From contig CP050293.1 of the NCBI GenBank assembly GCA_014189435.1, positions 935,001 to 999,000 of the forward strand: a stretch of DNA of 64,000 bases, read 5' to 3'. Of this stretch, positions 1 to 64,000 are shown in pieces; position 1 is the first letter of the stretch, and each line of letters begins with the position of its first letter. The notes under the pieces were generated by a model, which did not search any database, was not told the origin of the DNA, and worked only from the letters and a program-made list of their open reading frames with translations. Origin of the DNA: Mesorhizobium loti. GTDB lineage: Bacteria; Pseudomonadota; Alphaproteobacteria; Rhizobiales; Rhizobiaceae. Made by a program: the position numbers and the translations under genes.

Positions 1-168
1 GATCTCGCCGGCCAGTGTCTCCAGGTTCTTGGTGCGATAGTTGCTGACCAGCCCGGGTGCTGCGATGGCCGCGACGAGGGCCATGATCGCCAGCACGACC
101 AGCATTTCGACCAGGGTGAATCCGGCCGTTGCATGTGCCGGCGCGTCGGCTCTCGGCGCGGCTGTCAT
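1..168 (-). CDS. Type II secretion pseudopilin (GspH/GspG-like), 3' end outside window
   Basis: The visible 56 residues have a short basic leader ending in Gly, then FTLVEMLVVLAIMALVAAIAAP. That is the prepilin signature: cleavage after Gly, Phe +1, Glu +5, and a hydrophobic helix that packs in the pseudopilus. The start codon at 168 overlaps the gspF stop (ATGA), so the two are translationally coupled. In the family the leader is cut and the new N-terminus methylated by prepilin peptidase; no peptidase gene is visible here. The C-terminal domain that separates the major pseudopilin GspG from the minor GspH lies outside the window. The text after the helix (LVSNYRTKNLETLAGEI) seems nearer to GspH, but this is weak. 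Confidence 0.8.
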   Translation of the reverse strand, partial: MTAAPRADAPAHATAGFTLVEMLVVLAIMALVAAIAAPGLVSNYRTKNLETLAGEI

Positions 169-1382
169 TGCAGCGCCAGATCGTTGATGCTGAGGATGGT
201 GGTCATCACCGAAATGACCAGGCTGCCGACGAGAAAACCAAGTGAAATCGTCAGCGCCGGGGTCAGCAGCTTTAGCACCGTGTCGATGCGTCGGGTGAGC
301 GTCAGCTGAAGCATTTTCGCCGCCCGATCCAGCACCACGGGAAGGGCGTTGGCCTCTTCGCCGAGCGAGACCAGCGACATCGTCGCATTGTCGAAAATCC
401 CCGCCTTGACGATCGCGCCATGCAGGCGCGCGCCATTGGCGACGGTTTCTTCGATCGCTGCAAAGCTTGCCGCCAGTGAACTCTGCCTGGAGACGTTGGC
501 GGCCAGGCCAAGCGCCTCGGTCATCGCCACGCCATTGCCGAGCAACAGCGCAAGCGTTTCCAGATAGCGCGCGATCACCGCATCCCTGACCAGCGCGCCG
601 ATCAGCGGGATCTTCAACAGCCAATGCGAGAGGCGTTTTCTGGCACCGGTGGACCGGGACAGGAAAAGCCAGGCAAGCAGGCTGAGGACCGCCGCCAGCG
701 GGAACACGAACGGATAGTCGCGGAACACCGTGCCGAATGCTGAAAGCATGGTCATGGTGAACGGTTTTGGGGCGGATGAGCCCTCGAAGATCGGTTCCAG
801 GGCCGGCACCAGGACCGTCGCCAGGATGACCAGCGCCCCGCTCATGACCAGCAGCAGGAAGGCGGGATAGGCCAGGGCCTCGATGATTGCCGCACGGCGC
901 TTGGCCGTTGCCTCATACGTGTCCGCCAGCCGCTGGCATATATAGGCCATCTTGCCGCTGCGCTCGCCGCTGGCGAGCAGAGCGGCAACGTCGGAGGTGA
1001 TGCCCGGCAGGCCGGCAAAGGCTTCGGCGATCGGCCGACCGCCGGTCGTCAGATCGAGTACCGATTGCAGCTGCTGGCGCCGCTGACCGTTGGCTTCGCC
1101 TGAAATAACCGCATGCAAGGCGCGGTCGACGGTGAAACCGGCGTTCAGAAGCACCGAAAGCTCTGAAAACAGCCGACCGAGATCGACCCTGCGGGTAAAC
1201 GTCAGCGCGCTGCGCCCCGGCAGGCGAAGCTGCTGCTTGTCGCTGTTCACAGGCGCAAGATGATAGGAACGGCGGCCCTGCTGCGCCAGTTTGCGCGCCG
1301 CGTCCTGCTTGGTCGACGCATCGAGAACGCCGGTCTCGGTGCTGCCGTCGACGAGATAGGCGCGATAGGCAAAGGCCGGCAT
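165..1382 (-). CDS. gspF: Type II secretion inner-membrane platform protein GspF
   Basis: A 405-residue protein of normal GspF length. It has two T2SSF cytoplasmic repeats (about 65-185 and 265-390) and three hydrophobic segments near residues 168-200, 223-243 and 370-400. GspF forms the membrane platform that couples the GspE ATPase to pseudopilus assembly. The first codon shares its A with the gspE stop (TGATG), and the stop overlaps the pseudopilin start, so the gene sits inside a coupled operon. The N-terminus (MPAFAYRAYLVDGS) is the usual short beta element of GspF/PilC. PilC of type IV pili is the alternative, but the gspK/L/M neighbours favour type II secretion. Confidence 0.9.
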   Translation of the reverse strand: MPAFAYRAYLVDGSTETGVLDASTKQDAARKLAQQGRRSYHLAPVNSDKQQLRLPGRSALTFTRRVDLGRLFSELSVLLNAGFTVDRALHAVISGEANGQRRQQLQSVLDLTTGGRPIAEAFAGLPGITSDVAALLASGERSGKMAYICQRLADTYEATAKRRAAIIEALAYPAFLLLVMSGALVILATVLVPALEPIFEGSSAPKPFTMTMLSAFGTVFRDYPFVFPLAAVLSLLAWLFLSRSTGARKRLSHWLLKIPLIGALVRDAVIARYLETLALLLGNGVAMTEALGLAANVSRQSSLAASFAAIEETVANGARLHGAIVKAGIFDNATMSLVSLGEEANALPVVLDRAAKMLQLTLTRRIDTVLKLLTPALTISLGFLVGSLVISVMTTILSINDLALQ

Positions 1383-3025
1383 CAGCCGCCTCCCGCGAGA
1401 TCGATGACACGCCGGACCTCGTCCATCGTGGTGACCTGTGATCGGGCAAGGGCTGTCGCGTGGGCCGACATCGGCACGAGGTCGTCCTCGGCGGCAATCC
1501 GGCCGATCTCCATCTCGCCGGCACCCTGGTCGATAAGCTCGGCGATGCGCGGCGACACCTGCAGCATTTCGTAGGTCACCGTGCGCCCGCTGTAGCCGGA
1601 GCCATTGCAGGTGCGGCAGGCCGGACCGGTCTGTTCCGCGCCGTGGCAGGTCGGGCAGATACGGCGCAACAGCCGCTGTGCGATGACGCCCCTGATCGTC
1701 GCGCCGAGCAGGTAGCCGTCGATGCCCATGTCGCGAAGCCGCGTCAGCGCGCCCGCGGCACTGTTGGTGTGGAGTGTCGAAAACACCAGGTGGCCGGTCA
1801 GGGCCGCCTGGACCGCGACCTGCGCCGTCTCGCGATCGCGAATTTCACCGAGCAGGATGATGTCGGGGTCCTGCCGCAGGATCGAACGCAGCGCGGCGGC
1901 AAAGTCGAGGTCGATCGCCGGGTTGACCTGCAGCTGGGTGATGCCCGCCATCCGGTATTCGACCGGGTCCTCGACGGTGAAGATCTTGACGTCCGGCCGC
2001 GAACGCTCGGCGAGTATGGAATACAGCGTCGTCGTCTTGCCGCTGCCGGTCGGCCCGGTGATCAGCACGATGCCGTTGGCGGCTTGCGACATGGAGCGGA
2101 TCTTGGCTTGCGCGGCACCGTCGAAACCCAGTTTCTCCAGCTTCAATTCGACGCCGGCGCGGTCAAGAATTCGAAGCACGATGGCTTCGCCGTGAATCGA
2201 CGGAATGACCGAGACGCGCAAGTCGACGTCGCGGCCGCGCACGGCGATGCGCATGCGTCCATCCTGCGGCAAGCGCCGTTCGGCAATGTTGAGCCGCGAC
2301 AGGATCTTGATGCGGGTGGAGATGCCGGACAGCATCGCAATCGATGCTGTGTCGACGGTGGACAGCATGCCGTCATGCCTGAAGCGGATGCGAACGTGAT
2401 CTTCGAGTGGCTCGATGTGGATGTCGGTGGCCCTTGCATCGACCGCCTTGTGGATGGTCTCTGCGACGAAGCGGACGATCGGCGCCTCGCGGGCAAAATC
2501 CTTCAACCGTTCGAGGTCGTCGGGGCCGAAGTCCAGGATCTCGCCACCGCCGCCGCCATTTGAAACGGCCGCCAGGGCCGATTGCTCGATGCGATCGATG
2601 CATTCGGTGATCGTGCGCCTTGGCAAGATACGCAGCGCCAGTGTCCGCTCATAGTGAAAGGCGAGCGCGTCGATGGTTGCCGAGGAGAACGGATCGGCGA
2701 CGGCGACAACCAGCCGCTCGGCATCCATCCGCAGCGGCAGGATGGCGTTTTCCCTGAGATAGACCAGCGGCACGCTTGCCAGCATTTCGGGGCTGACCTG
2801 TTCGGGAATCTCGACCGGCGTCGGTGCCTGGAGATAGCGGCTGAGGCTGTTGGCAAGCTCCTGCTCGCCGATCAGCCCGAGTTCGGTCATCACCGTATCG
2901 AACGGGTGTCCTGACGTCCGCGATGCTCCCAAGGCGCGTTGGGCCGCGTGCGCGGTCAGCACCTTCTCGCCCTCGAGAAAGGCCAGAAACGCCTCTATTC
3001 CCTGGGGCTGGACGGGAGCGTTCAT
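1382..3025 (-). CDS. gspE: Type II secretion assembly ATPase GspE
   Basis: A 547-residue cytoplasmic hexameric ATPase that powers pseudopilus assembly. An N-terminal MshEN-like domain (about 1-140) is followed by the secretion ATPase core. The core has Walker A GPTGSGKTTTLYS near residue 325, an Asp box, and Walker B with DPDIILLGEIRDRETA. A tetracysteine zinc loop (CPTCHGAEQTGPACRTC) near residues 455-475 is typical of GspE. I chose the ATG at 3025 because it overlaps the gspK stop as ATGA; an in-frame start at 3034 would add three residues. A PilB-type role is unlikely given gspK, L and M next to it. Confidence 0.92.
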   Translation of the reverse strand: MNAPVQPQGIEAFLAFLEGEKVLTAHAAQRALGASRTSGHPFDTVMTELGLIGEQELANSLSRYLQAPTPVEIPEQVSPEMLASVPLVYLRENAILPLRMDAERLVVAVADPFSSATIDALAFHYERTLALRILPRRTITECIDRIEQSALAAVSNGGGGGEILDFGPDDLERLKDFAREAPIVRFVAETIHKAVDARATDIHIEPLEDHVRIRFRHDGMLSTVDTASIAMLSGISTRIKILSRLNIAERRLPQDGRMRIAVRGRDVDLRVSVIPSIHGEAIVLRILDRAGVELKLEKLGFDGAAQAKIRSMSQAANGIVLITGPTGSGKTTTLYSILAERSRPDVKIFTVEDPVEYRMAGITQLQVNPAIDLDFAAALRSILRQDPDIILLGEIRDRETAQVAVQAALTGHLVFSTLHTNSAAGALTRLRDMGIDGYLLGATIRGVIAQRLLRRICPTCHGAEQTGPACRTCNGSGYSGRTVTYEMLQVSPRIAELIDQGAGEMEIGRIAAEDDLVPMSAHATALARSQVTTMDEVRRVIDLAGGG

Positions 3026-3942
3026 GAGCTCCACCCCTGCAGGAGCTGTGCCGCCTCGGTGCCGAAAAGCACCTCGCAGCCGGCACTGCCGGCGACTGCC
3101 GGCAATGTGCCGGCGTCACGCGCCGGGCTTCGCGAGACGCGCCAGAATGCCGTGTCGCTGACCGGAGATTTCTCGATGATGAACCCGGCTTCGCCCGTGA
3201 TCCCGGATCCGTCGCGTCTGACGACCACGTCGACCGTGTAGGCCGATGCCTCGGCCGCCTGAACGACCGCGGCGCTGGAACCGGTGGCAAGAGCCGCGCG
3301 AAGACGGCTCGGCGCACGATCGGCGCTGATCGTGCCGCGCTTCGAGTTGACCGTGAAGGCGGCATGGAGGGCCTGCAGCGGCACCGACGCAAGTGCCGAG
3401 AATTCCTGCAGCTCAGACACCGATTCGAACGGCGCCTGCTTGTCTTGCGGCGGCCCGACGGCGCTTCTGGGCCGGGGCTGGCCGGCGAACAGCTTGGCGT
3501 TGTCACGAAACCGGATCGCGGCCTCGGCCAGCGCTTGCGACGCCTGCTGCTCGAAGCCGAGCGACGCAAAACCGAGCGCCAGCAAATGGTCGTCGGCGGC
3601 ATTGAGATCGATCAGCCCGCCATGATCCTGGACGCGCACATCGAAACTGAACGCACCCGACCGGCACGCCGCCGGCGTGGAATCCAGCGCAAATGTCTTC
3701 GTCCCCGAGCCGCCGGTCAATTCGCTCGCGACCACATTGCCCAGGCCCTCGGCAAGCAGCGACAGGCGCTCCTGCTCGACCTCGTTGTTGGCGATCATCA
3801 GCCGCGTCTTCGCCGTCACGGCAAAGGGAACGACGATCGCTGAGACGATCAGCATGAACACCAGCACGGCGACCAGCGAAAAGCCGCTGCTTGCGCTTTC
3901 GTCGCCTGCGCTTGCCCTGTCGTGAGAGGTGCGGTCGCTCAT
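3022..3942 (-). CDS. gspK: Type II secretion minor pseudopilin GspK
   Basis: A 306-residue protein with a hydrophobic N-terminal helix after GFSLVAVLVFMLIVSAIVVPF. This is the pseudopilin leader, but with the non-consensus residue at +5 expected for GspK, the tip subunit that lacks Glu5. The large globular region contains LIDLNAADDHLLALGF, like the helix-hairpin-helix segment usual in GspK. The start at 3942 overlaps the upstream stop (ATGA), and the stop overlaps the gspE start. GspK caps the pseudopilus with GspI and GspJ; neither of those is in the window. Confidence 0.82.
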   Translation of the reverse strand: MSDRTSHDRASAGDESASSGFSLVAVLVFMLIVSAIVVPFAVTAKTRLMIANNEVEQERLSLLAEGLGNVVASELTGGSGTKTFALDSTPAACRSGAFSFDVRVQDHGGLIDLNAADDHLLALGFASLGFEQQASQALAEAAIRFRDNAKLFAGQPRPRSAVGPPQDKQAPFESVSELQEFSALASVPLQALHAAFTVNSKRGTISADRAPSRLRAALATGSSAAVVQAAEASAYTVDVVVRRDGSGITGEAGFIIEKSPVSDTAFWRVSRSPARDAGTLPAVAGSAGCEVLFGTEAAQLLQGWSS

Positions 3943-4505
3943 AATTCCGGGACCGGCGGAGGTGGCGGGGGCGGTGGTGGTGGCGGGAGGTTCTTCCACG
4001 GCGGATAAAGCAGGATGCGCGCCACCTTGCCATCCCGCTCGAGCACGGCCTGATCCTTGTCGATCGCCGACACCTTCCAGCCATCGACGGTCTCGCCATT
4101 GCCGTACCAGACAGCCGCGTCGCTGCCGGCGACGCGCAGCAGCGCCTTTGCCGCACCGCCGCTTCTGCTGATGCCCAGAAGCGATGGCGCAGCGGCCGGT
4201 GCGGCTTCGGGCGGCGGTACCGGCTGCTCGGCGGGTGCGACGGCAACCTCCACCGGCTGCGGCGCTGCCGGCGGCGGCACGATTTTCCGGCGGGTCGGCG
4301 TGAACAGCGGACGCTGGAACGTCTCGCTGAAATCGCCGGCTTCGGGAAACTGTAGCGATCCCGCCGCTGATGCCAATGCGCCGTCATGCCCTTTCCCGGA
4401 GGCGACCGGCGTGGTGTCGACCGGCGTGCTGTAGAGCGCGACATTGACCAGGACGAGGCCCGCAATCATGGCCGCGATCGCCAGGCTGGCGAATTTCCGG
4501 GTCAT
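3939..4505 (-). CDS. GspC/GspN-like inner-membrane protein with polyproline C-terminus
   Basis: A 188-residue protein with an N-terminal membrane anchor (residues about 8-26), a periplasmic Pro/Ala linker, and a small beta-rich domain. The segment FQRPLFTPTRR followed by LLGISRSGGAAKALLRV and WYGNGETVDGWKV resembles the homology-region fold of GspC and related GspN-type subunits, which connect the inner-membrane platform to the secretin. The protein ends in eleven consecutive prolines followed by VPEL, just before the overlapping gspK start. In general such runs stall ribosomes and need EF-P. The family assignment is by motif only. Confidence 0.6.
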   Translation of the reverse strand: MTRKFASLAIAAMIAGLVLVNVALYSTPVDTTPVASGKGHDGALASAAGSLQFPEAGDFSETFQRPLFTPTRRKIVPPPAAPQPVEVAVAPAEQPVPPPEAAPAAAPSLLGISRSGGAAKALLRVAGSDAAVWYGNGETVDGWKVSAIDKDQAVLERDGKVARILLYPPWKNLPPPPPPPPPPPVPEL

Positions 4506-5101
4506 GGCTTGACCCCACCGGGTGGCGGCGCGGCTTGCGTTTGCAGCGGGCCGTAAAACAGGATCTCGGCAAAGATCTCGGGATCGCCGGTCCGTCCTGC
4601 AGCCGGTCCGACATCGGTCGTGCGCAGCGTGGCCTCGCGAATGAACAGCACCGGCAGCGAGGTTTCGATGGCGAGGACGGCGTTGTGAATGCCTTCCAGC
4701 GGCCCCGAAAGGTTGGCCCGCAGGCCGATGAAATCGACGCCGGCTTCGCTGAGCACCGGTGCATTGCCGGCCGACAGCACGCTGACCCCGTTGGCGACGG
4801 CGATCGCATTCAGCCGCTTTTGCAGCCCGCCGCGAATGATCGCTTCGCTCTCGCCGGTGAGGAACTCGGGATTTGCGGCGACCACCGGGCTGGCGGCGCT
4901 ATCGAGGCGCTTGGCCAGGGCCGCCACGCTCTGCAGCTGGCCGAGAAGCTCGCGCTTTTCCTCGATCCCGGCTTGCGCCGAGGCGACGCTGTCGAGCGCC
5001 GCGAACGCCACCCAGGCCAAGATACAGGCCGTCACCGCTGCAAGGGCCAAGGCGATCAGGCGACGGACCAGCGGCCTTGTGTCGAGGATGGCGGAGAGCA
5101 T
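4502..5101 (-). CDS. gspM: Type II secretion protein GspM
   Basis: A 199-residue bitopic protein. A single membrane segment near residues 14-33 is followed by a helical region (EEKRELLGQLQSVAALAKRL) and a ferredoxin-like periplasmic domain. This is the layout of GspM, which pairs with GspL in the inner-membrane platform. The stop overlaps the next start (ATGA), and only 2 bp separate it from gspL. Sequence conservation in this family is low, so the call rests mainly on topology, length and position between gspL and the GspC/N-like gene. Confidence 0.72.
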   Translation of the reverse strand: MLSAILDTRPLVRRLIALALAAVTACILAWVAFAALDSVASAQAGIEEKRELLGQLQSVAALAKRLDSAASPVVAANPEFLTGESEAIIRGGLQKRLNAIAVANGVSVLSAGNAPVLSEAGVDFIGLRANLSGPLEGIHNAVLAIETSLPVLFIREATLRTTDVGPAAGRTGDPEIFAEILFYGPLQTQAAPPPGGVKP

Positions 5102-5103
5102 CG

Positions 5104-6153
5104 TCAGAGCGCTCCGATCTTTGCCGAAATGGTGAAGTGCTCGCCGTCCTGGCCGGGAACCCTGACCACGGGCGCGGCGAATTCGGGCGCCGAAAACAGC
5201 GGCGAGGCGTCGAGCGGCTGGATCAGTTCGGCGGCGGAGGCTGAAAACCCTGTAATGGTCAGGTCGTCGCCCTTGGCGGAAAGATCGGTCAGCCAGGCCG
5301 TGTCGGGAAGCAGGTGCGTCAGCTCGGCCCAGACGCGAACCAGCGACGCCGTGGTCTTCTTTTCCTGGCGGATTTTTTCGATCTGCTCGATGCCGGCCTG
5401 GCGCTTCTGCAGCGAGCTGCGTGCCGCCTTGGCCAGCACCTGCGCATCGGCGATCTGCGCGTCAAGGTCCGCCCCTGCCTGCCAACTGCGCCAATGCGCA
5501 TGGGCAAAGGTGACCAGCACCGCTCCGGCCAGCACCGAACAGGCCGCGACCCAGGCGGTTCTGCCGCGCCGGTCGCGGGCCGTCGGTGGCCAGATGGCGG
5601 CGAGGCTGAGCGGATCGGCCCGCAGCGTGCTGTCCGGTTGCGACAGCGACAGGCTGCGGACGGACCCGCCGGCCCGGCGCACCGCGTCCGACACGGCGGC
5701 AAGCGTCTTCGCCTTGACGACATGGTAGCGGCAGTCCTGTTCAGCGTGCCTGGCGAAGACGACATGCACCTGCGCCGGGTCGATCGGCGTGGTGGCCAGA
5801 AGGTCGAGCTCGGCCATGTCCCGGGCCTGGCGAAGCGGCAGCCGCCGCGCCGCCAGTTGCCGGGTCAGGAACAGCCCGGGCAGGACCCGGATATCGAAGG
5901 TCGGCCGCTTGCGCCGAGGCCCGCCCTGGAGAAGCGCCAGAACCTCGTCCGAGGATGCGGTGAGCGCCAACGGGATCGATTGGAACTCCGGCGCATTGGC
6001 CTCGCGGGCACGGATGCCGTCATCCGCCAGGGTGACGATCCAGTCGCTGGTGGAAGATTGCTTTTGCCTGGGAACAATCCGCGTCCAGACCCCTCGCAGC
6101 TCATCGAGCCACCAGTCGAGGAAATCCAGAACCTGCGCGTTGAGTGTCGCCAC
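5104..6153 (-). CDS. gspL: Type II secretion protein GspL
   Basis: A 349-residue protein with a cytoplasmic actin-like N-terminal part (about 1-190), one membrane segment (about 197-215), then a coiled region and a small periplasmic domain with the PilN-like sequence VRVWAELTHLLPDTAWLTDL. GspL anchors GspE to the membrane and dimerises with GspM. It is the first gene of the visible minus-strand cluster, so the operon promoter should lie just above 6153. No secretin gene (gspD) is present upstream in the window. A PilM/PilN fusion is the alternative reading. Confidence 0.8.
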   Translation of the reverse strand: MATLNAQVLDFLDWWLDELRGVWTRIVPRQKQSSTSDWIVTLADDGIRAREANAPEFQSIPLALTASSDEVLALLQGGPRRKRPTFDIRVLPGLFLTRQLAARRLPLRQARDMAELDLLATTPIDPAQVHVVFARHAEQDCRYHVVKAKTLAAVSDAVRRAGGSVRSLSLSQPDSTLRADPLSLAAIWPPTARDRRGRTAWVAACSVLAGAVLVTFAHAHWRSWQAGADLDAQIADAQVLAKAARSSLQKRQAGIEQIEKIRQEKKTTASLVRVWAELTHLLPDTAWLTDLSAKGDDLTITGFSASAAELIQPLDASPLFSAPEFAAPVVRVPGQDGEHFTISAKIGAL

Positions 6154-6650
6154 AACCAGCCGCCCGCCACCCCGGCTGATTCTCGGCCGAGGTTTTCAAG
6201 GTGAGATTACTACAGATGCCGATGTGATGCGGATATTTGCGAAAGCACGGCAGGCCGATTAGTCACAGCTTTGTTGTCTTGAGGGCCTGCGGCCGTTCGC
6301 CAGGTTCGATCATCACTGCCAATCAGGCTGGAGTTGTCCGACAGCCTTCGGCATAAATATCCGGCAGACCGCTGCCCTTTGGGGCGCCAATAGCCGTGCT
6401 GACGCCAGGCCGCATAAATACTTGGCTCGGTTGGGAGTTGTCTGGCTCCATCGTGCCGATACGAGTACTATCCATACATGTACAATACATCAAAGTGTAA
6501 ATTAGATTCTCCTTATGAATAAAGCGAAGATTTTCTTAACCCGTTTCTTCACGGGCTCTTAACAGGCCATCACGGATGTGTTACCGATTTTGCTTGCGGG
6601 GGTAGTGCGGCGATCATCGCCTCAAACCCGGAAAAGCGGCGGAGAGTTTC
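6154..6650. other. Intergenic region between the T2SS cluster and the RTX locus
   Basis: About 500 bp between divergent transcription units, with no convincing coding region. It shifts from GC-rich to AT-rich near 6440. It must hold the promoter of the minus-strand gsp operon and probably one for the plus-strand RTX locus, but I see no clear -35/-10 pair. The one clear structure is the dyad at 6540-6555. Confidence 0.5.
6540..6555. promoter_or_regulatory. Inverted repeat CCCGT-N6-ACGGG
   Basis: A perfect 5-bp dyad with a 6-nt spacer (TTCTTC), flanked by CTTAA on the left and CTCTTAA on the right. No T tract follows, so it is not a terminator. It could be an operator in the divergent region, but no regulator gene lies nearby to pair with it. 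Confidence 0.3.
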
Positions 6651-6851
6651 ATGGTGTCGGGCGCCACGCTTGGCATAGTCGTCTCTGTGTGTGGTAACGC
6701 GAGAGGGCTTGCTCGCCATGGATATATCGAAGGTGTCGCTTCCGAAGATTCTGCCATGCAGGTTCGGCCTGTGAATCGTGGCGGCTCCTTGCTTTGTTTG
6801 CTATTCAGGCTACTGCGTCGAGCGGGTTTGCTGTGCGTAAATGACAAATAA
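6651..6851 (+). CDS. Possible small protein, unknown function
   Basis: A 66-codon reading frame opened by ATG with a reasonable ribosome-binding site (GGCGGAGAG, about 5 nt upstream). It overlaps the start of the next gene by 11 bp. The product is short and basic with a Leu-rich stretch near its C-terminus and no recognisable domain. Overlapping frames on the other strand weaken the case. If translated it could be a leader peptide coupled to the membrane-protein gene downstream. Confidence 0.22.
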   Translation: MVSGATLGIVVSVCGNARGLARHGYIEGVASEDSAMQVRPVNRGGSLLCLLFRLLRRAGLLCVNDK

Positions 6852-7155
6852 AACTTTGAATTTATTGGTTATTTTACTGTGGGTTGCGGTTTTTTTAGCG
6901 GCGTTAATTCTTGGCATAACGCTTGATTTGGATTACCTACTCGCATTTACTGCAATGACTATTGTAGTCTGCATAATTGTCACGTGGAAACAAAGAACTG
7001 TTGTCGTCAACGTAACGGCAACGGTATTTTACGTGATATCTTCGACCGTATTGATTAAGGCATCTGAAGCGATTGACGTTAGAGTAATAGTAGTATTGCT
7101 TTTCCTGTCTGTATTGTATGTTTTTGGTGGATCTAGGGGTGATAAAGGTGCCTGA
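6841..7155 (+). CDS. Small AT-rich four-helix membrane protein, unknown function
   Basis: A 104-residue, very hydrophobic protein with four predicted membrane segments (about 7-27, 30-49, 52-73 and 80-98) and short loops. I recognise no family. Base composition is markedly AT-rich compared with the rest of the window and matches only the first 600 bp of the downstream RTX gene, which it overlaps by 8 bp if that gene starts at GTG 7148. The overlap implies coupled expression. Candidate roles are membrane anchor, export helper or protective (immunity-like) partner of the RTX protein; nothing in the sequence decides between them. Confidence 0.6.
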
Positions 7156-10100
7156 AATAAATACCGCCAGCTTTACAGGATGGCAGCAAGATTACATAAA
7201 TGACAATTTTCCAGACGGTAACGTTCCTGTTGACGTCATCAATTTCTTCACGTTAACTGCGGATGTTGTAGATATTCTGGCAACTGCTGCGGACCACATT
7301 GTTGATTTTGTGGCATCGCCGACCGCCGCGCAGCGTGCAGTTGTATCGACGGCGTTGGGGCGGCTTTCCCTGGTCTCGGGTTCCTTGGGGCTCGCCGGTT
7401 CCGTTGCCGTAGACATTATCAAAATTAACAATGCGATCGATGCTGGAGATATAGATGGTAGCCTAGCGCTGGTGCATCGAATGGGCTGGGGGATGGTGGC
7501 GACCGCAATCGGAGCTGCCGCTCTCGTTGTCTTTTTTCCGAGCTGGCCTATTATAGCTTCATTGCCATTATTCTATACTGCTGGCGAAATTTTGTACGAC
7601 CATTGGGACGGAATTACCGATTTTTTTGGATACTCGCTTGGTTTTTTTGATGACTTATTCGACCAGTTTGCGGATTTCCCGGTGTTTTCCGGTAGTTTGT
7701 TCTATAGCTTTTTTGATTTATTTGGCTCTCCTCTCCTGAACATCTTCCACGACCCCCTTATCCTTGATCTCAACGGCGACGGCATCCACCTTTCCCCGCT
7801 CGATGGCTCCACGGTCCATTTCGACTATGACGGCGACGGCTTTGCCGAGCGCACCGGCTGGGTGTCGGCGGATGACGGTATTCTGGTTGTCGATGCCAAC
7901 GGAAACGGCGCCGTCGACGGTGTGTCCGAACTCTTCGGCTCGTCCACGCAGGACGGCTTTGCCGTTCTGGAGACTTTCGACACCAATGGCGACGGCAAGA
8001 TCGATGCGTCCGATGCGGTGTTCAGCACGCTCAGGGTCTGGCAGGACCTCGATCAGGATGGTGTGTCAGACGCCGGCGAGATGATGACGCTGGCCGAGGC
8101 CGGCATCGTCTCGATCGCGCTGACACGAACCGATGTTGTTGGCACCAACTCCGGCCATGATGTCGGCTACGAAGCCTTGTTCACGCGGGCGAACGGCACG
8201 ACCGGCACCGCGCAGACCATCTATTTCCAGACCGACCGTCAGGACACGCGCGCCGACAACACGCCCAACTTCACGCCGGCCGAAGGTGTCGACAAGCTGC
8301 CGCAATTGCCGGGGTCCGGCCAGATCAATTCGATCGCCTGGATGGCGACGCAGGATGCCGCGTTCAAGGCAGACTGGACTGCGCTGACCGATGCCGCGGC
8401 GACACTGTCGCCGGAGCAGTTGCGTTCTGCCTTCGAGGATCTGCTGCTGCGCTGGGCGTCCGTGAACGGGATCGCCGAGGGCGCGCGCGGGCAGTATGTC
8501 GACGCCCAGCATCTGGCCTTTGTCGAGAAGTTCTTCGGCGTCGGATACAAGGAACTCTATATAGGTCAGCAGCTCTCGACCTCGCCGACGACGCAACAGT
8601 TCGGGGCCAACATCGAAGCCAGCTTCGACCAGATCGTCGACGTCATGCTGACGGCCTTCCTGGCTCAGACGGCCGGGAGCACGATCGCCAGAGGCGGCGA
8701 TTTGCTGGGCGCTCTGGAAAGCCCCTATTTCTTCTATGCCTTGCTCGACTTCCGGCATGAATGGCCGACGGGCACCGAGCCGCCGGAAACGCCCGGCAAT
8801 GTCGGCATGGTGCTCGACCTCATCAAGGGGATGATGCCGGAGGCGACCGGGGCGGCGGCAAGTTATCTCGTCAAGACGATCGCCGGGCTGGAGGGGGTGG
8901 TGTCGGCTGCCTTCGAGGGTGATCGCGCCGCCTATCTGACGACGGCCAACACCGTGCTCTCGACGATCGCCGATCACGACCTTCGGCTGATCGCCACGGA
9001 AATCGCCGACGGAACAGCAGCGCTTGGAACGGATAGTGCCGACGGCATGGTCCGTACCGATGGCGACAATGTGTTTGTCGGCGGCAAGGGCGACGATCTG
9101 TTGGTCTCCGGAGCCGGCAGCGACCTGTTTGTCTATACGCGCGGCGACGGCACCGACTACATCCGCGACAGCTCGACGTCGCTGGTTGAAAAAGACACCT
9201 TGCTGCTCACCAATCTGGCGGCAACGGACCTCACCTTCGAACGGATCGGCAACGATCTGATCTTGAAGATTTCGGGCTCGACCGAGAAGATCGTCTCGGA
9301 GGATTTCTTCGCCAACTGGGGCACGAAGAATCTCGGCATCGACCAGATACGCTTTGCCGATGGTTCGTTGATGGACCGCGAGGCGATCCGCAGCCACACA
9401 ACCACTGTCGGCGATGGCCGCGACAACCTCGTTCAGGACTCAGCGCTCAACGACGTTCTGCAGGGCGGCAAGGGCGACGACGAAATCAGGATCGGCGCCG
9501 GCAACGACACGATCCTCTATGCCGCGGGTGACGGGTTCGACGTCATCAACGACACCAGCGGCGTCAAGACGGAGATCGACAGGCTTGTCCTGGCCAACAT
9601 GATGCCGTCCGATGTCGAGCTGTCACGTGTCGGCAACGCGCTGACCATCAAGATCCTGGCGACCGGTGAAGTCATCACCGACAAGATGTTCTTCTACCAG
9701 AGCGGCGCTCCCGGCCAGTTGAACGACTGGAGCGATCATGGCTGGGGTATCGACAGGATACAGTTTGCAAGCGGTGCGGTGTGGGACCGGCAGACGATCG
9801 TCAAGGAGGCTTGGATCCGCGGGGACGGCAAGGCCAACGGCCTTTCCGGTTCGGCACTCAATGATACCTTCACCAGCGGCCACGGCGACGACGCCATGGA
9901 TGGCGGTGCCGGAGCTGACACATACGTGTGGAAAAAAGGGGATGGTAGCGACTATATTGCTGACAACGTCAACAATCCTTCTGACGTCGACAAGCTTATT
10001 CTTTCGGATGTCTATGTCAGCGATGTAGAATTTTCGTATAACGGAGATAGCCTGCAGATAACCGTGGGGTCCTCTGGCGAAGTCATCTCTGTCGGCAATT

Positions 10101-13100
10101 TCTTTGCATATACGGACAATCTTGTAGAGGATTGGGCAGCGACGGCATATGGTGTCGAGCAGATCACATTTGCCGGTGGAACCACGCTCAACAGGGAGCA
10201 GATTTTCCAAAAGACAGGCGAGGACTATCTTGGTCGCCATTTCGTAAAGACGTATCATTACGCTGAAAACGGGAGTCTTGATTGGGCTTATTTTACGGAT
10301 GAGTTTGGGAATCAGGGGGCAATGTTTGGGACCCCTGTGGTAGGCCCTCACGACGCCATCACTGGCTTCGATCTCGGCGAAAACTACGACGATGTCATAT
10401 CCATGGACCGGGCATGGTATGCCGGGATTATCGATGGCCACAATTCAGTCAATGGCCTTAGCGGCAGTGACACAATCGTCGGCGGCAGAGGCAATGATTC
10501 GATCTTGGGCGGCGACGGCAATGATCTACTCTTCGGCGATGAGCCGCTTGCTGCCTATGAGAGTGTCTGGGTTACTGCTCTTCCAGGCGCCCACGGCAAC
10601 GATTACCTCAATGGCGGCAATGGCAACGATCTCCTCTATGGCGGCAAAGGAAACGACGTACTGATAGGCGGAGCTGGAACCGATCACCTGATTGGCGGAG
10701 ACGGCTCGGACACGCTGCAGGACTGGGGCACCGAGGATGACATATTCGACGGCGGCAAGGGCGACGATTTCATCCAGGCCGGGATCGTTCGTGGAACGGT
10801 GTTTAACGGCAGCGATACCGGAAACGATACTTTCCTTTACGCCCTGGGGGATGGAAACGATGTTATCTCCGACTCCGCTGCATCGCTCACGGAAATAGAC
10901 CGGCTGGTTTTGTCCGACATCAATCCGGACCAGGTGGAGTTGTCCTTCAACGGCACCAGCCTTGTCATACGGATGCTGGAGACGAACGAAACGATCACCA
11001 GCGAGGATTTTTTCTATGCCGATGGGACGACGGGCTCGGGCATCGATCGAATCGAATTCGCCAACGGCATTAGTTGGAACCGGGCGCAGATGCGGTCGCA
11101 TGCCGAGGCGACCTGGCTGCGCGGCACAAGCTCACGGGATTTTCTCCAAAGCGACGATGTTTGGAACCAGACCTTCGATGGCGGGCAGGGGGATGACGTC
11201 ATTGCTTCCGCCCCTTCGTATTGGCAGATATGGGATCGGGGCCTCAGCAATGGCAGCGATACATTCATTTACCGCCACGGTGACGGAAACGATTTCGTCG
11301 TCGATGGCTCTCACTCGACCACCGAGGTCGACACGCTGCGGTTGATCGACATTGATTCCAACGACGTCGAACTTTCAAGAGCTGGCGACGATCTTCTCAT
11401 CAAAGACCTGGTCACCGGCCAGACCATCACGAACGCACGGTTCTACTGGAATTTTAGCAGTACGAATCACGGCATCGACCGTATCGAATTCGCGGATGGC
11501 GCGGCATGGGACCGTGCAGCGATGCTGGCCAAAGCCTGGTACCGGGGAACCGATACGAACGACACGCTCCAAAGCAGCCAAGATACCATGGACGATACTT
11601 TTGTTGGCGGTATCGGCGACGACATTATCGTTTCCGCTCCTCAAAGTTGGCAAGCCTATAATCCAGGGTACATGAACGGAAGTGATACCTATATTTACGG
11701 CTTGGGCGACGGAAACGATCTGATTGTGGATGGATCGCGTTCGCTCGAGGAAACCGACACGCTGGTATTGAACGGAATCAATCCAGGAGATGTCGCGCTC
11801 TCCACGGACGGATACAATCTTTACATTACGATTGTGCCCACAGGGCAGAGAATAACCGATGAAGGGGCTTTCTGGGGCCGGCCAAATATGGGTCGAGGTC
11901 TTGAGCGCTTCGAGTTTGCCAACGGTACCGTCTGGAACCGTGAAGACATACGCTTCTGGGCTCAGGAAGGCTCCGCCTTCTTTGCAGGGGGTACCGGTGA
12001 CGAAACGATCATCGGTTCATACTTTGATCAGCGGATCGAAGGTGGTCGCGGCAACGATTTCATCGACGGAAAGGGTGGCGCCGACCTGATTTTCGGCGAT
12101 ATCGGCAATGACACGCTCGCCTTGACCATTGCCGATCCCGGCGATGTCGACGCTCTCGACGGTGGAGCAGGTACCGATACGGCGACATTCGCGAATTTTG
12201 GCGCAGCCATCCACGTCGATCTCGTCGAAAACGAGGGCGAGGCGAAGACAAGCGATGGTCCGTCGCTGCAGGTCGGAACCTTGCGGCTTGTGGCCACTTT
12301 GCGAGGGCTCGAAAACATCACCGGAACGGCGTTCAACGACGAGATCCATGGCGATGGCGCTGACAACCAGCTCGTTGGCGGCGCGGGTGACGATGTTCTC
12401 GACGGGCGATCGGGCAATGATGCATTGTCGGGAGGATTGGGTAACGACACGCTCGACGGCTATTTGGGCAATGATCTGTACGACTATACGCGCGGCGACG
12501 GCAATGATGCCATCTTCGAGACATCAGTCGAAACGGGCTCGAACGATCGGATCCGCTTGCACAATGTCGATCCGGCGAAAATCAGCTTCTCACGCCTGAA
12601 CGGCAGTCTTGTGCTTCAGATAGCCGAAAGCGCTCCCGGTGCCGGCGACGCGAGCAGCCTCACTGTTACGGGTTCTCAAAATGGCGTCTTCCACTACGAC
12701 CAGTATGGCATTGAAACCATCGAGTTCGACAATGGCGTCACCTGGAATGCCGACATTCTCCGGCAAATGTCGGTGTCCGATTCCGCGACGGATGGCGATG
12801 ACGTTCTGGTCGGCACGATCGCTTCCGGAATAATGCACGGAGGGAAAGGCAACGACGTCATCAACGGGGCGGGCGGCGACGACACCTACTTGTACGCCCG
12901 TGGCGATGGCAACGACACCATCACCGAGGATGCCTGGAACGGCTCGAACGACAAGCTGGTGTTCGGTGACATCAATCCGGCTGCCGTCTCATTGGTGCGC
13001 AATGGCAACGACGTCACTCTGGTGATCGCCGAGAGTGCCACCGGTGCGGGTGATGCCGGCTCGGTGGTGTTGAAGAACAGCCTCGACGACGCCTCCTATC

Positions 13101-15622
13101 AGGGTGTGGAGACCATCGTCTTCGCCAATGGCACCACCTGGACCCGGGCCGATATCCGGGTCGCGCTGCTCGATCAGGCCGGCACGACCGGCAATGACAA
13201 CTTCGCCGGCTTCAACACTGCCGACACGATCGAGGGCGAGGCTGGCAATGACGTGCTGAACGGGGCCGGCGGTGATGACGCTTATGTCTACACCCGTGGC
13301 GACGGCAACGACATCATCACCGAGAATGCGTGGAACGGCAGCAACGACCGGCTGGTGTTCACCGACATCAATCCGGTTGCCGTCTCATTGATGCGCAACG
13401 GCAACGACGTGACGGTGGTGATTGCCGAGAGTGCCCCCGGTGCCGGTGACGGCGGCTCGGTGCTGCTGAAGGACAGCCTCGAGGACGCCTCCTATCAGGG
13501 TGTGGAGACCATCGTCTTCGCCAACGGCACCACCTGGGCTCGTGCCCAGTGGCGCGACATGCTGCTGACCAGCACAACAGCCGACGACGTCCTGGTGGGA
13601 TTTGCGGGCAACGATACATTCCGCTACGCCCGCGGCGGCGGCAACGACACCATCACCGAGTACACCTGGAACGGCGCCAACGACCAACTGGTGTTCAGCG
13701 ACATCAATGCGGCTGCTGTCTCATTGGTACGCAACGGCAACGACGTGACGGTGGTGATCGCCGAGAGTGCCCCGGGTGCCGGTGACGGCGGCTCGGTGCT
13801 GCTGAAGAACAGCCTTGAGGACGCTTCCTACCAGGGTGTGGAAAGGATCGTCTTCGCCGATGGCACGATCTGGACCAGGGCGGATATGAATGCCCATATC
13901 GACCATGTCGGTGGCGGGGCAGGCAATGAGACGATCACCGGAACTGCCGGCAACGACGACGTTCGGGCCGGTCTTGGCGATGACGTGCTGGTCGGCCAGA
14001 CAGGCAACGACAGCTACACCTACACACTGGGTGACGGTAACGATGTGATCAACGAGGTTGCCACCGGCACCGATGTCGACACACTCATTCTGGACGGCAT
14101 CAACCAGACGGATGTCCGCTTCGAACGGCCGTATAACGATCTGTCCGATGTTGTCCTGCGCGTTCTGGCTACCGGTCAAACAATCACGCTGGACAATCAA
14201 CTCGATCAGGAAGGCGGCGTCGAAAAGATCGTCTTTGACGACGGCTCTGTCCTGGGTGGCAATGACTGGAGTCTGGACGGTATCCTTACAGGTCTCGCGT
14301 CGATCCATGGCACGGTCAATGCCGAAACGATTTCCGGCACTTCCGGCAATGATCGGTTGGTAGGCAAAGCAGGCAACGACACGCTCAGCGGCGCTGGCGG
14401 TGACGACACCTATGTCTACGCCCGTGGCGATGGCAAGGATACCATCACCGAGGGAACCAACGGCGGCTCTAACGACCAATTGGTATTCAGCGACATCAAT
14501 CCTTCGGCCGTGAGCCTGGTTCGCAACGGCAATGACGTGACAGTGGTGATTGCCGAAAGCGCGCCGGGTGCCGGTGATGGCGGTTCGGTCCTGCTCAAAG
14601 ACAGCCTCAATGATTACTATGGCCAAGGTGTAGACAAGGTCGTCTTCGCCGATGGGACGATCTGGACGAGAGCGGATTTGCTTGAACAGGTTAGTACGAC
14701 TGTCAGCTATTCCTCCAATTCGGGTTCGGTATCCGTCGATCTGGCACTTCAAACCGCAGTCGTGAACAATCCTGCCATGGTTGGCCAATACGTTCGCCTC
14801 TACCAGACCAATGGCAACTATCTCTCTCTGGCCGAGGTACAACTGTTCGAAAACGGGCAAAATGTCGCCCTGACCGGTACGGCCAGCCAGAAGACCACCG
14901 GCTGGGGAGGCGATGCCAGCCGTGCTAACGATGGCAACACGGATGGAAATTTCAACCACAATTCCGTGACCCACACCGGAACGGCCAACGTCGGCGAATG
15001 GTGGCAGGTCGATCTTGGTCGAATGGCCACGATTGAAGAAATCGTCATTTTCAACAGGGCGGATTATTCGAACCGCCTCGGCGATTTCGACGTGGTCGTC
15101 ACCAGCCAGGTACTGTCGTCGACCGCGACACTGCAAGATGCGATCGCCCAGCCTGGCGCCCAGGTGGTGCACTATTCCGGCACCTTCCCTTTGAGCGATA
15201 CCGTGTTCGCTCTGACCGAAACGCAGACGCTGACGAACATCAGATACGTCACAGGTACTGCATCCGATGATATCCTTCTCGGAAATGCGTCCGCCAACAG
15301 CCTGTTCGGCGGTCAGGGCAACGATATCATCGAGGGGCGGGGCGGACAGGATCTGCTCTCGGGTGGATCGGGCAACGACACGTTTGTCTTCCGCGCGGAT
15401 TTTGGGGTGGATACCATCACGGACTTTACCGCCGGAGCCGCTTCTCCAGATATCATCCAGTTCGCCGACACCGTCTTCGACGACTTCGCCTCGGTCCTCG
15501 CCGCGGCCGCGCAGGTCGGCGCCGACACGGTGATCACGCATGACGCAAGCAATGTCCTGACCTTGAAGAATGTCGCGTTGGCGAACCTTCACCAGGACGA
15601 CTTCCAGTTCATCGCCGCCTGA
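7148..15622 (+). CDS. Giant RTX-family calcium-binding protein with discoidin-like domain, type I secreted
   Basis: About 2,824 residues. GTG 7148 is preferred because AGGGG lies 8 nt upstream; ATG 7118 would add ten residues. Order: an AT-rich N-terminal region with a hydrophobic stretch (about 110-190); a [14 protein letters not shown] domain with EF-hand-like loops [12 protein letters not shown] and DLDQDGVSD (about 202-310); a helical region; then from about residue 640 twelve GDGxDxI modules (haemolysin-type calcium-binding related), interspersed with GGxGxDxL nonapeptides. An F5/8 type C (discoidin)-like segment lies at about 2545-2650 ([17 protein letters not shown]), followed by terminal RTX repeats and a DTITDFT...DDFQFIAA tail like type I secretion signals. 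There is no N-terminal signal peptide. Secretor genes follow 13 bp later. Likely a surface or released adhesin or effector; activity unknown. Confidence 0.88.
12886..13895 (+). repeat. Three near-identical tandem RTX modules at DNA level
   Basis: Copies at about 12886-13160, 13274-13550 and 13613-13895 encode almost the same module of about 90 residues (GDGND, then [10 protein letters not shown], then IAESAPGAG, then VFANGTTW). Long stretches of DNA are also conserved, for example TGGTGATCGCCGAGAGTGCC. A fourth, more diverged copy lies at about 14404-14680. This points to recent internal duplication or gene conversion. Confidence 0.85.
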
Positions 15623-15635
15623 TGCCTGAACTGGA

Positions 15636-17396
15636 ATGCAATTGAACGCGATGCCGCAGTCCCGCCCTTCAGAACCGCCGCGAACAACCCTGGCGGCGGT
15701 TCTGGCTTCGTTTCGCCGTGCCTTTTCCGGCATCGCGCTGATGAGCGGCGTGGTCAACATCCTGGCGCTGACCGGCTCGTTCTTCATGCTGCAGGTCTAT
15801 GATCGCGTCATTCCCGGCCGCAGCGTGCCGACGCTGGTCGGGCTGGCGGTGTTTGCCGGCACGCTGTTCGTCTTCCAGGGTGTGCTCGAGCTCATCCGGT
15901 CGCGTTTGCTTGTGCGCATCGGCATGGCGCTGGACGCGCGCATGAGCGGCCAGGTCTATGCCGCCCTTATGCGCCTGCCTTTGCGTACCAAGCTCGCGGG
16001 CGATGGCTTGCAGTCGCTGCGCGATCTCGATCAGGTCCGGTCATTTCTGTCGAGCGTCGGCCCAACAGCGCTTTTCGACCTGCCGTGGATGCCGCTCTAC
16101 CTCGGCATATGTTTCCTCTTCCATTTCTGGATCGGCATGACGGCACTGGCCGGCGCCGTCATTCTGTTCGGCCTGACCTTGTTTGCCGAGGCCCGCACAC
16201 GCGAGCCCGCCAAAAGAGCCAACAGCCAGGCCGCTGCCCGCAACACGCTTGCGGAGGCCACGCGCCGCAATGTCGAGGTTCTGCAGGCGATGGGCTTTGG
16301 TTCGCGTATCGCCGAGCGTTGGTCCGGCATCAACGCCGACTATCTCGACACCAACGCGAAAGCCAGCGATCTGGCCGGCACGCTGGGAACGGTCTCGAAG
16401 ATCCTGCGCATGATGCTGCAGTCCGGCATATTGGCGATCGGCGCCTGGCTCGTCATCCATCAAGAGGCGACAGGCGGCATCATGATCGCCAGCTCGATCA
16501 TGATGGGCCGGGCGTTGGCGCCGATCGAACTGGCGATCGCGCACTGGAAAGGCTTCGTCAATGCCCGCCAGGCCTGGGCCCGGCTGACCCAGTTGTTGGC
16601 CCTGCTCCCCGAAACCGCAACCAGTGTCGACCTGCCGGCGCCGACATCCACCCTTAAGGTCGAAGCCATCAGCGTCACGCCGCCGGGCGAGCGCCGCGTT
16701 GTCGTCCAGGATGCCAGCTTTGCGCTGGAGAAGGGCGCCGGGCTCGGCATCGTCGGTCCGAGTGCCTCGGGCAAGTCGTCACTGGTCCGCGCGATTGCCG
16801 GGATATGGCTCCCCATGCGTGGAACCGTGAGGCTGGACGGAGCAACGCTCGACCAGTGGTCGCCGGAAGAGCTCGGCAGTCATATCGGTTATCTGCCTCA
16901 GGATGTGCAGTTGTTCGACGGCACCATCGCCGAAAACATCGCGCGTTTCGAACCTCAGGCCGCTTCGGACAAGATCTTGTCGGCCGCCCGGGCAGCCGGC
17001 GTTCACGATCTCGTCGTGCATTTGCCGGAGGGCTACGAGACGCGCATCGGTGAAGCCGGTTCGGCGCTTTCGGCTGGCCAGCGGCAAAGGGTGGCGCTGG
17101 CACGGGCGCTCTATGGCGACCCCTTCCTCGTCATCCTCGACGAGCCGAATTCCAATCTCGATGCCGAAGGCGAGGCCGCCTTGACGGAAGCCATCCAGGG
17201 GGTTCGCGCGCGCGGCGGCATCGCCGTCGTGGTCGCGCATCGGCCGAGCGCGCTGGCAAGCCTCGATCAGGTTCTGGTGATGGCGAATGGCCGCGTCCAG
17301 GCCTTTGGGCCGAAGAACGAAGTCTTGAACAAGGTCACCCGGCCGGGTGGCGTACCGTTGAAAGTCGTGTCCGCACCCGAGGAGAGCGCATCCTGA
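15636..17396 (+). CDS. Type I secretion ABC transporter (permease-ATPase fusion, PrtD/HasD type)
   Basis: A 586-residue half-transporter with an ABC type 1 membrane domain (about 20-310) and an ATPase domain with Walker A GPSASGKSS near residue 375, signature LSAGQRQRVALARAL and Walker B LVILDEP. It lacks an N-terminal C39 peptidase domain, as in PrtD/HasD exporters of RTX proteins. It begins 13 bp after the RTX gene and its stop overlaps the adaptor start, so it most likely exports that protein. The Glu after Walker B is kept, but the D-loop reads NSNLD. MQLNAM offers two close starts; I used the first. No TolC-type outer-membrane gene is in the window. Confidence 0.9.
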   Translation: MQLNAMPQSRPSEPPRTTLAAVLASFRRAFSGIALMSGVVNILALTGSFFMLQVYDRVIPGRSVPTLVGLAVFAGTLFVFQGVLELIRSRLLVRIGMALDARMSGQVYAALMRLPLRTKLAGDGLQSLRDLDQVRSFLSSVGPTALFDLPWMPLYLGICFLFHFWIGMTALAGAVILFGLTLFAEARTREPAKRANSQAAARNTLAEATRRNVEVLQAMGFGSRIAERWSGINADYLDTNAKASDLAGTLGTVSKILRMMLQSGILAIGAWLVIHQEATGGIMIASSIMMGRALAPIELAIAHWKGFVNARQAWARLTQLLALLPETATSVDLPAPTSTLKVEAISVTPPGERRVVVQDASFALEKGAGLGIVGPSASGKSSLVRAIAGIWLPMRGTVRLDGATLDQWSPEELGSHIGYLPQDVQLFDGTIAENIARFEPQAASDKILSAARAAGVHDLVVHLPEGYETRIGEAGSALSAGQRQRVALARALYGDPFLVILDEPNSNLDAEGEAALTEAIQGVRARGGIAVVVAHRPSALASLDQVLVMANGRVQAFGPKNEVLNKVTRPGGVPLKVVSAPEESAS

Positions 17397-18700
17397 TGGC
17401 TGTGGTCCCAACCATCGACCGGACCATCCGGCGCTATTTGCTTGGCGGCGTGGCGGCCTGCGTCCTTCTCGTCGGAGGCGCGGGCAGCCTGGCGGCGGTC
17501 ACCGAGCTTTCAGGCGCCGTGATCGCACCGGGAAAGCTGGTCGTCGATTCCGCCGTCAAGAAGGTGCAGCATCCCACCGGTGGCGTCGTCGGCGCCATTC
17601 TGGCGCGCGAAGGCGATGCCGTGAAATCCGGCCAGGTGCTGATCCGTCTCGACGAGACCGTCACCCGCGCCAATCTGGCGATCGTCACCAAGGGCCTCGA
17701 TGAATTCGAGGCTCGGCTGGCCCGTCTCGAAGCCGAGCGTGACGACCATGCCGACATCGCCTTCCCAACCTCGCTGATCTCGCGGCGGGATGACACCGCC
17801 GTTGCGCGCGCCATGGCCGGCGAACAGTCGCTGTTCGAGTTTCGCCGGCAGGCTCGCGCCGGGCAGAAGGCTCAGTTGGAGGAACGCATCGCGCAGCTTG
17901 CCGAGGAGGCCTCGGGGCTCACCGAACAACGGGAGGCCAAGAGCCAGGAAATAAAACTGATCGGCACTGAACTGGACAGCATCCGCACGCTCTGGCTCAA
18001 GAAGCTCGTCTCGATCGACCGCATGACGGCGCTGGAGCGTGACGCGGTTCGGCTCGATGGCGAACACGGGCAACTGACCGCATCGATTGCACAAGCGAGA
18101 GGCCGGATCGCCGAGACCCGGTTGCAGATCATCCAGGTCGACCAGGATCTGCGCAGCGAGGTTGCAACCGAGCTTCGCGATGTCCAGGGGAAAATATCCG
18201 AATTCGTCGAACGCAAGGTGTCAGCCGAAGACCAGCTCAAACGCATCGATATCCGCAGTCCGCAGGATGGCGTGGTTCACCAGCTTGCTGTCCATACGGT
18301 CGGCGGCGTCATTTCGCCGGGTGAGGTGATCATGCTCGTGGTGCCGGTGGCCGACGATCTGACGGTCGAGGCCCGCATCGCGCCGCAGGACATCGATCAG
18401 CTCTCGCTCGGTCAGGACGTGGCGCTGAAGCTCTCGGCGTTCAATCAGCGCGTGACACCGGAACTGAATGGCAGCGTCAGCGAAATCTCCGCCGATCTCA
18501 GCGTCGACGAGCGAAGCGGCGCGGCTTTCTACACGGTTCGCGTCAGCCTGCCGCGCACGGAGCTGAAAAAACTGAAAGGCCTGACCCTGGCGCCGGGCAT
18601 GCCCGTCGAAGCGTTCTTCTCGACCGGCAGCCGCACCATGCTGTCCTATCTCGTAAAGCCGCTGGCCGATCAGATACAGCGTGCTTTCAGGGAAGAGTGA
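17396..18700 (+). CDS. Type I secretion membrane-fusion (HlyD-family) adaptor
   Basis: A 434-residue periplasmic adaptor. It has an N-terminal membrane anchor (about 14-36), a lipoyl-like half (GGVVGAILAREGDAVKSGQVLIRLD), a long coiled-coil hairpin (about 95-265), the second lipoyl half (IRSPQDGVVHQLAVHTVGGVI) and a C-terminal beta-barrel. It bridges the inner-membrane ATPase to a TolC-like channel. The ATG shares its A with the upstream stop. Length and order match PrtE/HlyD partners of RTX exporters. Confidence 0.9.
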   Translation: MAVVPTIDRTIRRYLLGGVAACVLLVGGAGSLAAVTELSGAVIAPGKLVVDSAVKKVQHPTGGVVGAILAREGDAVKSGQVLIRLDETVTRANLAIVTKGLDEFEARLARLEAERDDHADIAFPTSLISRRDDTAVARAMAGEQSLFEFRRQARAGQKAQLEERIAQLAEEASGLTEQREAKSQEIKLIGTELDSIRTLWLKKLVSIDRMTALERDAVRLDGEHGQLTASIAQARGRIAETRLQIIQVDQDLRSEVATELRDVQGKISEFVERKVSAEDQLKRIDIRSPQDGVVHQLAVHTVGGVISPGEVIMLVVPVADDLTVEARIAPQDIDQLSLGQDVALKLSAFNQRVTPELNGSVSEISADLSVDERSGAAFYTVRVSLPRTELKKLKGLTLAPGMPVEAFFSTGSRTMLSYLVKPLADQIQRAFREE

Positions 18701-18744
18701 GCCCAGCGACTGAAAGGCCCCTGCGCGCTTTTCCTGGAATTCCG

Positions 18745-20364
18745 CTACCGCGACGATCCCTGGCTCAGGATCATGTCCGCGGCCCGCTGTCCGATCATCA
18801 TGCTCGGCGCATTGGTGTTGCCGCCGATCAGCTTCGGCATCACGGACGCATCCGCGACCCGCAAGCCACTGATGCCGCGCACCTTCAGCGTTGCCGGATC
18901 GACGACGGCCATCGCGTCCGTCCCCATCTTGCAGGTCCCCACGGGGTGATAGACGGTCAACGCTTCGGCGCGCAGATAGGCGAGGATCTCGTCATCGCTG
19001 CGGACATCCTTGCCCGGCAGCATCTCGGTGCCCCTGATCGCGTCGAACTCGGATGCGGCAAAGATCTGGCGCGCGATCTTGATGCCTTCGACCAGCACCC
19101 TGGCGTCCTCCTCGTTTGAGAAGAAGCGATGATCGATCAGCACATCCCGGCCCGATGCCTGGCCTGACAGCTTGAGTTCGCCGCCGCTTTTGGGCCTGAG
19201 CACGCAGGTGTGGATGGCATAGCCATGGCCGTATTCCACCAGCCTGCCGCGATGGCTGCGATAGCCGGGCACGAAATGGAACTGGACGTCGGCGATGCCG
19301 TCCGCGTATTTCGTCTTCGCGAAGCCGCCGGCCTCGACATAGTTGGTGGTGAGCATGCCCTTGCGGCCACCAAAATACTGGAAGGGCGCCGCCAGCACGC
19401 GGGGCAGGTTGGGCAGCGACAGGCCGAGCGTCCTGGTGCTTGAGGAGCGAACCGTGATCATGCCGTCGACATGGTCCTGCAGGTTCTTGCCCACGCCCGG
19501 CAGGTCGACAATCGGCTCAATGCCGATCGCCTGCAACTCGGCCGCGGCGCCGATGCCGGACGCCAGCAGGATCTTCGGTGAATTGATCGCGCCGGCCGAA
19601 AGCACGATCTCACGGCGGGCAGACAGCGTCTTGTGTTCGCCCTTGTGCCGCACACGCGCGCCTGTCGCGCGCCCTTCGGCGATCGTGAGGTCGATGACCT
19701 CGCATTCGCTCAAGATCGTGAGATTCTTGCGATCGAGCACGGGGCGCATGAAGGCGGTGAAACTGCTGAAGCGCTGGCCGCGATCCTGCGTGACATTGTA
19801 GATGCCGAGGCCGAACTGGCTTTCGGCATTGAAGTCGGTGTTGGCCGGAAGGCCGGCATTGTTGCCGGCCTTGACGAACATAGACGACAGCACGTTGGGA
19901 TCGCGCGGGTTGTCGACCAGCAACTCCCCGCTGGTGCCGTGGTAGCGCGGATCCTGGCCAAGCAGGTTGCGCTCGAGCTTCTTGAAGACGGGGAGCACGT
20001 CGCTGAACGCCCAGCCTGCGCAGCCGAGCCGCGACCACTCGTCATAGTCCTGCGCGGCGCCCCTGATATAGACCATCGAGTTGATCGAGCTCGAACCGCC
20101 CAGCGCCTTGCCGCGGTTGACCGGAATGCTGCGGCCGTTGAGGTTGGGCTGAGGCACGCCGACATAGCAGTAGTCATAGTTCGGATTGCCGTAGAGCGAG
20201 AGGATGCCGGCAGGCACCTTGACCCGCAGATGATTGTCGCTGCCGCCGGCCTCGATCAGGCACACTTTGCTGGACGGGTTGGCGCTCAGACGATTGGCCA
20301 GGACGCAACCGGCCGAGCCGGCGCCGATGACAATGTAGTCGTACTCAGGATTTTCGGTCTGCAT
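18745..20364 (-). CDS. GMC-family FAD oxidoreductase (choline dehydrogenase-like)
   Basis: A 539-residue flavoenzyme. The N-terminal FAD motif is YIVIGAGSAGCVLANRLS. The GMC signatures are present (GKALGGSSSINSMVYIRG, and SAGAINSPKILLASGIG), and the C-terminus has the catalytic His region YHPVGTCKMG followed by VADASVMP and NTNAPSMMIG. Members oxidise alcohols such as choline to aldehydes. It is the last gene of a minus-strand group behind the polyamine-type transporter, so its substrate may be an amino alcohol imported by that system; that is inference. ATG 20364 is preferred over 20376 because TGAGG lies at good spacing. A hairpin at 20388-20410 separates it from potD. Confidence 0.88.
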   Translation of the reverse strand: MQTENPEYDYIVIGAGSAGCVLANRLSANPSSKVCLIEAGGSDNHLRVKVPAGILSLYGNPNYDYCYVGVPQPNLNGRSIPVNRGKALGGSSSINSMVYIRGAAQDYDEWSRLGCAGWAFSDVLPVFKKLERNLLGQDPRYHGTSGELLVDNPRDPNVLSSMFVKAGNNAGLPANTDFNAESQFGLGIYNVTQDRGQRFSSFTAFMRPVLDRKNLTILSECEVIDLTIAEGRATGARVRHKGEHKTLSARREIVLSAGAINSPKILLASGIGAAAELQAIGIEPIVDLPGVGKNLQDHVDGMITVRSSSTRTLGLSLPNLPRVLAAPFQYFGGRKGMLTTNYVEAGGFAKTKYADGIADVQFHFVPGYRSHRGRLVEYGHGYAIHTCVLRPKSGGELKLSGQASGRDVLIDHRFFSNEEDARVLVEGIKIARQIFAASEFDAIRGTEMLPGKDVRSDDEILAYLRAEALTVYHPVGTCKMGTDAMAVVDPATLKVRGISGLRVADASVMPKLIGGNTNAPSMMIGQRAADMILSQGSSR

Positions 20365-20387
20365 GGCCAGCCTCATTGAAAACAGAT

Positions 20388-20410
20388 GCCGGGGCGGCGC
20401 GCGCCCCGGC
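20388..20410 (-). terminator. Strong hairpin after potD, before the GMC gene
   Basis: A perfect 9-bp stem (GCCGGGGCG / CGCCCCGGC) with a 5-nt loop. On the minus strand it is followed within a few bases by TGTTTTC, a weak T tract. It probably reduces read-through into the GMC gene or protects the potD 3' end, giving more binding protein than enzyme. Confidence 0.55.
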
Positions 20411-20418
20411 TGAGCGGC

Positions 20419-21456
20419 TCACTGCAGAAGCTGCGTCCAGACCTTGGTGACGAGTTCCTGCGCCGCCGGCGAGCAGGCCTGGCCCATCTTGACGGGAACG
20501 GTCGGGAACAGCTCCGGGGCGTTTTCCTTGTTGTAGAGCGCCTTGCTCTCGTCGATCTTCACCGGCGAAGAGTGGCCGTAATAGTTGTATTGCGCCGTCG
20601 CATTGTCGATCTGGGCCATGAAGTCGATGAACTTCTTGGCGTTTTCAATATTGGCCGCGCCCTTCGGCACGACATAGGAATCCAGCCAGCCAACCAGACC
20701 TTCCTTCGGCATCGCGTATTCGACATTGGCCTTGTCGTTGCGGCGAAGCCGCATGGTGTTGCCGTCCCACCAGAAATGGGCGGCAACCTCGCCGCTGCCG
20801 ATGCGGTTTTCGATGTTGTCGCTGGAATAGGCTGCGACGAATGGCTTCTGCGCCAGCAGGAGATCGAGCACGCGCTTCATCTCTTGCGGGTCTTCGCTGC
20901 AATATTTGATGCCGAGATAGTTCTCGGCGGCCGGAATGACTTCGTCGGGCTGCGCCAGGCTGGCAATCTTGCCATGCAGTTCCGCCGGCGGCTCGAAATA
21001 GGTCTTCCAGCTGTCGACCGGGCCCTTGTAGAGGTCGCGGTTGACGGTGTAGCCGGCATTGCCGAAGGCGAGCGGCACCGAATGATTGCCGGTCGGATCC
21101 CACCACGGCTTCTGCCAGTCCGGCAGGACCTGGCTGTAGGCTGCCATCGAGCTGGCGCCGAAATCCTCGAGCAGCCCGCTGTCGATCATGATTTTCACGA
21201 AATGCTGCGAAGGCGTAACGATGTCGTAGCCCGACGAGCCGGCCTGCAGCTTGGTCAGCAGGTCCTCGTTGGAGGAGAAGGCGTCGACCGTGACCTTGAT
21301 GCCGGTTTCCTTCTCGAATTTTGCGACCATCTCGGGCGAGATGGAATCGGCCCATGCGTAGATGGCCAGGTTGCCCTCGGCCAGAGCCGGCAGGCTGAAG
21401 GCGAGGCTCACGGCGCCGGCCATGGCGAGCGCTGCAATTTTGGTTCTTGTCGACAT
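20419..21456 (-). CDS. Polyamine-type ABC transporter periplasmic binding protein (PotD-like)
   Basis: A 345-residue exported protein. The signal peptide ends at PALA, and the mature start EGNLAIYAWADSISPEMVAKFEKETGIKV is that of PotD/PotF-type proteins (SBP_bac_8 fold). It binds a small cationic or zwitterionic solute in the periplasm for the potC/B/A proteins encoded upstream in the operon. ATG 21456 is chosen for its signal peptide and AGGGG site. The typical ligand is spermidine, putrescine or a related amine; the ligand here cannot be read from sequence. Confidence 0.87.
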   Translation of the reverse strand: MSTRTKIAALAMAGAVSLAFSLPALAEGNLAIYAWADSISPEMVAKFEKETGIKVTVDAFSSNEDLLTKLQAGSSGYDIVTPSQHFVKIMIDSGLLEDFGASSMAAYSQVLPDWQKPWWDPTGNHSVPLAFGNAGYTVNRDLYKGPVDSWKTYFEPPAELHGKIASLAQPDEVIPAAENYLGIKYCSEDPQEMKRVLDLLLAQKPFVAAYSSDNIENRIGSGEVAAHFWWDGNTMRLRRNDKANVEYAMPKEGLVGWLDSYVVPKGAANIENAKKFIDFMAQIDNATAQYNYYGHSSPVKIDESKALYNKENAPELFPTVPVKMGQACSPAAQELVTKVWTQLLQ

Positions 21457-21559
21457 GTCATTCCCCTGTTTGTTGTTCTCCCGAGGGGACGATAACAAAC
21501 CACCGGGTGCGATAAATTCGAATTGCCCGACGCCCTGATTAGGAAAAACCAGGCCGCTG

Positions 21560-22348
21560 CTACTGCCGCCGCTGGAGCAGGAAGGCCATGGTCGCCAGCA
21601 CCACCGAAACGACCATGATCAGGGTCGAGATTGCGTTGAGCTGCGGCGACACGCCCTGCTTGATCAGGGAGAAAATGTAGACCGGCAGTGTGGTGGCGCC
21701 GCCGGAATTCAACAGGTTGCTGGTGATGAAATCGTCCATCGAGATGACGAAGGCGAGCATCGCGCCGGCAAAGACGCCCGGCAGGATGAGCGGCAACGTG
21801 ACGCGACGAAAGGCGACCCAGCCGGTTGCATAGAGATCGCGGGCCGCTTCCTCCAGATCGAGGTCCATCCCCTGCAGGCGCGCGCGTATCGGCAGGAAGG
21901 CGAACGGGATGCAGAAGGTCGTGTGCGCGATCATCAGTTTCACCATGCCGTTGGCGAGCCCGACCTCGGAGAAGAGGATCAGAACCGCGACCGCCACGAC
22001 GATTTCGGGCAGGAGCAGCGGCAGGTTCACCACCGCTTCGGAGATGCGGCGGAATCTGACATTGCGGCCCCGCACCAGCACCAATGCCGCCATCAACGCG
22101 ACAAGCGTCGAGGCGACGGTGGCGATCGCGGCGACGAGCAGGGAGGTCTTCACCGCCGTCATCAGGTTCGCGTTGGACAAAGCGGTGGCGTACCAGTGCA
22201 AGGAGAAGCCGCCCCAATTGGAGACGATCCGGTTCGCATTGAAGGAGTAGAACACCACGACGGCGATGGGCAAATAGAGATAGGCGAAGAAGACCACGCT
22301 GAAGAGACCGAAGCCCGGATAGCGTCTGACGTCATTGTCCGGGCTCAT
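21560..22348 (-). CDS. Polyamine-type ABC permease (PotC-like)
   Basis: A 262-residue inner-membrane permease with about six hydrophobic segments and the EAA loop (EEAARDLYATG, then LPLILPG) that docks the ATPase. Its start overlaps the stop of the PotB-like gene (ATGA), so the two permeases are coupled. N-terminal YLPIAVVVFYSFN is typical of PotC. Together with the PotB-like protein it forms the channel of the transporter encoded by 20419-24335. Confidence 0.87.
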   Translation of the reverse strand: MSPDNDVRRYPGFGLFSVVFFAYLYLPIAVVVFYSFNANRIVSNWGGFSLHWYATALSNANLMTAVKTSLLVAAIATVASTLVALMAALVLVRGRNVRFRRISEAVVNLPLLLPEIVVAVAVLILFSEVGLANGMVKLMIAHTTFCIPFAFLPIRARLQGMDLDLEEAARDLYATGWVAFRRVTLPLILPGVFAGAMLAFVISMDDFITSNLLNSGGATTLPVYIFSLIKQGVSPQLNAISTLIMVVSVVLATMAFLLQRRQ

Positions 22349-23240
22349 GCGGCGCGCTCCAGCCCTTCGCTGCGCATCGAGCGCAGACCCTGGAAGATCA
22401 GGAAGACCATGACCGCGGCCATCAGCACGATGGCGATTGCGGCGCCGAGCGGCCAGTTGCGGGCGCCACCGAACTGCAGCTGGATGAGATTGCCCATCAT
22501 CATCGTCTTGCCGCCGCCGAGCAGGGTCGGCTCCAGCACCGCGCCAAGGCTCGGAACGAACACCAGGATCGCCCCGGCGATCATGCCGGGGCGGGTGAGG
22601 GGCAGGATAACGCGCCGCAATGTGGTGAAGCGGTTGCCGTAGAGATCATGCGACGCCTCGATGAGCGCGGGGTCGAGTTTCTCGATCGAGGCGAAGATCG
22701 GCAGGATCATCAGCGGAATGTAGCTGTAGACGAGACCAAGCAGCATGGCGGTGTTGCCGAACAGCAGGGAGTCCATCTGATCGACGAGGCCGAGACCGCG
22801 AAGGGTCTTTTCGATGACACCGTCCTTGCCGAGGATGATGATCCAGGAATAGACGCGCACGATCATCGAAACCCAGAATGGCAGCGTGACGAGATAGATC
22901 AGCAGGACTTTGATCGCCGGCCGCTGCAGCGCGATGAAGTAGGCGACCGGAAAGCTCAGAAGCAGGCAGATCGAGGTCGTCACCGCCGACAGGAGCAGCG
23001 TCCTGGCAACGACGATGAGATATTGCGGATTGAACTCCAGTTCGCCGGTCCAGCCGTCGTTGAACAGCAACTGCTTGTAGGGCGCGGTGGTGAACGCATA
23101 TTCGAACCCGCCGTATGGCCCGCGCGTCGAGAACGACACGACGATGATGATGCCGATCGGGATGATCAGCGTCAGCAGCATGATGAGATGGGCCGGCAGC
23201 AGACCGAGGATGTTCCAGTTCGGATTCTTGCTGGATGGCT

Positions 23241-23244
<4 letters not shown>
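22345..23244 (-). CDS. Polyamine-type ABC permease (PotB-like)
   Basis: A 299-residue permease with six membrane segments and an EAA loop (EASHDLYGNRFTTLRRV). N-terminal LPAHLIMLLTLIIPIGIIIVVSF and the position upstream of PotC identify it as the PotB-type partner. It overlaps both neighbours by ATGA junctions. Confidence 0.87.
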
Positions 23245-24335
<1,091 letters not shown>

Positions 24336-24423
24336 GGTCTGGGCGCTCCGTAGGTCTTTGCGAACTCGGCGATGAAGGTGATCGACGCCGCGCGCCAGGA
24401 GCGGCGCGGCGTCGGTCAGATGG

Positions 24424-25554
24424 TTACATCTTCTCCCATTTGCCGTTGCGCACGACGAACATGTCGATCTCGATGGCCATGTTGGTCTGTCCGTTCGCAT
24501 CGAACGAGACGTCTCCCAGAATGCCGTCGTGATGGATGTCACGAATGGCTTTGCTCAGCGCTTCCTTGTCGTCGAGGCCCTTTTCCTTGATGACTTCGAG
24601 CAGGATCTGCGTCGCCTCGTAGGCATATTTGGCGTAGGAGCCGGCAGGATCGGGAAAGGCCTTGGTTTCATAGGCCTTGTTGAACTCCTCGAGCTTAGGG
24701 TTCGACTGGACGGCTGGGGTTCCGGCAATGGTGCCTTCGGCCGCCGCGCCAGCGATCTCGATGAACTTCGGATCGTAGATGCCCGAAATTCCGTACATGG
24801 GCAGGTTGCCCATGCCGAGGTCGGCCATCTGGCTGCGCACCAATGCTGCTTCTGTGACGACGCCGCCGAAATAGACCGCGTCAGGCGACGCTGCCTTCGC
24901 GGTGGTCAGCATGGCGCGGAAATCGGTCGTGCCGACAGCCGCGGCATCGGCAGAAACGATCTCGCCGCCGGCCGCCTTGAAGAAATCGCCGAACCATTTG
25001 GTGTTGGCCGCGCCGTAATCGGTGGTGTCCGAGATGATCGCGATCTTCTTGATCTTGCCTTGTTTGGCGATGGCCTCGGCCAGCGGCTTGTTCTCGTTGA
25101 CCAGCGTCGGTGTCACGCGGGTCACGTTCGGGAAATTCTGTTCGGTGATCTTCGGGCTGACCGCGCCCCAGACGATGAACGGCATCTGCGAGCGGTTGAA
25201 GACCGGGATGGTCGCCAGTGCGACCGAGCTGTTCCAATGTCCGGTTGCCGCGACCACTGCGGGATCGTTGACCAGCTTCTGCGCCGCCGAAACGCCGACA
25301 GCCGGATCGGAGGCGTCATCGAGCACGACGCCTTCCACCTCATGCGGGTAGCCGCTGGCATTGGCCTGCTCGATGGCGAGCAGGAAGCCGTTGCGGGCGC
25401 CGAGACCCTGCTGGGCGTTGCCGCCGGAGAGCGGCCCGATGAAGCCGAGCTTGATCTGGTCGGCCTGCGCCTGGGCGGCGCCCAGGGCGATGGCCAACAG
25501 AGACCCGGCCAGAATTGACGATACGCGGATAAGCGCACTGCGCCTGTTTTGCAT
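24424..25554 (-). CDS. Branched-chain amino acid/amide ABC binding protein (LivJ/K-like)
   Basis: A 376-residue exported protein with a signal peptide ending near AQAQA and the start DQIKLGFIGPLSGGNAQQGLG typical of type I periplasmic binding proteins of the Liv family. It is transcribed divergently from livHMGF, 192 bp away, and is very likely its binding subunit. It could also be co-transcribed with the pot operon below it. Members bind leucine, urea, amides or aromatic acids; the ligand is not determinable here. Confidence 0.87.
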   Translation of the reverse strand: MQNRRSALIRVSSILAGSLLAIALGAAQAQADQIKLGFIGPLSGGNAQQGLGARNGFLLAIEQANASGYPHEVEGVVLDDASDPAVGVSAAQKLVNDPAVVAATGHWNSSVALATIPVFNRSQMPFIVWGAVSPKITEQNFPNVTRVTPTLVNENKPLAEAIAKQGKIKKIAIISDTTDYGAANTKWFGDFFKAAGGEIVSADAAAVGTTDFRAMLTTAKAASPDAVYFGGVVTEAALVRSQMADLGMGNLPMYGISGIYDPKFIEIAGAAAEGTIAGTPAVQSNPKLEEFNKAYETKAFPDPAGSYAKYAYEATQILLEVIKEKGLDDKEALSKAIRDIHHDGILGDVSFDANGQTNMAIEIDMFVVRNGKWEKM

Positions 25555-25746
25555 GGTTCCACCTCAAGTGAATTATCTGCCGCCGTCGTAGCGACCCGGC
25601 CGATCGTGATCGTCGGCTGATCATCAATGTACGGACGCGTATTCCGTGATGAAATTCGGAAATTGTGACTCGTGAGTTCGGAGATTCGTTCTATCCGCCC
25701 GGCATGGCGGTTGATACCTATCGGCTTCAATCGAGAGACGGACCGC

Positions 25747-26664
25747 ATGGCGGAATTGCTTGTCCAGCAACTGGTGAACTGGATAACCCTTGGCTGCATC
25801 TATGCCTTGCTGGCGATCGGATTCAGCCTGATCTTCGGCGTCTTGAACGTCATTCATTTCTCGCACGGCGATGTCGCGATGACGGCGCCGTTCATCACGC
25901 TGGGGCTCGCCCAGGCGCTGGCGACGGCGCTTGGGGCCTCGAGCCCCGCCTGGCTGGTCCTTGCGGTTCCGGTCGCCGTGCTCGCCGTCGGTTTGATCGG
26001 TGTCCTGCTGGACAAGGTGGTGATCCGGCGCTTCCGCGACGCGCCCGCCATGATGGCGCTGGTGGCGACGGTGGCGCTCGGCATCGTCATCCGAGAATTG
26101 ATCCGCCATCTCTATCCGCAGGGATCTAACCCGCATGCCTTCCCGCGCCTTGTGTCGGGCATGGCTTTCGAAATCTCCGGTGTTGCCATCAGCTGGTTCG
26201 CGCTGCTGGTGGTGGTGCTCACCGTCGTGCTGGTCGCCATGCTGTTTGTCTTCCTGCGCATGACGCCGCTCGGCCTGCGCATCCGGGCGGCCTCGGAGGA
26301 CCGGGTCGTGGCGCGGATGATGGGCATCCGCGATGCACGCGTCTTTCGCGCGACCTTCTTCATCGCATCAGTGATCGGGGCCATCGCCGGGCTTTTGTTC
26401 GCGAGCTATGCCGGCGTCACACGGTTCGACTTCGGCGTCATGGCCGGCCTGCTCGGCTTCTCCGCCGCCGTGATCGGCGGCCTCGGCTCGATGCCGGGAG
26501 CTATCCTCGGCGGATTGATCATCGCCGGCATCGAGGTGCTGGCGCAGACCTTCGTGCCGGACGGCGCTTCCTACCGGCTGGTCTTCGTCTTCCTGCTGGT
26601 CATCGCCGTGCTCATCTTCCGCCCCGCAGGCCTGCTTGGGCGCACCGTCATGGAGAAAGTCTAG
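25747..26664 (+). CDS. livH: Liv-type ABC permease LivH
   Basis: A 305-residue membrane permease with the family hallmarks LTLGCIYALLAIGFSLIFGV-type N-terminus and GGLGSMPGAILGG near the C-terminus. ATG 25747 is chosen over an upstream in-frame start at 25672 because GAGAGACGG precedes it and homology begins there. First gene of a five-gene plus-strand set with livM, livG, livF. Confidence 0.9.
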   Translation: MAELLVQQLVNWITLGCIYALLAIGFSLIFGVLNVIHFSHGDVAMTAPFITLGLAQALATALGASSPAWLVLAVPVAVLAVGLIGVLLDKVVIRRFRDAPAMMALVATVALGIVIRELIRHLYPQGSNPHAFPRLVSGMAFEISGVAISWFALLVVVLTVVLVAMLFVFLRMTPLGLRIRAASEDRVVARMMGIRDARVFRATFFIASVIGAIAGLLFASYAGVTRFDFGVMAGLLGFSAAVIGGLGSMPGAILGGLIIAGIEVLAQTFVPDGASYRLVFVFLLVIAVLIFRPAGLLGRTVMEKV

Positions 26665-26665
26665 C

Positions 26666-27841
26666 ATGGAGCGTGGTGCTTCACTTGCCGCGCCGGGCAT
26701 AGCGGCGGCCACGGCCTTCGCCGTCGCTTCGCAACTCATCGGGGCCGCTTTCCTCTACCTCATCCTCAGGGTTGACGGCGGCTGGCAGGTGGTCGGCCTG
26801 CTGGCCTTGCTCGGCCTCGGCTTCTATCTCCTGGAGAGGCTGCCGTGGATCGCCGACTATGCGTTGGCGAGCTTTGCCCGGGTTCCCCTCGTGGCGATGG
26901 TCACCGCGGCGGTCATCGTCCTGGCCTTTCCGTTCTTCGTCGGCTCGAACACCTATATCCTGCATCTGCTGATCGTTGCCGAGCTCTATGCCGTGCTGGC
27001 GCTGGCGCTCAATTTCCAGCTCGGCAGCGCCAACATTCCGAACTTCGCCACCGGCGCTTCTTACGGCATCGGCGCCTATGTGTCGGCGCTGCTGGCGATC
27101 AATTTCGGCGTCAGCTTCTGGCTGACGCTGCCGGTCGCGGCGCTGGCTGCGACCCTGTTCGGTTTCATCATCGGCATCCCGTCGATGCGCACGCGTGACA
27201 CTTATCTCGCACTCGTCACCATCGCCTTCGGTGTCGTGGTCCAGCAATTGCTGAACAATTTCAGCTGGACCGGCGGCCCGAATGGGCTGGTCGGCATTCC
27301 GGCGCCCAGCCTGTTCGGCCATTCCTTTGCCGATCCGCTGGTGATCTTCGGCTGGAAACTGCCGAGCCAGGCGAACTTCTATTATCTGTCGGCGGCGCTG
27401 GTCGTCGTCGCCATCGTCACGGCGCACCGGTTGCACGGCTCGCGCATCGGGCTGGCCTGGAACGCGCTGCGCGCCGACGAGATCGCCGCCAAGGCGCAAG
27501 GCATCAATGTGGCGTGGTTCAAGGTGCTGGCCTTCGCGGTCGATGCCTTTCTCGCCGCCTTCGCCGGCACGATCTACGCCTTCTACGTGTCCTATATTTC
27601 CCCCGACAATTTCACCTTCCTGGTCTCGGTCACCATCATGACCATGGTCATCGTCGGCGGCATGGACAATATTTTCGGTGTCATCGTCGGCGCGTTCCTG
27701 CTGACCATCCTGCCCGAGAAACTGCGCGCCTTCGCCGACTACCGCCTGCTGTTCTTCGGCGTCGTCATCATCGGCTTCCTGATGATCCGGCCGCAGGGTC
27801 TGTTCCCGCAACGCATGCGGCGCTACGGAGGCGAGCTGTGA
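26666..27841 (+). CDS. livM: Liv-type ABC permease LivM
   Basis: A 391-residue permease. Extra N-terminal hydrophobic segments precede the conserved core (ALALNFQLGSANIPNFATGASYGIGAY, then GTIYAFYVSYISPDNFTF, then GGMDNIFGVIVGAF). It begins 1 bp after the livH stop with GGAGAAAG upstream. It pairs with LivH as the transmembrane heterodimer. Its stop overlaps the livG GTG start. Confidence 0.9.
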   Translation: MERGASLAAPGIAAATAFAVASQLIGAAFLYLILRVDGGWQVVGLLALLGLGFYLLERLPWIADYALASFARVPLVAMVTAAVIVLAFPFFVGSNTYILHLLIVAELYAVLALALNFQLGSANIPNFATGASYGIGAYVSALLAINFGVSFWLTLPVAALAATLFGFIIGIPSMRTRDTYLALVTIAFGVVVQQLLNNFSWTGGPNGLVGIPAPSLFGHSFADPLVIFGWKLPSQANFYYLSAALVVVAIVTAHRLHGSRIGLAWNALRADEIAAKAQGINVAWFKVLAFAVDAFLAAFAGTIYAFYVSYISPDNFTFLVSVTIMTMVIVGGMDNIFGVIVGAFLLTILPEKLRAFADYRLLFFGVVIIGFLMIRPQGLFPQRMRRYGGEL

Positions 27842-28623
27842 GCGCGCTTCTCAAGGTCGAGAATTTGACGATGCGCTTCGGCGGCCTGGTCGCGCTCAAC
27901 GATGTCAGCCTGTCGATCGACAAGGGCGCGGTGCTCGCCGTCATCGGCCCGAACGGGGCCGGCAAGTCGACGCTGTTCAATGTCGTGACCGGCGTCTACC
28001 GGCCGACCTCCGGCCGGGTGACGTTCGACGGCGCCGAGATCACCGGCCGCCCGTCCTACGAAGTCGTAGACCGCGGCATCGCCCGCACCTTCCAGTCGTC
28101 GCGGCTGTTCTCCGACCTCAGCGTGCTCGACAATGTCATCATCGGCATGCACACCCGCACCAGGACCGGCGTGCTGACCGCGCTGTTTCGGCCCAGCGCG
28201 TCGCGCCGCGAGATGGCGGCCTGCGTTGAAAAGGCCGAAACCCTGCTCAAGCTCGGCTCCGGCGACCTGTTCGAACAGCGCTACCGGCCGGCGGGCACGC
28301 TGGCGCAGGCCGACAGGCGGCGGCTGGAAATCGCCCGCGCGCTTGCCTCGCAGCCCAAGCTCTTGCTGCTCGACGAACCGTCGGTCGGCATGGACGATAC
28401 GGAAACAGACGCGCTGGTGGCCGACATCATGCGGCTGCGCGCCCAAAACCCCGCCCTGTCGGTGGTGTTGATCGAGCACGACATGCGGGTGGTCGAAGCG
28501 TTCCCGCAACACGTCACCTGCATCGACTATGGCAGCAAGATAGCCGAGGGCGACTTCGCGGCGGTGCGCGCCGACCCGCGCGTCCAGGAAGCCTATCTCG
28601 GGAAGGCGGTCGCCCATGCTTGA
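27838..28623 (+). CDS. livG: Liv-type ABC ATPase LivG with degenerate signature motif
   Basis: A 261-residue ATPase with Walker A GPNGAGKST and Walker B LLLLDEPSVGMD. The ABC signature, normally LS/PxGxQRR in LivG, reads LAQADRRRLEIARAL here, so the signature Ser and Gly are both replaced. I chose GTG 27838: it overlaps the livM stop (GTGA) and has GGAGG upstream; the frame extends further up but only as a livM shadow. The stop overlaps livF by 8 bp. With LivF it forms the ATPase pair; the changed signature would leave one composite ATP site atypical. Confidence 0.87.
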   Translation: MSALLKVENLTMRFGGLVALNDVSLSIDKGAVLAVIGPNGAGKSTLFNVVTGVYRPTSGRVTFDGAEITGRPSYEVVDRGIARTFQSSRLFSDLSVLDNVIIGMHTRTRTGVLTALFRPSASRREMAACVEKAETLLKLGSGDLFEQRYRPAGTLAQADRRRLEIARALASQPKLLLLDEPSVGMDDTETDALVADIMRLRAQNPALSVVLIEHDMRVVEAFPQHVTCIDYGSKIAEGDFAAVRADPRVQEAYLGKAVAHA

Positions 28624-29317
28624 ACTCAGGGATGTCGATACCGCCTATGGTGCTGTGCCGATGCTGCGCGGCGTGGCGATGAGCGTGCGCCCTGGCGAGT
28701 TGGTCTGCCTGCTCGGGCCGAACGGCGCCGGCAAGACGACCACCTTCATGACCGTCTGCGGCGTCGTGCGGGCGCAGCGCGGCAAGGTCGAGGTGATGGG
28801 CAAGGACATGGCGACGCTCGGCACGGAAAATCTGGCGTCGCTCGGTGTCGGCCTCGTTCCGGAAGGGCGCCGGCTTTTCCCCGGCTTGACCGTGAGCGAA
28901 AATTTGCGGCTGGGTTATGACGCGGTGTCGGGCAGGGGGCCTAACTTCGCGGCGCAACTGGACAAGATGTGCAAGCTGTTTCCGCGCATCCAGGAGCGCC
29001 TGCGCCAGGTCGCCGGCACTTTGTCGGGCGGCGAACAGGCGATGGTGGCGCTGGCGCGCGCGCTGATCGGCGAACCCAAGCTGGTGATCATGGACGAACC
29101 GTCGCTCGGCCTCTCGCCGAAGCTCATCGGCGAGTATTTCGAGATCACAAGGGAAATCCATCGCCAAGGCACGACCATCCTGTTGATCGAACAGAATGCC
29201 GAAATGGGGCTGGGCATCGCCGATCGCGGCTATGTCCTGGTCAAAGGCAAGGTCGCCCAGGAAGGACCGGCAAAGGAGTTGCTCTCATCCAAAGCGGCCA
29301 GAAGCCTTTATCTCTGA
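28616..29317 (+). CDS. livF: Liv-type ABC ATPase LivF
   Basis: A 233-residue ATPase with Walker A GPNGAGKTT, canonical signature LSGGEQAMVALARAL, Walker B LVIMDEPSLGLSP and switch region LLIEQNAE. Length and motifs are those of LivF. It overlaps livG by 8 bp and is followed after 202 bp by the monooxygenase gene on the same strand. Confidence 0.9.
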   Translation: MLELRDVDTAYGAVPMLRGVAMSVRPGELVCLLGPNGAGKTTTFMTVCGVVRAQRGKVEVMGKDMATLGTENLASLGVGLVPEGRRLFPGLTVSENLRLGYDAVSGRGPNFAAQLDKMCKLFPRIQERLRQVAGTLSGGEQAMVALARALIGEPKLVIMDEPSLGLSPKLIGEYFEITREIHRQGTTILLIEQNAEMGLGIADRGYVLVKGKVAQEGPAKELLSSKAARSLYL

Positions 29318-29519
29318 GCCGTCCGTTTCCTCTGTCTCAACAGTGATGATCCACGCCCCGCGCTCACATCTTCACCTCGGCTTCCCGGCATTTAGGGACA
29401 AGCTAACCACTGCCACATGAAATCGTAATTTTCGCTGTCCGGTCCCTCCAGTAAACCAACGATCAGACCTCCGCCGCATCCGTAGAAACTCTCGGGGAGA
29501 GCCAGAAAGGGCCGCTGAA

Positions 29520-30794
29520 ATGCCAGTCGAAACAGTAGACACGCTTGTTGTTGGCGGCGGCCAGGCGGGGCTGGCCATGAGCGAGCATCTGAGCAAATGC
29601 GGGGTGCCTCATCTCGTCATCGAGCGGAGCCGTATCGCCGAACGCTGGCGCTCCGAAAGATGGGATTCGCTGGTTGCCAATGGTCCCGCCTGGCATGATC
29701 GTTTTCCCGGCATGGAATTTCCGGATGCCGGTCCCGACGCCTTTATCGGCAAGGAGAAGGTCGCGGATTATTTTGTCGCCTACGCCGACATGATCGCGGC
29801 GCCCATCCGCTGCGGCGTGGAGGTCAGGAAAGTCGAGAGGCTTGACGGCCGTCCCGGCTTCCAGATCGAAACCTCGGATGGCACGATCGAGGCCAGGAGC
29901 GTGGTTGCCGCCACCGGCGCTTTCCAGCATCCCGTCATCCCGGCGGTCGTTCCCGGGAATGCCGGACCGATGCAGATCCATTCCAGCGCCTATCGCAATC
30001 CCGGCCAGTTGCCCGAAGGTGCGGTGCTGGTGGTCGGCTCGGGGTCGTCGGGGGTGCAGATTGCCGACGAACTCCAGCGCGCGGGACGTCGCGTCTACCT
30101 CTCGGTCGGGCCGCATGATCGCCCGCCGCGCGCCTATCGCGAGCGCGATTTCTGCTGGTGGCTGGGCGTTTTGGGCAAGTGGGACGCGCAGGCGCCGGCT
30201 CCGGGCACCGAACATGTCACCATTGCGGTGAGCGGTGCGCGCGGCGGCCAGACGATCGACTTCAGGCGTCTTGCCGGGCAAGGGATGACGCTGGTTGGCC
30301 GGACGGAATCCTACAAGGACGGCGTCATGACCTTCGCACCCGATCTGGCCAAGAATATCGCGCGCGGTGATGCGAACTACATGTCGGTGCTGGACGAAGC
30401 CGACGCCTATGTTGCCCGCAACGGCCTCGACCTTCCCCTGGAGCCCGAGGCGCGCAAGATCGGGCCGGACCCGCAATGCATGACCGATCCCATTCTCGCT
30501 CTGAACCTGGCAGAAGCCGGAATAGGTTCGATCATCTGGGCAACGGGATTCACCGTCGATTACAACTGGCTGAAGGTCGATGTGTTCGACGAAAAGGGCA
30601 AGCCGAAGCATCAGCGCGGTGTGTCGACCGAGCCCGGGATCTATTTCCTCGGCTTGCCGTGGCAATCGCGGCGGGGATCGAGCTTCATCTGGGGCGTCTG
30701 GCACGACGCGCAGCATGTGGCCGACCATATTTCCACGCAGCGCAAATACCTAGCCTACCATGCGTCCGCGAAGCGCGAGACCAAGGTGGCATAG
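29520..30794 (+). CDS. FAD-dependent monooxygenase (FMO/CzcO-like)
   Basis: A 424-residue flavoprotein. The FAD-binding motif near residue 10 is VVGGGQAGLAMSEHL; a second dinucleotide motif near 175 is VLVVGSGSSGVQIADEL, for NADPH. ATGF in IIWATGFTVDYNW is the FMO family ATG motif. Such enzymes hydroxylate nitrogen, sulfur or activated carbon in soluble substrates. It lies behind livF and in front of Rid-family, DUF1028 and aldehyde dehydrogenase genes, which suggests an oxygenative step in breakdown of a nitrogen compound imported by the Liv system. The exact substrate is unknown. Confidence 0.8.
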   Translation: MPVETVDTLVVGGGQAGLAMSEHLSKCGVPHLVIERSRIAERWRSERWDSLVANGPAWHDRFPGMEFPDAGPDAFIGKEKVADYFVAYADMIAAPIRCGVEVRKVERLDGRPGFQIETSDGTIEARSVVAATGAFQHPVIPAVVPGNAGPMQIHSSAYRNPGQLPEGAVLVVGSGSSGVQIADELQRAGRRVYLSVGPHDRPPRAYRERDFCWWLGVLGKWDAQAPAPGTEHVTIAVSGARGGQTIDFRRLAGQGMTLVGRTESYKDGVMTFAPDLAKNIARGDANYMSVLDEADAYVARNGLDLPLEPEARKIGPDPQCMTDPILALNLAEAGIGSIIWATGFTVDYNWLKVDVFDEKGKPKHQRGVSTEPGIYFLGLPWQSRRGSSFIWGVWHDAQHVADHISTQRKYLAYHASAKRETKVA

Positions 30795-30849
30795 ACACTG
30801 CACCTGAAACGGACGCCCCGACCTCGAGCCTGATCCGACGGAGACCAAG

Positions 30850-31266
30850 ATGGCGCATACAAGAATTCGCAAGTTCAACACCAAGGACACCTATCCCGAG
30901 CAGAAGCTCGACAATGATCTGTGCCAGGCGGTCGTTACGCGGGGCGGCAGGACCGTCTACCTGCGTGGCCAGTGCCCGCAGGATCTCGACACGGCCAAGA
31001 ACATCGACAGCCACGATCCGGTCGAGCAGACGCACAAGGTCATGCAGAACATCCGCCAACTGATCGAGGAGTGCGGCGGCACCATGGAGCACCTGGTCAA
31101 GGTGGTGGTCTACATCACCGACGTGCGCCATCGCGAGGCGGTCTACCGCACCATGGGCGAGTACATCAAAGGCGTGCATCCGGTCTCGACCGGCCTTGTC
31201 GTGCAAGCCCTGGCCCGGCCGGACTGGCTGGTCGAGATCGACGGCACCGCCGTAATTCCGGACTGA
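30850..31266 (+). CDS. Rid-family (YjgF/YER057c/UK114) protein
   Basis: A 138-residue protein with the Rid fold signatures (YLRGQCPQD, then NIRQLIEECGGTMEHLVKVVVYITD, then HPVSTGLVVQALARPDWLVEIDG). Rid proteins form trimers and, in the RidA subgroup, hydrolyse reactive enamines/imines. By eye, the arginine of HPARS in RidA is replaced (HPVST), which argues against classical RidA imine deaminase activity and for another Rid subgroup with a pathway-specific role. Five bases separate it from the DUF1028 gene. Confidence 0.85.
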   Translation: MAHTRIRKFNTKDTYPEQKLDNDLCQAVVTRGGRTVYLRGQCPQDLDTAKNIDSHDPVEQTHKVMQNIRQLIEECGGTMEHLVKVVVYITDVRHREAVYRTMGEYIKGVHPVSTGLVVQALARPDWLVEIDGTAVIPD

Positions 31267-31271
31267 TTGCG

Positions 31272-31946
31272 ATGACCTTTTCCATTGTCGCGCGGTGCAG
31301 CCGCACCGGCATGTTCGGGGTCGCGGTGTCCTCCTCGTCGCCTGCTGTCGCGGCGCGCTGCGCCTATGCGCAGGCGGGCGCCGGCGCCATTGCCAGCCAG
31401 AACGTCACCGATCCGACGCTGGGGCTGCGCGGTCTCGAATTGCTGGCGCGCGGCGCTTCGGCCACGGAGGCGGTTGCCATATTGAAGCGCACCGGCGCCT
31501 ATCCCGAATACCGGCAGGTGCTGGCGGTCGATGCCGCTGGGACGACCGCTATTCATTCCGGGCCGAAGGCGCTTGGCATCTGGGCGGAAGCACGCGCGGA
31601 CAATGTCGCCTGCGGTGGCAACATGCTGGCCCATGACGGCGTGCCGCAAGCCATGGTCGAAGCCTTCCTGGCGTCGGAGGGGCATCTCGGCGACCGCCTC
31701 ATCGCGACCATGCGCGCCGCGCTGAAGGCGGGCGGCGAGGCGGGCCCTGTCCATTCCGCCGGCATGAAGCTGGTGCGCGAGGTTGCGTGGCCGGTCGCCG
31801 ATTTGCGCTGCGACTGGACCGACGACTGCCCGATCGAGCAGCTGGCAAGCCTGTGGGAACTCTACAAGCCACAGCTCGATGCCTATGTGACCCGCGCCAT
31901 CAACCCATCCGATGCGCCGAGCTACGGCGTGCCGGGCGACGAATAG
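31272..31946 (+). CDS. DUF1028 family protein (Ntn-hydrolase-like)
   Basis: A 224-residue protein with the DUF1028 N-terminus TFSIVARCSRTGMFGVAVSSSSPAV and the motif GAGAIASQNVTDP. The family is predicted to have an N-terminal nucleophile hydrolase fold, with Thr2 as the nucleophile after Met removal. The biochemical role is not firmly established. It sits 5 bp after the Rid gene and 21 bp before the aldehyde dehydrogenase, so all are probably one operon; a hydrolytic (amidase-like) step is a reasonable guess. Confidence 0.83.
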   Translation: MTFSIVARCSRTGMFGVAVSSSSPAVAARCAYAQAGAGAIASQNVTDPTLGLRGLELLARGASATEAVAILKRTGAYPEYRQVLAVDAAGTTAIHSGPKALGIWAEARADNVACGGNMLAHDGVPQAMVEAFLASEGHLGDRLIATMRAALKAGGEAGPVHSAGMKLVREVAWPVADLRCDWTDDCPIEQLASLWELYKPQLDAYVTRAINPSDAPSYGVPGDE

Positions 31947-31967
31947 TCAAGACAGGGGCCACCTGCG

Positions 31968-33458
31968 ATGAGCGAACTCAGCCACAAGGACTGGATCGGC
32001 AAGGCGTCCGCGATCCGCTTTCGCGACAAGGCGTTCATCGATGGCAAGACGGTCGCGGCGCGTTCGGGCCGGACCTTCGCCAGCGTCAATCCGGCGACCG
32101 GCGAGGTGCTGGCCGAAGTGGCGTCCTGTGGCGAGGAAGACATCGATCTGGCGGTAGCTGCCGCGCGGCGCAGCTTCAACGCCGGCGTCTGGTCGCGCAC
32201 CAGCCCGGCGCACCGCAAGGAGGTCTTGCTGCGGCTGGCGCAGCTGCTGCGCGACAACCTGCATGAACTGGCGCTGCTCGAATCGCTCGACATGGGCAAG
32301 CTGGTCAGGGACGCGGCCGCGGTCGACATTCCAGGATCGGCAGCGATCTTCCAATGGTATGGCGAGGCCATCGACAAGATCTATGGCGAGGTGGCGCCGA
32401 CCGGCGAAGGCGACCTGGTGCTGGTGCGGCGCGAGCCGCTTGGCGTGGTCGGCGCGGTGGTGCCGTGGAATTTCCCGCTCGACATGGCGACCTGGAAGTG
32501 TGCACCGGCGCTGGCGGCGGGCAATTCGGTGGTGCTGAAACCCGCCGAGCAGTCGCCTCTGTCGGCCCTGCTTTTGGCTGAGCTTGCGATGGAGGCGGGC
32601 CTGCCTGCCGGCGTGCTCAATGTGGTGCCCGGCCTTGGCGAAACCGCCGGCCAGGCGCTTGGCCGTCATATGGATGTCGATTGCCTTGCCTTCACGGGTT
32701 CGACTGCCGTCGGCAAGATGTTCCTGCAGTATTCAGGGCAGTCGAACATGAAGCAGGTCTGGCTGGAAACCGGCGGCAAGAGCCCGAACCTCGTCTTTGC
32801 CGACTGCGGGGATCTCGATGCGGCGGCCGACATGGCGGCGTTCGGCATCTTCTTCAACCAGGGCGAAGTCTGCTCCGCCAACTCACGCCTGCTCGTCCAG
32901 CGCGGCGTCAAGGATGCTCTCGTGGAGAAACTGGTGCAGCGTGCGGCGGCCACGCAGCCCGGCGATCCACTCGATCCGGCTTCCAAAATGGGCGCTATGG
33001 TCGATGGCCGCCATGCGGCCAATGTCATGCGGTTTGTCGAAGCCGGCAAGAAAACCGCGCGCCTGGTCGTGGGCGGCGACCTGGTCACGGTCAACGGGCG
33101 CGGCAGCTTTGTCCAGCCCACCATCTTCGACGATGTCGCGCCTGCCGATCCGCTCGCCCGCGACGAGATCTTCGGGCCGGTGCTTTCGGTCATCGCCTTC
33201 GACGACGAGGCCGACGCAATCCGCATCGCCAATGACAGCCCCTATGGGCTGGCCGCATCGCTGTGGACCGACAGCCTGTCGCGCGCCCACCGCATCGCCG
33301 GCCGGCTCCATGCCGGCACGGTTTCCGTCAACACCGTCGACGCGCTGAGCCCGATGACACCGTTCGGCGGCTTCAAGCAATCGGGCTTCGGCCGCGACCT
33401 GTCGCTGCATGCGCTCGACAAGTACACCGCGCTCAAAACGACATGGATCAAATACTGA
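31968..33458 (+). CDS. NAD(P)-dependent aldehyde dehydrogenase (PuuC-like)
   Basis: A 496-residue ALDH with catalytic Cys at residue 302 (FNQGEVCSANSR), general-base Glu near 267 (WLETGGKSP), the cofactor motif AFTGSTAVGK and PWNFPLDMATWK. It oxidises an aldehyde to the acid in the cytosol. By family resemblance the nearest types are gamma-glutamyl-gamma-aminobutyraldehyde and aminoaldehyde dehydrogenases, which fits the polyamine-type transporter and amine oxidase genes in the window. It follows the DUF1028 gene in the same operon. Confidence 0.86.
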   Translation: MSELSHKDWIGKASAIRFRDKAFIDGKTVAARSGRTFASVNPATGEVLAEVASCGEEDIDLAVAAARRSFNAGVWSRTSPAHRKEVLLRLAQLLRDNLHELALLESLDMGKLVRDAAAVDIPGSAAIFQWYGEAIDKIYGEVAPTGEGDLVLVRREPLGVVGAVVPWNFPLDMATWKCAPALAAGNSVVLKPAEQSPLSALLLAELAMEAGLPAGVLNVVPGLGETAGQALGRHMDVDCLAFTGSTAVGKMFLQYSGQSNMKQVWLETGGKSPNLVFADCGDLDAAADMAAFGIFFNQGEVCSANSRLLVQRGVKDALVEKLVQRAAATQPGDPLDPASKMGAMVDGRHAANVMRFVEAGKKTARLVVGGDLVTVNGRGSFVQPTIFDDVAPADPLARDEIFGPVLSVIAFDDEADAIRIANDSPYGLAASLWTDSLSRAHRIAGRLHAGTVSVNTVDALSPMTPFGGFKQSGFGRDLSLHALDKYTALKTTWIKY

Positions 33459-33467
33459 TGGGCGCCC

Positions 33468-33568
33468 AAAGCGCACCGCGACTGAACGGATTCAAGCGAT
33501 GCGCTTTAGGCCTTTGCTCTATGCATGTCATTTGCGCAAAACCGGGGCCACTTTTGCGCGACATGCAT
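33468..33568. repeat. Rhizobial-type double-palindrome repeat
   Basis: Two adjacent dyads. The first has AAAGCGCA (33468-33475) opposite TGCGCTTT (33500-33507). The second has ATGCATGTC (33521-33529) opposite GACATGCAT (33560-33568), enclosing an inner pair GCGCAAAA / TTTTGCGC. From memory, similar palindromes are dispersed in rhizobial genomes. It fills the gap between the aldehyde dehydrogenase and the LysR gene. Confidence 0.7.
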
Positions 33569-33609
33569 TAGGCTTGATCGAAGCCCTCAAACCGGCAACA
33601 TAGCCAGCC

Positions 33610-34566
33610 ATGCCGCTACGCTTCACGCTCAGACAGCTGGAATATTTCGTCGCCGTGGGCGAGGCGGGTTCCATCGCCAAGGCGGCCGAACAGGTCAATG
33701 TGTCGCCGCCGTCGATTTCGGCCTCCATTGCGCAACTGGAAACCGAGTTCGGCGTCCAGCTTTTTGTCCGCAAGCATTCGCACGGCCTGTCGCTCACCGC
33801 CGGCGGCCGCATCTTCCTGAAGGAAGCAGCCCGGCTGCTCAACGATGCCGACGCCTTGCATGACGTCGCCGGCGATTTTGCGGAGAAGGTGCGCGGCCCG
33901 CTGGCGGTAGGATGCCTGCTGACCTTCGCGCAGATCGTGCTGCCGGCGCTGCGCATGCGGTTCGAGCGCGCCTATCCCGATGTGCGCGTGCGCCAGTTCG
34001 AGCGCAATCAGGGGCAATTGCTCGAGATGCTGCAGCGCGGCGAAATCGACCTTGCCCTGACCTACGATCTCGAATTGTCGCAGGACATGACCTTCGAGCC
34101 GCTGATGCTGGTGCCGGCCTATGTCATGCTGCCGGCAGGGCATCGCTTCGCGGCAAAGGCGTCGATCACGACGGAGGAACTGGCCGACGAGCCGATGGTG
34201 CTGCTCGACCTGCCATTCAGCCGCGAATATTTCCTGTCGGCTTTCCACCAGCGGGGGATCCGGCCCAACATTGCCGAGCGCACCGGCGATATCGCGGTCA
34301 TGCGCTCCATGGTGGCCAACGGTTTCGGCTACGGCATCGCCAATATGCGGCCGCTCAACACGCTGGCGCCGGACGGCAAGCCGCTGGTCTTCGTGCCGCT
34401 GGACGGTGATCTGCGGCCGCTGACCATGGGCGTCGCCTTGCCCAATTCCGAACACCGGACGCAAACCGCCCAGGCGTTCATCGACCACTGCCGGCATTTT
34501 GTCGTCGAGCAAGGTGTGTTCGGCGCCGAGCGGGCCGTCGGCCAAGGAGCAGTTCCGCAGAAGTAG
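33610..34566 (+). CDS. LysR-family transcriptional regulator
   Basis: A 318-residue regulator. The N-terminal winged helix-turn-helix (FTLRQLEYFVAVGEAGSIAKAAEQVNVSPPSIS) is followed by a periplasmic-binding-protein-like effector domain (about 90-300). It is downstream of the aldehyde dehydrogenase on the same strand and convergent with the ArgE-like gene. It probably controls the adjacent catabolic genes; the effector is unknown. Confidence 0.88.
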   Translation: MPLRFTLRQLEYFVAVGEAGSIAKAAEQVNVSPPSISASIAQLETEFGVQLFVRKHSHGLSLTAGGRIFLKEAARLLNDADALHDVAGDFAEKVRGPLAVGCLLTFAQIVLPALRMRFERAYPDVRVRQFERNQGQLLEMLQRGEIDLALTYDLELSQDMTFEPLMLVPAYVMLPAGHRFAAKASITTEELADEPMVLLDLPFSREYFLSAFHQRGIRPNIAERTGDIAVMRSMVANGFGYGIANMRPLNTLAPDGKPLVFVPLDGDLRPLTMGVALPNSEHRTQTAQAFIDHCRHFVVEQGVFGAERAVGQGAVPQK

Positions 34567-34605
34567 CGCCCGGCTCGGCTATTCAGCGGAATCGGAACCG
34601 TCCGG

Positions 34606-35772
34606 CTACGCCAGCTGAAGCTGCTGGTCGGCAAGCCGCTGCAGCAATTTCTCCAGCATGTCGTCGCAGCGGCGCATCTGCTCGACGCTGACGAATTCGT
34701 CCGGCTTGTGCCCCTGCGCCATCGATCCCGGTCCGCAGACGACCGTCGGCGTGCCGAGATCGCGGCTGAACAGGCCGCCCTCCGTGCCGAAGGCAACCTT
34801 GATGGTGTTGTTGGCGCCGGTTAGCGATTTGACGAAGGAGACGGCCTGCGAACTGGCTGGCGTGTCCAGGCCGGGATAGGTGTTGGTGATGTCGATGTCG
34901 ATCGCTGCCTCGGGAGCGGTGGCCGAGGCATCAGTGGCAATGCGCGCGGCCTCCGCGCGCAGGCGCTCGAGGATCTCGTGCGGATCGTCGGCCGCGACAT
35001 TGCGGATCTCGAAGTCGACTTGGCACAGGTTCGGCACGATGTTCATCGCCACGCCGGCGTTGATCTTGCCGACATGGACGGTCGTGTAGGCAATGTCGTA
35101 GTCGCCGTCGCGGGCGCCATCGCGCACCAGCCGGTCCTGCTCGCGGCGCAAGGCGGCGACGAAATCGCAGCCGAGATGGATGGCGTTGAGCGCCAGCGGG
35201 GCCAGCGCCGAATGGCCCTCGCGTCCCCTGCAGATGGCGCGTGCGGCAAGTTTGCCCTTGTGGCCCGTCGCCACCTGCATGTCGGTCGGCTCGCCGACGA
35301 TGCACAGCAACGGCCGCTGCGGGGCCGCTTGCAGCATGTCGATCAGGCTGCGCACGCCGATGCAGCCGATCTCCTCGTCGTAGGAGAGGGCCAGGTGCAG
35401 CGGCGTCCGCAGCGTCATTGTCGAGGCCTTGAGGCAGGCCGCGAGCGCGCAGGCCACAAAACCCTTCATGTCGGCCGCGCCGCGTCCGTAAAGCTTGCCG
35501 TCGCGTTTCGTCATCTCGAAGGGCGGCAGCGTCCAGGCCTGTCCGTCGACGGGAACGACGTCGGTGTGGCCGGACAGCATGATGCCTGAAGCGCCGGCCG
35601 GCCCGATGGTGGCAAACAAATTGGCTTTGTGGCCGTCCTCGCTGTGGATGATTTGGCAAGCAATGCCATGCGCATCCAGCAGGTCCGCCACATAGCCGAT
35701 GAGGGCGAGGTTCGAGTCGCGGCTCACCGTCGGGAATGCGATGAGCTTTTCAAGGATCTGGATGCTGTCCAT
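34606..35772 (-). CDS. M20-family deacylase (ArgE/acetylornithine deacetylase-like)
   Basis: A 388-residue metal-dependent amidohydrolase with SGHTDVVPVDGQAW and GRGAADMKGF (first zinc ligands), DEEIGCIG (catalytic Glu) and a dimerisation domain (about 185-290). It is of full ArgE length. The family hydrolyses N-acyl amino acids. Because it stands among amine and amide catabolic genes instead of arginine biosynthesis genes, it may deacylate an N-acylated intermediate of that pathway; this is inferred from context. It is divergent from the TMADH-like gene and convergent with lysR. Confidence 0.82.
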   Translation of the reverse strand: MDSIQILEKLIAFPTVSRDSNLALIGYVADLLDAHGIACQIIHSEDGHKANLFATIGPAGASGIMLSGHTDVVPVDGQAWTLPPFEMTKRDGKLYGRGAADMKGFVACALAACLKASTMTLRTPLHLALSYDEEIGCIGVRSLIDMLQAAPQRPLLCIVGEPTDMQVATGHKGKLAARAICRGREGHSALAPLALNAIHLGCDFVAALRREQDRLVRDGARDGDYDIAYTTVHVGKINAGVAMNIVPNLCQVDFEIRNVAADDPHEILERLRAEAARIATDASATAPEAAIDIDITNTYPGLDTPASSQAVSFVKSLTGANNTIKVAFGTEGGLFSRDLGTPTVVCGPGSMAQGHKPDEFVSVEQMRRCDDMLEKLLQRLADQQLQLA

Positions 35773-35880
35773 GCGTCTTGTGTCTCGTTGGCCGTCGACA
35801 CTTCTAGCATCGCGCGACCGCGGCCTTGAAGTCGCATTTGGCTCAGCCGGGATTCACCGGATGCTAAGCCAGGTAGGTGC

Positions 35881-35899
35881 GATTAGGCGCGGCCTAATC
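35881..35899. promoter_or_regulatory. Operator-like palindrome GATTAGG-N5-CCTAATC
   Basis: A perfect 7-bp dyad, extended by C/G on each side, centred in the 276-bp divergent gap between the ArgE-like and TMADH-like genes. The size and spacing suit a dimeric repressor or activator that could control both genes. No cognate regulator can be named. Confidence 0.5.
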
Positions 35900-36048
35900 G
35901 GCACAGAAGAAATCTGTTGTTTTCCGGCGCTTGCCGCAACTTATGAATAGTCTCACGGCATCAACCCACTGGGCTGGCTGGCTTGCGCCTTGGCTCGAAA
36001 CACTGATCGGGCATGTTGCAAGGCTGAGCTGGCAGGAAGGCACGTTCC

Positions 36049-38118
36049 ATGCGCGATCCACGCTACGACATTCTGTTCGAGCCCGTGAAGATCGGTCCGG
36101 TGACCGCCAAGAACCGCTTCTATCAGGTGCCGCATTGCAATGGCGGCGGCTATCGCGATCCTTCGGCCGCGGCCGAGATGCGCCGCATCAAGTCGGAAGG
36201 CGGCTGGGGCGTCATCTTCACCGAGCAGACCGAGATGCACCACACCTCCGAGATCACACCCTTCATCGAGCTCAGGCTGTGGGACGATGCCGATATCCCC
36301 GCACTGGCGAAGATGGCCAAGGCCATGCACCAGCATGGCGCGCTGGCCGGCATACAGCTCGCCTATTCAGGCATCAACGGTCCCAACCTTTACACCAAGG
36401 AAGTGCCGCGCGGGCCGTCTGCCTTGCCGATTCGGACCTTCACCAACGATCCGGTGCAGGCGCGCGCCATGGACAAGCAGGACATACGCGACCTGCGCCG
36501 CTGGCACCGCAATGCCTTCAAGCGTGCCAAACTGGCGGGCTTCGACCTGGTGTGCCTCTACGGCGCGCATGGCTTCGGCATCATCCAGCACTTCCTGTCC
36601 ACCGCCACCAACCAACGTACGGACGAATATGGCGGCTCGCTGGAAAACCGCTCGCGGCTGATGCGCGAGCTGATCGAAGAGGGCAGGGACGCCATCGGCG
36701 ACACGTGCGGCCTGACGCTTCGGCTGTCGCTGGACGAGATGATCGGCGAGCTTGGCTTCGCCAATTCCGAAGTGCGCGACATGATCGAGATGCATGCCGA
36801 CCTGCCCGATCTCTGGGACCTGGCGCATGGCGCCTGGGAGGATTGTTCGGGGCCGTCGCGGTTCAAGGAGGAGGGCGCGCAGGAGAGCCTGGTGTCCGGC
36901 ATCAAGAAGCTGACCTCGAAGCCGGTCGTCGGCGTCGGTCGGTTCACGTCGCCGGATGTGATGGTGAAGATGATCAAGTCCGGCACGCTTGATTTCATCG
37001 GCTGCGCGCGGCCGTCGATTGCCGATCCCTTCTTGCCGAAGAAGGTGGAGGAGGGGCGCATCGAGGACATCCGCGAATGCATCGGCTGCAACATCTGCAT
37101 CACCGGCGACATGACCATGTCGATCTCGCGCTGCACGCAGAACCCGACCTTCATGGAGGAGTGGCGCAAGGGCTGGCATCCGGAACGCATGCAGGCCAAG
37201 GGCGACAGCGACAGCGTGCTGATCGTCGGCGCCGGTCCCGCCGGGCTGGAGGCGGCGCGCGCGCTCGGCCTGCGCGGCTACCAGGTGGCCATTGCCGAAG
37301 CCGGCACCGAGCTTGGCGGCCGCGTGGCGCGCGAGTGCCGCTTGCCCGGCCTGTCGGCATGGGGCCGCGTGCGCGACTATCGCCAGTATCAGCTCAGCCA
37401 GATGTCCAATGTCGACGTCTATTTCGAAAGCCGGTTGTCGGCCGAGGACATCCTGGCCTTCGGCTTCCAAAACATTGCGCTTGCCACCGGCTCGACATGG
37501 CGCCGCGACGGGGTGGCGCGCGCGCATGTCGTGCCAATGCCGGTGGACCCGGCCATGCCGGTCTACACGCCCGACGATCTGATGGGCGGCACTGTGCCGA
37601 CCGGCACTGTCGTGCTGTTCGATGACGACCACTATTACATGGGTGGCGTTCTGGCCGAGCTGACGGCGCGCCAGGGCGCAAAGGTGACGCTGGTGACGCC
37701 GTCGGCCTATGTGTCCGACTGGACCCGAAACACGCTGGAGCAGGGCGCCATCCATCGCCGGCTAGCTGAACTCGGCGTCGAGATCGTGCTGAACCGGACC
37801 GTGGCGCGCATCGTGGCGGGCGGTGTTGTCACGGCCTGCGCCTATACAGGCGCCCGAAGCGACATCACTGCTGACGCCGTGGTGCTGGTGACGTCGCGCC
37901 AGCAGGACGATGGTGTCTGGCAAGAATTGAAGGCACGGCGGGGCGAATGGGCCGACAGCGGCATCCGCTCGATCAAGGTCATTGGCGATGCCGAAGCGCC
38001 GGGCCCGATCGCCTGGGCAACCTACGCCGGCCACCGCTTCGCCCGCGAGCTGGATGAAGCCGATATCGGCGACGCACTGCCCTTCCGCCGCGAGGTCACG
38101 GCGTTGGCGGCGGAATAG
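36049..38118 (+). CDS. TMADH-like FMN/Fe-S/FAD-site oxidoreductase (N-methylamine dehydrogenase or demethylase type)
   Basis: A 689-residue protein with three parts. An Old-Yellow-Enzyme barrel binds FMN (about 1-340). A 4Fe-4S cluster is held by Cys 344, 347, 350 and 362. A C-terminal dinucleotide-binding half has VLIVGAGPAGLEAARALGLRG near residue 391. This is the architecture of trimethylamine and dimethylamine dehydrogenases and of stachydrine/N-methylproline demethylases of rhizobia; the substrate among these cannot be read by eye. AGGAAGG lies upstream of the start. It faces the ArgE-like gene across a palindrome and is followed by the unrelated nas regulators. Confidence 0.83.
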   Translation: MRDPRYDILFEPVKIGPVTAKNRFYQVPHCNGGGYRDPSAAAEMRRIKSEGGWGVIFTEQTEMHHTSEITPFIELRLWDDADIPALAKMAKAMHQHGALAGIQLAYSGINGPNLYTKEVPRGPSALPIRTFTNDPVQARAMDKQDIRDLRRWHRNAFKRAKLAGFDLVCLYGAHGFGIIQHFLSTATNQRTDEYGGSLENRSRLMRELIEEGRDAIGDTCGLTLRLSLDEMIGELGFANSEVRDMIEMHADLPDLWDLAHGAWEDCSGPSRFKEEGAQESLVSGIKKLTSKPVVGVGRFTSPDVMVKMIKSGTLDFIGCARPSIADPFLPKKVEEGRIEDIRECIGCNICITGDMTMSISRCTQNPTFMEEWRKGWHPERMQAKGDSDSVLIVGAGPAGLEAARALGLRGYQVAIAEAGTELGGRVARECRLPGLSAWGRVRDYRQYQLSQMSNVDVYFESRLSAEDILAFGFQNIALATGSTWRRDGVARAHVVPMPVDPAMPVYTPDDLMGGTVPTGTVVLFDDDHYYMGGVLAELTARQGAKVTLVTPSAYVSDWTRNTLEQGAIHRRLAELGVEIVLNRTVARIVAGGVVTACAYTGARSDITADAVVLVTSRQQDDGVWQELKARRGEWADSGIRSIKVIGDAEAPGPIAWATYAGHRFARELDEADIGDALPFRREVTALAAE

Positions 38119-38202
38119 GGGTCGGTCGTCGCGATCAGCGAATGTCGGGATTGTTCAATCATACCGCATTGCACAATTCCCTCGCTTGGTCACAATGCAG
38201 GC

Positions 38203-38805
38203 ATGGTCCGAACCGCACTCGCCGTCCTGGTGATCGATGAAAACCGCATCCGCGCCGCGATCATCGAGGCGGGGTTGCGCGAGGCCGGCCATGAGCGGGT
38301 CACCGTCATCCATGACGTGACCGGCATTGCGCGGCGGATCGCCGAGATAGAGCCGGACGTCATCGTCATCGATCTCGAAAACCCGAACCGCGACATGCTG
38401 GAAAACATGTTCCAGCTGTCGCGCGCCGTAAAACGGCCGATCGCCATGTTCGTCGATCGCTCCGACCAGGCCTCGATCGAGGCGGCGGTCGATGCCGGCG
38501 TTTCGGCCTATGTCGTCGACGGCATGCGGCAGGAGCGCGTCAAGCCGATCCTCGACATGGCGGTGAGCCGCTTCAACGCCTTTTCGCGCATGGCGCGCGA
38601 ACTGGAAGAGGTTCGCGGCGAGCTCGAAAGCCGCAAGGTGATCGATCGCGCCAAGGGCATCCTGATGAAGTCGCGCGGCCTGAGCGAAGAAGCCGCCTAC
38701 ACGCTGCTGCGCAAGACGGCGATGAACCAGAACCGCAAGATCGGCGACATCGCCCAGAGCCTGGTGACTGCAGCCGGGCTGCTGGGACCGGCGGAGGACG
38801 AATGA
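38203..38805 (+). CDS. nasT: Nitrate-responsive ANTAR antiterminator NasT
   Basis: A 200-residue protein with an N-terminal receiver-like domain (VIVIDLENP supplies the Asp position) and a C-terminal ANTAR RNA-binding helical domain (KVIDRAKGILMKSRGLSEEAAY, then LLRKTAMNQNRKIGDIA). Free NasT binds leader hairpins and prevents termination upstream of nitrate assimilation genes; NasS holds it inactive without nitrate. Its stop overlaps the nasS start (ATGA). The target leader is found at 40222-40340. Confidence 0.93.
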   Translation: MVRTALAVLVIDENRIRAAIIEAGLREAGHERVTVIHDVTGIARRIAEIEPDVIVIDLENPNRDMLENMFQLSRAVKRPIAMFVDRSDQASIEAAVDAGVSAYVVDGMRQERVKPILDMAVSRFNAFSRMARELEEVRGELESRKVIDRAKGILMKSRGLSEEAAYTLLRKTAMNQNRKIGDIAQSLVTAAGLLGPAEDE

Positions 38806-40046
38806 GCATGAGCGCCGAGCACCAGATCACCGCTGGCTTCATGCCGCTTTTCGACAGCGCTGTGCTGGTCGCGGCCGGCGAGCTCGGCTTTGCCGCGCGC
38901 GAAGGCATCGATCTTAAGCTGCACCGCGAGACCTCCTGGGCCAACATCCGCGACCGCATCGCCATCGGCCACTTCCATCTCGCGCATATGCTGGGACCAA
39001 TGCCGCTCGCCTGCAATCTCGGGCTGACGCCGCTGGCCTCCGAGACCATCGTGCCGTTCTCGCTCGGCCTCGGCGGCAATTGCGTCACCGTCTCCAACGC
39101 CGCTTGGGCCGGCATGGTAGCGCATGGCGCCGCGGCCGACCTCGATCCCGCGCGCGCCGGTGCCGCATTGCGCGCGCTCATCCGCGAGCGCGCTGCGGCC
39201 GGTGGCGATCCGCTGCGCTTTGCCGTCGTGCATCCGCATTCCGGGCACAATTACGAGCTGCGCTACTGGCTCGCCGCCTGCGGCATCGATCCTGAGCGCG
39301 AGATCGAGATCGTCATCGTGCCGCCGCCCTTCATGGCCGATGCACTGGCCGCCGGCCGGATCGATGGCTACTGCGTCGGCGAACCCTGGAACAGCGCTGC
39401 GGTTGCCGCTGGCACCGGCCATATCGTCACCGTCAAGGCGCAGATATGGCGAAACAGCCCGGAGAAGGTGGTCGGCGTGCGGAAGGCCTGGGCGGACGAA
39501 AACCCCGAGGCACTGGCGGCGCTCCTGCGCGCGCTGCATCACTCGGCGCGCTGGTGCCAGGATCCGGCCAACCATGGCGAGTTGGCCGCTTTGATGGCTC
39601 AGGCCGGCTTCCTCGGCCTGCCGCCGGCCGTCCAGATGCCGATCCTGACCGGCCGTCTGCAACTCGGCGACGGCGCGGAGCGGACGATCGACGACTTCTT
39701 CCTGCCCTTCGACAAGGCCGCGAACTTTCCGTGGAAGAGCCATGCGCTGTGGTTCTACACGCAGATGGTGCGCTGGGGGCATGTGACGCACACGCCGGAA
39801 AACTTTGCCATCGCCCGCGACTGCTACCGGCCCGACCTCTACCGTTCGGCGCTGAAGCCGCTTGGCGTCGCACTTCCCGGCGCCAATTCGAAGGTCGAGG
39901 GCGCGCTCCGTGTGGCCACCGCGGTGGGTGCGACCGGTGCCGGCTTGGTGCTCGGGCCGGACGGTTTCTTCGACGGCCAGATCTTCGATCCCGACGAGAT
40001 CGACGCCTACATTGCCGGCCAGGAATCCGCCGAGATCCAGGCCTGA
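38802..40046 (+). CDS. nasS: Cytoplasmic nitrate/nitrite sensor NasS
   Basis: A 414-residue protein of the NrtA/CmpA binding-protein fold (ITAGFMPLFDSAVLVAAGELGF, then YCVGEPWNSAAV, then WKSHALWFY) but with no signal peptide or Tat motif. It is therefore cytoplasmic, as expected of NasS. In the known system it binds NasT and releases it when nitrate or nitrite binds. The nasT-nasS overlap and the nrtA gene downstream make the assignment firm. Confidence 0.92.
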   Translation: MSMSAEHQITAGFMPLFDSAVLVAAGELGFAAREGIDLKLHRETSWANIRDRIAIGHFHLAHMLGPMPLACNLGLTPLASETIVPFSLGLGGNCVTVSNAAWAGMVAHGAAADLDPARAGAALRALIRERAAAGGDPLRFAVVHPHSGHNYELRYWLAACGIDPEREIEIVIVPPPFMADALAAGRIDGYCVGEPWNSAAVAAGTGHIVTVKAQIWRNSPEKVVGVRKAWADENPEALAALLRALHHSARWCQDPANHGELAALMAQAGFLGLPPAVQMPILTGRLQLGDGAERTIDDFFLPFDKAANFPWKSHALWFYTQMVRWGHVTHTPENFAIARDCYRPDLYRSALKPLGVALPGANSKVEGALRVATAVGATGAGLVLGPDGFFDGQIFDPDEIDAYIAGQESAEIQA

Positions 40047-40072
40047 TCATTTCCGCGCCAGTCTTGTGCATT

Positions 40073-40087
40073 GCACAAAAATTGTGC
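40073..40087 (+). promoter_or_regulatory. NtrC-type enhancer site GCAC-N7-GTGC
   Basis: GCAC at 40073-40076 and GTGC at 40084-40087 with a 7-bp spacer match the NtrC box layout (as in TGCACCAACATGGTGC of E. coli glnA). It lies about 140 bp above the predicted nrtA start point, a usual distance for sigma-54 activators. A second overlapping dyad, GTGCATTGCAC, begins at 40066. Confidence 0.7.
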
Positions 40088-40195
40088 GTACGATTGCTCT
40101 AATGAACAATCTTTGGCCTGCCCGCTATAGGCCCGGCGTGTCGGTGACCGGCACGGACTGCTGATTTCATTGGTCTTTTTCCTCTCTCTCGAAAC

Positions 40196-40211
40196 TGGCA
40201 CGGTTCATGCT
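40196..40211 (+). promoter_or_regulatory. Sigma-54 promoter of the nrt-nir-nas operon
   Basis: TGGCACG-N4-ATGCT matches the RpoN consensus TGGCACG-N4-TTGCW at all but one of the core positions, with the -24 GG (40197-40198) and -12 GC (40209-40210) at the exact spacing. Predicted transcript start is near 40222. With the NtrC-type site this links the operon to nitrogen limitation. Confidence 0.8.
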
Positions 40212-40223
40212 TTGACATAGACA

Positions 40224-40266
40224 GGCCCTTCGCGGGTCACGGAACAGGCGTCCAATGGCGGGCGCC
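40224..40266 (+). ncRNA. NasT (ANTAR) target hairpins in the nrtA leader
   Basis: The second hairpin (40247-40266) has stem GGCGTCC / GGGCGCC and a hexanucleotide loop AATGGC (40254-40259). Loop A at position 1 and G at position 4 are the residues ANTAR proteins recognise. A weaker first hairpin (GGCCC 40224-40228 / GGGTC 40234-40238) begins at the predicted 5' end, but its loop TTCGC does not show the A1/G4 pattern. The arrangement P1-P2-terminator is that of known NasT/NasR leaders. Confidence 0.72.
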
Positions 40267-40275
40267 ACAGGCAAA

Positions 40276-40339
40276 GCTGCCGCTCAGGTCAATGCGCTCC
40301 CGGTCACCCGGACGCGAAGACCTGGCTGGCGGCTTTTTT
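40276..40339 (+). terminator. Leader attenuator terminator upstream of nrtA
   Basis: Arms GCTGCCGCTCAGGTC (40276-40290) and GACCTGGCTGGCGGC (40319-40333) pair over 15 positions with one mismatch and three G-U pairs, followed at once by six T residues (40334-40339). It lies between the promoter and the nrtA start at 40400, so it must be overridden for expression, which fits NasT antitermination. Confidence 0.82.
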
Positions 40340-40399
40340 GTTTTGATCAACACGCAATCGACGACGCGGATCCCAAGCCGCGCCCAACCGGAGACGACG

Positions 40400-41716
40400 A
40401 TGACGAAACGGATCAGGACTGGAACGACCCTCAAGGACATGACGCGCCGCGATTTTCTGGTCAGCAGCGCGATGACGGCGGGCCTGTTCATGGCGGCCCG
40501 CAAGCTCTTTCCATCCGGCGCCTATGCCGCCACGGCCACTCCGGAAGTCACCGGCGCGAAGCTCGGCTTCATCGCGCTCACCGATGCGGCACCGCTGATG
40601 ATCGCCAAGGAGAAGGGGCTGTTCGCCAAGTTCGGCATGCCCGATGTCGAGGTGCTCAAGCAGGCCTCCTGGGGCGCGACACGCGACAATCTGATGCTCG
40701 GGGGTGCCGCCAACGGCATCGACGGCGCCCATATACTGACGCCGCTGCCTTACCTCATGCACACCGGCAAGGTGACGCAGAACAACCAGCCGATGCCGAT
40801 GGCGATCGTAGCGCGGCTCAACTATGACTGCCAGGGCATTTCGGTCGCCCAGGAATATGCCGGCACCGGTGTCGGCCTCGACGCCTCGAAGCTGAAGGAC
40901 GCCTTTGCCGCCAAGAAGGCGGCCGGCAAGGACGTCAAGGCCGCCATGACCTTTCCGGGCGGCACGCATGATCTGTGGCTGCGCTACTGGCTGGCCGCCG
41001 GCGGCATCGATCCCGACAAGGACGTCTCGACCATCGTCGTGCCGCCGCCGCAGATGGTGGCCAACATGAAGGTCGGCAACATGGACGTGTTCTGCGTCGG
41101 CGAGCCGTGGAACGAGCAGCTTGTCCACCAGGGCGTCGGCTTCACCGCCGCCACGACGGGCGAATTGTGGAAGGGTCATCCGGAAAAGGCGCTCGGCCTG
41201 CGCGCCGAATTCATCGACAAATACCCGAACGCCACCAAGGCGATCCTGATGGCCGTCATGGAAGCCCAGCAATGGTGCGAGGCCAAGGAAAACAAGGACG
41301 AGATGGCCGCCATCATCGGCAAGCGGCAATGGATGAACGTGCCCGTCGCCGACATCATCGGCCGCCTCAAGGGCGACATCAACTACGGCAATGGCCGCGT
41401 CGCCAACGGCACCGACCTCTACATGAAGTTCTGGAAGGACGGCGTCTCCTATCCGTTCAAGAGCCACGATACGTGGTTCCTCGCCGAGAACATCCGCTGG
41501 GGCAAATTCGCGCCGACCACCGACATCAAGGCGCTGGTCGATCAGGTCAACCGCGAGGATCTGTGGCGCGAGGCGGCCAAGGATCTCGGCGTCGCGGCAG
41601 CCGATGTTCCGGCGTCCTCGTCGCGCGGCATCGAGACCTTCTTCGACGGCAAGATCTTCGATCCCGCCAACCCGTCCGCCTATCTCGACAGCCTGAAGAT
41701 CAAGGCATTGGCTTGA
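40400..41716 (+). CDS. nrtA: Nitrate ABC transporter binding protein NrtA
   Basis: A 438-residue binding protein with a twin-arginine signal (TRRDFLVSSAMTAG) and the CmpA/NrtA fold (AKLGFIALTDAAPLMIAKEKGLF, then FCVGEPWNEQLV, then WKGHPEKALGLR). I chose ATG 40400 because GGAGA sits 7 nt upstream and the Tat motif follows; the frame is open further upstream through the leader terminator. It delivers nitrate to NrtB/C. First structural gene of the attenuated operon. Confidence 0.92.
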   Translation: MTKRIRTGTTLKDMTRRDFLVSSAMTAGLFMAARKLFPSGAYAATATPEVTGAKLGFIALTDAAPLMIAKEKGLFAKFGMPDVEVLKQASWGATRDNLMLGGAANGIDGAHILTPLPYLMHTGKVTQNNQPMPMAIVARLNYDCQGISVAQEYAGTGVGLDASKLKDAFAAKKAAGKDVKAAMTFPGGTHDLWLRYWLAAGGIDPDKDVSTIVVPPPQMVANMKVGNMDVFCVGEPWNEQLVHQGVGFTAATTGELWKGHPEKALGLRAEFIDKYPNATKAILMAVMEAQQWCEAKENKDEMAAIIGKRQWMNVPVADIIGRLKGDINYGNGRVANGTDLYMKFWKDGVSYPFKSHDTWFLAENIRWGKFAPTTDIKALVDQVNREDLWREAAKDLGVAAADVPASSSRGIETFFDGKIFDPANPSAYLDSLKIKALA

Positions 41717-41725
41717 ACCTCTGCG

Positions 41726-41748
41726 CAAACGGCGCCTTGCGCCGTTTG
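41726..41748 (+). promoter_or_regulatory. Perfect intercistronic hairpin between nrtA and nrtB
   Basis: A 10-bp perfect stem CAAACGGCGC / GCGCCGTTTG with a 3-nt loop, 10 bp after the nrtA stop and with no T run. It is probably an RNA-stabilising or partial termination hairpin that keeps binding-protein mRNA above permease mRNA. Confidence 0.55.
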
Positions 41749-41786
41749 TCGCTCGAATTATCTGCCCTACGGAGTTTTTCCCAGAC

Positions 41787-42677
41787 ATGTCGATCCAGAC
41801 TATCGAGGACACAAAAGTGAAGGCGTTCCCCGCGAAGCCGGCGGCGGTCATCGCCTTCACCGCCAGGGCGCGGCGCCGCTTCGATCCGCTCGCCGTCGCC
41901 GGCAAACTGGCGAGCGCGCTGGTGCCGCCCATCATCGTCATCGCGCTGATGCTGGTCGTCTGGCAGATCGCCTGTTCGTCGCCGACATCGAGCCTGCCGC
42001 CGCCGACCCAGGTGTGGAACGAGGCCTATGATCTGATCGCGCATCCGTTCTTCGACAATGGCCCGCAGGATATCGGGCTCGCCTGGCGGGTGCTGATCTC
42101 GCTGCAGCGCGTTGCCATCGGTTTCGGCCTGGCGGCGATCATCGGCGTCGCGCTCGGCGCGCTGGTCGGCCAGTCGATCTGGGCGATGCGTGGCCTCGAC
42201 CCGGTGTTCCAGATCCTGCGCACGGTGCCGCCGCTGGCCTGGTTGCCGCTGTCGCTGGCTGCGTTCCGCGATTCCAGCCCGTCGGCGATCTTCGTCATCT
42301 TCATCACCTCGATCTGGCCAATCATCATCAACACGGCCGTCGGCGTGCGCAACATCCCAGAGGATTACCGCAACGTCTCGCGCATTCTGCGGCTCAACCA
42401 GTTCGAGTTCTTCGTCAAGATCATGGTGCCGGCCGCCGCGCCCTACATCTTCACCGGCCTGAGGATCGGCATCGGCCTGTCCTGGCTCGCCATCGTCGCC
42501 GCCGAAATGCTGACCGGCGGCGTCGGCATCGGCTTCTTCATCTGGGACGCGTGGAACTCGTCGCGGCTGCCCGACATCATCGTCGCGCTGGCCTATATCG
42601 GTGTCACCGGCTTCTGCCTCGACCGGCTGGTCGCGGCGGTCGGCGCCTTCGTCACCCGCGGCACAACGGCAAAGTGA
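41787..42677 (+). CDS. nrtB: Nitrate ABC transporter permease NrtB
   Basis: A 296-residue permease with six hydrophobic segments and the conserved loop of the nitrate/taurine family (FQILRTVPPLAWLPLSLAAF; IIINTAVGVRNIPEDYRNVSRIL). It forms a homodimeric channel for nitrate uptake with NrtA and the ATPase that follows 10 bp later. Confidence 0.9.
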   Translation: MSIQTIEDTKVKAFPAKPAAVIAFTARARRRFDPLAVAGKLASALVPPIIVIALMLVVWQIACSSPTSSLPPPTQVWNEAYDLIAHPFFDNGPQDIGLAWRVLISLQRVAIGFGLAAIIGVALGALVGQSIWAMRGLDPVFQILRTVPPLAWLPLSLAAFRDSSPSAIFVIFITSIWPIIINTAVGVRNIPEDYRNVSRILRLNQFEFFVKIMVPAAAPYIFTGLRIGIGLSWLAIVAAEMLTGGVGIGFFIWDAWNSSRLPDIIVALAYIGVTGFCLDRLVAAVGAFVTRGTTAK

Positions 42678-42687
42678 GGAGAGGGCG

Positions 42688-43485
42688 ATGACGGCCTATC
42701 TGAAGCTCGACCATATCGACAAATCCTTCACCCGTGGTGCCCAGGTCAGCGAGGTGTTGAAGGACATCCGACTGACCATCGACAAGGGCGAATTCGTCTC
42801 CATCATCGGCCATTCCGGCTGCGGCAAGTCGACCTTGCTCAACCTGATCGCCGGGCTGACCAAAGTGTCCGCCGGCGCCGTGCTGCTCGAGGACAAGGAG
42901 GTCGACAGTCCCGGACCCGAACGCGCGGTTGTGTTCCAGAACCACTCGCTGCTGCCGTGGCTGACCGTCTATGAAAACATCAACTTGGCCGTGGCAAAGG
43001 TCTTCGGTCGTTCGAAGAGCAAGGCCGAGCGGCATGACTGGATCATGCGCAATCTCGACCTCGTGCAGATGGCCCATGCCAAGGACAAGCGCCCGGCCGA
43101 GATATCGGGCGGCATGAAGCAGCGCGTCGGCATTGCCCGGGCGCTGGCCATGGAGCCGAAGATCCTGCTGCTCGACGAGCCGTTCGGCGCGCTCGATGCG
43201 CTGACGCGCGCGCATCTTCAGGACGCGGTGATGGACATCCATTCCAGGCTCGGCTCGACGACGATCATGATCACCCATGATGTCGACGAGGCGGTGCTGC
43301 TCTCCGACCGCATCGTCATGATGACCAACGGCCCGGCGGCGACCATCGGCGAGGTGCTTGCCGTGCCGCTGGCGCGGCCGCGCCGGCGCGTCGAACTCTC
43401 TTCCGACCGGACCTTCCTGCGCTGCCGCGAGGCAGTGCTGAAGTTCCTCTACGAACGCCACCGCTTCGTCGAAGCCGCGGAGTAG
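42688..43485 (+). CDS. Nitrate ABC transporter ATPase (NrtC/NrtD type)
   Basis: A 265-residue ATPase with Walker A GHSGCGKST, signature ISGGMKQRVGIARAL and Walker B ILLLDEPFGALD. It is a single-domain protein without the NrtA-like C-terminal regulatory domain of cyanobacterial NrtC, so it resembles NrtD or the proteobacterial NasD type. ATG 42688 follows GAGGAGAGGGC. It lies 4 bp before nirB, consistent with one operon. Confidence 0.9.
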   Translation: MTAYLKLDHIDKSFTRGAQVSEVLKDIRLTIDKGEFVSIIGHSGCGKSTLLNLIAGLTKVSAGAVLLEDKEVDSPGPERAVVFQNHSLLPWLTVYENINLAVAKVFGRSKSKAERHDWIMRNLDLVQMAHAKDKRPAEISGGMKQRVGIARALAMEPKILLLDEPFGALDALTRAHLQDAVMDIHSRLGSTTIMITHDVDEAVLLSDRIVMMTNGPAATIGEVLAVPLARPRRRVELSSDRTFLRCREAVLKFLYERHRFVEAAE

Positions 43486-43489
43486 CACC

Positions 43490-45939
43490 ATGAGCGAAAG
43501 ACTGGTCATCATCGGCAACGGCATGGCCCCCGGGCGCATGCTCGAGCACCTTTTGGAACAGGCGCCGGGCCGCTACACCGTCACCATCTTCAACGCCGAG
43601 CCGCGCGTCAACTACGACCGCATCATGCTGTCGCCGGTGCTGTCGGGCGAGAAGGCCTATGAGGAGATCATCATCCATGGCGACGGCTGGTACATCGCCA
43701 ACAACATCACCCTCTACAAGGGCCACAAGATAGTCGCCATCGACCGGGCGGCGAAGACCGTCACCTCCGATCACGGCGTCACGGAGCCCTATGACAAGCT
43801 CGTCATCGCCACCGGCTCGGTGCCGTTCATCATTCCGGTGCCTGGCCACGATCTGCCGGGCGTGCTGACCTATCGCGATCTCGACGATGTGCAGGCGATG
43901 ATGCTCGCCGCCCAGTCACGGTCCAAGGCGGTGGTCATCGGCGGCGGCCTGCTCGGACTGGAGGCGGCGGCGGGCCTCAACGCGCAAGGCATGGACGTCA
44001 CCGTGCTGCATGTCATGCCGACATTGATGGAGCGCCAGCTCGATCCGGCCGCCGGCTATCTGCTGCAGCGTGCGGTGGAACAGCGCGGCATCAAGGTCAT
44101 CACCAAGGCCAACACACAGGCTATCACAGGCAACGGCAAGGTCGGGCAGGTGGAACTGGCCGACGGCACCGTCATTCCGGCGACGCTGGTGGTGATGGCC
44201 GTCGGCATCAGGCCGAATTCGGCGCTGGCGAAACAGGCCGGCATCGCCGTTAACAGGGGCATCGTCGTCGACGCCGGCATGCGCAGCAACGATCCCGACA
44301 TCTACGCGCTCGGCGAATGTGCGGAAGTCAACGGCCAGGTCTACGGTCTGGTGGCACCGCTCTACGAGATGGCGCGCGTTGCCGCCAGCCAGCTTGCCGG
44401 CAACGAGGCGGCGGCCTTCGTCCATATGGACACGCCGACCAAGCTCAAGGTCACCGGCATCGACCTGTTCTCGCTCGGCGACTTCGCCGAGGGCGAAGAC
44501 CGCCAGGAGATCGTGCTGCGCGACGCGGCCGCCGGTGTCTACAAGCGCCTTGTGCTGAAGGACGACCGTATCATCGGCACCGTGCTCTATGGCGAGACGG
44601 CGGACGGCGCCTGGTTCAACGATCTCAAGAAGAAGCAGACCGACATATCCGAAATGCGCGACACGCTCATCTTCGGCCAATCCTACCAGGGGGTGCCCCG
44701 CTGGACCCTATGGCGGCCGTTGCAGCCTTGCCGGATGATGCGGAAATCTGCGGCTGCAACGGCGTTTGCAAGGGAAAGATCACCGGCGCGATTTCGGGCA
44801 AAGGCCTGACCTCGCTTGACGACGTGCGCGCCCACACCAAGGCCTCGGCCTCGTGCGGCTCCTGCACCGGGCTGGTCGAGAAGCTGATGGTGCTGACCAT
44901 CGGCGACAAGTACAATCCGGCGGCGGTGCAGCCGATGTGCGGCTGCACGACGCTCGGCCATGACGAGGTGCGCCGGCTGATCATCGCCAAGCGCCTGAAG
45001 ACCATTCCCGCCGTCATGCAGGAACTGGAGTGGACGACCTCCTGCGGCTGCGCCAAATGCCGGCCGGCGCTCAACTACTATCTCGTCTGCGACTGGCCGG
45101 ACGACTACGCCGACGACTACCAGTCGCGCTTCATCAACGAGCGCGTCCACGCCAACATCCAGAAGGACGGCACCTATTCGGTGGTGCCGCGCATGTGGGG
45201 CGGGGTGACGAACGCCGCCGAACTGCGCGCCATCGCCGACGTCGTCGACAAGTTCGAAATCCCGATGGTCAAGGTCACCGGCGGCCAGCGCATCGACATG
45301 CTCGGCATCCGCAAGGAGGACCTGCCGGCGGTGTGGGCCGATCTCGGCCAGGCCGGCTTCGTCTCCGGCCATGCCTATGCCAAGGGTTTGCGTACGGTGA
45401 AGACCTGCGTCGGCTCGGACTGGTGCCGCTTTGGCACGCAGGATTCGACGGGCCTCGGCATCCGCATCGAGAAATTCATGTGGGGCTCGTGGACGCCGGC
45501 CAAGGTGAAGATGGCGGTGTCGGGCTGTCCGAGGAACTGCGCAGAGGCGACCTGCAAGGATGTCGGCGTCATCTGCGTCGACTCCGGCTACGAGATCCAT
45601 TTTGCTGGGGCCGCCGGCCTCGACATCAAGGGTACCGAGGTGCTCGGCATGGTCAAGACCGAGGACGAGGCGCTGGAGCACATCGTGGCGCTGACGCAGA
45701 TGTACCGCGAGCAGGGTCGCTATCTCGAGCGCATCTACAAATGGGCCAAGCGCATCGGCATCCCCGAGATCAAGCGCCAGATCATGGACGATGGGGAGAA
45801 GCGCAAGGCCTATTACGAGCGCTTCGTCTTCAGCCAGAAATTTGCCCAGGTCGATCCGTGGTCGGAACGCGTTTCCGGCAAGGACAAGCATGAATTCCGG
45901 CCGATGGCCTCGGTCGGCTTTGCGCAGGCGGCGGAGTGA
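43490..45939 (+). CDS. nirB: Assimilatory nitrite reductase large subunit NirB, interrupted by a -1 frameshift
   Basis: Two reading frames together encode an 816-residue NirB of normal length. Frame one has the FAD/NAD part (VIIGNGMAPGRMLEHLL, VVIGGGLLGLEAAAGL). Frame two has the BFD-like 2Fe-2S region (CGCNGVCKGKI, SCGSCTG) and the siroheme/4Fe-4S ligands (CVGSDWC, GCPRNC). The break is at a run of five G (44689-44693): the family text SYQGGAPLDPM needs six G, or a ribosome slip of -1 on GGG. As written, translation would end at 44809 and give a product without the siroheme domain. True mutation, sequencing error and slippage cannot be told apart here. The reaction is nitrite to ammonium with NAD(P)H. 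Confidence 0.88.
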
Positions 45940-45941
45940 CC

Positions 45942-46274
45942 ATGATGAACTGGATCCCCATCGGCTCCCTCTCCGACATCCCGCGCCGCGGCGCGCGCTG
46001 CGTCGCCACCCCGGAAGGCAAGGTCGCCGTCTTCCGTACCCAGGACGATCAGGTCTACGCCATCGATGACCATTGTCCGCATAAGGGCGGACCGCTCAGC
46101 CAGGGCATCGTGCACGGCACGGCGGTGACCTGTCCCTTGCACAATTGGGTGATTTCGCTGGAGACGGGCAAGGCGCTCGGCGCCGACGAGGGCGCGGTGC
46201 GCACCATTCCGGTGCGGGTCGAGGGCGAGCGTCTGTTCATTGCGCTGGAAGCGCTGGCCAGCCGCGCGGCCTGA
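45942..46274 (+). CDS. nirD: Nitrite reductase small subunit NirD (Rieske type)
   Basis: A 110-residue Rieske-fold protein. Unlike E. coli NirD, both ligand pairs are kept: CPH in DDHCPHKGG and CPLH in VTCPLHNW. It should therefore hold a 2Fe-2S cluster. It begins 2 bp after the nirB stop; ATG 45942 is followed by a second ATG at 45945. It assists electron transfer to NirB. Confidence 0.9.
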   Translation: MMNWIPIGSLSDIPRRGARCVATPEGKVAVFRTQDDQVYAIDDHCPHKGGPLSQGIVHGTAVTCPLHNWVISLETGKALGADEGAVRTIPVRVEGERLFIALEALASRAA

Positions 46275-46277
46275 ACC

Positions 46278-49126
46278 ATGGAGATCGACGCAGCGCGCGA
46301 GGTGAGGACCACCTGCCCCTATTGCGGGGTGGGCTGCGGCGTGCTGGCGAAGGTCGCCGCGGACGGGCAAGTGTCCGTCCGCGGCGACCCCGACCATCCG
46401 GCGAATCTCGGCCGGCTCTGCTCCAAGGGCTCGGCACTGGTCGAGACCATCGACCTCGACGGCAGGCTGCTGCATCCCGAGATTCATGGTCGGCGCGCCG
46501 GCTGGGACGAGGCACTCGACCTCGTCGCCTCGACCTTCTCGCAGACCATCGCCGAACACGGCCCCGATGCGGTCGCCTTCTATGTCTCCGGCCAGTTGCT
46601 GACCGAGGATTACTACGTCGCCAACAAGCTGATGAAAGGCTTTGTCGGCTCGGCCAACATCGACACCAATTCGCGGCTGTGCATGGCTTCCTCGGTCGCC
46701 GGCCACCGCCGCGCCTTTGGCTCGGATACCGTGCCGGGAAATTACGAAGACCTGGAGCTTGCCGACCTGATCGTGCTCGTCGGCTCCAATCTCGCCTGGT
46801 GCCATCCCGTGCTATACCAGCGCATCGCCGCCGCCAGGGAAAAGCGGCCGGAGATGAAGATCGTGCTGGTCGACCCGCGCCGCACCATGACCGCTGACAT
46901 AGCCGACATGCACCTGGCGATCGCGCCGGATGGCGATGTCGCCCTGTTCACTGGGCTGCTCGCCTGGCTCGGCCAGCACAACGCGCTCGACCGCGCCTAC
47001 ATCACGACGCACACGACCGGCTTCGGGCAGGCGCTGTTCGCGGCATCGGCGCTCGACCTTGCCGGCGTCGCCGCCGCGACGGGCCTGAGCGAGGACGAGC
47101 TTGGCCGTTTCTACAGCCTGTTCGCGGCGACGCCGAAAACAGTGACCGTCTACAGCCAGGGGGTGAACCAGTCGTCGTCCGGCACCGACAAGGTCAACGC
47201 CATCATCAACTGCCATCTCGCCACCGGCCGCATCGGCAAGCCTGGGGCCGGGCCGTTCTCTGTGACCGGCCAGCCCAACGCCATGGGCGGGCGCGAAGTC
47301 GGCGGCATGGCCAACATGCTGGCCGCCCATATGGAGATCGAAAACCCAGACCATCGCGAGCGCGTGCAGCGCTTCTGGAACGCGCCCACCATCGCCCAAA
47401 AGCCCGGCCTGAAGGCGGTCGAGATGTTCCAGGCGCTGGCCGACGGGCGCATCAAGGCGCTGTGGATCATGGCCACCAACCCGGTCGATTCGATGCCGGA
47501 TGCCGGCGCCGTCGAAGCGGCGATCAAGGCGTGCCCGTTCGTCGTGGTGTCGGACGTCTTGGCCCAAACCGACACCGTCCGCCACGCCCATGTCCGGCTG
47601 CCCGCCGCCGCCTGGGGCGAGAAGGATGGCACGGTCACCAATTCGGAGCGCCGGGTGTCGCGCCAGCGCGCTTTTTTGCCCGTGCCCGGCGAGGTGTTGC
47701 CCGATTGGCGGATCATTGCCGAGGTGGGCAAGCGGATGGGGTTTGGCGAGGCGTTTTCCTATGCGTCGCCGGCGGAGGTGTTTTCCGAGCACGCCGCGCT
47801 ATCGGGGTTCGAGAATGATGGTTCGCGGGATTTCAATATTGGGGCTTATGCCGGGGTTGATGCGAAGGGGTATGAGGAATTAGCCCCGTTCCAATGGCCA
47901 GCGCCGAGCCCAGCCACCCCCTCTGGCCTGCCGGCCATCTCCCCCGCAAGGGGGGGAGATCGGCTGCCACCACGGCCTTCGCAAGCTACCAACAACGATG
48001 CAGGAGACATACGGCCATCAAAGCTGCCAATCTCCCCCTTGCGGGGGAGATGGCCGGCAGGCCAGAGGGGGGTGTTCAAGCTGGACTTAAACCAGAAGGC
48101 GAAAACACCCGCTTCTTCGCCAACGGCGATTTCTACACACCCGACCGCAAGGCGCGCTTCATCGCTATCCGTCCCACCACGGAAATCCGCACCAGCCCCG
48201 ACTATCCGCTGATCCTCAACACCGGCCGTATCCGCGACCATTGGCACACCATGACGCGGACGGGAAAAAGCCCGCGGCTTTCGCAGCACATCGCCGAGCC
48301 CTTCGTCGAAATCCACCCGGCGGATGCGCAGCACTTCGGCATCGGCGACGCCGACATCGCGCGGGTTTCCAGCCCGCGCGGCGACGTGCTGGTGCGCGCG
48401 CTGGTGACGGCGCGGCAGCGCCAGGGCAGCCTGTTCGCACCGATGCACTGGACCGATCAGTTTTCGGCAAGGGGCCGGCTCGACACGCTGACCGCGCCAC
48501 TGACCGATCCCATTTCCGGCCAGCCGGCGCTGAAACATGTCGCCGCCCGCATCGAGAAATTCACTGCTAAAGCCTTCGGCTTTGCGGTGACGCGGCAGAG
48601 GCCGGCGCCTGATACAGCGGCCTACTGGGCCGTGGCCAAATGCAAGGGCGGTTGGCGGGTGGAACTGGCCTTTGCCGATGACGACATCGATTGGGCCGGT
48701 TTCGCCGGGTCACTGTTCGGAGCGTCCCCGGGCGCCGAAATGTCAGCCTATCATGACCGCGACGCCGGCCAGCATCGCATCGCCGCCTTCGACGGCGATC
48801 ACCTGTCAGGCGCCTTGTTCGTCGCGCCCGGCCCGGTCGCAGTGTCGCGCGGCTGGGCGGCGGAACAGTTGAGTGCAGATCATGTCGACCGGCGCGGCAG
48901 GCTGGCGATCGTGGCCGGGCGGCCGGGCGGAATCGATGTCGACCGCGGCGCCATCGTCTGCTCCTGCTTCGGCGTCGGCGCCAACCAGATCGCGGAAGCG
49001 GTGCGCCGCGGCTGCGACAGCGTCGCGGCAATCGGCGCGGCCCTGCATGCCGGCACGAATTGCGGCTCCTGCCGCGCTGAAATCAGGGTGATCATCGACG
49101 CACAGAGTCTCCAAGCAGCCGAGTGA
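46278..49126 (+). CDS. nasA: Assimilatory nitrate reductase catalytic subunit NasA, interrupted by a palindromic element and frameshift
   Basis: The N-terminal frame (46278 to about 47956) has the 4Fe-4S motif CPYCGVGCGV with LCSKGSAL and the molybdopterin core (SNLAWCHPVLYQR, QGVNQSSSGTDKVNAI). The C-terminal frame has the dinucleotide-binding part (LILNTGRIRDHWHTMTRTG) and a BFD-like 2Fe-2S domain (CSCFGVGANQI, TNCGSC). Between them a 160-bp palindromic repeat (47915-48074) is inserted. Its left hairpin has seven G (47950-47956) where the right copy has five; removing two G joins the frames into an open gene of about 948 codons without stops. As written the gene is broken. Nitrate to nitrite, cytoplasmic. 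Confidence 0.85.
47915..48074. repeat. 160-bp palindromic element inserted inside nasA
   Basis: Terminal inverted repeats of about 45 bp: left 47915-47960, right 48030-48074. Each carries CTCTGGCCTGCCGGCCATCT on one strand and an inner C5/G5 hairpin. The repeats differ only by G/C-run lengths and the final bases. This layout resembles rhizobial intergenic mosaic-type (RIME-like) repeats, here inside a coding region. Confidence 0.82.
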
Positions 49127-49156
49127 GAATTTCACGTTCGTTACTCTTCCGAGCGC

Positions 49157-49341
49157 CGGCGCCGCCCCTCACCTGCCTGCCGGCATCCTCTCCCCGTATA
49201 GTGACGGGGAGAGGGGCGCTGTCATCGACGGTTTCGCCAATCTCCAGCGTTGCAAGGAAGGCGCTGAGGGTGCGGCTGGCCCCCTTCTCCCCGTCACTAT
49301 ACGGGGAGAAGTGCCCGGCAGGGCGATGAGGGGCGGCGCCG
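49157..49341. repeat. 185-bp RIME-like palindromic element
   Basis: Ends CGGCGCCGCCCCTCA (49157-49171) and its exact complement (49327-49341). Inside, a 24-bp hairpin unit at 49189-49212 recurs exactly inverted at 49286-49309. It fills the gap after nasA; no gene is present from 49127 to 49495. By position it could also act as an operon-end hairpin for nasA. Confidence 0.82.
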
Positions 49342-49495
49342 ACTTCGACAATGGTGGTCTCCAACACAAGTCGGAAATTGTCATTTGTCCGAAGCGATTG
49401 CCCCAACCAAATGGGCCTGCGCTGTGGCTCGGCTTGGGCTATGGTGGCGCAAGCGTGCCGCGTCGCGCACGAATCGTCTTAGTCAGGGTCATCCA

Positions 49496-49753
49496 ATGGC
49501 AAATCCCCCGCGCCGACCGACAAATCCGATGACGGCCGCCGAAGCAGCTTTCAAGCCGGTGAAGAAGCCGGTCGCCCCGGTCCGCGAGCCTACGGCCGCT
49601 CCAGGCGTCAGGGAGCTCGTTTCGATCCGCATCGACCGCGCCGTGCTGGACCATTTCCAGGAGGATGGGCCCGGCTGGCAAGACCGCATCAACGACGCCT
49701 TGCGCCAGGCGATAGAAGGCAAGCCGACGGCCAGCGGTTCGGACGACGAGTAG
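49496..49753 (+). CDS. BrnA-like (DUF4415) antitoxin, no toxin partner visible
   Basis: An 85-residue protein. The C-terminal half, ELVSIRIDRAVLDHFQEDGP then GWQDRINDALRQAIEGK, matches the ribbon-helix-helix type BrnA antitoxin family; the N-terminal half is Pro/Lys-rich. BrnA normally follows brnT; no brnT-like gene lies upstream (the space is a palindromic repeat). It may be an orphan DNA-binding protein. ATG 49496 is preferred; the frame opens earlier at 49385. Confidence 0.62.
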   Translation: MANPPRRPTNPMTAAEAAFKPVKKPVAPVREPTAAPGVRELVSIRIDRAVLDHFQEDGPGWQDRINDALRQAIEGKPTASGSDDE

Positions 49754-49765
49754 AGCCCATTGCTT

Positions 49766-49968
49766 CGTCATCCACGGGCGGAGCAAGGAGCGTAGCGACG
49801 CGGCGCAGACCCCTGGAGCTGCTCCGCAGCCCAAGGGATCCATGCCGCGACTTCAGAGCGCTGCTACGGTGCAGAATTCTGCTCCGCTGCACTCTATGGT
49901 CAAGGTCACGGAATGGATCCCAGGGTCTCCGCGACGGAGCTTCGCTCCTGCTTCGCCCAGGGATGACG
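49766..49968. repeat. Third palindromic repeat, about 200 bp
   Basis: Outer arms beginning CGTCATCCACGGG (49766) and ending CCAGGGATGACG (49968) are imperfect inverted copies. Inner arms AGGGATCCATGCCG (49834-49847) and GGAATGGATCCCAGGG (49910-49925) also pair. It occupies the convergent gap between the BrnA-like and cupin genes; nothing else is seen there. Confidence 0.7.
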
Positions 49969-50003
49969 ACGTTGGGGAGGCTTCGGCTGAAGCGGACGTC
50001 AGC

Positions 50004-50360
50004 TCACGCCTCGAAGTGCAGGATATAGAGCTTGCGCGTCTTCTCGTGGATCGTCCATTCGCCGTTCCAACCCTTCGGCAGCACCAGCATTTCGCCAGGA
50101 CCGACGTCCTCGCTGCGGCCATCGGGACCATGCAGCGAGACCCGGCCCGAGACGATATGGCAGGTTTCGGAATTGATCTCGCGTGATGCGGTGAAGCGGC
50201 CCGGCGTGCACTCCCAGACACCGACTTCCAGCGTGCCGTCCGGCGAGGTCCACAGCGTCTTCGACGCTTCGCGCTGATCGCCGCTGATCGAGGTCGGCTT
50301 GGGCTCGGGCTCGCCGAGATCGATGGAAGCGAGATGGGCGAAGGTCTGGAAGTCGGTCAT
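50004..50360 (-). CDS. Small cupin-domain protein
   Basis: A 118-residue single cupin (HIVSGRVSLHGPDG, then VGPGEMLVLPKGWNGEWTIHE) of the ethanolamine-utilisation/(S)-ureidoglycine-like type (TLWTSPDGTLEVGVWECTPG). It is the last gene of the second amine operon, 9 bp after the oxidase gene. It may bind a metal or small ligand; catalytic or sensory role unknown. Confidence 0.75.
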   Translation of the reverse strand: MTDFQTFAHLASIDLGEPEPKPTSISGDQREASKTLWTSPDGTLEVGVWECTPGRFTASREINSETCHIVSGRVSLHGPDGRSEDVGPGEMLVLPKGWNGEWTIHEKTRKLYILHFEA

Positions 50361-50369
50361 GGCAGTCTC

Positions 50370-51752
50370 TCAATGTCCTGTGATGCGGTCGGCGATCGCG
50401 GCCAGCTTCGACGTGTGCTGGAGGCCGGCTTCCTCGCGCTCGTCGGCGACGCGATAGAGCTGATACATCGAATGGACACCGAGCCAGCGCATCGGCTCGG
50501 GCTCCCATTTGCTGACCTGACGGTTGACCCAAGGCAGGCGGGTCAGTTCTGTGTCGCGGCGCAGGATGAGGTCGCGCAGCGTGCGGCCCGAGAGGTTGGA
50601 ACTCGACACGCCGAGCCCGACATAGCCGCCGGCCCAGCCGATGCCGGTTTGCGGATCGAGCCCTGCCGTCGTGCACCAGTCGCGCGGCACGCCGAGCACA
50701 CCGCACCAGGCGTGGTCGATGCGAAGCTTGGCTGTCTGCGGCAGAAGCCGGGTGAGGATGGCGTGCAGGCTCTCGATCGTCGCCTGCTGCGTCTGGCCAC
50801 GCACGTCCGTTTGCGAGCCGTAGCGATAGGGCACGCCGCGTCCGCCCATGGTGATGCGGCCTTCCCTTGTGCGTTGCGCATAGCAATAGGCGTGCGCGGC
50901 GTCGCCCAGAAGCTCGTGGTCTTGCCAGCCGATCTCGTCCCACAGCGACTGCGGCAACGGCTCGGTGATGATCTGCGCGCTGTTGAGTGGCAGCCAGAGC
51001 CGTTCATTGCCTGGTATGCCGGCCGTGAACCCTTCCGTGGCGCGGATGATGATCGGTGCGCGCACGGTGCCGCGATTCGTCGTGACCTTGCCCTTCTCGA
51101 TGCCGGTCACGGTGGTCTGCTCGTAGATCGGCACGCCGAGCCGCTCGACGGCTTCGGACAGGCCGCGCACCAGCTTGGCCGGCTGCACGCGCGCGGTGCC
51201 GTGGTGGACATAGCCGCCAAGCACATTTTTGATGTTGATGCGGGCCTTGGCCTCTGCCTGGCCGATCAGGCTGACACGTTCGCTCGGCACGCTCCAGCCG
51301 ATCGCATCGGCATAGGCAGCGTTGATCCGTTCGAGCTGCGGCGGGTTGGTGGCGACCGTCAGATTGTCGACGCGGCGGATGTCGGCATCGATGCCTTCGG
51401 CCTCGGTCACCTTGATTACTTCGTCGACCGTGCCGTGCATGGCGGTTTCCATGTCGATGACGGCGCCGCGCGTCGAGGTCTGCAGATATTTCTCGCGTGA
51501 CCAGCTGAAGCCGCCGGACAGCCAGCCGCCATTGCGGCCCGACGCGCCGAAGCCGGCGAACTCCCGCTCGACGATGGCGATGCGGATCGCTGGATCGGCC
51601 TTCTTCAGATAATAAGCCGTCCACAGGCCGGTGTAGCCGGCGCCGACGATGCAGACATCGGCTTCGAGGTCGCCAGGGAGCGGCGCGCGATAAGCCGGCA
51701 GGCCGATGTCGGCATACCAGAACGAGACGTTGCCGTTGACTTTGGCGTCCAT
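50370..51752 (-). CDS. DAO-family FAD oxidoreductase (PuuB-like amine oxidase)
   Basis: A 460-residue flavoenzyme with the FAD motif DVCIVGAGYTGLWTAYYL near residue 33, EREFAGFGASGRNGGWLSGG, and C-terminal WAGGYVGLGVSSSNLSGR. This pattern is typical of gamma-glutamylputrescine oxidase and related amino-group oxidases, which yield an aldehyde, ammonia and peroxide. It sits behind a polyamine-type transporter and a PuuR-like regulator. No gamma-glutamylputrescine synthetase (puuA) is in the window, so the substrate may be another amine. Confidence 0.82.
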   Translation of the reverse strand: MDAKVNGNVSFWYADIGLPAYRAPLPGDLEADVCIVGAGYTGLWTAYYLKKADPAIRIAIVEREFAGFGASGRNGGWLSGGFSWSREKYLQTSTRGAVIDMETAMHGTVDEVIKVTEAEGIDADIRRVDNLTVATNPPQLERINAAYADAIGWSVPSERVSLIGQAEAKARINIKNVLGGYVHHGTARVQPAKLVRGLSEAVERLGVPIYEQTTVTGIEKGKVTTNRGTVRAPIIIRATEGFTAGIPGNERLWLPLNSAQIITEPLPQSLWDEIGWQDHELLGDAAHAYCYAQRTREGRITMGGRGVPYRYGSQTDVRGQTQQATIESLHAILTRLLPQTAKLRIDHAWCGVLGVPRDWCTTAGLDPQTGIGWAGGYVGLGVSSSNLSGRTLRDLILRRDTELTRLPWVNRQVSKWEPEPMRWLGVHSMYQLYRVADEREEAGLQHTSKLAAIADRITGH

Positions 51753-51781
51753 GTCTAAAATTCCTGCGGGGAAAAGAGCGG

Positions 51782-52888
51782 TCAGGTCATCGTCATGTCG
51801 GCGCGGTCGTCGTCGGCAAGAAGTTTTGCATCGACGACCGACCAGCGCAGATCGACCGTGTCACCAATCGAGAACGGTGTGGCTTCCAGAGACGAGCGCA
51901 CGATGGCCACCGAGCCGTCGCGAAGCGTCACCTGGTATTTCGAACCCGACCCCAGATAGATCGCCTCGCTGACCTCACCGGTGAGGCTGTTCTGCCCGGC
52001 GGCGGGAGGCGTGTTGGTGCCGGCAAGCGAGAGCTTTTCCGGCCGCAGCAGGACCACCGGTTTCCGGCCGGCAAGCTTGCCGTTGGCCACGATCTTCTGG
52101 CCGGCGATGGTCAGGCTGGTCTCGTTTCCGGACGTCTGGGCCTCGCCGCGCAAACTGGTCGATTCGCCGATGAACTTCGCCACGAATAGGGTCGTCGGCT
52201 CGTCATAGAGCTGGCGGCCGGTTCCCACCTGTTCGATACGTCCCTGGTTGAACACGGCGATGCGGTCGGACAGAACCAGTGCCTCTTCCTGATCATGCGT
52301 CACATAGACGAAGGTGGTGCCGAGTTCGCGGTGGATGCGCTTGATTTCCAGCTGCAGCCATTCGCGCAGTTTCTTGTCGAGCGCGCCAAGCGGCTCGTCC
52401 ATCAAAAGCAGCGGCGGATCGAAGACGATGGCGCGCGCTAGCGCCACGCGCTGCTGCTGGCCGCCGGAAAGCTCCGAGGGATAGCGATGCGCGAAATCGG
52501 CCATCTTGACCATGTCCAGCGCCCGCGCGACCTGGCGGTCGCGCGCCTGCTTGTCCATGCCGCGCAAGGTGAGGGGATAGGCGACGTTCTTGCCGACCGT
52601 CATGTGCGGAAACAGCGCGTAATGCTGGAAGACGACGCCGATGTTGCGCTTGTGCGCCGGCAGCGCGACGATGCTTTTGCCGCCGACGGCGAGGTCGCCG
52701 GAGGTGAGGTCGGTGAAGCCCGCGACGACGTTGAGCGTGGTGGTCTTGCCCGAGCCGCTGGGGCCGAGCAGCGTCATGAACTCGCCCGGCTCGATATGCA
52801 GGCTGACATCGTCGAGCGCGGTGAAATTGCCGTAGCGCTTGGTTGCGCCCTTGATGTCGATGGCCGCGCCACGTTCCCTCGCAGTCAT
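51782..52888 (-). CDS. Polyamine-type ABC ATPase (PotA-like), second copy
   Basis: A 368-residue ATPase with Walker A GPSGSGKTT near residue 43, signature LSGGQQQRVALARAI, Walker B LLLMDEPLGALD and a C-terminal TOBE domain (about 285-355). It begins 1 bp after the PotC-like stop and precedes the oxidase gene. It energises the permeases at 52890-54598 and is only moderately like the PotA at 23241-24335, so the two systems probably differ in substrate. Confidence 0.88.
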   Translation of the reverse strand: MTARERGAAIDIKGATKRYGNFTALDDVSLHIEPGEFMTLLGPSGSGKTTTLNVVAGFTDLTSGDLAVGGKSIVALPAHKRNIGVVFQHYALFPHMTVGKNVAYPLTLRGMDKQARDRQVARALDMVKMADFAHRYPSELSGGQQQRVALARAIVFDPPLLLMDEPLGALDKKLREWLQLEIKRIHRELGTTFVYVTHDQEEALVLSDRIAVFNQGRIEQVGTGRQLYDEPTTLFVAKFIGESTSLRGEAQTSGNETSLTIAGQKIVANGKLAGRKPVVLLRPEKLSLAGTNTPPAAGQNSLTGEVSEAIYLGSGSKYQVTLRDGSVAIVRSSLEATPFSIGDTVDLRWSVVDAKLLADDDRADMTMT

Positions 52889-52889
52889 C

Positions 52890-53693
52890 TCAACTCCTCG
52901 TCGATTTCGAGCTGATGATCAGCCCGGCGCTGATGATCAGCGTCGTGGCAATGAAGATGATGGTTCCGACCGCCGTCACTGTCGGATCGGCGTCACGGGT
53001 GATGCTGGTGAAGATCTGCACCGGCAAGGTCTTCAGGTAGGGGCTGGTGATGAACAGCGCGACGATGATTTCATCGAAGGAGGTGACGAAGGCAAACAAC
53101 AGCCCCGACAGGATGCCGGGCGCGATCAACGGCAAGGTCACCGTGCGGAAGACAGTGAAGCGGTCGGCGCCGAGGCTTGCCGCCGCCGTCTCCAGCCGCA
53201 CATCGAAGACTTCGAGGCTCGCCGACACGGCGATGATGACGAAGGGGATTGCCAGCATCGTGTGCGCGATGACGAAGCCGGTGGTGGTGCCAACGAGCTG
53301 GTAGTCGAGGTAGACGGCATAGATGCCGATCGCCAGCACCACGCCGGGCACGATCATCGGCGTGATCAGGATGGCGCGCAGCAGGCCGGCGCCGGCATGT
53401 TTCATGCGGCTGAGGCCAAGCGCCGCCAGCGTGCCGATCAGGGTGGCGGCGACGGCGACGAGGCCCGCGACCCTGAGCGAATTGAAGAAGCTCGACAGCC
53501 AATCGGGGTTGGTGAAGAAATTCGCGTACCATTGCCAGGAGAAGCCGGAGGGCGGGAAGGCAAGCGACTTCTTCTCGTTGAACGACATCGGGATGATGAC
53601 CAGCGTCGGCATCACCAGCCACACGGCGACCAGCAGGCAGAACAGGCCAAGCAGAATGCGGAACGGTGCCAGTCTCATGATCGCCAGCCTCAT
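52890..53693 (-). CDS. Polyamine-type ABC permease (PotC-like), second copy
   Basis: A 267-residue permease with six membrane segments and EAA loop (TAAASLGADRFTVFRTVTLP). I chose ATG 53693 because it overlaps the PotB stop (ATGA); a second ATG at 53678 is possible. The frame extends upstream only as a shadow of the PotB-like gene. Confidence 0.86.
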   Translation of the reverse strand: MRLAIMRLAPFRILLGLFCLLVAVWLVMPTLVIIPMSFNEKKSLAFPPSGFSWQWYANFFTNPDWLSSFFNSLRVAGLVAVAATLIGTLAALGLSRMKHAGAGLLRAILITPMIVPGVVLAIGIYAVYLDYQLVGTTTGFVIAHTMLAIPFVIIAVSASLEVFDVRLETAAASLGADRFTVFRTVTLPLIAPGILSGLLFAFVTSFDEIIVALFITSPYLKTLPVQIFTSITRDADPTVTAVGTIIFIATTLIISAGLIISSKSTRS

Positions 53694-54598
53694 GATCTGG
53701 ACGCCTGCTTGTGGCGCTGGCGCATCAGCGGGGCGGCGAGCGCCAGCAGCACGAAGGTCGCGACCAGCAGCACGACGCCCATGGCGCCGCCGCGGCCCCA
53801 GTTGAGCAGGCTGAGCACCTGGCTCTGAACCAGCGTCGACAGCATGGTGCTGCGCGGGCCGCCGAGCAGGGCAGGGGTGATGTAGAAGCCGAGCGACAGG
53901 ATGAATACGATGATGGCGCCGGCGAAAACACCAGGCAGCGACAGCGGCAGATAGATCTGCATGAAGGCGCGCGCCGGCCGCGCGCCGAGGCTGCGCGCCG
54001 CCTGGACGAGGCGCAAATCGATGCCGCGCATGACCGAATAGAGCGGCAGGATCATGAACGGCAGCAGCACTTGCGCCATGCCGATCACCACGCCGGTCTG
54101 CGTTCGGATCAGCTTCACGCCGTCGAAGCCGAGCAGCCTGATCACCGAATTGATGATGCCGGAATCCTGCAAAAGGATGACCCAGGCCAAGGTACGTACC
54201 ACGCCGCTGACCCAGAACGGCACCAGCACGCACAGGATGAGGACCAGCCGCAGGCGCGGCCCAACGGCCGTCATGAGATAGGCGTAGGGGTAGGCGGCGA
54301 TGACGCAGACAATGGTCACCCAGGCGGCGATGGAAAAGGTGCGCCACAGGACGGTGACGTTCACCGGCGTGGAAAAGAACCAGACATAGTTCTGCAGGCC
54401 CCAGGCCGGGTCCGAGAAACTGCGCAGCGTGACGGTCAGCAAGGGATAGCCCATCGCCGCGATGAGCAGAGCCAAGGCCGGCATCGCCAGCAGCGAAGGA
54501 TAGGCGGCAAGGCGCGGGCGCCGTTGCGGCCCCTGCACGGCACCTGACGGCCGGGGATGATCACCCCCGGCCGTCGGCATATGCGATGTCTGGCTCAC
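53690..54598 (-). CDS. Polyamine-type ABC permease (PotB-like), second copy
   Basis: A 302-residue permease with a Pro-rich cytoplasmic N-terminus (about 1-30), six membrane segments and EAA loop (QAARSLGARPARAFMQIYLP). It lies 24 bp after the binding-protein gene and overlaps the PotC-like gene. Confidence 0.86.
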   Translation of the reverse strand: MSQTSHMPTAGGDHPRPSGAVQGPQRRPRLAAYPSLLAMPALALLIAAMGYPLLTVTLRSFSDPAWGLQNYVWFFSTPVNVTVLWRTFSIAAWVTIVCVIAAYPYAYLMTAVGPRLRLVLILCVLVPFWVSGVVRTLAWVILLQDSGIINSVIRLLGFDGVKLIRTQTGVVIGMAQVLLPFMILPLYSVMRGIDLRLVQAARSLGARPARAFMQIYLPLSLPGVFAGAIIVFILSLGFYITPALLGGPRSTMLSTLVQSQVLSLLNWGRGGAMGVVLLVATFVLLALAAPLMRQRHKQASRS

Positions 54599-54622
54599 GC
54601 CGTCACCTCAGCGGCAGCCGGC

Positions 54623-55702
54623 TCAGTTGCCGGCCATCAGCGCCGTCCACTTGTCGGACGCGGTGGCGAAGTTGGCGACCCAGAACTTGATGTTCTGCTG
54701 GTAACCGAGCTTGGCGTGGTCCGGCGTGTTGGTCAGGAAGGCGCCGACGGACGCGTCCACCTTCGGCTGTGCCTCGTTGTTGATCGGCGAGTAGGATGTC
54801 TGCTCGGTCAGGATTTCCTGCGACTTCTTGCCGAGATAGGCATTGATCAACGCATAGGAGGCGTCGGTGTCCTTGGCGCCGACCGGGATGGTCAGCTGAT
54901 CCATGACGACCAGCCAGTCCTTCCACACCGGCGTGTAGGCAGCACCGTTCTTGACCGCCGTCATGGCGCGGCCGGTCCACATGATGATCATGTCGGCCTC
55001 GCCGGATTCGGCGAGCTGCTGGGATTCGGCGCCGGTCTTCCAGAAGATGGTGTCCGGACCGATTGCCTTGATCTTGGCGATGCCCTTGTCGATGTCGGCC
55101 GGCGTCATGGCGTCGACCTTGCCGCCGTCGGCCAGGATGGCCTGTTCGATCAGGCCACCGATCGGGCTGCCGCTGCCATCGATGGCGCGGGTGCCGGGGA
55201 ATTTCACGGTGTCGAAGAAATCCTTCCAGTCCTTCGGCGGATTGTCCTTGTACTTGTCATTCTTGTACATCAGGACCATGCCGTAGTTCATCGCCGGCAC
55301 GCTGCATTCGCCGACCTGTCCGGCCGGGATGTGCGAGATGTCGAGCTTGGTCAGGTCGAGTTTCTGGAACAGTTTTCCGCAATGCACGAAGGGCGGAAAA
55401 TCGTCTGTATCGACGACATCCCAGGTCACATTGCCGGATTCCACCTGCGCCTGAAGCTTGGCGATTTCGGTCGGTCCGTCGTTCAAAAGTTTGACGCCGC
55501 TCTTGTCGACGAACTCCTTGAGCGCGGCGACCTGGCCGTCCTGGTAGATGCCGCCATAGGAGACGAAGGTCAGCGTCTTGCCCTTCAGCGATCCGTCGAC
55601 GACGGTCCCGGCCGGCGGTGCGTTCTGTGCGTGAGCGGCGGCTGCGAGCAAGGCCAGTGCGGCGGCGCCGACAAACCCGGCCCATCTTGATCTGCTTCCC
55701 AT
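54623..55702 (-). CDS. Polyamine-type ABC binding protein (PotD-like), second copy
   Basis: A 359-residue exported protein with signal peptide ending AAAHA and the SBP_bac_8-type body (GKTLTFVSYGGIYQDGQVAA, then WDVVDTDDFPPFVHCGK). It starts 3 bp after the XRE-cupin regulator stop, so regulator and transporter share a transcript. It differs clearly from the PotD at 20419 and is nearer to the YdcS/PotF-like branch. Confidence 0.87.
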   Translation of the reverse strand: MGSRSRWAGFVGAAALALLAAAAHAQNAPPAGTVVDGSLKGKTLTFVSYGGIYQDGQVAALKEFVDKSGVKLLNDGPTEIAKLQAQVESGNVTWDVVDTDDFPPFVHCGKLFQKLDLTKLDISHIPAGQVGECSVPAMNYGMVLMYKNDKYKDNPPKDWKDFFDTVKFPGTRAIDGSGSPIGGLIEQAILADGGKVDAMTPADIDKGIAKIKAIGPDTIFWKTGAESQQLAESGEADMIIMWTGRAMTAVKNGAAYTPVWKDWLVVMDQLTIPVGAKDTDASYALINAYLGKKSQEILTEQTSYSPINNEAQPKVDASVGAFLTNTPDHAKLGYQQNIKFWVANFATASDKWTALMAGN

Positions 55703-55705
55703 TTT

Positions 55706-56398
55706 CTAACCCTCCGATGGCTCGCTGTTTGATTTTGGCAGACCGGGCGCGAGCGTTTTCCGGGCTACATATTGGTCGAGGTCGACGGCGCCGCTGGTCG
55801 GCGGCGCGATGATCCAGAGCACTTCGGCCACCGTGTCGCCGACATTGATGGTTCGGTGCGGCGTCGAGGTCGAGTATTCGATGCTGTCGCCCTCTTCGAG
55901 GATGAAGCTCTCGTCTCCGAGCGTCAGTTGCACGCGCCCGCGCAGCACGAGGAACATCTCGTGCGCGTTGCCATGCGTGTAAGGCACGTCGCCGGTCGAG
56001 CCACCGACGGCGAATTCGCCGCAATAGACTTCCATCTCATGGATTGGCCGGCGCGACAGCAGCGTCTTGCGGTAGCCTTCGCTGGTCGGCAGCGCCGGCC
56101 GCTCGGCGCGTGTCAGCACCGTGTGCGGCGACACTTCGCAGTCGTCGAAAAGGTCGGCCAAGCTGATGCCGAGCGCATTGGCGATCAGCATCAGCGTGCT
56201 GGTGTTGGCGCCCGAAAGGCCGCGCTCGAGCTGGCTCAGGAAACTGGCGGTGGTGCCGATCATGTCGCCGAGCTGGCGCAGCGTCAGGCGTCGCGTGGTG
56301 CGATAGGCCTTGATGCGATCGCCGAGCACCGTCGAGCGGCGCGCTTCCGCGCTGGACGCGGCGCTGTCGTCTGGGATGTGATCCTCGGCAATCTTCAT
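55706..56398 (-). CDS. XRE-cupin transcriptional regulator (PuuR-like)
   Basis: A 230-residue regulator. The helix-turn-helix (about 30-85: LTLRQLGDMIGTTASFLSQL) is followed by a C-terminal cupin (about 150-205: GNAHEMFLVLRGRVQLTLGD). PuuR, which represses putrescine use, has this build. I chose ATG 56398; GTG 56416 is in frame but lies within the operator dyad at 56413-56435. It heads the second pot operon and probably autoregulates. Confidence 0.86.
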   Translation of the reverse strand: MKIAEDHIPDDSAASSAEARRSTVLGDRIKAYRTTRRLTLRQLGDMIGTTASFLSQLERGLSGANTSTLMLIANALGISLADLFDDCEVSPHTVLTRAERPALPTSEGYRKTLLSRRPIHEMEVYCGEFAVGGSTGDVPYTHGNAHEMFLVLRGRVQLTLGDESFILEEGDSIEYSTSTPHRTINVGDTVAEVLWIIAPPTSGAVDLDQYVARKTLAPGLPKSNSEPSEG

Positions 56399-56412
56399 GG
56401 CGATCTCAGGGT

Positions 56413-56435
56413 TCACTTAACATGCTATTAAGTGA
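56413..56435. promoter_or_regulatory. Operator dyad TCACTTAA-N7-TTAAGTGA
   Basis: A perfect 8-bp inverted repeat with a 7-bp spacer, 14 bp upstream of the XRE-cupin start. It is AT-rich in GC-rich surroundings. Position and symmetry suit autoregulation by the XRE-cupin protein of the whole operon 50004-56398. Confidence 0.65.
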
Positions 56436-56541
56436 TGCCTCCTGGCAAGCGGATTCGCCTGCTCATCTGAAAATCGCTGATGGACCTGCAGAGGGTGCAT
56501 GATCGGCCGACCGGCAGGAGCAGCGTGCCGGTTCGGCCCGA

Positions 56542-57645
56542 TCACTGGATCATGAAGCGCGAACTGAACGGCAGGCTTGCCGCGCCGACGGCCTTCGGGC
56601 TGATGGTAACGCGCGCCGGCAACGCTTCGATGGTGGCGAATTCCTGGCTGATGTCGGCGCACAGTGCCTTGGCGATTTTCTGCGGCGCGTAGCTGGACAG
56701 GACGACCGTCCTGAATTCGACAAACTGGGTCAGCGCGGAGATCGACGCTTTCAGGCGGTTGGAGCATTCCCCCAGCCATGCGCCGTAGGCCTCGCCAAGG
56801 TCGGGCCACTCAGGGCTGCTGCTCCAGATGATTTCGGACGGGCGACCGCGCCTGGTCAGTTCGCTCTCCAGGCGCACAAGGCCATGATCGAAGCTGGCGC
56901 TGGAGTTTCCCTTGTAGATCTGGTGGTTGAGGATGAGCCTGCTCTGCAGCCTTGCTCCGAGATAGAAGAACAAATAGTCGTTCAGCGGCTTGGCGACGCC
57001 GAACATGCTTTCGCCGCCGGCCGCCGCGGTGATGTCGTTCTGCACGAAAACCGGCAGCTTGATTTGTTCCTCGATCTCACCCTGCAAGGCCTTGAGCGAC
57101 GTGCTCGATCCGTTGCGGGTTGCAGCCATCGCGTCGACTTCGTCGGGAACAGCCAGTCCGATGCCGGCGACGCGGCCGCGCGCCTCGACCGGCAGGCTCG
57201 TCATGGCTTGCCTGATCGCCTCCAGCAGTTCGCTGCTTTGCGGAAAGGGATTGGCTTCATCCGCCGGCAACTGCGTGTGGAAGCGCACGGTGCCGATGAA
57301 GTCGATGAGCGCGATGTCGATCCTGCGCCGGCTGAAGCCGACGCCAACCGCATAGGCGCCCTCCGGGTTGAGCGAAAGCGGGATGGTGGGCGGCCCGACG
57401 CGACCGCGCTGCGCCTCGCCCTGGGAGACCAGGCCCTCCTGCTCCAGTGAACGGACGATGACCGAGGCCGTCTGCGCCGACAGGCCGGTCTTCTCGCCGA
57501 TTTCCATCCGCGAAATGCCTTCGTTCTGAAGCAGCAGCGACAGCACCAGCCGCTCATTGTAGCTGCGCACGCTCAATGCATTCAGCCCGCTCGCACGATC
57601 GGCGATGCGCAACGGATTGGGTGGTGCGAATCTCATATCAGGCAA
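56542..57645 (-). CDS. ROK-family regulator lacking the usual zinc motif
   Basis: A 367-residue protein with an N-terminal winged helix (ISRMEIGEKTGLSAQTASVIVRSL) and a ROK domain (GAYAVGVGFSRRRIDIALIDFIG; FVQNDITAAAGGE supplies the catalytic-type Asp). The cysteine-rich zinc loop (CxCGxxGC) of most ROK proteins is missing, so it is unlikely to be a sugar kinase and is a regulator with an altered effector pocket. It is divergent, across the SGNH gene, from the sugar ABC operon it probably controls. Confidence 0.82.
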   Translation of the reverse strand: MPDMRFAPPNPLRIADRASGLNALSVRSYNERLVLSLLLQNEGISRMEIGEKTGLSAQTASVIVRSLEQEGLVSQGEAQRGRVGPPTIPLSLNPEGAYAVGVGFSRRRIDIALIDFIGTVRFHTQLPADEANPFPQSSELLEAIRQAMTSLPVEARGRVAGIGLAVPDEVDAMAATRNGSSTSLKALQGEIEEQIKLPVFVQNDITAAAGGESMFGVAKPLNDYLFFYLGARLQSRLILNHQIYKGNSSASFDHGLVRLESELTRRGRPSEIIWSSSPEWPDLGEAYGAWLGECSNRLKASISALTQFVEFRTVVLSSYAPQKIAKALCADISQEFATIEALPARVTISPKAVGAASLPFSSRFMIQ

Positions 57646-57693
57646 GGGTCGCCCCGTCGGTAAGCGCGCGTTGCCTCGCGGCGGTATGGTTGC

Positions 57694-58344
57694 TCATGTC
57701 GAGCGGCTCCAGCCGATGGCATCGACCGCGCGGGCGAGTGCGGTGCCGAGCAATCTGTGCGCCTCGGCATCGATGTGAAATCCGTCCGCTTCGCTGCACG
57801 ACACCACCGAGCCGGCATCGAAAAAATGCAGTTCGAGCGAGTCCGCCAGAACCTCGAACTCAAGCGCGAGCAGGCGCGATTTCTCCGGCGCGCCGGCAAA
57901 GATCGACTTCCATTCCTTGACGTCGTCCTGCATCGGCGGCGGCGCCACGATCATGATCTCGGGCGTCGAGCCGCCCGGGCCGGGCGCCAGCTCCTTGATG
58001 TCGTAGACGAGGCAGCCGATGCCCATGGCCACTTCCGACGGCGGCTTGTTGAAGCGGATTTTCAGGTCGTTGGTGCCGAGCATGATGATGACGAGGTCGA
58101 GCGTCGCATGGCTCTGCAGGCAAGGGCGAAGATAGGTTCGGCCGTTCTTGTGGGCGCCCTCGATAGGATCGTCGTGGACGGTGGTCCGGCCGCTCAATCC
58201 CTCCTCGATCACATACCAGTCAGGCCCTAGCTGAGATCGCAGTATTCCCGGCCACCGCTCTTCAGGACCGTAGCGCTCGAGCGGCCCCCTGCCGGGGATC
58301 TGGCCGTGCGTGTTGGAGTCGCCGTAGCACAAGACTGATCGCAT
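57694..58344 (-). CDS. SGNH/GDSL-family hydrolase
   Basis: A 216-residue hydrolase without a signal peptide. Block I is LCYGDSNTHG (Ser nucleophile), block III LGTNDLK, block V DGFHID (Asp-His). The family cleaves esters, often acetyl groups on sugars. I chose ATG 58344; the frame extends to 58422 without homology. It lies 48 bp above the ROK gene on the same strand, and a related enzyme ends the divergent operon at 63382. Confidence 0.83.
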   Translation of the reverse strand: MRSVLCYGDSNTHGQIPGRGPLERYGPEERWPGILRSQLGPDWYVIEEGLSGRTTVHDDPIEGAHKNGRTYLRPCLQSHATLDLVIIMLGTNDLKIRFNKPPSEVAMGIGCLVYDIKELAPGPGGSTPEIMIVAPPPMQDDVKEWKSIFAGAPEKSRLLALEFEVLADSLELHFFDAGSVVSCSEADGFHIDAEAHRLLGTALARAVDAIGWSRST

Positions 58345-58431
58345 GTTTTTCCCGCCGGAACTGACAGCGCGCCGAAGCCGGCGAGCGTCATTCATGATGG
58401 ATAGAGGAGCGGTGAAAGGCAAGCAAGAGAA

Positions 58432-58450
58432 TAGTCATTCAACATGACTA
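58432..58450 (+). promoter_or_regulatory. Operator dyad TAGTCAT-N5-ATGACTA
   Basis: A perfect 7-bp inverted repeat ending 4 bp before a consensus -35 box. It lies in the 344-bp gap between the SGNH gene and the sugar ABC operon. A likely site for the ROK regulator encoded at 56542-57645. Confidence 0.62.
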
Positions 58451-58454
58451 ACTA

Positions 58455-58483
58455 TTGACAGGCCGAATCCGCTGTGCTTCTAA
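58455..58483 (+). promoter_or_regulatory. Sigma-70-type promoter of the sugar ABC operon
   Basis: TTGACA (58455-58460), 17 bp, then TTCTAA (58478-58483). The -35 is perfect, the -10 weak. The transcript would have an untranslated leader of about 200 nt before the gene at 58689; no structure was recognised in that leader. Confidence 0.5.
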
Positions 58484-58688
58484 AGTGCCCGGAGGAGTTC
58501 TCGACCGTCATCATCGTCCAGCCCAAATTGGACCTCGACACGTCTGTGTTCGGGGGCGGGAGAATTGCGTGCATCGGTCGGTTTGTGACGACGAGCATGC
58601 ATTGGGAGAGCGTCTCGCGGCCCGTGCGCATTCGCACGGCCGGCCATACGAATTCGTAGGCCGGGGCAACCATAAGGAGGAGAGTTCA

Positions 58689-59768
58689 ATGTTAGGATTG
58701 CTGAAAACCGTCGGCCTGGGAGTGCTCGTCGCATCAGCGTTTGCCGTGACGTCGCTGGCGCATGCGGAAGACGTCAAGCTGATGGACGGCGTAGCACCGC
58801 GCCCCGACGACACGCGCATGACCGCGGCCGGTGCGTTCAAGAAGGACCCGCCCTGGGTCATCGGCATGAGCGACTTCGGCGTCAACGCAAACACCTGGAC
58901 GGTGCAGGTGGCGCATGAGGCAGAGAATGCCGCGGCCAAGGACAAGCGCATCTCGAAGTTCATCCTGCTCGATGCCGGCTTCGACCAGAAGAAACAGGTC
59001 GCCGATATCGAGGACCTGATCGCGCAGCATGTCGACGCGATCATCGTTCAGCCGGTGACCAGCACATCGGCCAACGCCAGCATCGCCAAGGCGGTCGCCG
59101 CCGGCATCCCCGTCATCCTTCACACCGGCCGCATCGATTCCGACGCCTACACCACAGAGATCCAGGGCGGCGCCGAACACTTCGGCAAGGTGATGGGCGA
59201 CTGGCTGGTGAAGACTGTCGGCGACAATGGCAAGATCTGGGTCCTGCGTGGCCTGGCCGGCCATCCGGAAGACACCAACCGCTACAACGGCCTGCTGGAA
59301 TCGCTCAAGGGCACGCATGTGCAGATCATCGCCGAGGAGCATGGCGACTGGCAGTACGACAAGGCCAAGAAGCTGTGCGAAACGCTCTATCTGAACAATC
59401 CGCAGGTCGACGGCATCTGGTCGTCGGGCGCCGACATGACGCGCGCCTGCGTCGATGTCTTCAAGCAGTTCGGCACGCCCATTCCGCCGATCTCGGGCGA
59501 GGGCAACAATGGCTATTTCGGCCAGTGGATCACCGATGGTTTCAAGTCGATCTCTCCGGAATACAGCCCCGCCCAGGGCGCTGCCGGCGTGCGCGCCGCC
59601 GTCGCGCTGCTCGAGGGTCAACAGCTCTACAAGCGCTATGTCTACAACCCCGACGGATGGGACCAGGACAAGGCCAAAAAATACTATCGCGACGACCTGA
59701 CCGCCAACGTCTGGTGGCCAAGCGAACTGCCCGAGGACAAGCTCAAGGAATATTACGGCAAGAAGTAA
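58689..59768 (+). CDS. Sugar ABC transporter periplasmic binding protein
   Basis: A 359-residue exported protein with signal peptide ending SLAHA and a ribose-type (Peripla_BP_4) fold (IGMSDFGVNANTWTVQVAHEAENAA; DLIAQHVDAIIVQPVTS). AAGGAGGAGAG precedes ATG 58689. It heads an operon with an ATPase and two permeases. The ligand is unknown; close SGNH hydrolases suggest an acylated sugar or sugar derivative. Confidence 0.87.
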   Translation: MLGLLKTVGLGVLVASAFAVTSLAHAEDVKLMDGVAPRPDDTRMTAAGAFKKDPPWVIGMSDFGVNANTWTVQVAHEAENAAAKDKRISKFILLDAGFDQKKQVADIEDLIAQHVDAIIVQPVTSTSANASIAKAVAAGIPVILHTGRIDSDAYTTEIQGGAEHFGKVMGDWLVKTVGDNGKIWVLRGLAGHPEDTNRYNGLLESLKGTHVQIIAEEHGDWQYDKAKKLCETLYLNNPQVDGIWSSGADMTRACVDVFKQFGTPIPPISGEGNNGYFGQWITDGFKSISPEYSPAQGAAGVRAAVALLEGQQLYKRYVYNPDGWDQDKAKKYYRDDLTANVWWPSELPEDKLKEYYGKK

Positions 59769-59849
59769 CGGCGCCGTGGCTGGCGGGGAGTGGACAAGCA
59801 TTCCCCGCGGGCCGTTCCATCCGTTGAATCCGGTTCGTTCGAGGGTTTC

Positions 59850-61362
59850 GTGACCAATCTTATCGAGATGTCCCACATTTCGAAGGCGTTCGGAGAGGAG
59901 CAAGGCGCTCCACTCCGTTTCCCTCGATCTCCAGGCGGGCAGCGTTCACGCCCTGATGGGCGAGAACGGCGCCGGCAAATCGACGTTGATGAAGATACTG
60001 GCGGGCGTGCATCAGCCTGATTCCGGGGAAATCTTCATGAACGGGGAAAAGCTCGATCTGAAGTCGCCACGCGCCGCGCTGGACGCCGGCATTTCGACCG
60101 TTTTCCAGGAGCATTCGCTGCTGCCCAATCTGTCGATCGCGGAGAACATGTTTCTCGGCCGCGAGCCGACGACCCGGTTCGGTTCGATCGACTATCGCGC
60201 GATGAGCAGCCAGACCGCCAGGGCGCTCGGCGAACTCGGCCTCACGCTCGACCCGTCGCAACTCGTTTCCAACCTGACGATCGCCGAGCGGCAATTCGTC
60301 GAGATCGCGCATTGCATCCAGGCGGACGCCAGCGTGCTCATCCTTGATGAACCGACGGCGGCGCTCAATGCGGCCGATGTCGACGTGCTCAACCGCAACA
60401 TCCGCCGGCTGCGCGATAAGGGAAAGGCCATTGTCTACATCTCGCATCGCATGGAGGAGATCTTCGAGCTCTGCGACACGGTGACGGTGCTGAAGGACGG
60501 CGCGCTGGTCGGCACCAGGATGGTGTCCGAAATCACCACCGACGAACTCATCGCCATGATGGTCGGGCGCGAACTCCAGGACCTTTTTCCCGATCGCACT
60601 GATGACAGAGGCGACGAGATCCTGCGCGTCGAGAACCTCAGGATTACCGAGGCATCGCGGCCGCTGTCGCTGACGCTGCACAAGGGCGAGATCGTCGCCC
60701 TGGCCGGGCTGGAAGGGCAGGGCCAGCAGCGCTTCCTGCGATCGCTGATCGGTCGCTACCACCCCTTTGCCGGGACGATCTCCATCAACGGCAAAGTGCT
60801 GAAGTTGCCACTCTCTACATCATCGGGCGTTCGCCATTTGCAGCAGCTGAAGGTGGGCTTCGTTCCCGAGGACCGCAAGGAAGAGGGGCTCTTCCTCGCT
60901 TTGCCGATCGCCCACAACATCGCCATCGGATTGCATTCGAGGCGACCCGAACTTGCGCCGGCGCGACCTTATCGAAACGTCATCGCCCGCATGATGGAGG
61001 TCATGAACATAAAGGCGTCGGGTCCATCGGCTCCCGCCGGCTCCCTGTCGGGCGGCAATCAGCAAAAGGTGCTGCTCGGCCGGTATCTGGCCGCCGATCT
61101 CGATCTTCTGCTAGTCGAGGAGCCGACCCGCGGCGTCGACATCGGCGCCAAATCCGAGATCTACCATCTGCTGCGCGATTTCACCCGCAAGGGTGGCGCC
61201 GTGCTGGTGCTGTCGCGCGAGACGATCGAATTGATCGGGCTCTGCGACCGCATCTATGTCGTCCATCACGACACCATCGTTGCCGAAATGCCGGCAGCGC
61301 AGGCGACCGAGCACAAAATCCTCGACGCGGCCCTGACGGGCGGCTCCACGCGCCAGCATTAG
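59850..61362 (+). CDS. Sugar ABC ATPase (RbsA/MglA type), N-terminus out of frame
   Basis: A duplicated ATPase. Domain one has Walker A MGENGAGKST and Walker B VLILDEPTAALN; domain two has LSGGNQQKV and LLLVEEPTRGVD, with the degenerate Walker A normal for the family. The first 17 codons (GTG 59850: VTNLIEMSHISKAFGEE) lie in another frame from KALHSVSLDLQAGSVHALM, which continues into domain one. One extra base near 59901 explains it. In the second frame no ATG, GTG or TTG exists between the previous stop at 59851 and Met at 59956, which would drop the first strand. Either a true mutation or a sequence error. Confidence 0.83.
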
Positions 61363-61370
61363 GGGCCTCC

Positions 61371-62333
61371 ATGGTTCGTTCGCTTTTCAACATCCTGAGT
61401 GGCCGGAACACACGGCAAGGCCTGTGGGGCCTGCCGCTGCTGGTCGCCTTGCTCATCTCGCTGTGGCTGACCGTCGAGACGACGCAGTTCGCCACGGCCG
61501 AAAACCTCTTCAACCTGGTTGCCCAGGCGATGCCGCTGATCATCGCGGCGATCGGACAACTCGTCGTCGTGCTCATCGGCGGGCTCGATCTATCCGTCGG
61601 CTCTGTCATCAGTTTTACGACGGCGGTGCTGGCGCTCGATCAGCCGGCGATCGTGCTGATCCCGGCGGTCTTTCTGCTGGCCGCATTCATCGGGCTGATC
61701 AACGGCCTGGCGATCACCCGCTTCAACGTCCATCCGATCATCGCGACGCTGTCGACGCAGTACATCGTGCTTGGCATCACGCGCATCTTGCGGCCGGTCT
61801 CCGGCGGCACGGTGCCGGAGATCGTCATCGATGCCGTCTCGGGCAGTTTCCTCGGCATCCCCTATCCGGTTTTCTGGGGCATCGTCGTGATCCTGGCAGC
61901 GTGGAAGCTGCTCTACGGATCGCGATACGGGCTGCATCTGTTTGCGATCGGCGGCGGCATCGCTTCGGGCGCCGAAAGTGCTGCCCGCAATTTCGGCGTC
62001 TCCGACCGTCGCAACATCATCCTCGCCTATGTGGTCTGTTCCTGTTTCGCGGCCGTTGCCGGTGTCTTCCTGGCCGGGCGCATCGTGTCGGGCGATCCGA
62101 ATGTCGGGCTGCTTTTCGAACTCGACACCGTCACCGCCGTAGCCCTTGGAGGCACCCAGCTCTCCGGCGGCATAGGCGGCCTGCACGGCACGGTGATCGG
62201 CGCGCTGGTCATGGCGCTGCTGGCCAATGGCATGAACCTCGCCAACGTCTCGCCCTTTGTCCAGACCGCGATCAAGGGCGGCATCCTGTTGGCGGTGGTC
62301 GGGCTGCAATCGCGCAAGAAGATGGGGCTCTGA
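61371..62333 (+). CDS. Sugar ABC permease 1 (RbsC type)
   Basis: A 320-residue permease with many hydrophobic segments and the family core (GGLDLSVGSVISFTTAVLA; GGIGGLHGTVIGALVMALL). It starts 8 bp after the ATPase stop. Together with the next permease it likely forms a heterodimeric channel, as in galactofuranose-type YtfT/YjfF systems. Confidence 0.87.
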   Translation: MVRSLFNILSGRNTRQGLWGLPLLVALLISLWLTVETTQFATAENLFNLVAQAMPLIIAAIGQLVVVLIGGLDLSVGSVISFTTAVLALDQPAIVLIPAVFLLAAFIGLINGLAITRFNVHPIIATLSTQYIVLGITRILRPVSGGTVPEIVIDAVSGSFLGIPYPVFWGIVVILAAWKLLYGSRYGLHLFAIGGGIASGAESAARNFGVSDRRNIILAYVVCSCFAAVAGVFLAGRIVSGDPNVGLLFELDTVTAVALGGTQLSGGIGGLHGTVIGALVMALLANGMNLANVSPFVQTAIKGGILLAVVGLQSRKKMGL

Positions 62334-62336
62334 AAG

Positions 62337-63290
62337 ATGGCTGCCGTTCTCGCAAATCCGATTACCCGGCGTCTGCTTCGCATCCCGCCGTCCTATTTTG
62401 TCTTCCTCGTGCTGCTGGCGACGCTGTGGATCGCGCGGCCGAACATGCTCAACCTCAACATCATGGGCATCTTCATCAGGCAGATCGTTCCGCTCGGTAT
62501 CCTGGTGCTGGGACAGCTCGTCGTCATGCGGGTGAAGTCGATCGACCTTTCCGGCGGCGGCATCATCCTGCTCATCAACTATTTCATCTCGTCAGGCAGT
62601 TTCCCCGGCGCGTCGCTGCCATTCTTCGTTATGCTGGCGCTCGCCACCGGGCTGGTCATAGGCCTGTTCAACGGCTTCATGATCGGTGTCCGTCGGGTGT
62701 CGGCCGTCATCGTCACGCTGGCGGTCAGCATCATCCTGGTCGGGCTGGTGCAGTTCCTGTCGAGCGGCAATCCGCCCGGCGACGTGCCGAAGCTGTTCAA
62801 CGACCTCTACAACACGAAGTTCCTGTCGGTTCCGACGCCGGTGCTGTTCTGGGTCCTGCTGACCGCCTTGGTGTGGCTGCTTCTGTCGCGGACCGTGTTT
62901 GGCCGCTACGTCGCCTCAGTCGGGGAGAATGCCGAAGCCGCGCATTTCTCCGGCGTGCCGGTTCAGCGCACGGTCATCCTGGCGCATACGCTGGCCGGCC
63001 TGATCGCGGCCATCGCCGCCCTGGTGCAGACCGGTTCGATCGCCGTCGGCAGCGTCCGTGTCGGTCTCGACCTGCCGATCCTGGCGGTCGCCGCAACCAT
63101 CCTTGGCGGCGTCGTCTTCGGTCGTGGCGACGGCGGCGTCTGGGGGCCTTTCTTCGGGGCACTGTGCTTTGCGCTGCTGTTCGTGGTGATGACGGTGCTG
63201 GGCATCGACGAGCCCGGCAAGCTCATCGCCCAGGGCGTCATCATCCTCGGCGCGGCGATCTTCTACGGAGTGCGCGTGCGAACCCCTTGA
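62337..63290 (+). CDS. Sugar ABC permease 2 (RbsC type)
   Basis: A 317-residue permease paralogous to its neighbour but diverged (MRVKSIDLSGGGIILLINYF in place of the LSVGS core; GGVVFGRGDGGVWGPFFGAL). It begins 3 bp after permease 1. The altered DLSxGS motif suggests a specialised partner subunit. Confidence 0.86.
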   Translation: MAAVLANPITRRLLRIPPSYFVFLVLLATLWIARPNMLNLNIMGIFIRQIVPLGILVLGQLVVMRVKSIDLSGGGIILLINYFISSGSFPGASLPFFVMLALATGLVIGLFNGFMIGVRRVSAVIVTLAVSIILVGLVQFLSSGNPPGDVPKLFNDLYNTKFLSVPTPVLFWVLLTALVWLLLSRTVFGRYVASVGENAEAAHFSGVPVQRTVILAHTLAGLIAAIAALVQTGSIAVGSVRVGLDLPILAVAATILGGVVFGRGDGGVWGPFFGALCFALLFVVMTVLGIDEPGKLIAQGVIILGAAIFYGVRVRTP

Positions 63291-63381
63291 CGTGAGACAG
63301 CGAAAGGCAAGCCGGCCCCGCGTTCGCCGGGACCGATAGATCCGCGCGTTCAGACAATTGCAAACAGATGGAGAAACATGG

Positions 63382-64000
63382 ATGTCACCGCCAAAAAACA
63401 TCATGTGCTACGGCGACTCGCTGACCTGGGGCTGGGTTCCGGTCAAGGAAGGGTCGCCGACCTACCGCTATCCCTATGATCAGCGCTGGACGGGCGTGAT
63501 GGCGGCAGCACTCGGAGCCGGCTATCACATCGTCGAAGAAGGCTTGAGCGCGCGCACGACCTGTCTCGACGACCCCAACGATCCGCGCCTGAACGGCGCC
63601 AACTATCTGCCTTCGGCCATTGCCAGCCACCTGCCGCTGGACCTGGTCATCGTGATGCTCGGCACCAACGACACGAAATCCTATTTCCGCCGGACGCCTT
63701 ACGAGATCGCCAATGGAATGGCGAAACTGGTCGGGCAGATCCTGACCAGCGCCGGCGGCATCGGCACCCCTTATCCGGCCCCGAAGGCGCTGGTCATCGC
63801 GCCGCCGCCGCTGACGCCGATGCCCGATCCGTGGTTCGAGGGCATGTTCGGCGGCGGTCATGAAAAGTCCAGGGATCTGGCCAGGCAGTACAAGGCGATG
63901 GCGGATTTCATGAAGATCGACTTCCTGAATGCCGGCGATTTCGTCACCACGGACGGTGTCGACGGCATCCATTTCACTGCCGCAAACAACGTCGATCTGG
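63382..64000 (+). CDS. SGNH/GDSL-family hydrolase, 3' end outside window
   Basis: At least 206 residues: Ser block MCYGDSLTWG, LGTNDTK, and DGIHFT near the end, so nearly all catalytic blocks are present. GGAGA precedes ATG 63382 by 7 nt; this start gives MSPPKNIMCYGDS. No signal peptide. Related to the enzyme at 57694-58344 and encoded 91 bp after permease 2. Likely removes an ester group from the imported compound in the cytosol; this is inferred from context. Confidence 0.84.
   Translation, partial: MSPPKNIMCYGDSLTWGWVPVKEGSPTYRYPYDQRWTGVMAAALGAGYHIVEEGLSARTTCLDDPNDPRLNGANYLPSAIASHLPLDLVIVMLGTNDTKSYFRRTPYEIANGMAKLVGQILTSAGGIGTPYPAPKALVIAPPPLTPMPDPWFEGMFGGGHEKSRDLARQYKAMADFMKIDFLNAGDFVTTDGVDGIHFTAANNVDL

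Follow-up and report, generated by a model that had tools for sequence, protein, structure and literature searches.

A putative NasT/ANTAR dual-hairpin leader upstream of nrtABC in Mesorhizobium loti and its resemblance to the narK RNA

ANTAR-controlled leaders

The RNA target of ANTAR proteins, as set out by Ramesh et al. (2012; PMC3369931), consists of two hairpins with hexanucleotide loops that carry the bases A1 and G4, the second hairpin overlapping a terminator. In the eut genes of E. faecalis, linkers of about 5 to 12 nt are seen between the two hairpins, a range rather than a fixed rule; in eutP, shortening of the linker to 3 nt reduced induction, and a 14-nt linker also impaired it in E. 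faecalis (PMC3369931). The same source reports, in general terms, that the ANTAR motif matches upstream of transporters for nitrate and nitrite. For NasR, SELEX points to a C-G pair closing each loop (PMC7496416).

A serial response to nitrogen limitation and nitrate is known in kind. According to the account in PMC5424462, the nas genes of Klebsiella oxytoca are subject to both Ntr control and NasR antitermination, and nasAB of Azotobacter vinelandii is co-regulated by NtrBC and NasST. In Paracoccus denitrificans, where nasTS lies directly upstream of the hairpin leader of the target gene nasA, HI is required for nitrate-dependent expression; the same account places a putative NtrC site upstream of nasT and calls the nasA-leader site as yet unidentified (PMC5424462). 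That NasS and NasT dissociate with nitrate is established in other bacteria (PMC6759348, PMC5424462), and in Bradyrhizobium diazoefficiens the NasT thus released acts on the 5' leader and terminator of nosR (PMC6759348).

Here, we analyze a stretch of the M. loti genome that lies between nasTS and nrtA. On the grounds of its sequence, we consider it very probable that nrtABC has its promoter and leader here, and that the latter acts as an ordinary NasT/ANTAR dual-hairpin antiterminator of known mechanism. The narK RNA listed in Rfam appears to be a device of this type as well.

The nas-nrt locus

The window, by which we mean the whole 64-kb stretch analyzed (positions 935,001 to 999,000 of contig CP050293.1), contains in this order nasT, nasS, the leader, nrtA, nrtB and nrtC, followed by nirB-type and nasA-type reductase genes. 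Gene names were assigned from Pfam domains and gene order, and the name NasS from position and similarity.

38203-38805, + strand: nasT, with receiver and ANTAR domains (Pfam ANTAR 79.6 bits and Response_reg 33.8 bits, both above cut-off)
38802-40046, + strand: nasS, a nitrate-binding-protein-like sensor (Pfam NMT1_2), overlapping the end of nasT
40400-41716, + strand: nrtA, nitrate ABC transporter binding protein (Pfam NMT1_2, 356 bits), with a twin-arginine-like signal
41787-42677, + strand: nrtB (named, together with nrtC, from Pfam BPD_transp_1 / ABC_tran assignments)
42679-43485, + strand: nrtC (named as for nrtB)

The product of nasT is presumed to be an RNA-binding antiterminator, and nrtB and nrtC are presumed to be cotranscribed with nrtA. 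Three ANTAR matches were found in the 8.3-Mb genome, namely NasT beside the leader and two further ANTAR proteins encoded elsewhere. The start of nrtA was placed at 40400, and relatives match the protein from residue 1; an in-frame ATG at 40292, which lies within the terminator described below, was not taken as the start. Among the best 80 of 576 candidate loci, the closest named relatives of nrtA belong to Mesorhizobium, with up to 98% protein identity.

Further downstream, the nasA-type reductase is split over two overlapping frames (region 46278-49126), one of which contains Fe4S4 and molybdopterin domains (46278-48212), and the other dinucleotide-binding and BFD domains (47894-49126). The break sits at a palindromic repeat (47917-48071) whose 41-nt arms are 98% complementary, and this strain may carry an interrupted gene. 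In 16 of the 41 close Mesorhizobium-type loci (L194:4698 and 15 among L036-L068), a second leader with RpoN promoter, P0, P1 and P2 lies about 250 bases 3' of nrtC; at the one such locus examined further, L194, an MFS transporter of narK type follows it. This second module is absent from the window (43485-43490), because nrtC and nirB are only 4 bases apart there. At locus L193 (genome G028), nrtA and nrtB are largely missing from the interval that separates the leader from a remnant with a match to the end of nrtC. A search of viral contigs for NasT returned one fragment.

Predicted promoter and leader RNA

The following features, all located between nasS and nrtA, make up the promoter and leader region.

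40073-40087, + strand: NtrC-type dyad GCAC-N7-GTGC, GCACAAAAATTGTGC, some 140 bases upstream of the predicted start
40196-40210, + strand: RpoN (sigma-54) -24/-12 promoter, TGGCACGGTTCATGC, GG-N10-GC; predicted start near 40222
40224-40238, + strand: P0, 5'-terminal stem, the "first hairpin" of the preliminary description; not an ANTAR hairpin
40247-40266, + strand: P1, ANTAR hairpin 1, GGCGTCC-AATGGC-GGGCGCC, 7 bp; hexaloop AATGGC (40254-40259) with A1/G4
40270-40281, + strand: P2, ANTAR hairpin 2, GGC-AAAGCT-GCC, 3 bp; hexaloop AAAGCT (40273-40278) with A1/G4
40276-40339, + strand: intrinsic terminator, stem 40276-40290 with 40319-40333, TTTTTT at 40334-40339

The preliminary description of this DNA had proposed an NtrC-type site and an RpoN promoter with exact -24/-12 spacing, both placed between nasTS and nrtA. 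Both motifs are indeed present, and their placement is supported by sequence and conservation. Taken by themselves, the motifs occur at chance level in the 64 kb (3 NtrC-type motifs seen vs. 2.48 expected; 2 occurrences of TGGCAC-N6-TGC vs. 1.01 expected), so that the case for them comes from position and conservation and not from the bare motifs. In a set of 42 Mesorhizobium-type leaders (the window and L031-L071; 39 of them are named as Mesorhizobium, and L041 and L043 carry other titles), the GG-N10-GC promoter is kept throughout (42/42). The exact NtrC-type dyad is found in 31 of the 42, invariably 123-125 bases upstream of the -24 GG; its absence from the other 11 counts against our best explanation.

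The hairpin with hexaloop AATGGC and the bases A1 and G4 that had been claimed earlier was recovered as P1. The same description noted that the first hairpin has no A1/G4 loop, and regarded this as a departure from the usual two-hairpin scheme. That stem was misassigned: it corresponds to P0, and the ANTAR pair is formed by P1 and P2. The latter had been overlooked because the minimum-energy fold places most of its bases in the terminator. The leader has two hairpins in succession, each with a stem of 3 bp or more and a hexanucleotide loop that carries A1 and G4. A strict scan for such a P1-P2 pair on both strands of the window returned exactly one site, 40247-40281, and a match arose in only 3 of 20000 dinucleotide-shuffled versions of the leader. 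Two features speak against the dual-hairpin reading. The linker between P1 and P2 is only 3 nt long (ACA, 40267-40269), i.e., below the range of about 5-12 nt and of the very length that lowered induction in E. faecalis eutP, and P2 has only 3 bp (-2.8 kcal/mol).

The predicted start and the first base of P0 are about 2 bases apart. A hairpin of at least 4 bp is found at this position in all 72 distinct Mesorhizobium-type 5' segments vs. 1191 of 3600 mononucleotide shuffles, and it is kept in the Mesorhizobium-type leaders though its sequence varies. P0 perhaps protects the 5' end of the RNA.

The terminator, which had been described as a stem of 15 positions followed by six T, was confirmed. 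Its stem forms 14 pairs over these 15 positions, with one unpaired base on each side, and is topped by an inner hairpin. The fold of the leader is more stable than that of dinucleotide shuffles (z -3.71; 1 of 200 shuffles equally stable). Positions 40276-40281 are common to P2 and to the 5' arm of the terminator, and the computed folding of the growing transcript shows that the two structures overlap and exclude each other: P2 is 64-98% formed in transcripts with 3' ends at 40285-40325, and 0% formed from 40333 on, when the 3' arm of the terminator has emerged. In this model, the mutual exclusion of P2 and terminator is the predicted switch.

Conservation of the two hairpins

Conservation was assessed over 111 leaders, which comprise the 42 Mesorhizobium-type leaders, 39 leaders of a Rhizobium group and 30 loci of the narK RNA, and yield 59 distinct P1/P2 segments. 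All 41 close nrtA loci have P1 and P2, each with its A1/G4 hexaloop, in the same register and at a loop distance of 13 (41/41). Over the 59 distinct segments, A1 and G4 are both present in loop 1 of every segment, whereas in loop 2 A1 is found in 57/59 and G4 in 59/59; these counts lean towards the rule, because hairpins were placed only where loop 1 opened with AA or AG, with a preference for A1/G4 in loop 2, and because five rows were positioned manually. The loop-closing pair is C-G in both hairpins of all 59 segments, as in the NasR SELEX. When the best T run among those tried is chosen, all three bases of the 3' P2 arm pair within the terminator in 111/111 leaders, and P2 is more than 50% formed in some shortened transcript in 42/42 Mesorhizobium-type, 21/39 Rhizobium-group and 22/30 narK RNA leaders. 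An RpoN-type TGG[CT]-N9-GC lies within 75 nt before P1 in 42/42, 39/39 and 28/30 of them, respectively, the two exceptions being L129 and L134.

In an alignment of 27 rows chosen from the 111 leaders, 91.2% of cells pair vs. 70.1% when shuffled, and covariation reaches 0.608 vs. 0.196, none of 500 shuffles being as good on either count. Eight pairs have changed on both sides, a number that 116 of the 500 shuffles also reached, which is unexceptional and weighs against us, as does the outer pair of P2, unpaired in 12 of the 27 rows. The covariation signal comes mostly from P1; in P2, an exchange of A-U to G-C is seen in 8 rows.

A covariance model, R1, built from this alignment ranked the leader of the window first in the 8.3-Mb genome (45.3 bits, E 1e-5). 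The next three matches scored 32.6, 28.0 and 25.4 bits, all within reading frames. Matches at C1:472403, C1:3289441 and C1:624525 were rejected as further NasT targets, since each overlaps a long reading frame, to which C1:624525 is antisense. Among the top R1 matches inspected, none but the leader of the window was convincing as a NasT leader. NasT is encoded by 30 of the 35 R1-positive genomes, a set from which the model had partly been built. R1 is an incomplete detector, as it gave no match in 86 of 116 NasT genomes (E <= 0.005, strict filters).

The Rhizobium group (L072-L110, all upstream of nrtA) includes Rhizobium, Agrobacterium, Neorhizobium, Brucella cytisi and other Rhizobiales, and differs in its spacing. 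The gap between P1 and P2 is about 30 nt (28-32 nt, the fourth P2 pair counted) in 38 of the 39 loci, L081 being the exception. This gap contains a covarying 7-bp hairpin, in which 5 of the 7 pairs have changed on both sides and 89.9% of cells pair across 34 distinct sequences; over the same sequences, the three-helix structure shows a covariation of 0.249 vs. 0.153 shuffled (0/500). As a structured spacer, the inserted hairpin could explain how a long gap is accommodated despite the impairment caused by a 14-nt linker in E. faecalis, and would keep the NasT hairpins near each other in space though about 30 nt apart in sequence.

Proposed mechanism and alternatives

Under nitrogen shortage, transcription of nrtABC would start from the RpoN-dependent promoter through NtrC bound about 140 bases upstream, as the motifs, their spacing and their conservation suggest. 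P0, then P1 and then P2 would emerge from the polymerase in this order. Without nitrate, NasS would hold NasT, as established in other bacteria, and the 3' arm of P2 would, according to the computed folds, be taken into the stem of the terminator, at whose T run RNA polymerase would presumably stop. With nitrate, by analogy with the ANTAR family, the freed NasT would grip the A1/G4 loops of P1 and P2 and keep P2 closed, thereby blocking the terminator and letting transcription enter nrtA. It is plausible that nitrogen limitation and nitrate are read in series here.

Two other readings of the leader have to be weighed. The departure from the two-hairpin scheme put forward earlier, in which 40247-40266 would be the sole A1/G4 hairpin and would follow a first hairpin at 40224-40238 without recognition bases, can draw on the presence of the latter stem in the minimum-energy fold and on its retention in the Mesorhizobium-type leaders, as well as on the ability of NasR to bind a single hairpin, with poorer affinity (PMC7496416). 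We nevertheless hold it to be very improbable, given that P2 carries its own A1/G4 loop in the same register at every close locus, that the covariance model aligns both P1 and P2 of the window at full posterior probability, and that the loops of P0 vary freely. Nor is there much to commend the view that the stretch is a constitutive attenuator, or a plain terminator of nasTS transcripts, with NasT playing no role at nrtA. A strong terminator does lie between nasS and nrtA; however, the RpoN promoter stands between nasS and that terminator in all 42 leaders, and a terminator would not require the degree of conservation seen in the paired A1/G4 loops, which makes such a view hard to credit.

A dual-hairpin antiterminator under NasT, our preferred reading, sets the window among the described systems as follows. 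It shares with E. faecalis eutP, the target of EutV, two A1/G4 hexaloop hairpins, the second of which is exclusive with the terminator, and an ANTAR protein in the genome; it differs by its 3-nt linker, by the additional P0, by presumably responding to nitrate rather than ethanolamine and by NasS rather than a kinase as its presumed partner (PMC3369931). Klebsiella oxytoca nasF offers the same succession of Ntr control and nitrate antitermination on a two-hairpin leader, although nitrate is sensed there by NasR, a one-component sensor, instead of NasT with NasS (PMC7496416, PMC5424462). The arrangement of nasTS directly upstream of a hairpin leader is that of Paracoccus denitrificans, another alphaproteobacterium; in the window, the conserved NtrC-type dyad and the RpoN promoter lie inside the leader region, whereas the putative NtrC site described for P. 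denitrificans is the one upstream of nasT (PMC5424462). Finally, the leader and terminator of Bradyrhizobium diazoefficiens nosR are comparable, and serve denitrification rather than uptake genes (PMC6759348).

The narK RNA

Neither the window nor the 18 nrtA loci scanned out of the 80 gave a match at the gathering score of any Rfam family. Once the threshold was loosened, RF03032, the narK RNA, gave the only match that seems meaningful, with 20.7 bits in the window vs. a gathering score of 43.2 bits, which leaves the window outside the family by that score; matches to mir-3622 and mir-598 were far below their cut-offs and were taken as chance. The narK RNA reportedly originates from Weinberg et al. 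in 2017. The literature covered by our searches does not name the narK RNA, nowhere joins Rfam, ANTAR, narK and nitrate, and yielded no partner assigned to this RNA.

The consensus of RF03032 bears GGCaCAgcucUUGCU at its 5' end, followed by one modeled hairpin with loop AACGGC and then by GAC-AAAGAC-GUC, which is left unpaired. We read the GGCaCAgcucUUGCU block as a -24/-12 promoter, and the consensus as a whole as a putative RpoN promoter, a P1 and an unmodeled P2. The AACGGC-type hairpin and the conserved 3' block align in register to the window; the 5' promoter block aligns to P0 and not to the real promoter of the window. The narK RNA and the leader of the window have in common an RpoN-type promoter, an A1/G4 P1, a second A1/G4 hairpin, a terminator, nitrate genes downstream and nasT nearby. 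The window differs from the narK RNA by the presence of P0, by a shorter linker and by its score.

At E <= 0.001, the narK RNA was found in 21 of 398 Pseudomonadota genomes (36 sites, 22 of them above the gathering score). NasT (E <= 1e-20) is encoded by 20 of these 21 genomes vs. 96 of the 377 others (Fisher 9e-11, kinship ignored). In the remaining genome, G262, an open frame of 451 aa at a distance of 174 bases from the RNA contains an ANTAR domain and might encode a NasR-type protein. A narK RNA site is located within 2 kb of an ANTAR gene in 19 of the 21 genomes, and is 4-7 bases away in three; the exceptions are G410 (7.1 kb) and G425 (453 kb). Judged by eye rather than by database, the next open frame at the 30 loci is a narK-type transporter (16), a NasS- or NrtA-like protein (9), a nasA-type reductase (2) or nirB (1), L137 and L141 being left unnamed. 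Over 24 distinct members, G4 is present in both loops of all 24, and A1 in loop 2 of 22. The P2 arm falls within a terminator at 30/30 loci, and at two loci the linker is 3-4 nt long (the fourth P2 pair included in the count).

Two further observations concern individual loci. At L130, L135, L136, L140, L142 and L143, the leader precedes a NasS-like gene without an obvious signal peptide and with nasT close by, which suggests that nasS-nasT may control its own transcription there. At L134, a third hairpin with loop AACGGC is found upstream of P1.

We believe that the narK RNA is probably not a separate class; it would consist of an RpoN promoter and a NasT/ANTAR dual-hairpin antiterminator whose second hairpin has gone unmodeled. 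This module would have been reused before narK, nasS, nrtA, nirB and nasA across Pseudomonadota, and Rhizobium, Agrobacterium and relatives would have gained a covarying third hairpin that keeps the other two close. RF03032 could instead be a distinct one-hairpin class, whose likeness to the NasT leader stems from coincidence or a shared neighborhood. The single hairpin of the Rfam model, the origin of 16 of the 21 genomes in one family (f65), the distance between site and nasT in G410 and G425, and the little variation of P2 across the narK set are all in keeping with such a class. It is hard to reconcile with the recurrence of G4 in both loops and of A1 in loop 2, with the P2 arm lodged in a terminator at every locus, and with the association of the RNA with NasT genomes, the one genome without NasT having another ANTAR protein close by; on balance, we regard it as unlikely.

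Concluding remarks

The window itself adds little that is new, being a clean example of a NasT leader; the point worth following is the reading of the narK RNA. If this reading holds, the narK RNA gains a testable identity and a protein partner, and we suggest that P2 and the terminator be added to the RF03032 model. The Rhizobium form, with its inserted hairpin, would in turn be a test of how strictly ANTAR recognition depends on spacing.
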